The notes beneath the pieces were generated by a model. That model was given only the letters and a program-made list of their open reading frames with translations, was not told the origin of the DNA and did not search any database. The position numbers and the translations under genes are program-made. A stretch of 32,761 bases of DNA from Oscillospiraceae bacterium (GTDB lineage Bacteria > Bacillota > Clostridia > Oscillospirales > Ruminococcaceae): positions 1 through 32,761 of the forward strand of contig JAGAPB010000114.1 of NCBI GenBank assembly GCA_017847995.1, written 5' to 3'. How positions within the stretch are numbered: position 1 is the stretch's first letter; every line of letters begins with the position of its first letter. Positions 1-32,761 of the stretch are shown one piece after another.

Positions 1-2
1 CC

Positions 3-374
3 TGGAACTTCAAGGCCCCCATGGGGGACGACAGCACCGCCAAACGGTTCGAGGCCATGCAGGTGGCCCTGCGGCGTCTGGCCAAAAACCACCCCGGCCA
101 AACAGTGCTGATCGCCAGCCACGGCGGCGAACTGCGCCTGTTCAACTGCATTGCCCAGGGACTGGACATCACCCACATCGGCGAGATGGGCTGGGGGGAC
201 AACACCTGCCTTTCCTGCGCCGAATTTGATGAAGAGGGCAACGGACGCCTTCTTTTCAAAAACGATGTTTCCCACGTGGATGAAAGCATGATCACCCCCG
301 ACTTCTGGCTCATCAAGGATAAGCTGAAGGCCGAGCGTGACGCCCGCCGCGCCGCCCAAGGAGGTCAAAAATGA
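3..374 (+). CDS. histidine phosphatase family protein (5' end missing)
   Basis: The open frame enters from the left edge, so only the C-terminal ~123 residues are present; the ATG at 21 is probably internal because the frame is open upstream of it. The segment IASHGGELR matches the second conserved histidine region of the phosphoglycerate-mutase-like histidine phosphatase superfamily, where this His stabilises the phospho-histidine intermediate made by the N-terminal RHG motif, which lies outside the window. Family members remove phosphate from small metabolites such as sugar phosphates, adenosylcobalamin precursors or phosphoglycerate, and the substrate cannot be read from this fragment. The stop codon overlaps the ruvX start (ATGA at 371-374), so the two are almost certainly translationally coupled. 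No signal peptide or membrane segment is visible in the part present. Confidence 0.8.
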   Translation, partial: WNFKAPMGDDSTAKRFEAMQVALRRLAKNHPGQTVLIASHGGELRLFNCIAQGLDITHIGEMGWGDNTCLSCAEFDEEGNGRLLFKNDVSHVDESMITPDFWLIKDKLKAERDARRAAQGGQK

Positions 375-799
375 TCATCATGTCGGTCGACTTTGGCGAT
401 GCCCGCACCGGCATTGCCTGCTGCGACAAAACCGAAATGCTGGCCAGCCCGGTCTGCACCATCAACGAAACTTATATCGAAAACACCCTGAAAAAGGTGG
501 CTGAGGTAGCCAAAGAACGCAAGGCCGAAAAAATCATTGTGGGCCTGCCCCTGAACATGAACGGCAGCCGCGGCCCCCGTGCCGACCTGTGTGAAGAATT
601 TGCCCGCCGCCTGGCCGAGCTGGTGGAGGTTCCGGTGCGGATGTGGGATGAACGCAGCACCACCGTTACCGCCATCGGCTATTTGAACGAGACCAACACC
701 CGGGGCAAAAAGCGCAAGGCTGTGGTGGATAGGGTTGCCGCCACCATCATATTGGAAAGCTATTTGATGTACCGCAAAAACCACCCCGAAGAGGCATAA
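371..799 (+). CDS. ruvX: RuvX/YqgF putative Holliday junction resolvase / pre-16S rRNA nuclease
   Basis: The 142-residue protein has the usual length and RNase H-like fold signature of YqgF. DFGDARTGIA at residues 7-16 carries the first catalytic Asp, followed by GLPLNMNGS, then DERSTT, and a C-terminal VVDRVAA segment with the last acidic residue. The family is described both as a Holliday junction resolvase and as the nuclease maturing the 16S rRNA 5' end; the sequence does not decide between them. It acts in the cytoplasm. The start at 371 overlaps the preceding phosphatase stop by 4 bp, and its ribosome binding site (GGAGG at 360-364) lies inside that gene. All key residues look intact. 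A strong hairpin terminator follows within 10 bases of the stop. Confidence 0.93.
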   Translation: MIIMSVDFGDARTGIACCDKTEMLASPVCTINETYIENTLKKVAEVAKERKAEKIIVGLPLNMNGSRGPRADLCEEFARRLAELVEVPVRMWDERSTTVTAIGYLNETNTRGKKRKAVVDRVAATIILESYLMYRKNHPEEA

Positions 800-807
800 C
801 AAATAAA

Positions 808-854
808 AATAACCTCTATGGAAAAGCGATTGCTTTACTGCCATAGAGGTTATT
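808..854. terminator. bidirectional intrinsic terminator between ruvX and the XRE gene
   Basis: A perfect 14-bp stem pairs 808-821 with 841-854 around a 19-nt loop, with T-runs on both strands. It ends ruvX transcription and, on the other strand, overlaps the last codon and stop of the XRE gene at 850. Confidence 0.88.
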
Positions 855-1113
855 TTTTTGAGTTCAAATCGAAATAGGATTTGTCTGGGCTTCCTTGTTT
901 TCGCTTTTTATCGATGCTTACCCCCAACAAAAAGTCTGCCGACACATTGTAGAACCCACAAAGGGTCAGCAGGTGATGGATGGGCATTTCGTTTGCACCG
1001 CGTTCATAGCGGGCATACCTGGTTTGAGAGGTGCCAAGAACCTGGGCAACCTGAGTTTGGGTAAGGTCGTTATCCTCGCGCAAAGCACGAAGACGGTCTA
1101 GAAAAGACAACAT
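850..1113 (-). CDS. XRE-family helix-turn-helix transcriptional regulator
   Basis: This is an 87-residue single-domain DNA-binding protein of the Cro/C1 (XRE) type. The HTH spans about residues 4-62: LTQTQVAQVLGTS is the first helix and turn, and TRYARYERGANEMP is the recognition helix region. The segment after it (LLTLCGFYNVSADFLLG) is the typical closing helix. A basic tail of about 20 residues follows. I chose the ATG at 1113 because AAGGTG lies 6 bases upstream; a GTG at 1122 is in frame but has no ribosome binding site. The gene diverges from the lipoprotein gene at 1260, and the shared gap contains repeated TTTACT/AGTAAA half-sites (1153-1185) that could be its operator. The stop lies inside the terminator stem. 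Its target genes are unknown; local autoregulation is an inference. Confidence 0.85.
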   Translation of the reverse strand: MLSFLDRLRALREDNDLTQTQVAQVLGTSQTRYARYERGANEMPIHHLLTLCGFYNVSADFLLGVSIDKKRKQGSPDKSYFDLNSKK

Positions 1114-1152
1114 ATCATTCACCTTGCTACTGTTTTATCCATAGTGTATCAA

Positions 1153-1185
1153 AGTAAAGATATTTACTATTGACTTTAGTAAATA
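1153..1185. promoter_or_regulatory. dyad-symmetric operator candidate between XRE gene and lipoprotein gene
   Basis: Three TTTACT/AGTAAA half-sites are spaced at 1153-1158, 1163-1168 and 1178-1183. The last two belong to a perfect 9-bp inverted repeat (1161-1169 and 1177-1185, 7-bp spacer) that covers the -35 box of the lipoprotein promoter. This layout fits a repressor site for the adjacent XRE protein; the pairing of protein and site is inferred. Confidence 0.5.
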
Positions 1186-1198
1186 AATTTATTAAAAT
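1170..1198 (+). promoter_or_regulatory. sigma-A type promoter of the lipoprotein gene at 1260
   Basis: TTGACT (1170-1175) and TAAAAT (1193-1198) are separated by exactly 17 bp, giving a leader of roughly 55 nt before the ATG at 1260. Confidence 0.65.
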
Positions 1199-1259
1199 AA
1201 ATCATAAAGAAACGTTTCTGCCATATTATAATTAAAGACTTAAAAAGGAAGTGAAACCA

Positions 1260-1913
1260 ATGAAAAAACTCCTTGCTATCTTGTTGACCTTGCTGATGAT
1301 CCTTTCGCTGGCTGCCTGCGGCGCCGCCCCCGAAGCCCCGGCCGCAGAACCCGAGGCACCCGCCGAGGAAGAATTTGAAGAACCTGCGGCAGACCCCAAC
1401 GGCCGCATTGCCGCCACCGAATATACCTACGACTGCACCGAGGAAGGTGTGGTCATCGAAAATCAGATCTTTTCCGAGCCGGTCACCCTGAATGTACAGG
1501 CCGGCAGCACCGTGCAGCTTTTGAACTGTGTATTTGAACAGGACGTTACCTACAACGGCACCAGCGGCAGCATTGTGGTTTTTGACGAGGGCTGTGAACT
1601 GGCTGAAGATGTGGTGGTGCATCTGGTTGACCCCGAAAAGGAAGCTACCATGGATACCACCCTGCCCCGCATCGTCACCCTCCATTCCCTTGCAGTGGAA
1701 GTGGCGGGCAGAGGCAACGTAGTTGCAGCGGGCGCAGAACTGGAACTGGTCATCAACGGCCAGAACTACACCATGAAAGACTGCCAATACACCTTTGACC
1801 CCGAAACCGGAGAGCAGATGGAAGCCGATCCCTCGGCCGAATACAATATTTTTGCCGTGGCCAATTGGTACGAAAACGGCGAGCATGTTGTATTTACTTT
1901 TGCAGAATTTTAA
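1260..1913 (+). CDS. lipoprotein of unknown function
   Basis: The 217-residue protein has a basic start, a hydrophobic core and the lipobox LAAC at about residues 15-18, so it should be lipid-anchored on the outer face of the membrane. A Pro/Ala/Glu-rich stalk of about 25 residues follows, then an Asp/Glu- and Val-rich domain with short alternating hydrophobic stretches (VTLNVQAGSTVQLLNCVFEQ and similar) suggesting a beta-rich fold, possibly beta-helix-like. I do not recognise the domain. The ATG at 1260 was chosen because AAGGAAG (1245-1251) sits 8 bases upstream; an in-frame GTG at 1251 overlaps that site. The gene is monocistronic: it has its own promoter at 1170-1198 and a terminator at 1937-1969. 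Divergence from an XRE regulator suggests repression by it. Confidence 0.85.
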   Translation: MKKLLAILLTLLMILSLAACGAAPEAPAAEPEAPAEEEFEEPAADPNGRIAATEYTYDCTEEGVVIENQIFSEPVTLNVQAGSTVQLLNCVFEQDVTYNGTSGSIVVFDEGCELAEDVVVHLVDPEKEATMDTTLPRIVTLHSLAVEVAGRGNVVAAGAELELVINGQNYTMKDCQYTFDPETGEQMEADPSAEYNIFAVANWYENGEHVVFTFAEF

Positions 1914-1936
1914 TGAGATTCTTTGAATAGCAAATG

Positions 1937-1969
1937 AAAAGTCCCCGTATCGTTGATACGGGGACTTTT
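1937..1969. terminator. bidirectional intrinsic terminator (lipoprotein / MerR gene)
   Basis: A perfect 15-bp stem pairs 1937-1951 with 1955-1969 around a GTT loop. Poly-T on the plus strand and poly-A upstream (T-rich on the minus strand) let it serve both converging genes. Confidence 0.92.
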
Positions 1970-1972
1970 TTT

Positions 1973-2698
1973 TCATTTGCTTTGGCAGTAAATTTCAATG
2001 GCCTGGTGGGCAAACCGGGCGGTGCCGGCGCCTGCGGCGCTGTCGATGTTTTCGGTAAAGCTGCCGCCCCCGGCGTACATCTGGCCCAATCCCCGCAGAA
2101 TTTGGGGGGTGCAGGTGTAAAAGTGGGCGGTGATGAATTCCTGCAGCTCTTTCACCAAGGATTGCGCTTCATCGGCGGCGGGGTCTTTGCCCTCCAGTCT
2201 GCCCATGCGGATGAAAATATCCATCAGGCCGTCATTTAAAGATTCTTCTTCGTCCTTGCCCCGGCCTTTGGCTTTGTCCAGATATTCCTGATAGGCGGGG
2301 GTATTGCCCCACATGGCCCGGGCCTGTGCCACATAGTCGTCCATTTTTTCATAGTCAGCTTTGTTCATGGTAATATGCTTCACTCCTGTGCAGCCGGCGT
2401 ATTGGGCCAGCATGATGAGATTTTCCAGGTGCTTTTTTTGCAGGGTCAGCAGCTCCACCTGCTGTTCCAGCGCCCGGGTGCGGTCAAAGTCGGGGGCGTC
2501 GATGATGATTGGAATGTCTTTCAGCGGGAATTGCAGCTCCCGGAAGAACAAAATGAGCTGCAGCCGCTCCAGATCCTTTTGGGTGTACTGGCGGTAGCCG
2601 CTTGGGCTGCGGCTGGGGCGCAGCAGCCCGATGTTGTCATAGTGGTGCAGGGTGCGCACGCTCACCCCGGACAGTTTGCTGATCTCTTTCACGGTCAT
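1973..2698 (-). CDS. MerR-family regulator with TipAS-like ligand-binding domain
   Basis: The 241-residue protein begins with a MerR winged HTH: MTVKEISKLSGVSVRTLHHY at residues 1-20, then DNIGLLRPSRSPSGYRQY and a second helix pair. A long coiled-coil dimerisation helix lies around residues 75-108 (ALEQQVELLTLQKKHLENL). The C-terminal part (about 110-235) has the layout of the TipAS antibiotic-recognition domain, with a DYVAQARAMWGNTPAYQEY-type helix and a C-terminal helical bundle. TipAL/Mta-type proteins untwist a long-spacer promoter when they bind a hydrophobic or thiopeptide ligand and switch on drug-efflux or their own genes. Its own promoter at 2728-2758 has the 19-bp spacer expected for a MerR target, which supports autoregulation. 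No efflux gene is adjacent, so the regulon is unknown. The stop codon is at the edge of the shared terminator. Confidence 0.92.
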   Translation of the reverse strand: MTVKEISKLSGVSVRTLHHYDNIGLLRPSRSPSGYRQYTQKDLERLQLILFFRELQFPLKDIPIIIDAPDFDRTRALEQQVELLTLQKKHLENLIMLAQYAGCTGVKHITMNKADYEKMDDYVAQARAMWGNTPAYQEYLDKAKGRGKDEEESLNDGLMDIFIRMGRLEGKDPAADEAQSLVKELQEFITAHFYTCTPQILRGLGQMYAGGGSFTENIDSAAGAGTARFAHQAIEIYCQSK

Positions 2699-2727
2699 TT
2701 TAGTCGCTGCCCCCTTTCTTTGTATTT

Positions 2728-2758
2728 AGTATAGCCCATCACGCGGGGAGAGGGTCAA
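2728..2758 (-). promoter_or_regulatory. long-spacer MerR-type promoter
   Basis: Read on the minus strand, TTGACC (2758-2753) and TATACT (2733-2728) are 19 bp apart instead of 17. MerR activators distort exactly such promoters to bring the boxes into register. The spacer has a partial CCC...GGG dyad. Confidence 0.7.
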
Positions 2759-2778
2759 TAGGAAAATGCAAAAAAAAT

Positions 2779-2807
2779 TCCCCCGCAAAGCCTTTTGCTG
2801 CGGGGGA
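2779..2807 (-). terminator. intrinsic terminator of the ddl-murI-argS operon
   Basis: A 9-bp GC-rich stem pairs 2779-2787 with 2799-2807 and is followed on the minus strand by a run of eight T. It closes the operon after the MetH-like gene. Confidence 0.85.
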
Positions 2808-2817
2808 TGTGTTTTTA

Positions 2818-3975
2818 TCAGATGACAACCGCGCCGTAGCGGGCGGCAATTTCCTCCAGTTCTTCCCGTTCCAGCAGGCTGCGGCTATCCAGCGCGGCAC
2901 GGCCGGGGTAATAGAACAGGGCACGGTCCAGCGTTTCGGGGTCATCGGAAAGGAAGGCCACCGGCAGGCCCAGCAGATAGCTGTTGCGGGCAAACCGCAC
3001 GCCGTCGTCGGGGGTCTCCAGCCGGATGCACAGCACGTCGGCACCCAGGTCCTCCTGGGCTAGCAGGTCTTCGCTCATGTCCTCGGCACAGTCGATAGGC
3101 TCCGAAATATCCAGGTCGGCGTCCAAAAAGAAGGTCTGGTTGTGGGTGCACAACAGGATGTCGTCCTCGTCATCCCAGCGCTTTACCTCCTGGGTCAGAT
3201 GCTCCAGGGCATCCCGCACCGCCAACAGATGGCTGCTGCGGGCGCCAAAGCCGCCGCCGCAGATCTCCACCCCAAGGCGGACAAAGCGTTCGACCAGCTC
3301 CTCATATTCGGCGGGGGTCATCACCTCGCCCTGTTCGCCGTCCTCTTCTTCGGTCAAACATTCGGGCCGGGCGTAAAGGGGGATGGCGGCATAGGGGGCA
3401 ATGCGTTCCAGGCTGGGCAAAATCAGCTCGCCGCTGTCGGGCCGGCCAAAGCCAAAGGCGGCAGCTCCCAGCGACTGCAGGGTGATAAAGGTGGCCAGCA
3501 CGTCGGTGCCGTCCTCCATATCCTCGCCCTCCCGGTCGATGTCGGCCCCCACCCAAACGGGCAGGCCGCAGCGCCGCGCGCCCAGGATGGCGGCACGGGC
3601 CTCGGTGATGCTGGGCATGCGGGTAAACAGCAGCACGTCGCAGCCGGCGGCTTTCATTTTTTCGGCACAGTCGGCATAGCGGTTTACGGTATGGCCAAAG
3701 GGGGTGGTGTGGTCGTCGTATTCCTCAAAGGGGTCCTCGTCCTCGGTTTCCAGGCCAAAGGCCTGGCGGCCGCCCACGATCAGCAGCCGGGGGCCGTATT
3801 TTTGGCGGGCGGCGGCTACCGCCTCGCTCAGCGCCCGGAAGGAGCTGTGCTCGTGGTCCAGCACGCCAAAGTCGAACTGCAAGGCAGGGGTGACGCTGTC
3901 TTCGGCGTCAAAGGTGGTCAGCACTTTTTGCTGTTCCTGGGTCAACAGAAGAATGGGCCTTCGTCGGTCGTCCAT
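2818..3975 (-). CDS. degenerate MetH-like protein: homocysteine S-methyltransferase-like plus truncated pterin-binding-like domain
   Basis: The 385-residue protein resembles the first two modules of methionine synthase MetH. Residues ~30-255 look like the homocysteine S-methyltransferase barrel, but the zinc site is gone: CGGGFGARSSH at 239-249 stands where the family has GGCCG followed by a conserved H, so both cysteines are replaced by Gly and Phe, and the earlier Gly-Asn-Cys position reads GFGRP (~170). Residues ~275-385 resemble the start of the pterin-binding barrel (DDPETLDRALFYYPGR; ARYGAVVI at the C-terminus), and the protein stops about half-way through that fold. No cobalamin or activation domain is present. 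It therefore probably does not methylate homocysteine and may be a regulatory or binding relic. It is last in the ddl-murI-DUF1934-argS operon, 42 bp after argS. The ribosome binding site GGAGG is about 12 bases from the ATG, longer than usual. Family assignment is by recalled motifs only. Confidence 0.6.
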   Translation of the reverse strand: MDDRRRPILLLTQEQQKVLTTFDAEDSVTPALQFDFGVLDHEHSSFRALSEAVAAARQKYGPRLLIVGGRQAFGLETEDEDPFEEYDDHTTPFGHTVNRYADCAEKMKAAGCDVLLFTRMPSITEARAAILGARRCGLPVWVGADIDREGEDMEDGTDVLATFITLQSLGAAAFGFGRPDSGELILPSLERIAPYAAIPLYARPECLTEEEDGEQGEVMTPAEYEELVERFVRLGVEICGGGFGARSSHLLAVRDALEHLTQEVKRWDDEDDILLCTHNQTFFLDADLDISEPIDCAEDMSEDLLAQEDLGADVLCIRLETPDDGVRFARNSYLLGLPVAFLSDDPETLDRALFYYPGRAALDSRSLLEREELEEIAARYGAVVI

Positions 3976-4017
3976 AGTTGCGGTTGGTCCTCCTTGAAAA
4001 GTGGTTGGGCTTCAAGA

Positions 4018-5760
4018 TCACATGGTTTCGGGGGCTTCCACCTTCAGCAGGCAAAGCATATTGCGCAGCACGGTGCGCACCGCCAGACACAGCTGCATGC
4101 GGCAGGGCACCAGGGCGGGGTCGTCGCACTTGACACGGCAGGCGTTATAGAACTTGTGGAACAGGGTGGCCACTTCGATGGCGTACTTGGTCAGGCGGGC
4201 AGGGTCATAGAAGCGGGCGGCCTCCACGATCTCGTCGGCCATGGCGCCCAGGCGGCGCAGCAGTTCCCGTTCTTCGCCGGTGCACAGCAGGCTCAGGTCG
4301 CAGTTTTCCAGGGGCTGGGGTTCAATGCCCTCGGCAGCCAGGTTCTTCAGGATGCTGCAGATGCGGGCGTGGGCGTACTGCACATAGTACACGGGGTTCT
4401 GGTTGGACTGTTCCACCGCCAGGTCCAGGTCGAAGTCCAGGGTGGAGCCGGGTTCCCGCAGGTTGAAGATGAAGCGGGCGGCATCCACGGGCACCTCTTC
4501 CAGCAGGTCGGTGAGGGTGATGGCCTTGCCGGTGCGCTTGCTCATCTTAACAGGCTTGCCGTCCTTCATCAGGCGCACCAACTGCATCAGCACGATATCC
4601 AGCTTTTCGCCATCCAGGCCAACGGCGTCCAGGGCGCCCTTCATGCGGGCCACGTGGCCGTGGTGGTCGGCGCCCCATACGTTGATAACACGGTCAAAGC
4701 CGCGTTCGGCAAATTTATTGTAGTGGTAAGCGATGTCGGCGGCAAAATAGGTGGGGTTGCCGTTGGCGCGCACCAGCACGTCGTCCTTCAGTTCCAGCAG
4801 GGCGATCTGTTCGTCGGTCTTGCCCTGTTCCTTCAGCTTTTTGGTCAGCACCTCGGCGTTTTTATACCACAGGGCGCCGTCCTTTTCATAGGTCATGCCG
4901 TTGGCAGAAAGGGTGTCGATGACCTTCTGCACAGCGCCGCTGTTGTGCAGGTCGCTTTCCATAAACCAAACGTCATAGTTGATGCGGTAGGTGTCCATGT
5001 CGGCGCGCATCTTGGCCAGGTTCTTGGGCAGGGCATAGGCCACCATGTCGGCCTTGAGCTGTTCCAGGTCGCCTTCCACATACTTGTCGCCATTGATTTC
5101 GGCAAAGGCGGCGGCGTGGACCTTGATGTCCTCGCCCTGATAGCAATCCTCGGGCATGGGAACCTCTTCTTCGCCCTTGTAGATCTGCAGATAGCGGGTG
5201 GCCAGCGAAAGACCGAACTTTTCGATCTGGTTGCCGGCGTCGTTTACATAGAATTCGCGGGTGACATCATAGCCTGCCCAGTCCAGAGCGGCTGCCAGGC
5301 AGTCGCCCATGGCGCCGCCGCGGGCGTTGCCCATGTGCATGGGGCCGGTGGGGTTGGCCGAAACAAATTCCACCATGTACTTCTGGCCCTTGCCATAATC
5401 GCTGCGGCCATAGGCTTCGCCCTCGGCATGGATGGTGGTGAGAATGTTGACAAACCACTGCTGGCCCACAAACAGGTTGATGAAGCCGGGGCCGGCAATC
5501 TCCCAGCGCTCAAAGGGGGTGCCTTCCAGGCTCAGGCGTTGGCAGATGGCTTCGGCAATTTTGCGGGGAGCCATGCCGAAGGCACGGGCGCCGGCCATGG
5601 CGGCGTTGGTGGCAAAGTCGCCCTTGGTGGTGTCGCCGGGAATTTCAACAACAAATTCGGGCAGGGGGGCATCCTTCAGGGCACCCTCGGCAATGGCTTT
5701 TTCCATTGCGGCCCGGATCATGCTGCGCAGTTGTTCGGAAGTGTCGCGGATGATGTTCAT
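4018..5760 (-). CDS. argS: arginyl-tRNA synthetase
   Basis: ArgS charges tRNA-Arg with arginine using ATP in the cytoplasm. The 580-residue length is normal for the class I enzyme. The N-terminal Add-1 domain (about 1-110) recognises the tRNA D-loop. The HIGH signature appears as HMGN at 142-145 within a SANPTGPMHMGN context, and the KMSKS loop is KMSKRTG at 405-411, which is typical of bacterial ArgS enzymes that keep this loop. The C-terminal DALR anticodon-binding domain ends in KVEAPETM. AAGGAG lies 8 bases upstream of the ATG. It follows the DUF1934 gene by 49 bp in the same minus-strand operon, an order that resembles the ywiB-argS pair of Bacillus. Nothing appears damaged. Confidence 0.97.
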   Translation of the reverse strand: MNIIRDTSEQLRSMIRAAMEKAIAEGALKDAPLPEFVVEIPGDTTKGDFATNAAMAGARAFGMAPRKIAEAICQRLSLEGTPFERWEIAGPGFINLFVGQQWFVNILTTIHAEGEAYGRSDYGKGQKYMVEFVSANPTGPMHMGNARGGAMGDCLAAALDWAGYDVTREFYVNDAGNQIEKFGLSLATRYLQIYKGEEEVPMPEDCYQGEDIKVHAAAFAEINGDKYVEGDLEQLKADMVAYALPKNLAKMRADMDTYRINYDVWFMESDLHNSGAVQKVIDTLSANGMTYEKDGALWYKNAEVLTKKLKEQGKTDEQIALLELKDDVLVRANGNPTYFAADIAYHYNKFAERGFDRVINVWGADHHGHVARMKGALDAVGLDGEKLDIVLMQLVRLMKDGKPVKMSKRTGKAITLTDLLEEVPVDAARFIFNLREPGSTLDFDLDLAVEQSNQNPVYYVQYAHARICSILKNLAAEGIEPQPLENCDLSLLCTGEERELLRRLGAMADEIVEAARFYDPARLTKYAIEVATLFHKFYNACRVKCDDPALVPCRMQLCLAVRTVLRNMLCLLKVEAPETM

Positions 5761-5809
5761 AAAGAAAACTCCTTATATATTCTAACGTCCTGTGTTTTGT
5801 TTGCTGTTT

Positions 5810-6247
5810 TTAGTTTTCGGGCTGGCGCACCGTGATGGTCACCGTGTTTTCGCTGGCAAGGCTGGTGTTTACATCCAGCGAGTAGCCAAAGCCCAGCTCG
5901 CCCCCCTCTTCGGTAAGGGTGGAGTGGATGTAGTCGCCCGAAACGCCGATGATGATGCTGCCATAGCCGGTGTCGTAGGTGCACTGGTGGCGCATGCCCC
6001 GTTCGATGATCAGCTGGGAGCTGGTGTTGCCCAGACGGGTCATGGTGACACGGCGCAGGCCGTCCTCCACCTCCACAATGGTGCGGTTGCCCTCAAAGCC
6101 GGTGGCTTCCGATTCATCGTAGGCCACGCACCAGCTGTTGGCGGCGCGGTAAAAGTTGCCGGTGGTAAACAGCTCCACCTCGTCGCTTTCGCCATCCTCG
6201 TCACGCTGGGTGCCAACGATGGTGATCAAAAATTCCTTGTCTTCCAT
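5810..6247 (-). CDS. DUF1934 (YwiB-like) beta-barrel protein
   Basis: The 145-residue cytoplasmic protein matches the DUF1934 family: an opening EFLITIVGTQRDEDGESDEVELFTTG, a central run of beta strands with GFEGNRTIVEV, and a C-terminal GELGFGYSLDVN with a basic-residue-poor end. The fold is a small lipocalin-like barrel whose ligand is not known. The ATG at 6247 is preferred because GGAGG lies 4 bases upstream; an in-frame TTG at 6262 would place that Shine-Dalgarno inside the gene. It starts 12 bp after the murI stop and precedes argS, matching its habitual place beside argS in Firmicutes. I know of no assigned biochemical role. Confidence 0.85.
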   Translation of the reverse strand: MEDKEFLITIVGTQRDEDGESDEVELFTTGNFYRAANSWCVAYDESEATGFEGNRTIVEVEDGLRRVTMTRLGNTSSQLIIERGMRHQCTYDTGYGSIIIGVSGDYIHSTLTEEGGELGFGYSLDVNTSLASENTVTITVRQPEN

Positions 6248-6258
6248 GGTTCCTCCAA

Positions 6259-7074
6259 TCAAAGGGTGTCAACCTCCACCCGGCTTACCCGGTGGCCGAT
6301 GGTGTCACCCAAAAACAGCTCGGCGGTGGGCACAAAGCCCTCCACGTCATCGCTGACATAAAACTTGCACTGAGATTGCTGGGCGGGGTCGCACAACAGG
6401 TCATGGGTGGTCAAAAAAGCCTGTACATGGCGGGCCACCTCCCGGCCCGAATCCACCAGTTCCACCTGATAGTCAAAGTATTCGTTGATCAGGTCATAGA
6501 ACAGGGGAAAGTGGGTGCAGCCCAAAATCAGGGTGTCGATGCCCTCTTTTTTCAGGGGCTCCAGGTACATGGCCACCGCCTCGCGGGCAATGACATTGTC
6601 GGATTTGGCCAGACCGGCTTCAGCAATGGGCACCAGCAGGGGGCAGGCGTTGCCAAAGATGCGGGCCTCGGGCCGAATGGAGCGAATGGCCCGTGCCAAA
6701 GCGCCGCTGCGGATGGTGGCGGCGGTGCCGATGATGCCAATGCGGCCATTGGTGCTGCGGGCGCAGGCCGCCTGGGCGGCGGGCAGCAGCACGCCGGTGC
6801 TGGGCAGGGCGGCCTCTTCGCTCAGCTCCTTGCCCAAAACCGAGCTGACCGTGCCGCAGGCGCAGACGATCATTTTGACATCGTGGCTTTGCAAAAAGCG
6901 GATGTCCTGGTGGGCATAGCGGGCAATGACCTCCTTGCCGCGGCTGCCATAGGGCACGCGGCCGGTGTCGCCAAAGTATACGATATTTTCGTTGGGCAGC
7001 AGCCGGCGGAGTTCCCGCACGGCGGTCAGGCCGCCCAGGCCCGAGTCAAATACGCCAATGGCGCGGTTGTCCAT
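6259..7074 (-). CDS. murI: glutamate racemase
   Basis: MurI interconverts L- and D-glutamate, supplying D-Glu for peptidoglycan stem peptides. The 271-residue protein carries the DSGLGG motif at 10-15, the first catalytic cysteine C73 (CACGTVSS), and the second catalytic cysteine C186 (LGCTHFP). The first motif is usually ACNT; here the Asn is Gly, a variation noted below. The ATG at 7074 is chosen because GGGAGGA is about 7 bases upstream; an in-frame GTG at 7101 lies before this site. The gene follows ddl by 16 bp, so the operon supplies both D-Glu and D-Ala-D-Ala. No membrane segment is present. Confidence 0.95.
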   Translation of the reverse strand: MDNRAIGVFDSGLGGLTAVRELRRLLPNENIVYFGDTGRVPYGSRGKEVIARYAHQDIRFLQSHDVKMIVCACGTVSSVLGKELSEEAALPSTGVLLPAAQAACARSTNGRIGIIGTAATIRSGALARAIRSIRPEARIFGNACPLLVPIAEAGLAKSDNVIAREAVAMYLEPLKKEGIDTLILGCTHFPLFYDLINEYFDYQVELVDSGREVARHVQAFLTTHDLLCDPAQQSQCKFYVSDDVEGFVPTAELFLGDTIGHRVSRVEVDTL

Positions 7075-7090
7075 GGTCCATTCCTCCCTG

Positions 7091-8170
7091 TTATTGGGCA
7101 CGCTGCAGGGCGTACTCGATCAGCTTGTCGATGATCTGACCATAGCTGAGGCCGGAGGCCATAAACAGCTTGGGGAACATGCTGATGCTGGTGAATCCGG
7201 GCAGGGTGTTGATCTCGTTGAGGACCACACGCTGACCGGCGGGGGCGTCGTATTTTACAAAAAAGTCCACGCGGGAAAGGCCGGTGCAGCTCATGGCCTT
7301 ATAGGCCTTGATGGCTTCGGCGCGCACCTGCCGGGTGTCTTCCTCGCTGATGCGGGCGGGGATGTAAAGGGTGGTGGAGTCATCCAGATACTTGCCCTCG
7401 TAGTCATAGAAGCCGTGGGTGGGGGCAATTTCGCCCAGCACGTCGGAGGCGATGGGGTCCTCGTTGCCCATAACGGCACATTCCACCTCATGGCCCCGGA
7501 TGCCTTCTTCAATGATAACGCGGGTGTCGTACTGGAAGGCTTGGGCCAAAGCCTGCTGCAGCTGCTGGGCGTTTTCGGCCTTGCCCACACCCACCGAGCT
7601 GCCCTGGTTGCAGGGCTTTACAAAAGCGGGGTAGCCCAGTTTGCTGGCAACTTCGGCTTCCAGCTTGGCAAAGGCGCCGCCTTCTTCGTCACCGGGGGCG
7701 GCAAACAGCCAGGCGGCGTTGGCAATGCCGCACTGGGTAAAGATCATTTTGGCGTAGGCTTTGTCCATGCAGTTTACGCTGGCGGCAACACCGCAGCCCA
7801 CATAGGGGATCTCGGCCAGATCCAGCAGACCCTGCAGGGTGCCGTCCTCGCCCCCCTTGCCGTGCAGCACAGGGAACACTACATCCACCTTAAGGCTCTG
7901 CCAGCCGGCTTCGGTCTGCACCAGCAGGCCGCCCACACTGGGGTCGGGGGTCAGCACAGCGGGGGTGGTGTGGCCATTGTGCTGCCAGCCGCCGCCCACT
8001 AGGTCTTCCACCGGGCCGGTGTAGTGGTACCAGCGGCCGTCCTTGGCAATGCCGATCATAATTACATTGTATTTTTCAGGATCGGTGTTCTGGATGACCG
8101 AAGTGGCCGAACGCAGCGAAACCTCGTGCTCGGTGGAGACCCCACCAAAGATGACGGCAACATTTTTCAT
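7091..8170 (-). CDS. ddl: D-alanine--D-alanine ligase
   Basis: Ddl joins two D-alanines with ATP in the cytoplasm for the end of the peptidoglycan stem peptide. The 359-residue ATP-grasp protein starts MKNVAVIFGGVSTEHEVSL, contains LHGKGGEDGTLQG, the NQGSSVGV P-loop-like strand, and ends its active site with EINTLPGFT. The substrate loop DYEGKYLDDST is of the D-Ala-D-Ala type rather than the VanA-type D-lactate variety. The ATG at 8170 has GGAGGG 7 bases upstream and fits the family start; the frame is open further upstream but without a site. It is the first gene of the ddl-murI-DUF1934-argS-MetH-like operon, transcribed from the promoter at 8246-8274. Confidence 0.96.
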   Translation of the reverse strand: MKNVAVIFGGVSTEHEVSLRSATSVIQNTDPEKYNVIMIGIAKDGRWYHYTGPVEDLVGGGWQHNGHTTPAVLTPDPSVGGLLVQTEAGWQSLKVDVVFPVLHGKGGEDGTLQGLLDLAEIPYVGCGVAASVNCMDKAYAKMIFTQCGIANAAWLFAAPGDEEGGAFAKLEAEVASKLGYPAFVKPCNQGSSVGVGKAENAQQLQQALAQAFQYDTRVIIEEGIRGHEVECAVMGNEDPIASDVLGEIAPTHGFYDYEGKYLDDSTTLYIPARISEEDTRQVRAEAIKAYKAMSCTGLSRVDFFVKYDAPAGQRVVLNEINTLPGFTSISMFPKLFMASGLSYGQIIDKLIEYALQRAQ

Positions 8171-8245
8171 CGTGATCCCTCCGTTTTTTCTATTGAAATC
8201 AGCCGCCCTCCTAAAAAAGGGCATACTTCTACTATTCAACTCTGT

Positions 8246-8274
8246 ATTGTACCATAAACCTTTCCGCAGCGCAA
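8246..8274 (-). promoter_or_regulatory. promoter of the ddl operon
   Basis: On the minus strand TTGCGC (8274-8269) and TACAAT (8251-8246) are 17 bp apart, about 75 bp before the ddl ATG. It is the only clear promoter I found for the five-gene operon. The 8171-8498 gap holds this and the divergent trmL promoter. Confidence 0.6.
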
Positions 8275-8410
8275 TAAAAGACGCCCCTGCGGCGGGGTGG
8301 AAACAACAAAATTCTATGCCAAAACAGGGCTGCGGCATGACTGAGCGGCGGCTGTTTGGTCAAAAATGAGTTTTGCAGCCAACACACAGTCAAAGAAACC
8401 ACCACTCCCC

Positions 8411-8439
8411 TTGACGGCATAACAGAAAATTGGTAAGAT
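8411..8439 (+). promoter_or_regulatory. promoter of trmL-degV
   Basis: TTGACG (8411-8416) and TAAGAT (8434-8439) are separated by 17 bp, leaving a leader of about 50 nt. Confidence 0.65.
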
Positions 8440-8498
8440 ACAACCATAAGATGAACATCTAAATGTTCTGCCGAAAAACGCGAAAGGAACCCACCCCC

Positions 8499-9017
8499 AT
8501 GGAACATCAGGACCTCCGGCTGAATATTGTACTGGTGGAACCCCGCATCCCCCAGAACACCGGCAATGTGGCCCGCACCTGCGCCGCCACCGGCGCCAGG
8601 CTCCACCTGGTGGGCCCCATGGGCTTTACCATTACCGACGCCAAGCTGAAGCGCGCCGGGCTGGATTACTGGCATCTGCTGGACATCACTTATTACGAAA
8701 ACAGCGCCGAGTTTTTTGAAAAAAATGCCGGCGGCAGGTTTTTCTATTTTTCCACCAAGGGGCAGCGGGTCTTTTCCCAGGTGGAATACCCCAACGATGC
8801 CTATCTGGTCTTTGGGCGCGAGGATGCCGGCCTGCCCGAAGAATTGCTGCGGCAAAACCAGGAATACTGTGTGCGGCTGCCCATGCGGCAGGGCCTGCGC
8901 AGCCTTAACCTTTCCAACACCGTGGCGGTGGGGGTCTATGAGGTGCTGCGCCAGTGGGGCTACCCAAAACTGCAAAACCAGGGCCAGCTTACCCAATATA
9001 GCTGGCAGGAGGAATAA
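8499..9017 (+). CDS. trmL: tRNA (cytidine(34)-2'-O)-methyltransferase, SPOUT family
   Basis: TrmL 2'-O-methylates the wobble nucleotide of leucine tRNAs using S-adenosylmethionine. The 172-residue protein is a single SPOUT knot domain: NIVLVEPRIPQNTGNVARTC near the start (motif 1), LVFGREDAGLPEELL (motif 2) and RSLNLSNTVAVGVYEVLRQ (motif 3) forming the cofactor knot. Length is typical. I chose the ATG at 8499, where homology starts, with AAAGGA about 10 bases upstream; an in-frame ATG at 8463 would add a basic 12-residue extension with no ribosome binding site. The downstream DegV gene starts 3 bp after the stop, so they are probably co-transcribed. Confidence 0.93.
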   Translation: MEHQDLRLNIVLVEPRIPQNTGNVARTCAATGARLHLVGPMGFTITDAKLKRAGLDYWHLLDITYYENSAEFFEKNAGGRFFYFSTKGQRVFSQVEYPNDAYLVFGREDAGLPEELLRQNQEYCVRLPMRQGLRSLNLSNTVAVGVYEVLRQWGYPKLQNQGQLTQYSWQEE

Positions 9018-9020
9018 ACC

Positions 9021-9890
9021 ATGAGCAAAATCAGAATCATCACCGACTCGGCCAGCGATATTCCCGACGAATATCTGGCACTGGTGCCCGAGGTGGTCAT
9101 GCTGAACATCCCCATGGTGGTGGATGGCCAGCCCAAACGGGAGCGCCGTGATTTTTCCATCGAAGAATACTACGACATTCTGGCCAATGCCGCCGAACTG
9201 CCCACCACCTCCCAGATCACCATGATGGAGTACCAGGAGGAATACGCCAAAGCCTTTGCCGAAGGGGTGGAGCACCTGATCGTTGTGACCATCACCGCCA
9301 AGGCTTCCAATATGTTCAACGCCGCCTGCATGGCCCGCGACAACCTGTGGGAGGAACAACCCGAGACCAAAGCCATGTCCATCGATGTCATCGACTCGCG
9401 GGAATACACTTTCCTGTACGGCCACGCCGTGCTGGAAGGGGTGAAGATGATCCGCGGCGGTGCCGACTACACCGAAATTGTAAAGCATCTTTCCACCATT
9501 CCCCAACGCACCGGGGTGTCCTTTGCCATCTACAAGCTGGATTACGCCAAGCGGTCGGGCCGCATCAGCCCCGCCGCCGCCTTTGCCGGTGAGCTGATGG
9601 GCCTGCGCCCCATCATGTCCATCCTCGACGGCGAAGTGAAGATCCCCCACAAGGTGCGGGGTGACAAGCAGGCCGTGAAAAAGATGGTCGACCTGTTTGA
9701 GCAGGAGGCCGACCCCGATGCCCCCTACACCATCATGTGGGCCACCAACCGCCCCGCCATGGAGGAACTGCGTGACGCCATGGCCGCCCGGGGCCACAAG
9801 CGCTGCCGGGGCATCCACCGCATTGGTGCCGCCATCACCACCAACTCCGGCCCCACCCTGGTGGGCATGTTCTACACCAAAAAGCAATAA
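9021..9890 (+). CDS. DegV family fatty-acid-binding protein (FakB-like)
   Basis: The 289-residue protein starts with ITDSASDIP, has the TSQIT motif after residue 60, and a C-terminal domain with SGRISPAAAF and RPIMSILDGEV, all hallmarks of the DegV fold. Members bind a fatty acid between two alpha/beta domains and, where studied, present it to the FakA kinase for phospholipid synthesis. No FakA is in the window, so the link to exogenous fatty-acid use is from the family only. The gene starts 3 bp after trmL, with its ribosome binding site (AGGAGGA) inside the trmL end. It is followed by a strong terminator. Confidence 0.93.
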   Translation: MSKIRIITDSASDIPDEYLALVPEVVMLNIPMVVDGQPKRERRDFSIEEYYDILANAAELPTTSQITMMEYQEEYAKAFAEGVEHLIVVTITAKASNMFNAACMARDNLWEEQPETKAMSIDVIDSREYTFLYGHAVLEGVKMIRGGADYTEIVKHLSTIPQRTGVSFAIYKLDYAKRSGRISPAAAFAGELMGLRPIMSILDGEVKIPHKVRGDKQAVKKMVDLFEQEADPDAPYTIMWATNRPAMEELRDAMAARGHKRCRGIHRIGAAITTNSGPTLVGMFYTKKQ

Positions 9891-9897
9891 AAGCAAC

Positions 9898-9939
9898 AAA
9901 ACAAGCCCCCACTGCTTTGCCGCGGTGGGGGTTTGTTTT
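9898..9939 (+). terminator. intrinsic terminator after degV
   Basis: A 15-bp stem (9898-9912 with 9925-9939, one G-T pair) encloses a 12-nt loop, and the 3' arm itself is T-rich. Confidence 0.85.
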
Positions 9940-10044
9940 GCGCAAAAACTTCACAAAAATTTTCCGTTTTTCGACAACAAAACCACCCTCTGCCACAGGG
10001 GGCAGAAACATCTTTCCAAAAGGGCCGAAAGGGAAATTCTGGAC

Positions 10045-10074
10045 TTGATTTGGTCCGCCTGTTTGTCCTAAACT
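10045..10074 (+). promoter_or_regulatory. candidate promoter of the NPDTG surface protein
   Basis: TTGATT (10045-10050) and TAAACT (10069-10074) lie 18 bp apart. The following leader contains an imperfect GC dyad around 10085-10109 of unknown function. Confidence 0.45.
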
Positions 10075-10136
10075 GTGCCCAGGACGGGCGGCTCGGAGAC
10101 AGCCCGCCGAAAAAACCTTTCGTGGAGGAAAGAAAA

Positions 10137-11153
10137 ATGAAAAAAGCGATTGCTCTTACCCTGGCTCTGGCCATGGCTTCGTCCATGAGCGCCATTGCCC
10201 TGGCTGGCGATGAACCCATCGCCCCCAATACTTACGCCCCCGGCAGTGTGATCTCGATCGAGGCCGGTGCATTTGCCGACGCAAACGGCGCCGCTCCCAC
10301 TGCTGAACTGAACCGCAACAACTTTACCGTTTCCGCCGACTGGGACAAGGGTACCACCATGGTTGACACCGTGCGCATTGATAACGACGACAACGAAGTT
10401 CAGATCACCCTGAAGGAAAGCTACACCATTACCGAAGCCCGTGCCCTGGAAGGCACCATCAGCCTGAAGGCCAAGAGCGAAGACAAGACCGTTTACACCA
10501 TGGACCTGACCGAAGACAATGGCCTGAAGGTCAACAACCTGGTCGTTACCGTGGAAGGCGTTAAGGACATTGAAGATTCCGAGATCCACAACGCCGAAGC
10601 CGACAACACCATTTACCACAACGATGAATACTCTTCCGGCTATGTTACCTTCAAGTCCGGCAGCGACCTGCTGACTGTTGTGCTGGATATGGCCAAGAAC
10701 GAAAAGGTATTCATGCACATCGACGAAGAAGAAATGGAAGAAGTTGCCGAAAAGTACAACAAGGACGACACTGCCGACCTGTACTTCTTCAACTTTGAAG
10801 GTACCCCCAGCCTGAAGAACAAGGCCACCCTGTCGATCGAGGCTGACTACCTGGAAGATGTTCATGTATACGAATACACCGACGGCAAGCTGCGTGAAGT
10901 TACCGTTGAAATGAACAAGGACGAAGATGCCTATGAATGGACCAGCAGCAAGCTGACCACCTATGTGGTATCCGATTCCAAGCTGAAGGCCGACGGCACC
11001 GTATCCGGTACCGAAGACAACAAGACCGAAGGCGACAAGACCGAAACCAACCCCGACACCGGCGCCAACGACATTGTGAACGTAGCTGCCGGTCTGGCTG
11101 TGGTTTCTCTGATCGCTGCCGGCGCTGTTGTTCTCAAGAAGAAGGACAACTAA
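10137..11153 (+). CDS. secreted surface protein with NPDTG cell-wall sorting signal
   Basis: The 338-residue protein has a signal peptide (MKKAIALTLALAMASSM..., cleavage likely near ALAG at ~24) and a classic C-terminal sorting signal: NPDTG at 305-309, a hydrophobic segment of about 20 residues and a KKKDN tail. It should be exported and joined covalently to the wall by a sortase; NP-type motifs fit class B enzymes, two of which lie at 25270-30661. The middle (about 25-290) is acidic, beta-rich and shares its last ~65 residues (from about FEGTPSLKNKATL) with the protein at 23750-24970. Ligand or function is unknown. Codon use is strongly skewed (Lys almost always AAG, Val often GTT), like gap, which suggests high expression. 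GGAGGAAAG precedes the ATG; the frame is open far upstream but without a start site of this quality. Confidence 0.9.
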   Translation: MKKAIALTLALAMASSMSAIALAGDEPIAPNTYAPGSVISIEAGAFADANGAAPTAELNRNNFTVSADWDKGTTMVDTVRIDNDDNEVQITLKESYTITEARALEGTISLKAKSEDKTVYTMDLTEDNGLKVNNLVVTVEGVKDIEDSEIHNAEADNTIYHNDEYSSGYVTFKSGSDLLTVVLDMAKNEKVFMHIDEEEMEEVAEKYNKDDTADLYFFNFEGTPSLKNKATLSIEADYLEDVHVYEYTDGKLREVTVEMNKDEDAYEWTSSKLTTYVVSDSKLKADGTVSGTEDNKTEGDKTETNPDTGANDIVNVAAGLAVVSLIAAGAVVLKKKDN

Positions 11154-11209
11154 TCACAGCTTCAAAACTCCGCGACAGCAAGGTTAAGACAAAATAAGCT
11201 CAAATTTCC

Positions 11210-11240
11210 GCCGCCCCTTTCTCCGAGGGGGCGGCTTTTT
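11210..11240 (+). terminator. intrinsic terminator after the NPDTG protein gene
   Basis: An 8-bp GC stem (11210-11217 with 11228-11235) is followed by five T. Confidence 0.85.
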
Positions 11241-11263
11241 CTGTGTAAAAAATATCTGTTCCC

Positions 11264-11292
11264 TTGTGTTTGCTCAGAAAAAGTGATACACT
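11264..11292 (+). promoter_or_regulatory. promoter of the lipoprotein gene at 11330
   Basis: TTGTGT (11264-11269), a 17-bp spacer and TACACT (11287-11292). Confidence 0.55.
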
Positions 11293-11329
11293 ACGATCAA
11301 TATTTTTACCACCTTTGGAGGTTTTCAAA

Positions 11330-11938
11330 ATGAAAAAGTTTATCGCTGTTTTGCTTGCGCTGTCGATGATGCTGACCCTGACTGCCTGTGGCGGCAGCGC
11401 CGAACCCCAGAGTACTCCTGCTCCCGAAGCCGAAGCTCCCGCACCCCAGGCCACCATCGAAATTGCCGAAGATGCCGGCAATGAAGACATTGCCATCTCT
11501 GCGCTGCAGGCCTTCCTGGCAGAAGATGTTTACGGTACCCTTGTGGCCGATTTTGAAGAAGCCACCCAGCAGCCGGCCCGTGAACTGGAAATTACCGCAG
11601 CCACCGAATACACCATCCCCGATTTTGAAGGCACCGAGATGCACCTGTTGATGGTAAACGGCGCCGCTGATGTTATGACCAAGGACGACACCATCTATGA
11701 CAGCATCATCCTTATGGTTGACCTGGATACCGGTGCTGTTTACGACCAGTATTCCCTTGACATGAACAGCTTTGACGGCGATCTCAGCACCTATGAAGGT
11801 CGGGTAAAATATTGCCTTGGCTGCTACAACAGCTACCTTATGGGCGACAATGACGGCATTATGACCAACCCCGAAGTTGAGGTAAAAACCGACCTTTCGG
11901 CCGATGAAATTGCTGCCATCAACCAGGCAATCCGCTGA
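11330..11938 (+). CDS. lipoprotein of unknown function
   Basis: The 202-residue protein carries a lipoprotein signal with lipobox LTAC (Cys ~20), then a 25-residue Pro/Ala/Glu stalk, and a folded domain of about 150 residues. That domain contains LQAFLAEDVYGTLVADFEEAT, a Cys-containing pair (CLGCYNSYL) and a short MVDLDTGAVYDQY strand resembling the beta turn found in PepSY-like or similar periplasmic domains, but the match is too weak to name. It should sit outside the membrane. The signal peptide and stalk style match the lipoprotein at 1260, though the domains differ. GGAGG lies 8 bases before the ATG. It has its own promoter and terminator and so looks monocistronic. Confidence 0.85.
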   Translation: MKKFIAVLLALSMMLTLTACGGSAEPQSTPAPEAEAPAPQATIEIAEDAGNEDIAISALQAFLAEDVYGTLVADFEEATQQPARELEITAATEYTIPDFEGTEMHLLMVNGAADVMTKDDTIYDSIILMVDLDTGAVYDQYSLDMNSFDGDLSTYEGRVKYCLGCYNSYLMGDNDGIMTNPEVEVKTDLSADEIAAINQAIR

Positions 11939-11958
11939 ATAAGACAACCAACAATAAG

Positions 11959-11994
11959 TCCCGGAAGCGGTGTGTTCTGCTTTCGGGATTTTTT
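11959..11994 (+). terminator. intrinsic terminator after the lipoprotein gene
   Basis: A 10-bp stem with one G-T pair (11959-11968 with 11979-11988) is followed by six T. Confidence 0.82.
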
Positions 11995-12007
11995 GCGTCA
12001 AAAACCA

Positions 12008-12036
12008 TTGTCCCTTTTCCCGGGGAATGATAAAAT
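12008..12036 (+). promoter_or_regulatory. promoter of tatD-cinA-DUF1653
   Basis: TTGTCC (12008-12013), a 17-bp spacer and TAAAAT (12031-12036), about 20 bp before the tatD start. Confidence 0.6.
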
Positions 12037-12056
12037 AATCCCCAGAGGTGAATACT

Positions 12057-12830
12057 ATGGAACAACTGACCGGGATTTTTGATTCCCACGCCCATTACGA
12101 CCAAAAGCGCTTTGACGCCGACCGGGAGGAGGTCATCGCCGCCCTGGCTGCCGCCGGGGTAAGCCGTGTGATGAACGCCGCCAGCGACCTGCCCAGCAGC
12201 CGTGACGCCATGGCTTTGGCTGAACAATACCCCTTCTTCTGGTGTTCGGTGGGCATCCACCCCCACGAGGCCGAGGACGCCCCCGCCGACTATCTGGACC
12301 AATTGCGTGAGCTGTCCAAACACCCCAAGGTGAAGGCCATCGGTGAGATCGGCCTGGATTACCACTACGATTTTTCCCCCCGCGACATCCAGCGCCGGGT
12401 ATTTGAAGAACAGCTCATCCTGGCCAAAGAACTGGATCTGCCGGTCATCATCCACGACCGCGAGGCCCATGCCGAAACCATGGAGCTGCTGACCAAATAC
12501 CGCCCCCGGGGCGTGGTGCACTGCTTCTCCGGCTCGGCCGAAATGGCCCAGCAGGTGGCCCAGTTGGGCATGTATGTTGGCTTTACCGGCACCGTTACCT
12601 TCAAGAATGCCCGCAAGCCCCTGGAGGCTGTAGCCGCCGTTCCGGAAGACCGAATTTTGATGGAAACCGACTGCCCCTATATGGCCCCCGAACCCCTGCG
12701 GGGCCGCCGGAGCGACTCCTCCATGCTGCCCTATACTGCCGCCGCCATGGCCGCCGCCCGGGGCATCACCCCCCAGCAGATGGTGGACATCGCCGCCCGC
12801 AACGCCTGCCGCCTGTTCGGCATTGAATAA
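12057..12830 (+). CDS. tatD: TatD-family metal-dependent DNase/hydrolase
   Basis: The 257-residue TIM-barrel protein belongs to the amidohydrolase-like TatD family, which includes 3'-5' exonucleases and DNA repair or tRNA-processing nucleases. Metal ligands are visible in order: FDSHAHYD (residues 8-15), IGEIGLDYHYD, VIIHDREAH, VHCFSG and the catalytic Asp in METDCPY. Length is normal. The ATG at 12057 has AGAGGTG 6-8 bases upstream; an in-frame GTG three codons earlier overlaps that site. cinA follows by 20 bp on the same strand, so the pair and DUF1653 form a short operon from the promoter at 12008-12036. The exact substrate cannot be told from the sequence. Confidence 0.93.
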   Translation: MEQLTGIFDSHAHYDQKRFDADREEVIAALAAAGVSRVMNAASDLPSSRDAMALAEQYPFFWCSVGIHPHEAEDAPADYLDQLRELSKHPKVKAIGEIGLDYHYDFSPRDIQRRVFEEQLILAKELDLPVIIHDREAHAETMELLTKYRPRGVVHCFSGSAEMAQQVAQLGMYVGFTGTVTFKNARKPLEAVAAVPEDRILMETDCPYMAPEPLRGRRSDSSMLPYTAAAMAAARGITPQQMVDIAARNACRLFGIE

Positions 12831-12850
12831 TTGGAAAAGAGGCAACCGCT

Positions 12851-14128
12851 TTGAAATTTACCGCTGAAATTCTTTGTGTAGGGACCGAAATTTTGTTGGG
12901 CAACATCGTCAACACCAACGCCACCGAACTAAGCCGCGGTCTGGCCGAGGTGGGGGTGGGGCTTTACCACCACACTGTTGTGGGGGATAACCCCCAGCGC
13001 CTGAAGGAAGCTTTGGAGATCGCCTTCAGCCGCAACAACCTGGTCATCACCACCGGCGGCCTTGGCCCCACCTACGACGACCTGACCAAGGAGACCATTG
13101 CCGCCTATTTTGGCCGCAAGCTGGTGCGTGACGAGGAATCGGAGCGCCGCATCCGCGCGTTTTTTGACCGCTGGAAGCGCCCCATGATGGAAAACAGCCG
13201 CGCCATGCCCGAAAACAACCTGAAACAGGCCGATATGCCCGAGGGCTGCATCATCCTGACCAACCATAACGGCACCGCCCCCGGCTGCATCATCGAAGGG
13301 GAGAACGGCAAGGTGGCCATCATGCTGCCCGGCCCACCCCGCGAGATGGCCCCCATGTTCCGCGAACAGGTGATGCCCTGGCTGCAGCAGCGCAGCGGGC
13401 AGGTTCTGCGCAGCCACAATGTTCACTTTTTCGGCATTGGTGAAAGCGCCCTGGAAGAACAGCTTCGGGAAAAGATGGAAACCATGGAAAACCCCACCCT
13501 GGCCCCCTATGCCAAGGACGGCGAGGTGATGCTGCGTGTTACCGCCGCGGCCCCCACCCCCGAAGAGTGCGAGGATATGCTGGCCCCCGTGGTAAACAGA
13601 CTGCTGGAACACTTCCCCGGCCTCATCTACGGCGTGGACGTGGGCGACCTGCAAACCGCAGCGATAAAAGCCCTGCAGGAGAAGGGGCTGACCGCCGCCA
13701 CCGCCGAAAGCTGCACCGGCGGCCTCATCGGCAAACGCATCACCGAGGTGCCCGGCAGCTCCGAGGTTTATGGCTTTGGGGTAGTCACCTACGCCAACGA
13801 GGCAAAGATGAAGCTGCTTGGCGTAAAGGAAGAGACCCTGAAGCAATTTGGCGCTGTGTCGGAGCAGACCGCGGCCGAGATGGCGGCGGGCGCCCGTGCC
13901 CTTTCGGGGGCGGATATTGCCATTTCGGTCACCGGAATTGCCGGCCCGGGCGGCGGTTCGACAGAAAAACCGGTTGGTCTGGTGTATATTGGTGTGGACA
14001 GCCCCTGGCACAGCGAGGTGAAAAAACTCAACCTCAACCGGGGCTATGCCCAACAGCGTGAGCACATCCGCTGGGTGGCCGCCAGCCACGCCCTGGATCT
14101 GCTGCGCCGCACCGCCCAAATGCGCTGA
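12851..14128 (+). CDS. cinA: CinA: MoCF-like domain plus nicotinamide-nucleotide amidase (PncC)
   Basis: CinA is a two-enzyme protein of pyridine-nucleotide salvage, and is associated with competence in some Firmicutes. The 425-residue length is standard. Residues 1-170 form the molybdopterin-binding-like domain (VGTEILLGNIVNTN; TTGGLGPTYDDLT; PGCIIE... and IMLPGPPREM), and about 270-415 form the PncC amidase with its catalytic Ser in AESCTGG and the TGIAGPGGG loop, all intact. Translation apparently starts at a TTG: AAAAGAGG sits 8 bases upstream, and the family N-terminus begins exactly there. It follows tatD by 20 bp and precedes a DUF1653 gene. This intact copy is the reference for the degenerate CinA-like domain fused to a sortase at 25270. 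Confidence 0.96.
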   Translation: MKFTAEILCVGTEILLGNIVNTNATELSRGLAEVGVGLYHHTVVGDNPQRLKEALEIAFSRNNLVITTGGLGPTYDDLTKETIAAYFGRKLVRDEESERRIRAFFDRWKRPMMENSRAMPENNLKQADMPEGCIILTNHNGTAPGCIIEGENGKVAIMLPGPPREMAPMFREQVMPWLQQRSGQVLRSHNVHFFGIGESALEEQLREKMETMENPTLAPYAKDGEVMLRVTAAAPTPEECEDMLAPVVNRLLEHFPGLIYGVDVGDLQTAAIKALQEKGLTAATAESCTGGLIGKRITEVPGSSEVYGFGVVTYANEAKMKLLGVKEETLKQFGAVSEQTAAEMAAGARALSGADIAISVTGIAGPGGGSTEKPVGLVYIGVDSPWHSEVKKLNLNRGYAQQREHIRWVAASHALDLLRRTAQMR

Positions 14129-14148
14129 CAAAAAAGGAGACACAAAAC

Positions 14149-14367
14149 ATGGAAGAGCTGTACCGTCCCGGAAAGTACCGCCACTTCAAAGGCGGAGAAT
14201 ACGAACTGCTGTGTGTTGCCACCCACAGCGAGACCCTGGAACCCATGGTGGTCTACCGCGCCCTTTACGGCGAGGGGGGCTGCTGGGTGCGTCCCCGCAG
14301 CATGTGGTACGAGATGGTGGAGCACAACGGAGAGCGTGTCCGGCGTTTTACAAAAATCGACGATTAA
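14149..14367 (+). CDS. DUF1653 domain protein
   Basis: The 72-residue protein consists almost entirely of the DUF1653 domain: YRPGKYRHFKGGEYELL at the start, a central ATHSETLEPMVVYRALYG and a C-terminal WVRPRSMWYEMVE. The fold is a small SH3-like barrel reminiscent of KOW-type RNA or protein-binding modules. Its function is not assigned to my knowledge. It starts 20 bp after cinA with AAGGAG upstream and appears to be the third gene of the tatD-cinA operon. It converges on the histidine-kinase-like gene and shares a terminator with it. Confidence 0.9.
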   Translation: MEELYRPGKYRHFKGGEYELLCVATHSETLEPMVVYRALYGEGGCWVRPRSMWYEMVEHNGERVRRFTKIDD

Positions 14368-14401
14368 AAAATCCCCCATACCAGACGGCATGGGGGATTT
14401 T
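14368..14401. terminator. bidirectional intrinsic terminator (DUF1653 / kinase-like gene)
   Basis: A perfect 12-bp stem pairs 14368-14379 with 14390-14401. The A-run on the left and T-run on the right serve both convergent genes. Confidence 0.9.
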
Positions 14402-14410
14402 TGTTGGTTG

Positions 14411-15517
14411 TTATTTGGTGCGGCAGATGGTGCCCAGCACCACATTGAGGGGCGAAAAGCGGTTGGAAAGAAGCCCGGCGGCGTCATAGCAGGCGATGGG
14501 TAGGTGGTCGCCGCCATAGATGGGCAGCGAAAGGGAGACCACGGTGCCCTCCAGCTCCCGGCTTTGCAGGGCAAGGCTGCCCCCCACCGACTGAGCGAAG
14601 CTTTGGGCCAGAGCCAGGCCGATGCCCAGCCCAGCAAAGGGAGCACCGCCGGGATCATAGGAAAAGAAGGGCTCGAACACCCGCCCCTGATACCCTTCGG
14701 GGATGCCCGTCCCCCGGTCGGCAATGGTGATGACGGCGTTGCCGCCCCGCACCTGGCCGGTGATTTGGATGGAATTGCCCTCGCGGGTGAACTGGCAGCA
14801 GTTGGAGATCAGGTTGGAAAGCACGGTGGCAAACCGTTCCTGGCTGCACTGCACCGGGGTGGGCAGCTCGGGCAGCACGAAGGAAAGGGAGATCCCCTTG
14901 GAGCGGGTCATCATGGCGGCCGACTGGCACAGCGAGCGGGTCAGCTCCCAAATGTCCACCGGGTCTTCGGGCTGCTGGTCATACACCCCGCTGTGGTATT
15001 TATAAAGCTCGGTGAGGTTGGAAAAGCTGCGCAGCATCTGATAGCAGTCCAGGTTGATGTTATCCAGGTAAACGTCGCAGCTATCGTCCATGTTGGCGTG
15101 CAGGTGGTTGGCCACCACCTCGGTCATGCCAAACAGGTCGGAAAGGGGCTGGCGGTAGGCGTGGGAAAAAGCCGCCATGGCCTGGGTGGGGTCCTGGCTG
15201 CGGGGGGCTTGTTCCTCTTCGGTTGGGTCCAGCCAGCCCAGCACTGCCAGGCTGCTGCCGCAGCCAAAGGGAATGAGCCGCAGGCTGAGGCCGGGCAGCA
15301 GGGGGTCGGTCAGTGTGACCGAAGACCCTTCCGCCAGCCGGCGGATGCAGGCGGCAAGGTTGCAGGAGGGGAAAACCACCTGCAGCCCCTGGCGGAAGGC
15401 CAGCGAGGGCAGAAGTTTCTTTGCCGACTCGTTGGCCTCCAGGATGGAAAGGTCGGCTCCGGCCACCAGGGCGGGTTGTCCGGTGCTGCTGATCAGTTGG
15501 CGCAGTTGTTCGTGCAT
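14411..15517 (-). CDS. soluble sensor histidine kinase-like protein with atypical H-box
   Basis: The 368-residue protein lacks membrane segments. Residues ~15-105 look like a short PAS-type sensor (LVAGADLSILEANESAKKLL). The phospho-acceptor region is FSHAYRQPL with H119; the usual acidic residue after the His is Ala. The HATPase domain (about 220-340) has an N-box (LSNLISNCCQF), a G1 box (DRGTGIPEG), an F-box (FEPFF) and a G2 box (GLGIGLALA), so ATP binding looks intact. A ~30-residue tail follows. No response regulator is adjacent, so it is an orphan; the partner is unknown. The ATG at 15517 is chosen because GGAGGTG is 4 bases upstream; upstream codons in frame lack a site. The promoter has an extended -10 box at 15563-15568. 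Either a divergent kinase or a pseudo-kinase is possible. Confidence 0.85.
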   Translation of the reverse strand: MHEQLRQLISSTGQPALVAGADLSILEANESAKKLLPSLAFRQGLQVVFPSCNLAACIRRLAEGSSVTLTDPLLPGLSLRLIPFGCGSSLAVLGWLDPTEEEQAPRSQDPTQAMAAFSHAYRQPLSDLFGMTEVVANHLHANMDDSCDVYLDNINLDCYQMLRSFSNLTELYKYHSGVYDQQPEDPVDIWELTRSLCQSAAMMTRSKGISLSFVLPELPTPVQCSQERFATVLSNLISNCCQFTREGNSIQITGQVRGGNAVITIADRGTGIPEGYQGRVFEPFFSYDPGGAPFAGLGIGLALAQSFAQSVGGSLALQSRELEGTVVSLSLPIYGGDHLPIACYDAAGLLSNRFSPLNVVLGTICRTK

Positions 15518-15562
15518 GTCGCACCTCCGCGAAAAACAGAATGATCGGTCGTTTCTGCTTTC

Positions 15563-15568
15563 AGTATA
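15563..15568 (-). promoter_or_regulatory. extended -10 promoter of the kinase-like gene
   Basis: On the minus strand TGC precedes TATACT (15568-15563), an extended -10 motif. The region upstream (15582-15602) has a 7-bp inverted repeat AAACAGA/TCTGTTT at the -35 position with no consensus -35 hexamer, so an activator or repressor may act there. Confidence 0.5.
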
Positions 15569-15581
15569 GCACAAAAAACAA

Positions 15582-15602
15582 AAACAGAACATCTATCTGT
15601 TT
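15582..15602. repeat. inverted repeat upstream of the kinase-like gene
   Basis: AAACAGA (15582-15588) and TCTGTTT (15596-15602) form perfect arms with a 7-bp spacer, positioned at the -35 region of the kinase-like gene. Confidence 0.45.
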
Positions 15603-15701
15603 GCAGAAAGATGTAGGGTTTATTTTCTCCCGCTATCGGGCAAAATTCCGGTGGAAAATATTGCGCCAAAAGGGCAAAACAAAACGAATTGCAGAAAAAA
15701 A

Positions 15702-15713
15702 CCCACATGTGGG
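15702..15713. repeat. 12-bp perfect palindrome upstream of gap
   Basis: CCCACATGTGGG is a GC-flanked palindrome in an otherwise AT-rich 328-bp gap between the kinase-like gene and gap. It could be a regulator site; nothing nearby explains it. Confidence 0.45.
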
Positions 15714-15774
15714 GCAGCTATTTTGTTTGAAACGGAGATTTGTTAAAAAAGAATCAATTATTGGGCAAAAGAAC

Positions 15775-15803
15775 TTGAGGTTTTCGATTTTTTGGTATAA
15801 GAT
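15775..15803 (+). promoter_or_regulatory. promoter of gap
   Basis: TTGAGG (15775-15780), 17-bp spacer, TAAGAT (15798-15803). The palindrome GATATTAATATC (15801-15812) overlaps the -10 box and start site. Confidence 0.55.
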
Positions 15804-15845
15804 ATTAATATCCAAAACTTTGGAATAAAAGGAGTGTTTTTTCAA

Positions 15846-16862
15846 ATGGCAGTTAAAGTTGCAATCAATGGTTTTGGCCGTATCGGCCGTCTCGCTTTCC
15901 GCCAGATGTTCGGCGCAGAAGGTTATGAAGTTGTTGCTATCAACGACCTGACCTCTCCCAAGATGCTGGCCCACCTGCTGAAGTACGACTCCACCCAGGG
16001 CAATTACGCCGCTCAGGGTCATGTTGTTGAAGCTGGTGAAGATTTCATCACCGTAGATGGCAAGAAGATCACCATCTATGCCAAGGCTGACGCCAAGGAA
16101 CTGCCCTGGGGCGAGCTGGACGTTGACGTAGTTCTGGAATGCACCGGTTTCTACACCAGCAAGGCCAAGGCTCAGGCTCACATCGACGCTGGCGCCAAGA
16201 AGGTTGTTATCTCCGCTCCCGCCGGCAACGACCTGCCCACCATCGTATACAACGTAAACCACACCACCCTGACCAAGGAAGACAACATCATTTCTGCTGC
16301 TTCCTGCACCACCAACTGCCTGGCTCCCATGGCTAAGGCTCTGAACGAACTGGCTCCCGTCAAGTCCGGTATCATGTGCACCATCCATGCCTACACCGGC
16401 GACCAGATGACCCTGGACGGCCCCCAGCGCAAGGGCGACCTGCGCCGCAGCCGTGCTGCCGCTGTTAACATCGTTCCCAACTCCACCGGTGCTGCCAAGG
16501 CCATCGGCCTGGTTGTTCCCGAACTGTCTGGCAAGCTGATCGGCGCTGCCCAGCGTGTTCCCACCCCCACCGGTTCTTCCACCATGCTGAACGCTGTTGT
16601 TGAAGGCACTGTTACCAAGGAAGAAATCAACGCTGCCATGAAGGCTGCTGCCAACGAATCCTACGGCTACAACGAAGATGAAATCGTTTCTTCCGACATC
16701 ATCGGCATGCGCTACGGCTCCCTGTTCGATGCCACCCAGACCATGGTTCTGGATCTGGGCAACGGCCTGACTCAGGTACAGGTAGTTTCCTGGTACGACA
16801 ACGAAAACTCCTACACCAGCCAGATGGTTCGTACCATCAAGTACTTCGCTGAACTTGCCTAA
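15846..16862 (+). CDS. gap: glyceraldehyde-3-phosphate dehydrogenase, type I
   Basis: GapA oxidises and phosphorylates glyceraldehyde-3-phosphate with NAD in glycolysis. The 338-residue protein starts [15 protein letters not shown], carries the SCTTNC motif with catalytic Cys154, a general-base His in the downstream [10 protein letters not shown] motif, and a C-terminal [19 protein letters not shown] near residue 33 fits NAD rather than NADP preference. The ATG at 15846 is the family start with AAAGGAG about 11 bases upstream. The gene stands alone between its own promoter and a strong terminator, without pgk or a CggR-type regulator beside it. Codon use is sharply biased (GTT, GCT, AAG), as expected for an abundant enzyme. 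Confidence 0.98.
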
Positions 16863-16884
16863 GTTCTGAACTAAAGTACAAACC

Positions 16885-16918
16885 AAAGGGCGCGGTCGAA
16901 AGACCGTGCCCTTTTTGT
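16885..16918 (+). terminator. intrinsic terminator of gap
   Basis: A 13-bp stem with one G-T pair (16885-16897 with 16902-16914) closes on a GAAA tetraloop, followed by Ts. Confidence 0.92.
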
Positions 16919-16930
16919 ATGTCTTTGCAA

Positions 16931-16963
16931 ATAAAAACGCCCCGGCCAAACGGCCGGGGCGTT
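16931..16963 (-). terminator. intrinsic terminator of the symporter gene
   Basis: A 12-bp GC-rich stem (16936-16947 with 16952-16963) is followed on the minus strand by TTTTTAT. It lies 20 bp after the symporter stop. Confidence 0.9.
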
Positions 16964-16983
16964 CCTTGTTTTCAGATGGCTTC

Positions 16984-18171
16984 TCAGAAGCTGAAGTCGA
17001 TCTTTTCTTCCTTGATGTTGTGCTTTTCGCAATAGCCGGTCAGCATCAGGGTCAGGGCGCCGTCGCCGGTTACGTTGCAGGCGGTGCCGAAGCTGTCCTG
17101 CAGGGCAAAGATGGTCAGCATCAGCGAAAGGCCGGTGTCGTCAAACAGCAGGACCGAAGAGATAAGGCCCAGGGAGGCCATTACGGTGCCGCCGGGAACG
17201 CCGGGTGCGCCAACAGCAAAGATGCCCAGCAGCAGGCAGAACAGGATCATGCTGCCGATGGAGGGCAGCTCACCGTACAGTAGCTTGGAAACGACCATAA
17301 CAAAGAAGGTTTCGGTCAAAACCGAGCCGCACAGGTGGATGTTGGCAAACAGGGGGATGCCGAAGTCCACCATATCGGAACGCAGCACCTTGCTCTTGCG
17401 GGCACATTCCAGGGCAACCGACAGGGTGGCGGCCGAGCTCATGGTGCCAACAGCGGTGATGTAGGCGGGGCCGTAGTGCTTGATAACTTCCAGAGGGCTG
17501 TGGCCGCTGTAGGCGCCGGCCAGGCCGTACAGAACGGCCATCCAGATGTAGTGGCCGACCATAACGATCAGAATGACCTTGATGAAAACGGGGAACTGGC
17601 CGGTGATGGTGCCGTCATAGGCCAGACCGCTGAAAGTGCAGCCGATGAAGATGGGCAGCAGGGGGATAACGATCTTGGTAACGATGGCCAGAACCACCTT
17701 CTGGAATTCATCCAGAACACCCATGATCAGCTTGCCCTTGCTCCACACAGCGGCCAGGCCGACCAGGATGGAGAAGACCAGGGCGCTCATAACAGGCATG
17801 ATCTGGGGAATATCGAGCTGGAAGATAACGCCGGGCAGTTCCTTCAGGCCATCAACCGAGCTGGCGATGTTCAGGCCGGGAATGATGCCGTAGCCGGCAA
17901 ACATGGACATGAAAGCGGCGCATACCGAAGAGGTATAGGCCAGGATCAGGGCGATGATGAGCATGAGGGAGGCATTGGAGCCCAGCTTGGTGATCGAAGG
18001 GGCGATGAAGCCGATGACGATCAGGGGAATACAGAAGGTGATGATCTGACCGATGACGTACTTGATGGTAACGATAACGGTCATTACGCTGGCGTTGGCA
18101 ACCAGGCCAACAACGATGCCGATGACCAGGCCAAGCAGCAGCTTGAACGGCAAACTCTTAAAAATTTTCAT
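16984..18171 (-). CDS. dicarboxylate/amino acid:cation symporter (DAACS family)
   Basis: The 395-residue membrane protein has the even run of hydrophobic helices and two re-entrant signatures of the glutamate/aspartate/C4-dicarboxylate symporters. The Ser-rich hairpin is VGTMSSAATLSVAL, and the second hairpin GAPGVPGGTVMA precedes the substrate-binding helix DSFGTACNVTGDG. These transporters import glutamate, aspartate, C4-dicarboxylates or related amino acids with Na+ or H+; the substrate is not resolved here. The C-terminal tail is short and polar. It is monocistronic: its promoter has an extended -10 box at 18247-18252, and it ends in its own terminator. The start at 18171 follows GGAGGGAAC. 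Confidence 0.93.
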   Translation of the reverse strand: MKIFKSLPFKLLLGLVIGIVVGLVANASVMTVIVTIKYVIGQIITFCIPLIVIGFIAPSITKLGSNASLMLIIALILAYTSSVCAAFMSMFAGYGIIPGLNIASSVDGLKELPGVIFQLDIPQIMPVMSALVFSILVGLAAVWSKGKLIMGVLDEFQKVVLAIVTKIVIPLLPIFIGCTFSGLAYDGTITGQFPVFIKVILIVMVGHYIWMAVLYGLAGAYSGHSPLEVIKHYGPAYITAVGTMSSAATLSVALECARKSKVLRSDMVDFGIPLFANIHLCGSVLTETFFVMVVSKLLYGELPSIGSMILFCLLLGIFAVGAPGVPGGTVMASLGLISSVLLFDDTGLSLMLTIFALQDSFGTACNVTGDGALTLMLTGYCEKHNIKEEKIDFSF

Positions 18172-18246
18172 TTTGTTCCCTCCAATAAAATAGAGTTAAT
18201 GGGATCCATCTTCTTCCTGTGCCGCAATACACAGGATTTGACCCTT

Positions 18247-18252
18247 AGTATA
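18247..18252 (-). promoter_or_regulatory. extended -10 promoter of the symporter gene
   Basis: On the minus strand TGC precedes TATACT (18252-18247); the -35 region is weak (TTCAAA at non-optimal distance). Confidence 0.5.
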
Positions 18253-18385
18253 GCAGAAAAGGGACGGTTTGAATAGAACTTTTGAATTTTATGTGAAAAA
18301 TAGACTAATATGGTATTCTTTTTTTGAGCAGAAAGAAAAGGAAGAAAAAAAGGAAAGGGCTGCACAGAAAAATTTTTACAGGTTC

Positions 18386-18414
18386 TTGTAAGCCCGGTAT
18401 AGGGCCGCTATAAT
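18386..18414 (+). promoter_or_regulatory. promoter of the YwaF-like gene
   Basis: TTGTAA (18386-18391), 17-bp spacer, consensus TATAAT (18409-18414). Confidence 0.72.
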
Positions 18415-18451
18415 AAAACAAAGTTTTTTTGAAAGAAAAGGAATTTCTCCT

Positions 18452-19192
18452 ATGCCATTTTTTTTTGATACCGTGGAAACCATCCCCGTCGGTGCAGGCT
18501 TTGCCCACTATGGCAGCCTGCACCTTTGCTGGCTGGCGGTTTTTGCGGCCTTTGCGGTGCTGGGCAGCCTCGGCTACCGCCGCTGCGGCGCCGTGGGCCG
18601 CGGCCGCTGGCGCAAAACCTTGGCGGCCCTTATCGTGGCCGACGAGCTTTTCAAAATGGCCTGCCTTTTCATCGGCGGCAATTACAGCGCCAAGTACCTG
18701 CCCCTGCACCTGTGCAGCATCAATATTTTCCTCATCGCCCTCCACGCCTGCAAACCCCGGTGGAAGGGCCTGGGTAACTACCTTTATATGGTGGGCATCC
18801 CCGGAGCCATCTCGGCCCTGCTCTTTCCAAGCTGGGCGGAGCTGCCCCTGCAGAACTTTATGCACATCCACAGCTTTACCATACATATTCTGCTGGCGGC
18901 TTATCCTATTATCGTCACCGCCGGCGGCGACATCAAGCCCGACCCAAGGCAGCTGCCCCGCTGTTTGCTGCTGCTTGCCGCCATGGCGGTGCCCCTGTGG
19001 TTCCTCAATCCCCTCCTGGGCACCAACTTCATGTTCCTGCGCTATGCCGAACCGGGAACCCCCATGGTCTGGTTTGCCCGGCATTGGGGCAGCCACCTGT
19101 TGGGCTTCCCGGTGCTGATCGCGGCGGTCATCATCATCATGCACCTGCCGCCCCTGGTGTGGCGCAGGCTGCGTGCCAAAATCACTGCATAA
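18452..19192 (+). CDS. YwaF-family (TIGR02206) integral membrane protein
   Basis: The 246-residue protein has about six hydrophobic segments and matches the YwaF/TIGR02206 family: a first loop before HYGSLHLCWL, LPLHLCSINIFL after the second helix, FMHIHSFTIHILL, and LLGTNFMFL with a polar loop following. Several histidines in membrane-embedded positions (in the LHLC and MHIHSF segments) are conserved in the family. It is predicted to be in the cytoplasmic membrane, and no function is assigned to the family to my knowledge. The ATG has AAAGGA about 10 bases upstream. It diverges from the symporter gene and ends in its own terminator shared with the flavin-reductase-like gene. Confidence 0.85.
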   Translation: MPFFFDTVETIPVGAGFAHYGSLHLCWLAVFAAFAVLGSLGYRRCGAVGRGRWRKTLAALIVADELFKMACLFIGGNYSAKYLPLHLCSINIFLIALHACKPRWKGLGNYLYMVGIPGAISALLFPSWAELPLQNFMHIHSFTIHILLAAYPIIVTAGGDIKPDPRQLPRCLLLLAAMAVPLWFLNPLLGTNFMFLRYAEPGTPMVWFARHWGSHLLGFPVLIAAVIIIMHLPPLVWRRLRAKITA

Positions 19193-19196
19193 AAAG

Positions 19197-19236
19197 AAAA
19201 GCCACCCTGTTAGGCCGACTGACAGGGTGGCTTTTT
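19197..19236. terminator. bidirectional terminator (YwaF-like / flavin reductase-like)
   Basis: A perfect 14-bp stem pairs 19197-19210 with 19222-19235, with a T-run on the plus strand and A-rich flank on the other side. Confidence 0.9.
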
Positions 19237-19244
19237 GTGTGCGC

Positions 19245-19805
19245 TTACTGGATTTTTGTGCCGTCGGCAAAGGCCTGCCCGACCACTTCTCCCAGCACCA
19301 GATAGGTGTTGTTGAAGGGGTCAAAGGCGATGGGACGGACTTTGGCGGGGTCTACATTGCCCTGGTTGTCCAGCACGCTTTGGTCGGCGCAGACATTAAC
19401 GATCTCGCCCACCAGGCGGCAGCTTTCCTCGTCATAGCTGATGAGCCTGCACTCGAGGGCAACAGCCAGCTCGTCGATCAGTGGGGCGTCCACAAATTCG
19501 CTTCTGGTGGTGTGGAAGCCGGCCTTTTCCATCTTGTTGGGTTCCTCGTTGCCCGAGGCGATGCCCACATAGTCGCATTCCGCCACATGGGCGGCGTCGG
19601 CCATGCTTACGGTAAAGGCTCCACGGGCCAGAATGTTGGCAGTGGTTTTGTGCTCGGCACTGATGCACATGGTCAGCTCGGCCTCTTCGGTGATGCCGCC
19701 CCAGGCGGCGTTCATGGCGTTGGGGGTGCCGTCCTCGTTATAGGTGCCGATGATGAAAACAGGCTGGGGATAGGTCCAGGGCTTGGCGCCAAAATTCTTT
19801 CTCAT
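19245..19805 (-). CDS. flavin reductase-like FMN-binding protein
   Basis: The 186-residue cytoplasmic protein has the flavin reductase-like split-barrel fold: YPQPVFIIGTYNEDGTPNAM at the start, a central GITEEAELTMCISAEHKTTANI with the typical FMN-binding Thr, and FTVSMADAAHVAECDYVG. Such proteins bind FMN and act as flavin reductases, as partners of monooxygenases, or in redox stress defence; the electron donor and substrate are not evident. It has two cysteines in the barrel region (in MCIS and ECDY). The start at 19805 follows GGAGG. It diverges from the lipoprotein at 19911 over a very short shared promoter region (19857-19885). Confidence 0.9.
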   Translation of the reverse strand: MRKNFGAKPWTYPQPVFIIGTYNEDGTPNAMNAAWGGITEEAELTMCISAEHKTTANILARGAFTVSMADAAHVAECDYVGIASGNEEPNKMEKAGFHTTRSEFVDAPLIDELAVALECRLISYDEESCRLVGEIVNVCADQSVLDNQGNVDPAKVRPIAFDPFNNTYLVLGEVVGQAFADGTKIQ

Positions 19806-19856
19806 CTCTCATTCCTCCGTTTGGGTGTTGTTATCCTGCGCAGAATGCCTTGCTGA

Positions 19857-19885
19857 TTGTAAGTATAGCATACCTTTGCTATAAT
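19857..19885 (+). promoter_or_regulatory. overlapping divergent promoters
   Basis: The plus promoter is TTGTAA (19857-19862), 17 bp, TATAAT (19880-19885) with a TGC extension. The minus promoter's TATACT (19867-19862) with a TGC extension lies inside it. The lipoprotein leader is only about 20 nt. The two polymerases cannot bind at once, so the genes should be mutually exclusive or competing. Confidence 0.65.
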
Positions 19886-19910
19886 GGAACAGAAAAAGGA
19901 GGGATGCCGC

Positions 19911-20435
19911 ATGAAAAAGATTGCCGTAATATTTCTGCTTTGCCTGCTGCTGGCCGCCTGCGGCAAGCCGAAGATCACCCTGCCCGAAGGCTATTACAGC
20001 GGCGACTCCGCCCAGGAGCAGAGCGGGAAAGACGAACCCACCTTCTTTGTGGAAAAGGAGGAGCAGGCCATGGGGGACGAATACTTCCTTTGCAGGCAGG
20101 ATGCCGGCGGGACCACCCGGCTGTTCAGCCTGGGGCTGGAGGCAGTTCCTTTTCTGGTGGAGGATGGCCGCATCTACTACACCGATGGAGATACTCTCGT
20201 TTCCACCGACCTGGAGGGCCAGGACCGCCGCACCTTTTTTGATGACCAAACCGAAGAGCAATATTCCTTCAACCGTGTGCTGAAGATCGAGGACGGTTGG
20301 ATCTCCTGCTCCGGCACCAAATGGGCCGAAATTACCGACGACCCCGCCGCCCTGCCCGGTCCCCACCGGGTCAAGGCCATCACGCGGGTCAAAACCGACT
20401 TTTCCGAATTTTATGAAGTAGAAGCACTTGAATGA
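19911..20435 (+). CDS. small lipoprotein of unknown function
   Basis: The 174-residue protein has the lipoprotein signal MKKIAVIFLLCLLLAAC with lipobox LAAC (Cys ~17), then a polar linker and a folded domain of about 120 residues. It contains DGRIYYTDGDTLVSTDLEGQ, a strand-turn-strand repeat like those of YWTD-type or DUF5050-type beta-propeller blades, but only one or two blades fit, so it is not a full propeller. Two more Cys (CRQD and SCSG) are present. It should be membrane-anchored on the outside. The ATG at 19911 is chosen because GGAGGG is 7 bases upstream; an earlier in-frame ATG (19884) lies in the promoter. Its terminator is shared with the AGCS gene. Confidence 0.82.
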   Translation: MKKIAVIFLLCLLLAACGKPKITLPEGYYSGDSAQEQSGKDEPTFFVEKEEQAMGDEYFLCRQDAGGTTRLFSLGLEAVPFLVEDGRIYYTDGDTLVSTDLEGQDRRTFFDDQTEEQYSFNRVLKIEDGWISCSGTKWAEITDDPAALPGPHRVKAITRVKTDFSEFYEVEALE

Positions 20436-20442
20436 GCAATAG

Positions 20443-20475
20443 AAAAATCCCCATCCGCAGCGGATGGGGATTTTT
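20443..20475. terminator. bidirectional terminator (lipoprotein / AGCS symporter)
   Basis: A perfect 15-bp stem pairs 20443-20457 with 20461-20475 around a CAG loop, with A- and T-runs at both ends. Confidence 0.92.
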
Positions 20476-20491
20476 GTTTGCGAAGAAAGAA

Positions 20492-21916
20492 TTACTTGTT
20501 CTTTTTGGCGTCAGCTTCCTTGACAGACTTGACAACAATGCCGGTCAGTGCAAACAGAGCCAGAGCATTGGGCAGTACCATCAGGTAGTTGAAGGCGTCG
20601 GTCAGCTCCCAAACCAGGTTATTGGAGGCCAGGGTGCCCAGGAAGATGAAGACAAGACCGATAACAGCATAGATAGCGGTGCAGGCCTTGGGGTTCTTTT
20701 TGCCAAACAGATACTGAACGTTGATCTTGCCGAACATGTTCCAGCTAAGCACGGTGGAGAAGGCAAAGAAGAACAGGCAGACGGCTACGAAAATAGCGCC
20801 GAACTTTTCGCCGAATACGGTGCCGAATGCGGTCTGGGCCAGGTTGGTCTTGGTGATAACGGTGCTGGCAGCGGCAGCGCCCATTTCGTGCAGGGGGCCG
20901 TCGGGGGTGTACAGGGTGGAGATGATGACCAAAGCGTTCAGGGTCAGAACAATGAAGGTGTCGATGAATACGCCGATCATGGCAACAACGCCCTGGTCGT
21001 GGGGATGGTCAACATTGGCCTGGGCATGTGCGTGGGGGGTGGAACCCATACCGGCTTCGTTGGAGAAGAGGCCGCGCTTGGCGCCCTGGCTGATGGCTGC
21101 CTTGATGGCTGCACCAAAGGCACCGCCGATGATGGCCTGGGGCTGGAAGGCATACTTGAAGATCATGCCGAAGGTGGCGGGGATGTACTGGATGCGGGCA
21201 ACCAGTACGACCAGACCGCCGGCCAGGAAGATGCAGGCCATGATGGGAACGACCTTTTCGGTAACCGAGGCCAGACGCTGCATGCCGCCCAGGAAGATGA
21301 AGCCGCAGATAACGACCAGTACCAGACCGGTGATCCAGGTGGGAATGCCAAAGGCGGTGTTCATGCTTTCGCCGATGGAGTTGGACTGAACCATGCAGCC
21401 CATGAAGCCCAGGGCAAGAATGATGGCTACTGCAAAGAAGCCGGCCAGGAACTTGCCAAAGCCGCCCTTAAAGGCTTCGCGGATGTAGTAAACAGGACCG
21501 CCCTGAATGTTGCCTTCGGCGTCGACCTTGCGGGTTTTGATGGCCAGGGTGGCTTCGGAATAGATGGTGGCCATGCCCAGGAAGGCGATGATCCACATCC
21601 AGAAGATGGCGCCGGGGCCGCCGGTGAGGATGGCGCCCGAAGCACCAACGATGTTGCCGGTGCCTACCTGTGCGGCAATGGCGGTTGCCAAAGCCTGGAA
21701 GGAGCTCATGCCCTTTTCCTGCTTGCCGCCGCGCAGGCTGATGTTGCCGAATACCTTCTTCATGCCTTCGCCAAAGCAGCGAACCTGCACAAAGCGGGTT
21801 TTAATGGAATACCAAAGACCAACGCCAATCAGCAAAAAGACCAGAATGTAGTTGGAAAGGTAGGTGTTGATGTCGCACACGATGGGATAGAGTGCAGCTT
21901 CAATGTTTGCAATCAT
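20492..21916 (-). CDS. sodium:alanine/glycine symporter (AGCS family)
   Basis: The 474-residue membrane protein matches the AGCS family: FQALATAIAAQVGTGNIVGA (helix 1 signature region), GGPGAIFWMW, EATLAIKTR, GGPVYYIREAF, and a central TEKVVPIMACIFLAGG. SQGAKRGLFSNEAGMGSTPHAHA is the diagnostic AGCS motif, with residues that bind the amino acid and Na+. It imports glycine or alanine with Na+. The leader carries a tandem glycine riboswitch (22021-22180) and a terminator, which makes glycine the likely substrate. The ATG at 21916 follows AGGAGGAAA; an upstream extension in frame overlaps the terminator and is not coding. Length and signature are normal. Confidence 0.96.
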   Translation of the reverse strand: MIANIEAALYPIVCDINTYLSNYILVFLLIGVGLWYSIKTRFVQVRCFGEGMKKVFGNISLRGGKQEKGMSSFQALATAIAAQVGTGNIVGASGAILTGGPGAIFWMWIIAFLGMATIYSEATLAIKTRKVDAEGNIQGGPVYYIREAFKGGFGKFLAGFFAVAIILALGFMGCMVQSNSIGESMNTAFGIPTWITGLVLVVICGFIFLGGMQRLASVTEKVVPIMACIFLAGGLVVLVARIQYIPATFGMIFKYAFQPQAIIGGAFGAAIKAAISQGAKRGLFSNEAGMGSTPHAHAQANVDHPHDQGVVAMIGVFIDTFIVLTLNALVIISTLYTPDGPLHEMGAAAASTVITKTNLAQTAFGTVFGEKFGAIFVAVCLFFFAFSTVLSWNMFGKINVQYLFGKKNPKACTAIYAVIGLVFIFLGTLASNNLVWELTDAFNYLMVLPNALALFALTGIVVKSVKEADAKKNK

Positions 21917-21943
21917 TTGTTTTTCCTCCTCAAAATAAAAAAA

Positions 21944-21968
21944 CGGAACAGCATTTTCAGCTGCTCCG
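21944..21968 (-). terminator. riboswitch expression-platform terminator
   Basis: A 9-bp stem with one G-T pair (minus strand 21968-21960 with 21952-21944) is followed by seven T on the minus strand. It lies between the glycine aptamers and the AGCS ribosome binding site, so it probably attenuates transcription. A smaller hairpin at 21994-22010 precedes it and may be part of the switch. Confidence 0.75.
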
Positions 21969-22020
21969 AAAAAGAAAGCACACGCGCACAAGGGCAGACC
22001 CTAAGTCTGCGGTTGTTTGA

Positions 22021-22180
22021 CTCTGTCCTTTTACCTGAGAGATTCGGCGAAAACCGCCTTGCACCTTCGGTACCTGTAAAACAGGCTTCTCCAGAGCTGC
22101 ATCCATTCTTAGTCCCTACCCGAAAACCGGGCACCTGAGAGTTTCACTCCTTCGGTAGGCTTGCGCCGTTCCCCTAAGAA
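22021..22180 (-). ncRNA. tandem glycine riboswitch upstream of AGCS symporter
   Basis: Two aptamers are read on the minus strand. The first (22180-22106) is closed by a perfect 7-bp P1 (22180-22174 with 22112-22106) and contains ACCGAAGGAG and CTCTCAGG. The second (22096-22021) is closed by CTCTG/CAGAG and ends in CTCTCAGGTAAAAGGACAGAG, the glycine riboswitch hallmark, with ACCGAAGGTGCAAG inside. A 9-nt linker joins them. Tandem aptamers bind glycine cooperatively in known cases. Whether glycine turns this transporter on or off cannot be told without folding the full leader; a terminator follows at 21968-21944. Confidence 0.92.
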
Positions 22181-22212
22181 CTTCAACTGCCGTTATTTAA
22201 TTTACGAAGCCT

Positions 22213-22241
22213 ACCTTACCACGATTGATGGTGTTTGTCAA
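22213..22241 (-). promoter_or_regulatory. promoter of the riboswitch-AGCS transcript
   Basis: On the minus strand TTGACA (22241-22236), 17-bp spacer, TAAGGT (22218-22213), about 30 bp before aptamer I. Confidence 0.75.
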
Positions 22242-22383
22242 CCTATCCTGTCAAAATGTGTGTTTGTTTTGCGGATATTTGTCTTTTTGACAAGAACACA
22301 GGGCGGCCCTCAGGCTGTTTTGTTGATTTTGAGGACAAAAAAGAGGGAATATTTGGGCCGGGATGCAATAATTCTTCCGTTTT

Positions 22384-23418
22384 TTACCACTGAAAGGATG
22401 TATAATAGTTTTCCCACTCCCAGTTAAGGCCCTCGGTGTCGCAATCTTTCAGGTCAATATCCACCGACACGGTGTAGCTTTCGCCGGGGCGGATGTTCTC
22501 GATGGCAACGCTGTCGGAATAGAACAGGTTGTTGTCTTCGGTCAAAAACCGGAAGTCAAAGACGGTGGAATAGGTGTATTCGGTATTGTTCTTCAGCCGG
22601 AAGGAAAATCTTCCCCAATCGTCATACAGGTACTCATATTCCGGCTCAAAGGCATCGGAGGAGGTTTGTTCATCGATGTCGTCCTCGATGGCCTTGTGGG
22701 CGGCCAGTCTGGTTTGGGCATCCTCGGCCTGCTTGACACAGTTGGCAATAAACTGTACATCCTCTTCCATAAAGCCGTATTCTTCATACAGGCAGCTCAG
22801 CGCTTCCAGGCGGTCGGCCTCGCCCTGCAGCCAGCTGAAATCGTGGTCGCAGCGCAGGGTTTCGCCCAGAGCTTCCTGCTGCTCGTACAGACCTTTCAGG
22901 TACTGCTGCGCAAGCCGGCTCAGCCTTTGGTCATAAAATGTGGCATCGGCAAACCCTTCCAGATAGGCCAGCTCGGTGTCCACCACGATTTTAAGATCAA
23001 CAGTTTCGCCGCCCTGGGCGGTGGCGTTCAGCCGGTCGGCAACCGACTGCTCCAGCGCCGCCAAAAAGTCGTTGTCGGCATTGGCGGCCATGCCTATTTT
23101 TTGCTCGCAAAAAGCGGCCTTATCGTCAGAATCCCGGTGGCCCGCCAACTGCCGGTAATAGGGCAGGGCTTCCTCATAGTTTTGCTGTTCCAGCAGGGCA
23201 TCGGCCAGGTGATAGCGGCACAGGTTGGCCTTTTGCGGCGCGTCCTGGTGGTCCCCCAGCTCCTCATACAGTTCCAGGGCGGCGGCATAGTCCCCCTGGG
23301 CGTACAGTTCTTCGGCATCGCTGTATTTGCCGCCGGCACAGGCAGTCAGGCAAAGGCAGACAAGCAGCAGGGCGGCCAACAGGCCTATTCTTTTTAAAGA
23401 ACGGTTCCGGACTTTCAT
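22384..23418 (-). CDS. TPR-like lipoprotein with C-terminal beta domain
   Basis: The 344-residue protein has a basic start (MKVRNRSLKRIG), a hydrophobic stretch and the lipobox LTAC (Cys ~24), so it is anchored outside the membrane. Residues ~30-125 contain repeated helix pairs of TPR type (SDAEELYAQGDYAAALELYEEL; NYEEALPYYRQLAGH). A long helical region follows (about 130-260), and the last ~75 residues look like an FxLYD-type beta domain (FSFRLKNNTEYTYSTVFDF). TPR plus beta domain suggests protein binding at the surface; no catalytic motif is visible. The start at 23418 is chosen on the GGGG site 7 bases upstream; an in-frame upstream extension is rejected. I see no clear terminator after it within the 22181-22383 gap. 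Confidence 0.83.
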   Translation of the reverse strand: MKVRNRSLKRIGLLAALLLVCLCLTACAGGKYSDAEELYAQGDYAAALELYEELGDHQDAPQKANLCRYHLADALLEQQNYEEALPYYRQLAGHRDSDDKAAFCEQKIGMAANADNDFLAALEQSVADRLNATAQGGETVDLKIVVDTELAYLEGFADATFYDQRLSRLAQQYLKGLYEQQEALGETLRCDHDFSWLQGEADRLEALSCLYEEYGFMEEDVQFIANCVKQAEDAQTRLAAHKAIEDDIDEQTSSDAFEPEYEYLYDDWGRFSFRLKNNTEYTYSTVFDFRFLTEDNNLFYSDSVAIENIRPGESYTVSVDIDLKDCDTEGLNWEWENYYTSFQW

Positions 23419-23479
23419 CACAATTCCCCTTTGTTTTACCCAATGGTATAAATTCTGCCGCAAACCGGCCCTTTTTCCT

Positions 23480-23508
23480 ATTATATTATAATGTATTTTT
23501 GCCCCAAA
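23480..23508 (-). promoter_or_regulatory. candidate promoter of the TPR-like lipoprotein gene
   Basis: On the minus strand TTTGGG (23508-23503), 17 bp, TATAAT (23485-23480); an alternative TATAAT overlaps at 23490-23485. Confidence 0.4.
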
Positions 23509-23522
23509 CAACAGCATTTTTT

Positions 23523-23555
23523 GCGGCTTTGCCGCGGATGTGCCCCTTCCGGGGC
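23523..23555. repeat. two GC hairpins in the 23419-23749 gap
   Basis: GCGGC-TTT-GCCGC (about 23523-23535) and GCCCC-TTCC-GGGGC (about 23542-23555) are adjacent GC hairpins without a following T-run on either strand, so they do not look like terminators. Role unknown. Confidence 0.35.
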
Positions 23556-23613
23556 GGGGGCCAAAATCCGTCATTTTATGGAAGTTTTGTGCTTTTTCTA
23601 AAAAATCCACCAT

Positions 23614-23646
23614 ATATAGGTCCAAATGGGGAAGAAAAACCTATAT
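23614..23646. repeat. inverted repeat upstream of the surface protein gene at 23750
   Basis: ATATAGGT (23614-23621) and ACCTATAT (23639-23646) are perfect arms with a 17-bp spacer, about 30 bp upstream of the -35 box of the next gene. Confidence 0.4.
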
Positions 23647-23672
23647 TTTCTGTTCAAATTGGCCTTTGCATA

Positions 23673-23701
23673 TTGAAAGATTTGTCAAAATATTATAAAA
23701 T
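23673..23701 (+). promoter_or_regulatory. promoter of the surface protein gene at 23750
   Basis: TTGAAA (23673-23678), 17-bp spacer, TAAAAT (23696-23701). Confidence 0.6.
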
Positions 23702-23749
23702 TACTGAAATAGGACACGTCCGTTTAAACAACGAATGGAGGTACTCTTT

Positions 23750-24970
23750 ATGAAAAAAGTTCTGTCTTTGATTTTGGCTTTGATCATGCTGGTCGCAATG
23801 GCTGTTCCTGCCTTTGCAGACGATGGCTATGATCTTGTTATGACCGATAAGTCGGATAAAAAGCTTGGCGATGATGGCCAGATGCTGCCCGGCGAAACCT
23901 ATTATATTGAAATGACCAACGGTACCAATGACATTAGCGTTGACAAGCGCGATTTTAAGATCGAGTTCGACATCGTAAAGGGCTCCAAGTATGTTGCAGA
24001 CCACGGCCTGGAAGACGGCGAGTTCTTTATCACCGTTGCCAACAACCACTCCCTGACCGTGGACAACCCCGGTTACATCGATTTTGAGATCACCCTGACC
24101 GCCAAGGACGATTGGACCTCCCGCGGCATTGAAAAGGGTGAAAAGTTCTATTACAGCGATTCCTACGACGTGGGCAACGACATCTATTATGTTGATACCT
24201 ATGAAGATGCCGAGGATGCCGAAATTTACGACGGCACCGGTTCGGCCATCTCCTTTGCCGCCGACGACCGCGGCTGGGTCATTTTTGACTGTGGCCCCAT
24301 CGATATCCAGATGCGTCTGGGCTCCCGCGCCATCGCCTTTGACCCCGATGAAAGCAAAATTGCCGCCATCGACAAGCTGGCCAAGAACAGCGTTCCCAAG
24401 TGTGTCAACTTCCTGGCCCAGCCCACCATCTCCGGCACCGCCACTTTTATGGTAGACGATGACTACGACTATGTTTACTCCTTCGACGGCACCAAGCTGA
24501 CCCGCATCGACGTCAAGGAAGATGGCCGCCACAACACCTGGAAGATGACCGACGTTACCCTGGGCACCTTCGTTCTCAGCACCGAATCGCTGGCCGGCAG
24601 CGTTGCTCAGCAGCCTGCCTCTCAGCCCGAGGCCCCCGCACCTGCTCCCCAGTCTTCGGCTGCTCCCGCTCCCGCACCTGTCCCCGAATCCTCGGCTGCA
24701 CCGGCCCCCGCACCCGAATCTTCGGTAGCTGAGCCTGCACCCGAGCCCGAAGAACCCGCCGTGGACATCACCCCCGAACCCGAACCCGAGACCGAGCCCG
24801 CACCCGAAACCGAGGCAGAAGAAGAGGAACCCGTAGAGGCTCCAGTGGAAGAGGAAGAACCTTCCAAGTCTTTGATGCCCGTTGTATTGATGATCCTGGC
24901 TGCCGCCATCGTTGTGGCCATCCTCATCGCCCTGCTGGTTGCCCGTTCCGGCAAAAAGAGCCGTCGCTAA
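23750..24970 (+). CDS. secreted, C-terminally membrane-anchored surface protein related to the NPDTG protein
   Basis: The 406-residue protein has a signal peptide (cleavage near AFAD, ~23-25), an acidic beta-rich ectodomain (~25-285), a Pro/Ala/Glu/Ser stalk (~290-375) and one transmembrane helix (~380-400) before an RSGKKSRR tail. It has no LPXTG- or NPXTG-like motif, so it is a type I membrane protein rather than a sortase substrate. Its last ~65 ectodomain residues (PTISGTATFMVDDDYDYVYSF... onward) align with those of the protein at 10137-11153 over the same strand order, so the two share a domain. GGAGG lies 8 bases before the ATG. It has its own promoter and terminator just upstream of the sortase pair. 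No ligand or activity can be named. Confidence 0.88.
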   Translation: MKKVLSLILALIMLVAMAVPAFADDGYDLVMTDKSDKKLGDDGQMLPGETYYIEMTNGTNDISVDKRDFKIEFDIVKGSKYVADHGLEDGEFFITVANNHSLTVDNPGYIDFEITLTAKDDWTSRGIEKGEKFYYSDSYDVGNDIYYVDTYEDAEDAEIYDGTGSAISFAADDRGWVIFDCGPIDIQMRLGSRAIAFDPDESKIAAIDKLAKNSVPKCVNFLAQPTISGTATFMVDDDYDYVYSFDGTKLTRIDVKEDGRHNTWKMTDVTLGTFVLSTESLAGSVAQQPASQPEAPAPAPQSSAAPAPAPVPESSAAPAPAPESSVAEPAPEPEEPAVDITPEPEPETEPAPETEAEEEEPVEAPVEEEEPSKSLMPVVLMILAAAIVVAILIALLVARSGKKSRR

Positions 24971-24987
24971 GCACACTGAGAAGAGAG

Positions 24988-25016
24988 AAAAGACCGGTGC
25001 TTTGCACCGGTCTTTT
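24988..25016 (+). terminator. intrinsic terminator after the surface protein gene
   Basis: A perfect 13-bp stem pairs 24988-25000 with 25004-25016 around a TTT loop, ending in a T-run. Confidence 0.92.
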
Positions 25017-25058
25017 TCACACAGCCCACACCTGGGGCCGGTACCCTTAAAAATCGGC

Positions 25059-25084
25059 GCAGCCGCAAAATTTTTTGCCGCTGC
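25059..25084. repeat. imperfect inverted repeat upstream of the CinA-sortase fusion
   Basis: Twelve-base arms (25059-25070 with 25073-25084) pair except for one C-C mismatch. It has an internal A/T run, but no T-run follows, so it is not a typical terminator. The gap 25017-25269 also contains TGCAATTGCA (25122-25131) and a GTTCGC/GCGAAC dyad (25214-25232); no convincing promoter was found in it. Confidence 0.4.
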
Positions 25085-25213
25085 AATAGTTTCTCTAAAA
25101 AGACACACTAAATCTTTGGGGTGCAATTGCAAAATTGACCCCAACCACCAAACCAACGACAGAAAGGGACCGGGATGCGGCATGGCTTGCCGCCCTGGTC
25201 CCCGGAATAGAAA

Positions 25214-25232
25214 GTTCGCGCACCGTGCGAAC
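25214..25232. repeat. GTTCGC-7-GCGAAC dyad before the CinA-sortase gene
   Basis: GTTCGC (25214-25219) and GCGAAC (25227-25232) form a perfect 6-bp dyad with a 7-bp spacer, about 38 bases before the ATG. It could be a leader hairpin or an operator. Confidence 0.4.
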
Positions 25233-25269
25233 ACAACAAGAGGAATTTTATCACGGAAGAAGGTTTTTT

Positions 25270-28200
25270 ATGACCATACAACTGATCGGCGTAGGCAGTC
25301 AAAGCCGTCTGCGGCAGGTGCTTCAATCCAATATTGACCTACTGAAGGACGAGCTTGGGCTGCTGGGGATCGATACCCCGGCCATGCCGGCCGTTGCAGA
25401 CACCCAGCAGCGTCTGCAGCACTTGCTGGCCGAGACCATTTCCTCCGGTCGTTCGGCCATCATTGTGGGCGGCATTGGCGAAGAAGATGACTTCACCGTA
25501 TCCACCGTCTGCAAGGGCCTTTCGGTTCCCATGGTGGAAGACCACCTGAGCTACAACCAGATCAAAGCCAAATATGAGGCCGAGGGCCAGACCATTCCCA
25601 AGGGCGTTCGCCGCGGGGTAAAGGTTCCGGAAGGGGCCACCGTCTTCCGCAGCAAAACCGGGGGCTACCCCGGCTGCGCCGTCTCCTCGGGCGGCCAGTG
25701 CATCATCATGCTGCCCGATGACCCCGCCGAGCTGCGTTCTTTGCTGGATGGCAGCGTGTTTTCCTACCTTTCGGAAGTAAGCGGCCGGCCCGCCGTGCGC
25801 CACCGCATCGGGGTTTCGGGGCTTTCGGCCAGCCAGGCCAGCCAGATGCTGGAGGACCTGCTGGGACGGAAAAACCCTGCCGTTAAGGTCAGCGCCGGAG
25901 CCGGCGAGGTTTTGGTAAGAACCACCACCCTGGGCCAAACCCTGGGCGAAGCCGCCAATTTGGGCCTCAGCGTTGTGGATGCCGTCAAATCCCGCCTGGG
26001 AAGCTGCGTCTACGGTGTTGACACCGACGGCATCGTCCCCGTGGTTTCGGAACTGCTCAAATCCAAAAACGCCCGCATCGCCGTGGCTGAAGCGGGCTTG
26101 GAGGGACAGGTGTGCCGCCTGCTTTCCCGCGGCGGCATTCTGACCGGCGGGGCGGATTTTTCCGACAACCAGGGCAAAAAAGCTTTGGGGCTGAATGCCA
26201 AGGCACAGGATGACCAGACCCTTGCCGTGGCTGCGGCAAACGCCATCCGCCGCCAAAGCGGAGCCGCCCTGGGCCTGGCGGTACATACCGAAAGCCAGCC
26301 CGACGGCCGCCAAAGAATTTCGCTGGCCCTGACCGATGCCAAAAAGGCCTGGACCCGCACCCTTTCGGTCAACAGCAGCAACCCCGCCTTTGTGCGCAAT
26401 GTTGCCGTCAACCAGGCCATGAACATGGTGCGGCTTTACGCTTCCCATTATAACGAGATCCTGCCCACCGCAAGGGAACTGGGCGAATTCCAGCTTGCTT
26501 CGGCCCGGGGAGGAAAGAAGGCCCCCGCCTTTGCCGGGGTTTTCGGCGGAAAAAAGGAAAAGGCCCCCGAAAAAACCAGGGGCAGCCAAACCCCTGCCCG
26601 CAGGGAAGCTGCCGGAGAAGCTGCCGCCCAAAAGGCCGCCTGGTGGACCCGCTTTATCCCTGTCAAAGGGGATGACAAGCGGGAGATCATCCGCAAGTGC
26701 GTCTTCTGGCTGGCCATCGTGGTCTTCATCAGCCCCATCGCCTACATCATTGGGGTAAAGCAGGAATCGGTCAACAACGAAAAACTGACCCAGGAACTGG
26801 GCAGCATGCTGGTGGACGATGATTACGAGGCTTCCGACGATTATCCCGATGATTATCTGAAGAAGTTTGCCGCCCTGTGGGAACGCAACGAGGACATTGC
26901 CGGGTGGATCGAAATTGCCGGCACTCAGGTCAACTATCCCGTTGTGCAGGGCAAAAACAACGAGTTCTATTCCCGCCTTGACTTTGACCGAAACAACAAC
27001 AACCACGGCGTCCCCTTTGTGGATTTCCGTGTTGACCAGAAAAAGCCCAGCACCAACACCGTCATCTACGCCCACAACATGAATGACGGCCAGATGTTCG
27101 GTGAACTGATGAACTACAAGAACCTGTCCTACTACAAGGAACATCCCACCTTCCGGTACGACAGTGTCTATAAGGAAAATGAGTACAAGATTTTGGGCGT
27201 GTTCCTGGTAACTGCCAACGACCCCGAATTTTTGTACCACAACATGATCGACCTGGATGAGGCCGAGCTGACCGAATTTGTCAACCAGGTTCGTGCCCGC
27301 TCCCTCATCAACACCAAGATCGACGTAAAAACCACCGATAAGCTGGTCACTCTTTCCACCTGCGACTATTCCTTCAAGGATGCCCAGGGCAACCGTGTTG
27401 CCAGATTTGTAGTGGTGGGGCGCGCCATCCGCGATGGCGAAGCTCCCGCCGTGGATACCTCGGTAGCCACCCTGAACGCCAACCCCGTCATGCCCGCCGA
27501 ATGGTATGAACAGATCAAGCGCAACCAGGAAGCCGCCGAACTGGCCGCCGCCGAATCGGCCGCCCAGGAGGCCCTTGACTCGGTTGACCCCGAAAACATC
27601 AGCGCCTGGCTGACCCAGGAAGAGATCGACGCCTATCTGGCCGATGGCTATACCGAAGACGACCTGTGGTACTTTGCCGACGAGCGCCGCTACGAGCTGC
27701 TGGAATGGCTGGCCGAAGAGGAAATGACCTCCCTGACCGCCGCCGAAAAGCTCAGCGCCATGTATGCCCGCCGCGATAAGCTGTGGCTGGCCGAAGAGGA
27801 CCACAGCCTGACCGAAGCCGAAAAGCGGGAGAAGATCGCCGCCAACCAGGCCGCAGCCGCCATCCTCAGCCCCGAGGAACTGGCCAAGTGCCGCAGCTGG
27901 AACGAGATCCAGAAGGCAATGAAGAAGAAACTGGAAAGCATGTGCGAAACCCAGGGCTGTACCCTGCCCAGGGGCCACGAGGGCCTGCACAGCAACCAGA
28001 CCCCCTGTGACACCGCCGGCTGCACCCTGCCCAAGGGCCACAGCGGCCTGCACAGCAACCAGACTGCCTGTGACACCGCCGGCTGCACCCTGCCCAAGGG
28101 CCACAGCGGTCTGCACAGCAACCAGACTGCCTGCGACACCGCTGGCTGCACCCTGCCCAAGGGCCACACCGGAAAGCACAGCAACCAGTGTCCGGCAGAG

Positions 28201-28446
28201 GGCTGCACCTTTGCCAAGGGACACGAAGGACCGCACAGCAATCAGACACCTCCTCCCGAGACGTCCGATCCCGAAACCTCCAGGTCGGATTCGGCCAGCT
28301 CTGAATCTGCCTCCGGCAGTGGCGAATCATCTTCCGGTTCTGAGGGCTCTTCCGGCGGAGGAGAAACTTCCAGCGGAAGCGAAACCACATCCAGCGGCAC
28401 CGAAGTTATTGCCGTGGCGGTTTCGGACAATTCTTCGGATGCGTAA
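25270..28446 (+). CDS. CinA-like pseudoenzyme fused to a membrane-bound class B sortase with C-X4-C-X5-H-X3-H repeats
   Basis: The 1058-residue protein has, in order: a CinA-type MoCF-like domain (1-165; VGGIGEEDDFTV at 66-77, VPEGATVF, PGCAV, IIMLPDDPAELRSL), a linker domain, and a PncC-like domain (~248-405), collinear with the true CinA at 12851. The amidase motif AESCTGG reads AEAGLEG (273-279) and TGIAGPGGG reads VHTESQPDG (338-346), so it should be inactive. A basic linker leads to one transmembrane helix (~478-497). A class B sortase domain (~500-730) follows with H602 (YAHNM), C698 (LSTC) and R712 (RFVVVG), all catalytic residues present. A helical region (735-890), five ~21-residue Cys/His repeats (892-994) and a Ser/Gly tail end it. 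The basic linker suggests the CinA part is cytoplasmic and the sortase external. The ATG at 25270 is where CinA homology begins. Fusion integrity comes from one uninterrupted frame; function of the pairing is unknown. Confidence 0.85.
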   Translation: MTIQLIGVGSQSRLRQVLQSNIDLLKDELGLLGIDTPAMPAVADTQQRLQHLLAETISSGRSAIIVGGIGEEDDFTVSTVCKGLSVPMVEDHLSYNQIKAKYEAEGQTIPKGVRRGVKVPEGATVFRSKTGGYPGCAVSSGGQCIIMLPDDPAELRSLLDGSVFSYLSEVSGRPAVRHRIGVSGLSASQASQMLEDLLGRKNPAVKVSAGAGEVLVRTTTLGQTLGEAANLGLSVVDAVKSRLGSCVYGVDTDGIVPVVSELLKSKNARIAVAEAGLEGQVCRLLSRGGILTGGADFSDNQGKKALGLNAKAQDDQTLAVAAANAIRRQSGAALGLAVHTESQPDGRQRISLALTDAKKAWTRTLSVNSSNPAFVRNVAVNQAMNMVRLYASHYNEILPTARELGEFQLASARGGKKAPAFAGVFGGKKEKAPEKTRGSQTPARREAAGEAAAQKAAWWTRFIPVKGDDKREIIRKCVFWLAIVVFISPIAYIIGVKQESVNNEKLTQELGSMLVDDDYEASDDYPDDYLKKFAALWERNEDIAGWIEIAGTQVNYPVVQGKNNEFYSRLDFDRNNNNHGVPFVDFRVDQKKPSTNTVIYAHNMNDGQMFGELMNYKNLSYYKEHPTFRYDSVYKENEYKILGVFLVTANDPEFLYHNMIDLDEAELTEFVNQVRARSLINTKIDVKTTDKLVTLSTCDYSFKDAQGNRVARFVVVGRAIRDGEAPAVDTSVATLNANPVMPAEWYEQIKRNQEAAELAAAESAAQEALDSVDPENISAWLTQEEIDAYLADGYTEDDLWYFADERRYELLEWLAEEEMTSLTAAEKLSAMYARRDKLWLAEEDHSLTEAEKREKIAANQAAAAILSPEELAKCRSWNEIQKAMKKKLESMCETQGCTLPRGHEGLHSNQTPCDTAGCTLPKGHSGLHSNQTACDTAGCTLPKGHSGLHSNQTACDTAGCTLPKGHTGKHSNQCPAEGCTFAKGHEGPHSNQTPPPETSDPETSRSDSASSESASGSGESSSGSEGSSGGGETSSGSETTSSGTEVIAVAVSDNSSDA
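27943..28251 (+). repeat. five 57-63-bp in-frame tandem repeats encoding C-X4-C-X5-H-X3-H units
   Basis: Units start at 27943, 28006, 28069, 28132 and 28189. Three middle units are nearly identical in DNA. Each encodes CxxxxCTLPKGHxGxHSNQ. The third repeat differs from the second at few bases, consistent with recent expansion. Cys and His spacing suggests a small metal-binding module, but binding is inferred. Confidence 0.9.
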
Positions 28447-28460
28447 TATTTTTGCACAGA

Positions 28461-28497
28461 AAACAGGCATGGCCCGATGGCCATGCCTGTTTTTTTG
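28461..28497 (+). terminator. intrinsic terminator after the CinA-sortase gene
   Basis: A perfect 14-bp stem pairs 28461-28474 with 28479-28492 around CGAT, followed by T residues. Confidence 0.92.
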
Positions 28498-28597
28498 CGC
28501 CGCCCGACCCTGCTTTCCGCAATCGAAAAAAACGCCCCCTTTTTTTGGGTATTCCGTCAATAGGTTATTGCCAAGATAAATTGTATTATAAAGAATA

Positions 28598-28615
28598 GGA
28601 TCTTATCGGATCTTA
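28598..28615. repeat. GGATCTTA direct repeat before the second sortase gene
   Basis: GGATCTTA occurs at 28598-28605 and 28608-28615, a 10-bp period, 34 bases before the sortase ATG. Equal spacing to a helical turn is typical of regulator sites; no known regulator is implied. A weak AT-rich promoter region precedes it (around 28565-28595) without a confident -35/-10 pair. Confidence 0.4.
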
Positions 28616-28648
28616 CCAGTTTATTGGCCGGCTCAGGAGGAAATTGCA

Positions 28649-30661
28649 ATGAATCAAAAGAAACAGGAAAAGTCCCAGTGGTGGACCCGCTTTATCCCTG
28701 TTAAAGGGGACGACAAGCGTGAGATCATCCGCAAATGCATCTTTTGGGTGGCCATCGTTGTGTTTGTCTGCTCCATCGCCTACATCCTCAGCGTAAGGCA
28801 GGAGTCGGTCTACACGGAAAAACTGACCCAGGAGCTGGGCAATATGCTGGTGGTGGACGAAAACTACGAAGTGGTGGACGACTACCCCGATGACTATCTG
28901 ACCAAGTTTGCCGCCCTGTGGGAACGCAATGAAGACATTGCCGGCTGGATCGAAATTGCCGGGACCAAACTGAATTATCCTGTGGTGCAGGCCAACAGCA
29001 ACACAAAATATCATCGTGCCGACTTTGACGGCAACTATAACGATCACGGCGTTCCCTATGTTGATTACCGCGCAGACATCAAAAAGCCCAGCACCAACAC
29101 CGTCATTTATGGCCACAACATGAACGACGGCCAGATGTTCGGCGAGCTGATGAACTACAAAAAGATCTCCTATTATAAGGAACACCCCACCTTCCGTTAC
29201 GACACCGTATACAAGGAAAACGAATATAAAATTCTGGGCGTGTTTTTGGTGACTGCCAACGACCCCGAATTTATGTACCACAGCATGATCGACCTGGATG
29301 AAGCTGGACTGACCGAATTTGTCAACCAGGTGCGTGCCCGCTCCCTCATCAACACCAAAATTGACGTGAACACCGCCGACAAGCTGGTCACCCTTTCCAC
29401 CTGTGACTATTCCTTCCGGGATGCCCAGGGCAACCGTGTGGCGCGCTTTGTTGTGGTGGGCCGCGCCATCCGCGAAGGGGAAGACCCCGCTGTGGATACC
29501 TCCATCGTCACCCTGAACGCCAGCCCCGTCATGCCCGCCGAATGGTACGAGCAGATCAAGCGCAACCAGGAGGCCGCCGAACTGGCTGCCGCCGAAGCAG
29601 CCTCTCAGGCCGCACTGGAATCGGTCAACCCCGACAATATCACCGCCTGGCTGACCCAGGAGGAAATTGACGCCTACACCGCCGAGGGCTACAGCCCCGA
29701 AGATTTGGAATTCTTTGCTTCGGAACGCCGCTATGCCCTGCTGGAATGGCTGGACGAAGAGGAAATGACCGGCATGACCCCCGCCGAAAAGCTGAGCGCC
29801 ATGCGCAGCCGCCGCGACCGCAAGTGGCTTTCGGAAGAGGACCGTGATGCCAATCTGACCGAAGCCGAAAAGCTGGAAAAGATCGCCGCCAATCAGGCCG
29901 CAGCCGCCATCCTCACCCCCGAGGAACTGGCCAAGTGCCGCAGTTGGAAGGATATCCAGGAACTGCTGGCCACCAAGCAGCAGGCTGCCGAAGCCGCCAA
30001 GCAAAAGGAAGAAAAGGCCGCCGGACAAATTCCCGCAAAGCTGACCGGGAAGTACCGCAGCGCCTGTCTGGCCGAAATGATAAAGGCCGACGAAAGCAAA
30101 TGGCCGGAAATCATTCAGAAATACCTGGATAAGTTTGATGCTGAACATAAACACAACTATAAAGCAACTGTGACCGCTCCCACCTGTGGTGCACCTGGTT
30201 ACACCACCTATGTTTGCGAGTGTGGAGATAAATACACCGGTGATGAAGTTGCAGCTACCGGACAGCATACCTATAATGATACCGTAGTTGACCCCACCGA
30301 AACCGAGAAGGGTTATACCAAGCACACCTGCACGGTCTGCGGCTATTCGTACGAGGATAATTATACTGGCCCCACCGGCTCAAGCAGCTCCAGTTCGGGC
30401 AGCAGTAGCACAACGCCCCCCGAATCTTCCGGCGGCGGTAGCGGTGAAGATGCCTCTGGCGAAGGGAGCTCCAACGAGGGGAATACCGGCGAAGGTACTG
30501 GCGACACCAACGGAGAGAACACTCCCTCAGGCGATGGAACCAAAGACGAAAATCAAACCGACCCGGCCGATGTTCCCGCCACTGTAAGCGAGGGGGAAGA
30601 AGACCCGATTGACGATGACGAAGAACCCGCCACTGGCGAAGGAACCCAACCCACTGAATAA
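28649..30661 (+). CDS. class B sortase with long helical and CxCG-repeat tail
   Basis: The 670-residue protein begins with a short cytoplasmic end, one transmembrane helix (~31-50) and an external class B sortase domain (~55-275). H156 (YGHNM), C252 (LSTC) and R266 (RFVVVG) form the catalytic set; sortase B enzymes cut NPXTG/NPQTN-type signals and link proteins to the wall or to pilins. From TRFIPVKGDDKREIIRK through the helical region (to ~455) it is closely similar to residues ~460-890 of the preceding protein, so they are tandem duplicates. The C-terminus differs: two HxHxY-PTC-GYT-CxCG repeats (~500-574), then an acidic Ser/Gly tail. AGGAGGAAA precedes the ATG. The candidate substrate is the NPDTG protein at 10137. 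Confidence 0.95.
   Translation: MNQKKQEKSQWWTRFIPVKGDDKREIIRKCIFWVAIVVFVCSIAYILSVRQESVYTEKLTQELGNMLVVDENYEVVDDYPDDYLTKFAALWERNEDIAGWIEIAGTKLNYPVVQANSNTKYHRADFDGNYNDHGVPYVDYRADIKKPSTNTVIYGHNMNDGQMFGELMNYKKISYYKEHPTFRYDTVYKENEYKILGVFLVTANDPEFMYHSMIDLDEAGLTEFVNQVRARSLINTKIDVNTADKLVTLSTCDYSFRDAQGNRVARFVVVGRAIREGEDPAVDTSIVTLNASPVMPAEWYEQIKRNQEAAELAAAEAASQAALESVNPDNITAWLTQEEIDAYTAEGYSPEDLEFFASERRYALLEWLDEEEMTGMTPAEKLSAMRSRRDRKWLSEEDRDANLTEAEKLEKIAANQAAAAILTPEELAKCRSWKDIQELLATKQQAAEAAKQKEEKAAGQIPAKLTGKYRSACLAEMIKADESKWPEIIQKYLDKFDAEHKHNYKATVTAPTCGAPGYTTYVCECGDKYTGDEVAATGQHTYNDTVVDPTETEKGYTKHTCTVCGYSYEDNYTGPTGSSSSSSGSSSTTPPESSGGGSGEDASGEGSSNEGNTGEGTGDTNGENTPSGDGTKDENQTDPADVPATVSEGEEDPIDDDEEPATGEGTQPTE
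30146..30370 (+). other. CxCG-type repeat segment with distinct base composition
   Basis: The DNA encoding residues ~500-574 of the second sortase is visibly more A/T-rich at third positions (AAA, TAT, GAT, GCA) than the flanking parts of the same gene. The encoded HKHNY-PTC-GYT-C-E-CG and HTY-YTKHTCTVCG units are widespread on bacterial surface proteins. The domain may have been acquired or swapped in. Confidence 0.55.
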
Positions 30662-30670
30662 ACACAAACG

Positions 30671-30700
30671 CCGCCTGTGCCTTGCGCACGGGCGGTTTTT
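30671..30700 (+). terminator. intrinsic terminator after the second sortase gene
   Basis: A 10-bp stem with one T-G pair (30671-30680 with 30686-30695) is followed by five T. Confidence 0.85.
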
Positions 30701-30735
30701 CTTTATGGCGTAAAAATTTTTGGTAAAAATCATAA

Positions 30736-30764
30736 TTGACGGCGGGTTTGGCCGATGCTATACT
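30736..30764 (+). promoter_or_regulatory. promoter of the surface protein gene at 30822
   Basis: TTGACG (30736-30741), 17-bp spacer ending in TGC, TATACT (30759-30764): a near-consensus promoter with an extended -10. Confidence 0.75.
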
Positions 30765-30821
30765 GTTTTTGTAAAGTATCAAGAACACCCCCCATTTTAT
30801 CTCAAAGGAGGTCTTGCTCAA

Positions 30822-31574
30822 ATGAAAAAAATCATATCCGTTTTGCTTGCGCTGCTCATCGTTGCCGCCATCACCCCTTTGGCTGTCTTTGCAGATGGTT
30901 CAACTTCTTCCAGCAGCACTGATACACGCAACACCGGTTCTTCTGACAATTCAAGCAGTTATGATTCTTTTGATCCCAACACAGGAAGTTCTGGTGCAAG
31001 CAGCTCCTCTGAAGAGCCCCGCTCGACCCCCAAGGTCACTTTTTACACCGTTAAGGCTTCAGCCGGAGAGGGTGGCACCATCGACCCCGAAGGGGAAGTG
31101 GACGTTCGCAGAAAGTTTGACAAGACCTTTACCATCACCGCCGACGATGGCTATGTAATTGCCGACGTATTGGTGGACGGCAAGAGCGTTGGCGCCGTGG
31201 CGGAATATTCCTTTATCGACGTGCGCAAGAGCCACCGCATTTCCGCCGAGTTTGTTTTGGCTCCCGCAGCACCTTTGGAAGAAAGCGGCGGGGAGCCGGT
31301 GGAAGACCCTGTTGAGGAAGCACCCGCAGAAGAGCCTGAACCTGAGGCCCCCGCTTCCCAGGAGCCTGCCCAGGAACAAGCGGCTGAACCCGCCGAGCCT
31401 GAAAGCACCCCTTCGGCACAGGCCTCTGACCCTGTGGAAGAGCCTGCCGTGCCCGAAGAAACCGAACCTCAGGCAAGTTCCTTCCCCTGGCTTATCCTTC
31501 TGCTGATCCTTATTATCATCGCTTTGCTGGTGTATCTGATGAAAAAGGCAAAGAAAAAGGACGAGAATAACTGA
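30822..31574 (+). CDS. secreted, C-terminally membrane-anchored Ser/Pro-rich surface protein with a bacterial repeat domain
   Basis: The 250-residue protein has a signal peptide (cleavage near VFAD, ~22-24), a Ser/Thr-rich linker (to ~65), and one ~70-residue beta domain (~68-140) of the bacterial surface repeat type: VKASAGEGGTIDPEGEVDV, FTITADDGYVIADVLVDGKSVG, ending HRISAEF. A Pro/Glu/Ala stalk (~145-220) and one transmembrane helix (~222-243) with a KKAKKKDENN tail follow. It has no sorting motif: DPNTG near residue 48 is internal, not followed by a hydrophobic segment, and so is not a signal. AAAGGAGG precedes the ATG. It lies just downstream of the sortase pair, with its own promoter and terminator. 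Ligand unknown. Confidence 0.85.
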   Translation: MKKIISVLLALLIVAAITPLAVFADGSTSSSSTDTRNTGSSDNSSSYDSFDPNTGSSGASSSSEEPRSTPKVTFYTVKASAGEGGTIDPEGEVDVRRKFDKTFTITADDGYVIADVLVDGKSVGAVAEYSFIDVRKSHRISAEFVLAPAAPLEESGGEPVEDPVEEAPAEEPEPEAPASQEPAQEQAAEPAEPESTPSAQASDPVEEPAVPEETEPQASSFPWLILLLILIIIALLVYLMKKAKKKDENN

Positions 31575-31594
31575 GTTTGCCAAATGACCACCAT

Positions 31595-31630
31595 GGCCCT
31601 TCTGTTCCGGCGGGAGGGTCTTTGTTTTGT
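31595..31630 (+). terminator. intrinsic terminator after the surface protein gene
   Basis: A 10-bp stem with several G-T pairs (31595-31604 with 31611-31620) is followed by TTTGTTTTG. Weaker than the others in the window. Confidence 0.6.
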
Positions 31631-31726
31631 CAAAAATGGGGTGAATATCTTAGGCATTCTGCCAATAGGATATCTTTTTGAAAAACAGTATCATTTAAAA
31701 GATAAGGCAATGAAAGGAAGGTGCCC

Positions 31727-32761
31727 ATGGCCCGCAAAGCAAAACTCCCCCATTACAAGAGCCAGAAAGGCTCCCCTGTCATGTTGTTTGTAACCATCGG
31801 GGTGCTGGTGGTCATTTTTGTTGCCGCCATCGTTGTGGCAATGGCCATGCCCGAACAAAGCCGCCCCGTGAATAACCCTGCCGAAGAAAGCCAGCAGGGA
31901 AGTTCTTCCGATGAAAACACCCCCCCGGCCGAGGATGACCCCACCCTGTGGCTGACCGAGGACGAGCTGGCCTACACCCTGCCCGAAGAGCTGGAGGAAA
32001 TGGTCCACCAGCGCATGAAGCTGTGCAGGGCCTGGCTGACCCAGGAGGAACTGGAAAAACTGACCCCCCAGCAAAAATATGATGTAGCCAACCAGCGCAA
32101 GCAGGAGGCCGAGCGTGAAACCACCGCCGACGATGTGGTGGCTGCCGAAGAACGGCTGCAGGGCCTGGACCAGACGGTGCTGGATGCCCTGATGCTGACC
32201 CTGGCCGAAACCGAAGAGGCCGAGTGGGAGGACATCTTTGAACAGCTAAAGCCTACCAACCGCGCCCAGCTTAAGGCCGACGCCAACGGCGCCCTGAACG
32301 GCTCCCGCGATTTTGATTATCTGGAAGACGAGGCCCGCGAAGCGGTCATTATCCGGATGATGGTCACCCCCCGCGAGGACTGGCTCTCCCTGCTCCGCCA
32401 GATTTTGAAGGAGGACGCCGACCTTATCAAGGAATATAAGGAAGAAAGCAGTTCTTCGTCTTCTTCTGCCATAGAAGAAAGCTCTTCCTCCAGCGAAAGC
32501 GGCAGCGAGGAAGAGGAAAGCGAGGAAGAAGAAAGCAGCGAGGAGGAATCTTCTTCCTCCCAGCGGCCTTCCGGTTCTTCTTCCAGGCCCAGCAGCAGTG
32601 AAGAGGAGGAAGATTACGAGGACGAGGAAGACCGGGATTACGATGATGACCTGGGCACCATCCGCGTCTATAACCTTGCCACAGGCCGCACCGTCACCGG
32701 CGATGTGTTTGACATCATCAGCCAGGTGGTGCAGAACGAAATGGGTTCCTTCCACCAGGAG
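31727..32761 (+). CDS. membrane-bound SpoIID/LytB-type protein (3' end cut off by the window)
   Basis: The frame is open from the ATG at 31727 to the right edge, so 345 codons are seen and the stop is outside. The N-terminus has a short basic end (MARKAKLPHYKSQKG), one transmembrane helix (~20-41), a linker, a helical region (~65-230) with AWLTQEELEKLT, and a very acidic Ser/Glu low-complexity stretch (~235-310). The last ~35 residues (from LGTIRVYNLATGRTVTGDVF through VQNEMGSFHQE) match the start of the SpoIID domain, including the EM region that holds the catalytic Glu in the family. SpoIID-type proteins degrade peptidoglycan glycan strands (lytic transglycosylase) during engulfment or in vegetative wall remodelling. 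AAAGGAAGGTG precedes the ATG. With the upstream sortases it suggests a surface/wall-processing neighbourhood. Confidence 0.72.
   Translation, partial: MARKAKLPHYKSQKGSPVMLFVTIGVLVVIFVAAIVVAMAMPEQSRPVNNPAEESQQGSSSDENTPPAEDDPTLWLTEDELAYTLPEELEEMVHQRMKLCRAWLTQEELEKLTPQQKYDVANQRKQEAERETTADDVVAAEERLQGLDQTVLDALMLTLAETEEAEWEDIFEQLKPTNRAQLKADANGALNGSRDFDYLEDEAREAVIIRMMVTPREDWLSLLRQILKEDADLIKEYKEESSSSSSSAIEESSSSSESGSEEEESEEEESSEEESSSSQRPSGSSSRPSSSEEEEDYEDEEDRDYDDDLGTIRVYNLATGRTVTGDVFDIISQVVQNEMGSFHQE

Follow-up and report, generated by a model that had tools for sequence, protein, structure and literature searches.

The window, the whole 32,761-nucleotide stretch of DNA that was analyzed, encodes at positions 25270 to 28446 (+ strand) a 1,058-amino-acid fusion protein, in which a degenerate CinA module is followed by a transmembrane (TM) segment, a class B sortase, and a repeat-containing tail, as judged from the open reading frame, Pfam and NCBIfam profiles, an AlphaFold model, and Foldseek. 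CinA is a cytosolic enzyme of NAD salvage (NAD recycling), and sortases pin proteins to the cell wall. The original prediction that both lie in a single uninterrupted frame of 1,058 codons was borne out, since 25270 to 28446 is open throughout. The start codon is the ATG at 25270, with the purine-rich sequence GGAAGAAGG just 5' of it. From residue 401 up to a GTG codon at residue 484 there is no in-frame ATG, GTG, or TTG, and this GTG falls within the TM helix. Translation of a separate sortase from an internal start was rejected because the linker has no in-frame start codon. Directly 3' of the stop codon is a terminator-like hairpin with a T-run (+ strand, approximately 28463 to 28497; minimum free energy [MFE] of -32.4, z of -6.7), which is absent from the + strand list of a consensus terminator scan.

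The CinA half comprises a COG1058/MoCF-like domain (residues 1 to 170, 25270 to 25779; Pfam, Foldseek, and residue check), a CinA KH-type domain (residues 178 to 250, 25801 to 26019; Pfam), and a catalytically degenerate PncC-like (NMN deamidase) domain (26029 to 26484; Pfam, Foldseek, and residue check), all on the + strand. Matches to Pfam MoCF_biosynth (residues 8 to 163, 1.4e-8) and CinA_KH (residues 180 to 249, 5.3e-10) were above the cutoff, and the match to PF02464, the CinA C-terminal domain, was under it. The full-length CinA model PRK00549 (NCBIfam) aligned with residues 4 to 389 (9.1e-43) at 146.8 bits against a cutoff of 379; as aligned, the module is collinear with this model but very divergent. 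The best PDB relatives of the N-terminal 405 residues were 6mr3 and 4ct8, the latter being Thermus thermophilus CinA (TtCinA), which Foldseek retrieved with the CinA half of the AlphaFold model at an E value of 3.8e-26. Pfam, PRK00549, and the CinA fold found by AlphaFold and Foldseek thus uphold the claim of a full-length, collinear CinA homologue at about residues 1 to 405; what had to be corrected is that its deamidase catalytic residues are gone.

We compared 10 catalytic or ligand sites, Glu12, Asp45, Asp76, and Glu156 from the T. thermophilus structure (PMC4246079) and Ser31, Cys32, Tyr58, Lys63, Thr105, and Arg145 from Agrobacterium tumefaciens mutants (PMC5384747), at which the fused CinA of the window has Q, D, D, E, A, G, F, G, H, and R, respectively. 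At the NMN deamidase site, Ser is replaced by A275, Lys by G302, Tyr by F297, and Thr by H339, and R376 is kept; the NMN deamidase activity of the module has probably been lost. At the COG1058 site, Glu12 is replaced by Gln11, and D44, D74, and E154, the equivalents of the TtCinA Mg/ADP-ribose ligands D45, D76, and E156, are retained. Ligand binding without catalysis is possible on these residues, and nucleotide sensing is conceivable because three of the four Mg/ADP-ribose residues persist. The suggestion that the module handles pyridine nucleotides finds no support in the window protein, given the A275/G302 dyad, the histidine in place of Thr, and the loss of Glu12. Nor did we find support in this protein for a coupling of metabolite status to surface assembly. 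An intact standalone CinA is encoded on the same contig.

Between the modules lie a basic linker (26485 to 26679, +) and a predicted TM segment (residues 472 to 498; 26683 to 26763, +) with a net charge of +2 before and -7 after it. The AlphaFold model, built from 35 aligned sequences of the loci, has a mean pLDDT of 88.6 and falls below 50 solely in the linker at residues 415 to 455. The protein is likely oriented N-in/C-out, which would place CinA in the cytoplasm and the sortase outside. The class B sortase domain (26863 to 27435, +) matched Pfam Sortase above the cutoff (residues 547 to 718, 6.5e-11) and TIGR03064 (sortase_srtB, NCBIfam) at residues 532 to 722 (1.6e-49; 168.4 bits against a cutoff of 153.75), and its closest structure by Foldseek on the AlphaFold model is Staphylococcus aureus SrtB (1qwz, E value of 2.2e-19). 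The single predicted helix and the charge bias agree with the topology proposed earlier, and the residue check and the TIGR03064 score confirm the class B sortase with H602, C698, and R712. The catalytic Cys stands in a TLSTC context. The domain is probably active, presumably as a transpeptidase. In the tail, 63-bp tandem repeats (27955 to 28188, +) and their flanks encode five copies of a C-x-C-x-GH-x-G-x-H unit (residues 892 to 989), which could bind metal, and the protein ends in a Ser/Gly/Glu-rich stretch (28276 to 28443, +).

Behind the terminator-like hairpin, and with its own start, is a tandem gene for a 670-amino-acid class B sortase without a CinA module (28649 to 30661, +; profile, residues, and tree), in which the H/C/R residues are intact. 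It is 79 to 83% identical to the fused sortase and has a different, Cys-rich tail ("GYTTYVCECG"). In the sortase tree, the tandem sortase is sister to the fused sortase of the window, with the fused sortase of a congener outside, and it therefore appears to be a more recent copy in which the CinA half was lost and the tail altered.

Just upstream of the fusion is a gene for a secreted protein with a C-terminal TM segment (23735 to 24970, +; open reading frame and similarity), which ends in a hydrophobic stretch and a basic tail and has no NPDTG motif. This protein is related (E value of 6e-10) to a secreted protein encoded at 9933 to 11153 (+; real start probably near 10137) that was found in the sorting-signal search and whose C terminus consists of NPDTG followed by a hydrophobic stretch and KKKDN. 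The search returned few matches: LPATG and LPQTG proteins on another contig (C118) and the NPDTG protein in the window. Because the gene 5' of the fusion is its paralogue, NPDTG-type proteins are the best substrate candidates, and the protein encoded at 9933 to 11153 may be regarded as the best local one. Relatives of the upstream protein were not found near other fusions.

Searches with the CinA alignment among relatives, and then at the levels of family, class, and order, yielded many CinA frames of 700 to 1,400 amino acids. When the reading frames of the extracted loci were scanned with CinA, SrtB, and SpoIID profiles, 64 loci from 62 genomes, the window included, proved to encode CinA-membrane-sortase or CinA-membrane-SpoIID fusions; counted by group codes, these genomes represent 39 genera from 5 families of the order. 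The fusion had been expected to recur in related genomes, and a frameshift or assembly join had been named as a threat to it; the recurrence of the architecture in 62 assemblies answers both points, and a join shared in the same domain order by so many genomes is far beyond chance. The source assembly is fragmented (125 contigs), and an artifact, or the misreading of two separate genes as a single one, might be suspected on that ground. We find this scarcely credible given that the 62 assemblies are independent, that long-contig ones are among them, and that the linker offers no internal start. The CinA-sortase fusion is a real family and not an error.

The family is variable at both ends. The CinA part is shortened in L039, L046, and L147 and in second copies in L154 and L155, and the outer part may be SrtB alone, SrtB plus SpoIID, SrtB plus a glucosaminidase (L056), or SrtB plus Big_2 (L037, and L040 by inspection). 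Each of the 42 fusions scanned has a TM segment between its modules, and in most of them the inside flank is the more positive one. L043, L069, and L085 consist of CinA, TM, and SpoIID with no recognizable sortase. In L056 (5095 to 8007), the glucosaminidase domain (PF01832) that follows CinA-TM-SrtB is a predicted cell wall hydrolase on the same chain. The pseudosortases of L062, L064, L066, L063, L081, and L082 (residues ~440 to 710) no longer have His and Cys, and most have also lost Arg; they are still conserved. A class-level sample of 196 genomes contained no fusion outside the order; its sole long CinA frame from beyond the order (G324, L086) is not a fusion. Long frames in G065 and G212 were not counted either, as L068 lies at a contig end and L059 has adjacent genes. 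At 16 further loci, a separate srtB-type gene directly follows cinA at gaps of -19 to 88 bp, with 5 of the 16 pairs overlapping or touching.

The two genes 5' of a fused or adjacent cinA are mostly a class V aminotransferase of the cysteine desulfurase type (csd) and thiI, so that the usual setting is an operon of csd, thiI, cinA, and srtB. This pair precedes the fusion in 19 of the 20 extra genomes with degenerate fusions; in the 20th, the contig ends there. The csd-thiI-cinA order looks ancestral, with srtB added behind it, because thiI also often precedes the unfused cinA genes of other families in the order. The fusions of the window and of its congener G001 (L037) are not behind csd-thiI. 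On the CinA tree, the fused state requires about 9 changes, at least 5 of them forced by well-supported branches, and therefore fusion, fission, or both have been repeated. Degenerate copies have long branches, and their own placement on this tree is uncertain. At L125 to L127 and near cinA in G022, G072, and G010, the gene 3' of an intact cinA starts with a second, degenerate KH-PncC-like stretch and continues into a dead sortase, which suggests a tandem duplication of the C-terminal half of CinA.

The catalytic state of fused CinA follows the presence of a second copy. All standalone CinAs examined have the reference residues, except for one Met in place of Cys32 (L121). In genomes with no CinA match other than the fusion (32 proteins in 32 genomes), the catalytic residues are essentially kept as well; the exceptions are Cys32 in L065, Arg145 in L069 and L085, a truncated start in L044, and a missing COG1058 domain in L046. 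Degenerate fused CinAs number 32 copies in 30 genomes, the window included, and 29 of the 30 have another CinA match that is full-length or nearly so; the one in which we found none is G024, a genome that is 86% complete. The second copy in the window (12851 to 14128, +) has all 10 catalytic or ligand residues intact by residue alignment and groups, at a support of 100/99, with standalone CinAs that are mostly not linked to thiI, as well as with one from a different family of the class. We read this as a second CinA gene, acquired by transfer or by old duplication, having probably taken over the enzymatic role.

Most columns still conserved among the 32 degenerate copies hold structural residues (Gly, Pro, Leu, and Ala), and the acidic ligand residues are mostly lost, E156 excepted. 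The sortase H/C/R residues are intact in 27 of the 32 fusions with degenerate CinA and in 18 of the 32 with intact CinA; sortase catalysis has been lost, or the domain is unrecognizable, in 19 of all 64. Either catalytic function can therefore go while the architecture stays. The pairs tested show purifying selection on the dead modules: by simple NG86 estimates, each from a single close pair and with dS partly high, dN/dS was 0.19 for degenerate CinA (L078/L080) and 0.09 for a dead sortase module (L062/L064). These pairs come from loci other than that of the window protein, whose nearest relative is L037, at 31% identity in the CinA part.

We favor, with some reservation, the view that a fused operon gave rise to a membrane protein in which a repurposed, noncatalytic CinA forms the cytoplasmic half and a class B sortase, probably active, forms the outer one. 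The ancestral order would have been cinA and then srtB behind the cysteine desulfurase-thiI pair, and the coupled genes would have been joined in frame, a step that should be easy given the uncleaved N-in/C-out anchor that class B sortases already possess. A second, standalone cinA, gained or kept, would do the pyridine nucleotide work, and the fused CinA, freed of enzymatic work, would lose catalysis. It would have been retained as a folded, noncatalytic cytoplasmic domain, probably a dimerizing anchor or docking platform. The outer sortase would attach surface proteins, with the NPDTG protein as a candidate substrate. We infer the scaffold or dimer role by elimination and from the known CinA dimer (PMC4246079). 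Three observations speak against this reading: 14 of the 64 fusions pair a live CinA with a dead or missing sortase, so that the architecture needs no sortase activity; the tandem sortase does without CinA; and the fusion is no longer beside thiI in the genus of the window itself.

An alternative is that translationally coupled genes were joined neutrally as a matter of convenience, that each half works alone, and that a degenerate CinA is a mere tether or relic. The interchange of fused, adjacent, and unlinked states, with its forced changes on the CinA tree, fits this idea, as do the independent losses of CinA and sortase catalysis and the CinA-less sortase duplicate in the same genome. However, a relic would hardly be expected to keep the CinA fold in some 30 genomes at the low dN/dS of the tested pair or to be shortened only sometimes (partial copies L039 and L147), and we regard neutral joining as rather unlikely. 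We give still less weight to a transmembrane sensor, in which CinA would bind a nucleotide (ADP-ribose, NMN, or one related to these), leave it unconverted, and regulate the sortase or SpoIID outside. The acidic residues that remain in the window protein and the conformationally asymmetric dimer of TtCinA (PMC4246079) would suit a sensor, but most degenerate fusions have given those residues up, the 40-residue disordered linker between CinA and the membrane would make a poor conformational relay, and CinA resembles a normal enzyme in many fusions.

The repurposed, noncatalytic CinA half remains our preferred account. The most far-reaching extension, that across the lineage a soluble NAD salvage enzyme was turned into a cytoplasmic domain for sensing or control in a transmembrane cell wall assembly protein, with the sortase and often SpoIID outside, such that nucleotide state or the binding of a CinA partner governs surface protein anchoring or peptidoglycan processing, is in our estimation doubtful. 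Across 39 genera, adjacent genes and fusions that are live/live, live/dead, dead/live, or dead/dead amount to a natural experiment, and the tie between loss of CinA catalysis and a second CinA copy makes it testable why an enzyme fold outlives its catalysis. Long proteins annotated just as class B sortases may be misread in these bacteria, as may CinA counts in reconstructions of their NAD metabolism.

Two known families thus stand here in a new, widespread, and repeatedly remodeled architecture that is apparently undescribed. In the literature on CinA with sortase, thiI, competence damage, or pseudoenzymes we found no description of the fusion, and databases may hold such proteins uncommented. 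The portion available to us of a classification of CinA architectures mentions occasional fusions to other domains, which it sets aside, and names none with a sortase (PMC3855486). Residues 1 to 405 of the window protein share the MoCF/COG1058-KH-PncC order, fold, and length of two-domain CinA (TtCinA, 4ct8, PMC4246079; PMC3855486), whereas they are without the catalytic residues and are joined to a TM helix and a sortase. Many of the fusion relatives (L039, L043, L044, and L071, for example) end outside the membrane in SpoIID, as in SpoIID/LytB-domain cell wall proteins; the window protein, in contrast, has no SpoIID, and its tail consists of Cys/His repeats and Ser-rich sequence. With class B sortases (S. 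aureus SrtB, 1qwz/4lfd; Clostridioides difficile SrtB, 4ux7), it shares the fold, TIGR03064, the His/Cys/Arg triad, and, as predicted, the N-terminal anchor, but an ordinary SrtB starts at its anchor, whereas the window protein has approximately 470 residues of CinA and linker before it and a repeat tail of approximately 330 residues after the sortase.

Follow-up and report, generated by a model that had tools for sequence, protein, structure and literature searches.

A CinA module fused to a class B sortase is predicted to have lost both enzyme activities and is under purifying selection in relatives

Introduction

Why would a bacterium that has a normal cinA gene keep another CinA module, whose catalytic residues have been replaced, at a distance of 11 kb on one and the same contig? 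We addressed this question in a 32,761-nucleotide stretch of DNA (the window) from an Oscillospiraceae bacterium, where the CinA domain forms the N-terminal part of a protein that continues with a membrane helix and a class B sortase. No paper on CinA-sortase fusions was found in the literature searched, a body of work that most subscription-journal papers lie outside. The features of the window discussed below are as follows (aa, residues of the fusion protein):

12851-14128, + strand: intact free-standing cinA of the second-copy clade (NF001813, 510.8 bits; all catalytic residues present)
24985-25020, no strand assigned: strong, terminator-like hairpin with a T run, separating the fusion gene from its upstream neighbour
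25270-28446, + strand: CinA-like/transmembrane/class B sortase fusion gene (1058 aa, ATG start, GAAGAAGG upstream of the start)
25270-25758, + strand: COG1058 (MoCF-like) domain (aa 1-163; PF00994, 1.4e-8, aa 8-163; alignment)
25807-26016, + strand: CinA KH domain (aa 180-249; PF18146, 5.3e-10)
26017-26454, + strand: degenerate PncC domain (aa 250-395; NF001813 alignment, model pLDDT 83.8, CinA fold match)
26086-26106, + strand: AEAGLEG replacing AESCTGG (aa 273-279)
26281-26307, + strand: VHTESQPDG replacing VTGIAGPGG (aa 338-346)
26686-27423, + strand: class B sortase domain (aa 473-704; TIGR03064; triad alignment)
26701-26757, + strand: single transmembrane helix (aa 478-496; hydropathy, strongly hydrophobic)
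27943-28251, + strand: five 57-63-nt repeats encoding C-x4-C-x5-H-x3-H units
28252-28443, + strand: Ser-rich C-terminal tail
28463-28500, + strand: terminator-like hairpin with a T run, 3' of the fusion gene

Results

The fusion gene encodes an entire CinA (COG1058/MoCF, KH and PncC), followed by one transmembrane helix and a class B sortase. The NCBIfam profile of full-length CinA, NF001813, covers aa 4-389 (9e-43), and PF00994 and PF18146 both score above their cut-offs. The sortase part reaches 168.4 bits, compared to the TIGR03064 equivalog cut-off of 153.75, and the triad residues His602, Cys698 and Arg712 are present in the alignment. Since strong hairpins with T runs occur on both flanks, the gene is probably transcribed alone. 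By analogy with the usual topology of sortases, the CinA part would lie inside the cell and the sortase outside. The five tandem C-x4-C-x5-H-x3-H units, predicted to face the outside of the cell, resemble metal-binding repeats. Directly downstream lies a second class B sortase (28649-30661, + strand), which shares 79% identity with residues 442-889 of the fusion protein and lacks any CinA part; it is a tandem duplication from which the module was dropped. The sortases are flanked by two secreted proteins with C-terminal membrane tails (23735-24970 and 30720-31574, both + strand); no clear sorting motif was seen by eye in the neighbouring surface proteins, the candidate sortase substrates.

Comparison with the intact cinA and the literature bore out what an earlier note on this DNA had read from the sequence, namely that a normal cinA is kept, that the PncC motifs are replaced with loss of the catalytic Ser, and that the flanking YGVD (26011-26022, aligned with YGVD of the intact cinA) is retained. 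In the numbering of Agrobacterium tumefaciens CinA, which we use for all PncC residues, Ser31, Tyr58 and Lys63 have become A275, F297 and G302 in the window fusion, with a lysine one residue past the K63 position; the phosphate-binding Arg145 is retained as R376. In the A. tumefaciens enzyme, the S31A, Y58A and K63A mutants have undetectable activity and Y58F lowers efficiency by 99.7% (PMC5384747). Up to an E value of 1, the window fusion gives no hit to the PncC profile PF02464; the fusion of a genus-mate does match it (88.8 bits). In the COG1058 domain, the metal-binding Glu of the GXEX3G motif, which is essential to the ADP-ribose pyrophosphatase and whose mutant is inactive (PMC3680494), is replaced by Gln11. 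The two Asp ligands (Asp44 and an Asp of DD73-74), Gly67 and Gly68 are retained, and the GGL/IGPX3D loop, GGIGEEDD at 25468-25491 where the intact cinA has GGLGPTYDD, has lost its Pro and is one residue shorter. With the PncC Ser, Lys and Tyr gone and the COG1058 Glu changed to Gln, both CinA activities of the window fusion are predicted to be lost.

The CinA and PncC folds are nevertheless predicted to be kept. A structural model of aa 1-405 has a mean pLDDT of 83.8 and matches Thermus thermophilus CinA (PDB 4ct8, 4cta and 4uux) over its whole length, with the same domain order, a Z score of 28 and 21% identity, while aa 210-394 match the A. tumefaciens PncC domain (2a9s) with a Z score of 19.9 and an rmsd of 1.9 over 144 residues. 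The model was built from an alignment of four sequences that included intact CinA proteins and may thus lean towards their fold, making it supportive evidence and not independent evidence.

Screening first 396 genomes of the family and then the order, we identified at least 58 membrane fusions of CinA, spread over 32 genera in four families of one order (at least 49 in the family, 5 more in one genus and 4 in three other families). Most are CinA-TM-sortase proteins, and many also carry a SpoIID domain; in one case, L038, SpoIID is present but the sortase is missing. With the intact protein as query, we screened 51 genomes for additional cinA genes. All catalytic residues proved to be kept in 16/16 fusions that are their genome's only cinA, and a full second cinA accompanied 29 of the 33 fusions with a lost site. 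The association of a lost site with a second cinA has a Fisher p of about 1e-9, a value that overstates the evidence, given the relatedness of the genomes and the fact that a single gain of a second cinA underlies much of the pattern. Two genomes are useful contrasts in that an intact PncC survives somewhere in each: G061 has a lost-site fusion and a free-standing intact PncC, and G033 has no second copy and a fusion with a degraded COG1058 part but an intact PncC. No second cinA was found in G032 (91% complete) or G316 (76%), both of which have lost-site fusions. The fusion of G114 has lost its PncC part outright, in frame. A link of the fusions to sporulation alone is at most possible, as Spo0A is present in 49/51 genomes and two fusion-bearing genomes gave no match.

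Other departures from the common architecture were seen. In L063, L066, L069, L071 and L081, CinA is intact and the sortase domain lacks its Cys/His, with a C-terminal SpoIID motif in 4/5 of them, and genome G129 encodes a free-standing degenerate CinA-like protein of 429 aa without a sortase (L113:428-1729, + strand). Chance resemblance to CinA was ruled out by the profile and fold matches, and an assembly or contamination artefact by the presence of both cinA copies on one contig and the recurrence of the architecture in many genera.

A tree built from the CinA region places all 30 second copies of cinA in a single clade (support 100); two of these, from G004 and others, come from genomes without a demonstrated fusion. 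The degenerate fusions form one group (support 99) on long branches, which make the grouping less sure than this support says, and the intact fusions intermix with single-copy separate cinA genes. In a tree of PncC alone, the free PncC of G061 joins the second copies (support 98) and the fused PncC of G033 is nearest the intact fusions. Most fusions lie downstream of nifS and thiI and some upstream of spoIID; the genus-mate G073 retains nifS-thiI-fusion-spoIID, and the window's fusion has no thiI beside it. At the same locus in related families, cinA, srtB and spoIID are unfused and adjacent, and unfused neighbours of this kind occur in G013, G045, G121, G069, G494, G664, G606 and G548, from which we infer that the fusions arose from neighbouring genes, once or several times. 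An apparent unfused form, with cinA, srtB and a spoIID-like gene separate and adjacent after thiI, is also seen at L128:180-3648 (- strand). To describe the fused copy as a redundant paralogue is not quite accurate: fusions of this type are the residents of the ancestral nifS-thiI-cinA locus, and it is the window's free-standing cinA that falls in the separate second-copy clade. In relatives, tatD was not found within about 400 bases of the second cinA.

The dead CinA domains are under purifying selection in relatives. We estimated dN/dS by a simple pairwise count, with several high dS values, in eight pairs of species whose CinA module is degenerate. It was 0.03-0.36 for PncC and 0.06-0.31 for MoCF-KH (one MoCF-KH comparison being saturated and two pairs sharing a genome), and the bootstrap upper bounds were all at most 0.54. 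The value near 1 by which the earlier note would have recognised neutral decay was not found in any measurable pair of related species. Even in genus g49, where neither the CinA sites nor the sortase His/Cys remain, dN/dS is still about 0.04-0.15. Synonymous sites are saturated between the window fusion and its nearest relative, and 32% protein identity is kept, compared to 7-9% for shuffled pairs. Between the window and its genus-mate, identity is 32% for the fusion and 54-61% for the free-standing cinA, so the fusion is the faster-evolving of the two. Selection may have relaxed recently in the window lineage.

Discussion

We consider it somewhat probable that the CinA module is a pseudoenzyme kept for its fold, serving as a structural module of a membrane sortase rather than as a sensor of its old ligands. 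In the order of events that we infer, an ancestral nifS-thiI-cinA-srtB(-spoIID) operon would have given rise to cinA-srtB and cinA-srtB-spoIID fusions. Where the fusion was the only cinA, it would have stayed a working, membrane-tethered NMN deamidase/ADP-ribose pyrophosphatase. One large subgroup would then have gained a second, free-standing cinA, after which the fused copy could lose both active sites and be kept for its fold. As a guess, this fold may act as a scaffold, dimerising or docking a partner and so holding the sortase in position. The loss of the PncC part in G114 and the window's tandem sortase without CinA show that the module is not always needed.

A different role for the dead module would be to bind NMN, ADP-ribose or another nucleotide and signal NAD status across the membrane to the sortase. 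The module precedes a single membrane helix and is expected on the cytoplasmic side, and the degenerate fusions mostly keep G35 as well as E30 (in 94%), K63 (in 74%) and the GG pair (in about 90%), so that contact with a ligand could in part persist; the COG1058 part has also acquired newly conserved residues around its positions 149-158. Against this, the metal Glu is kept in 6% of degenerate fusions, Asp46 in 10% and Tyr58 and Ser48 in 10%, and the replacements of S31 and Y58 vary by lineage. The earlier proposal that ligand binding by the MoCF-like part could survive is weakened by the Gln in place of the metal Glu and by the rarity of this Glu and of Asp46 across the group. Most pocket positions differ among lineages, and the change of C32 to Gly (74%) is the one new consensus among them. 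Weighing against our reading, pocket residues were not lost significantly more than other invariant residues (0.44 versus 0.57, p 0.15). The general lack of a new pocket consensus alongside conserved E30, GG pair and group-specific residues, together with constraint in proteins whose CinA and sortase are both dead, speaks for a structural role rather than for a sensor that uses the old pocket, without deciding between them, and we regard a sensor as rather unlikely. The broader proposal that the pseudo-CinA subfamily is a cytoplasmic receptor coupling NAD-related metabolites to surface-protein anchoring, and in the tripartite relatives to SpoIID-type wall processing, seems to us distinctly unlikely.

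The module could also be a remnant in neutral decay, carried along only because its translation precedes that of a sortase on which the cell depends. Its faster evolution and the in-frame loss of PncC in G114 are consistent with such decay, but the low dN/dS in all eight pairs and the protein identity kept where synonymous sites are saturated argue against it, making a neutral remnant quite improbable. It is harder still to credit that the degenerate group has evolved another catalytic activity. The group does have its own conserved residues (Q154 in 94%, L87 in 90%, also G86 and D384), most of them shared by the window, but these are not obviously catalytic, and the PncC half can disappear entirely.

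Retention of the module for its fold, our preferred reading, places these proteins in a natural series in which a fused enzyme is kept alive as the only copy and falls silent when a spare is present, with its fold still selected, so that the fate of a fused redundant enzyme becomes directly testable. The series ties CinA to sortase and SpoIID in one operon and in one protein, and it means that an annotation as 'CinA' or 'sortase' can hide proteins with one or both enzymes dead.

The window fusion shares features with several known systems. The free-standing cinA of the window has the same three domains as the fusion module (24% identity), but it has all its catalytic residues and belongs to a separate locus and clade. 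T. thermophilus CinA, unlike the fusion, is an active bifunctional soluble enzyme without a transmembrane helix or sortase. Class B sortases (TIGR03064) resemble the fusion in score and in the presence of His, Cys and Arg, and differ from it in lacking the 450-residue CinA module before the membrane helix and the long repeat tail. In the COG1058-FAD synthase of mammals and plants, COG1058 is likewise joined to another enzyme, although here the partner is FAD synthase and there is neither PncC nor a membrane helix; the plant form, too, is predicted to be inactive (PMC3680494).
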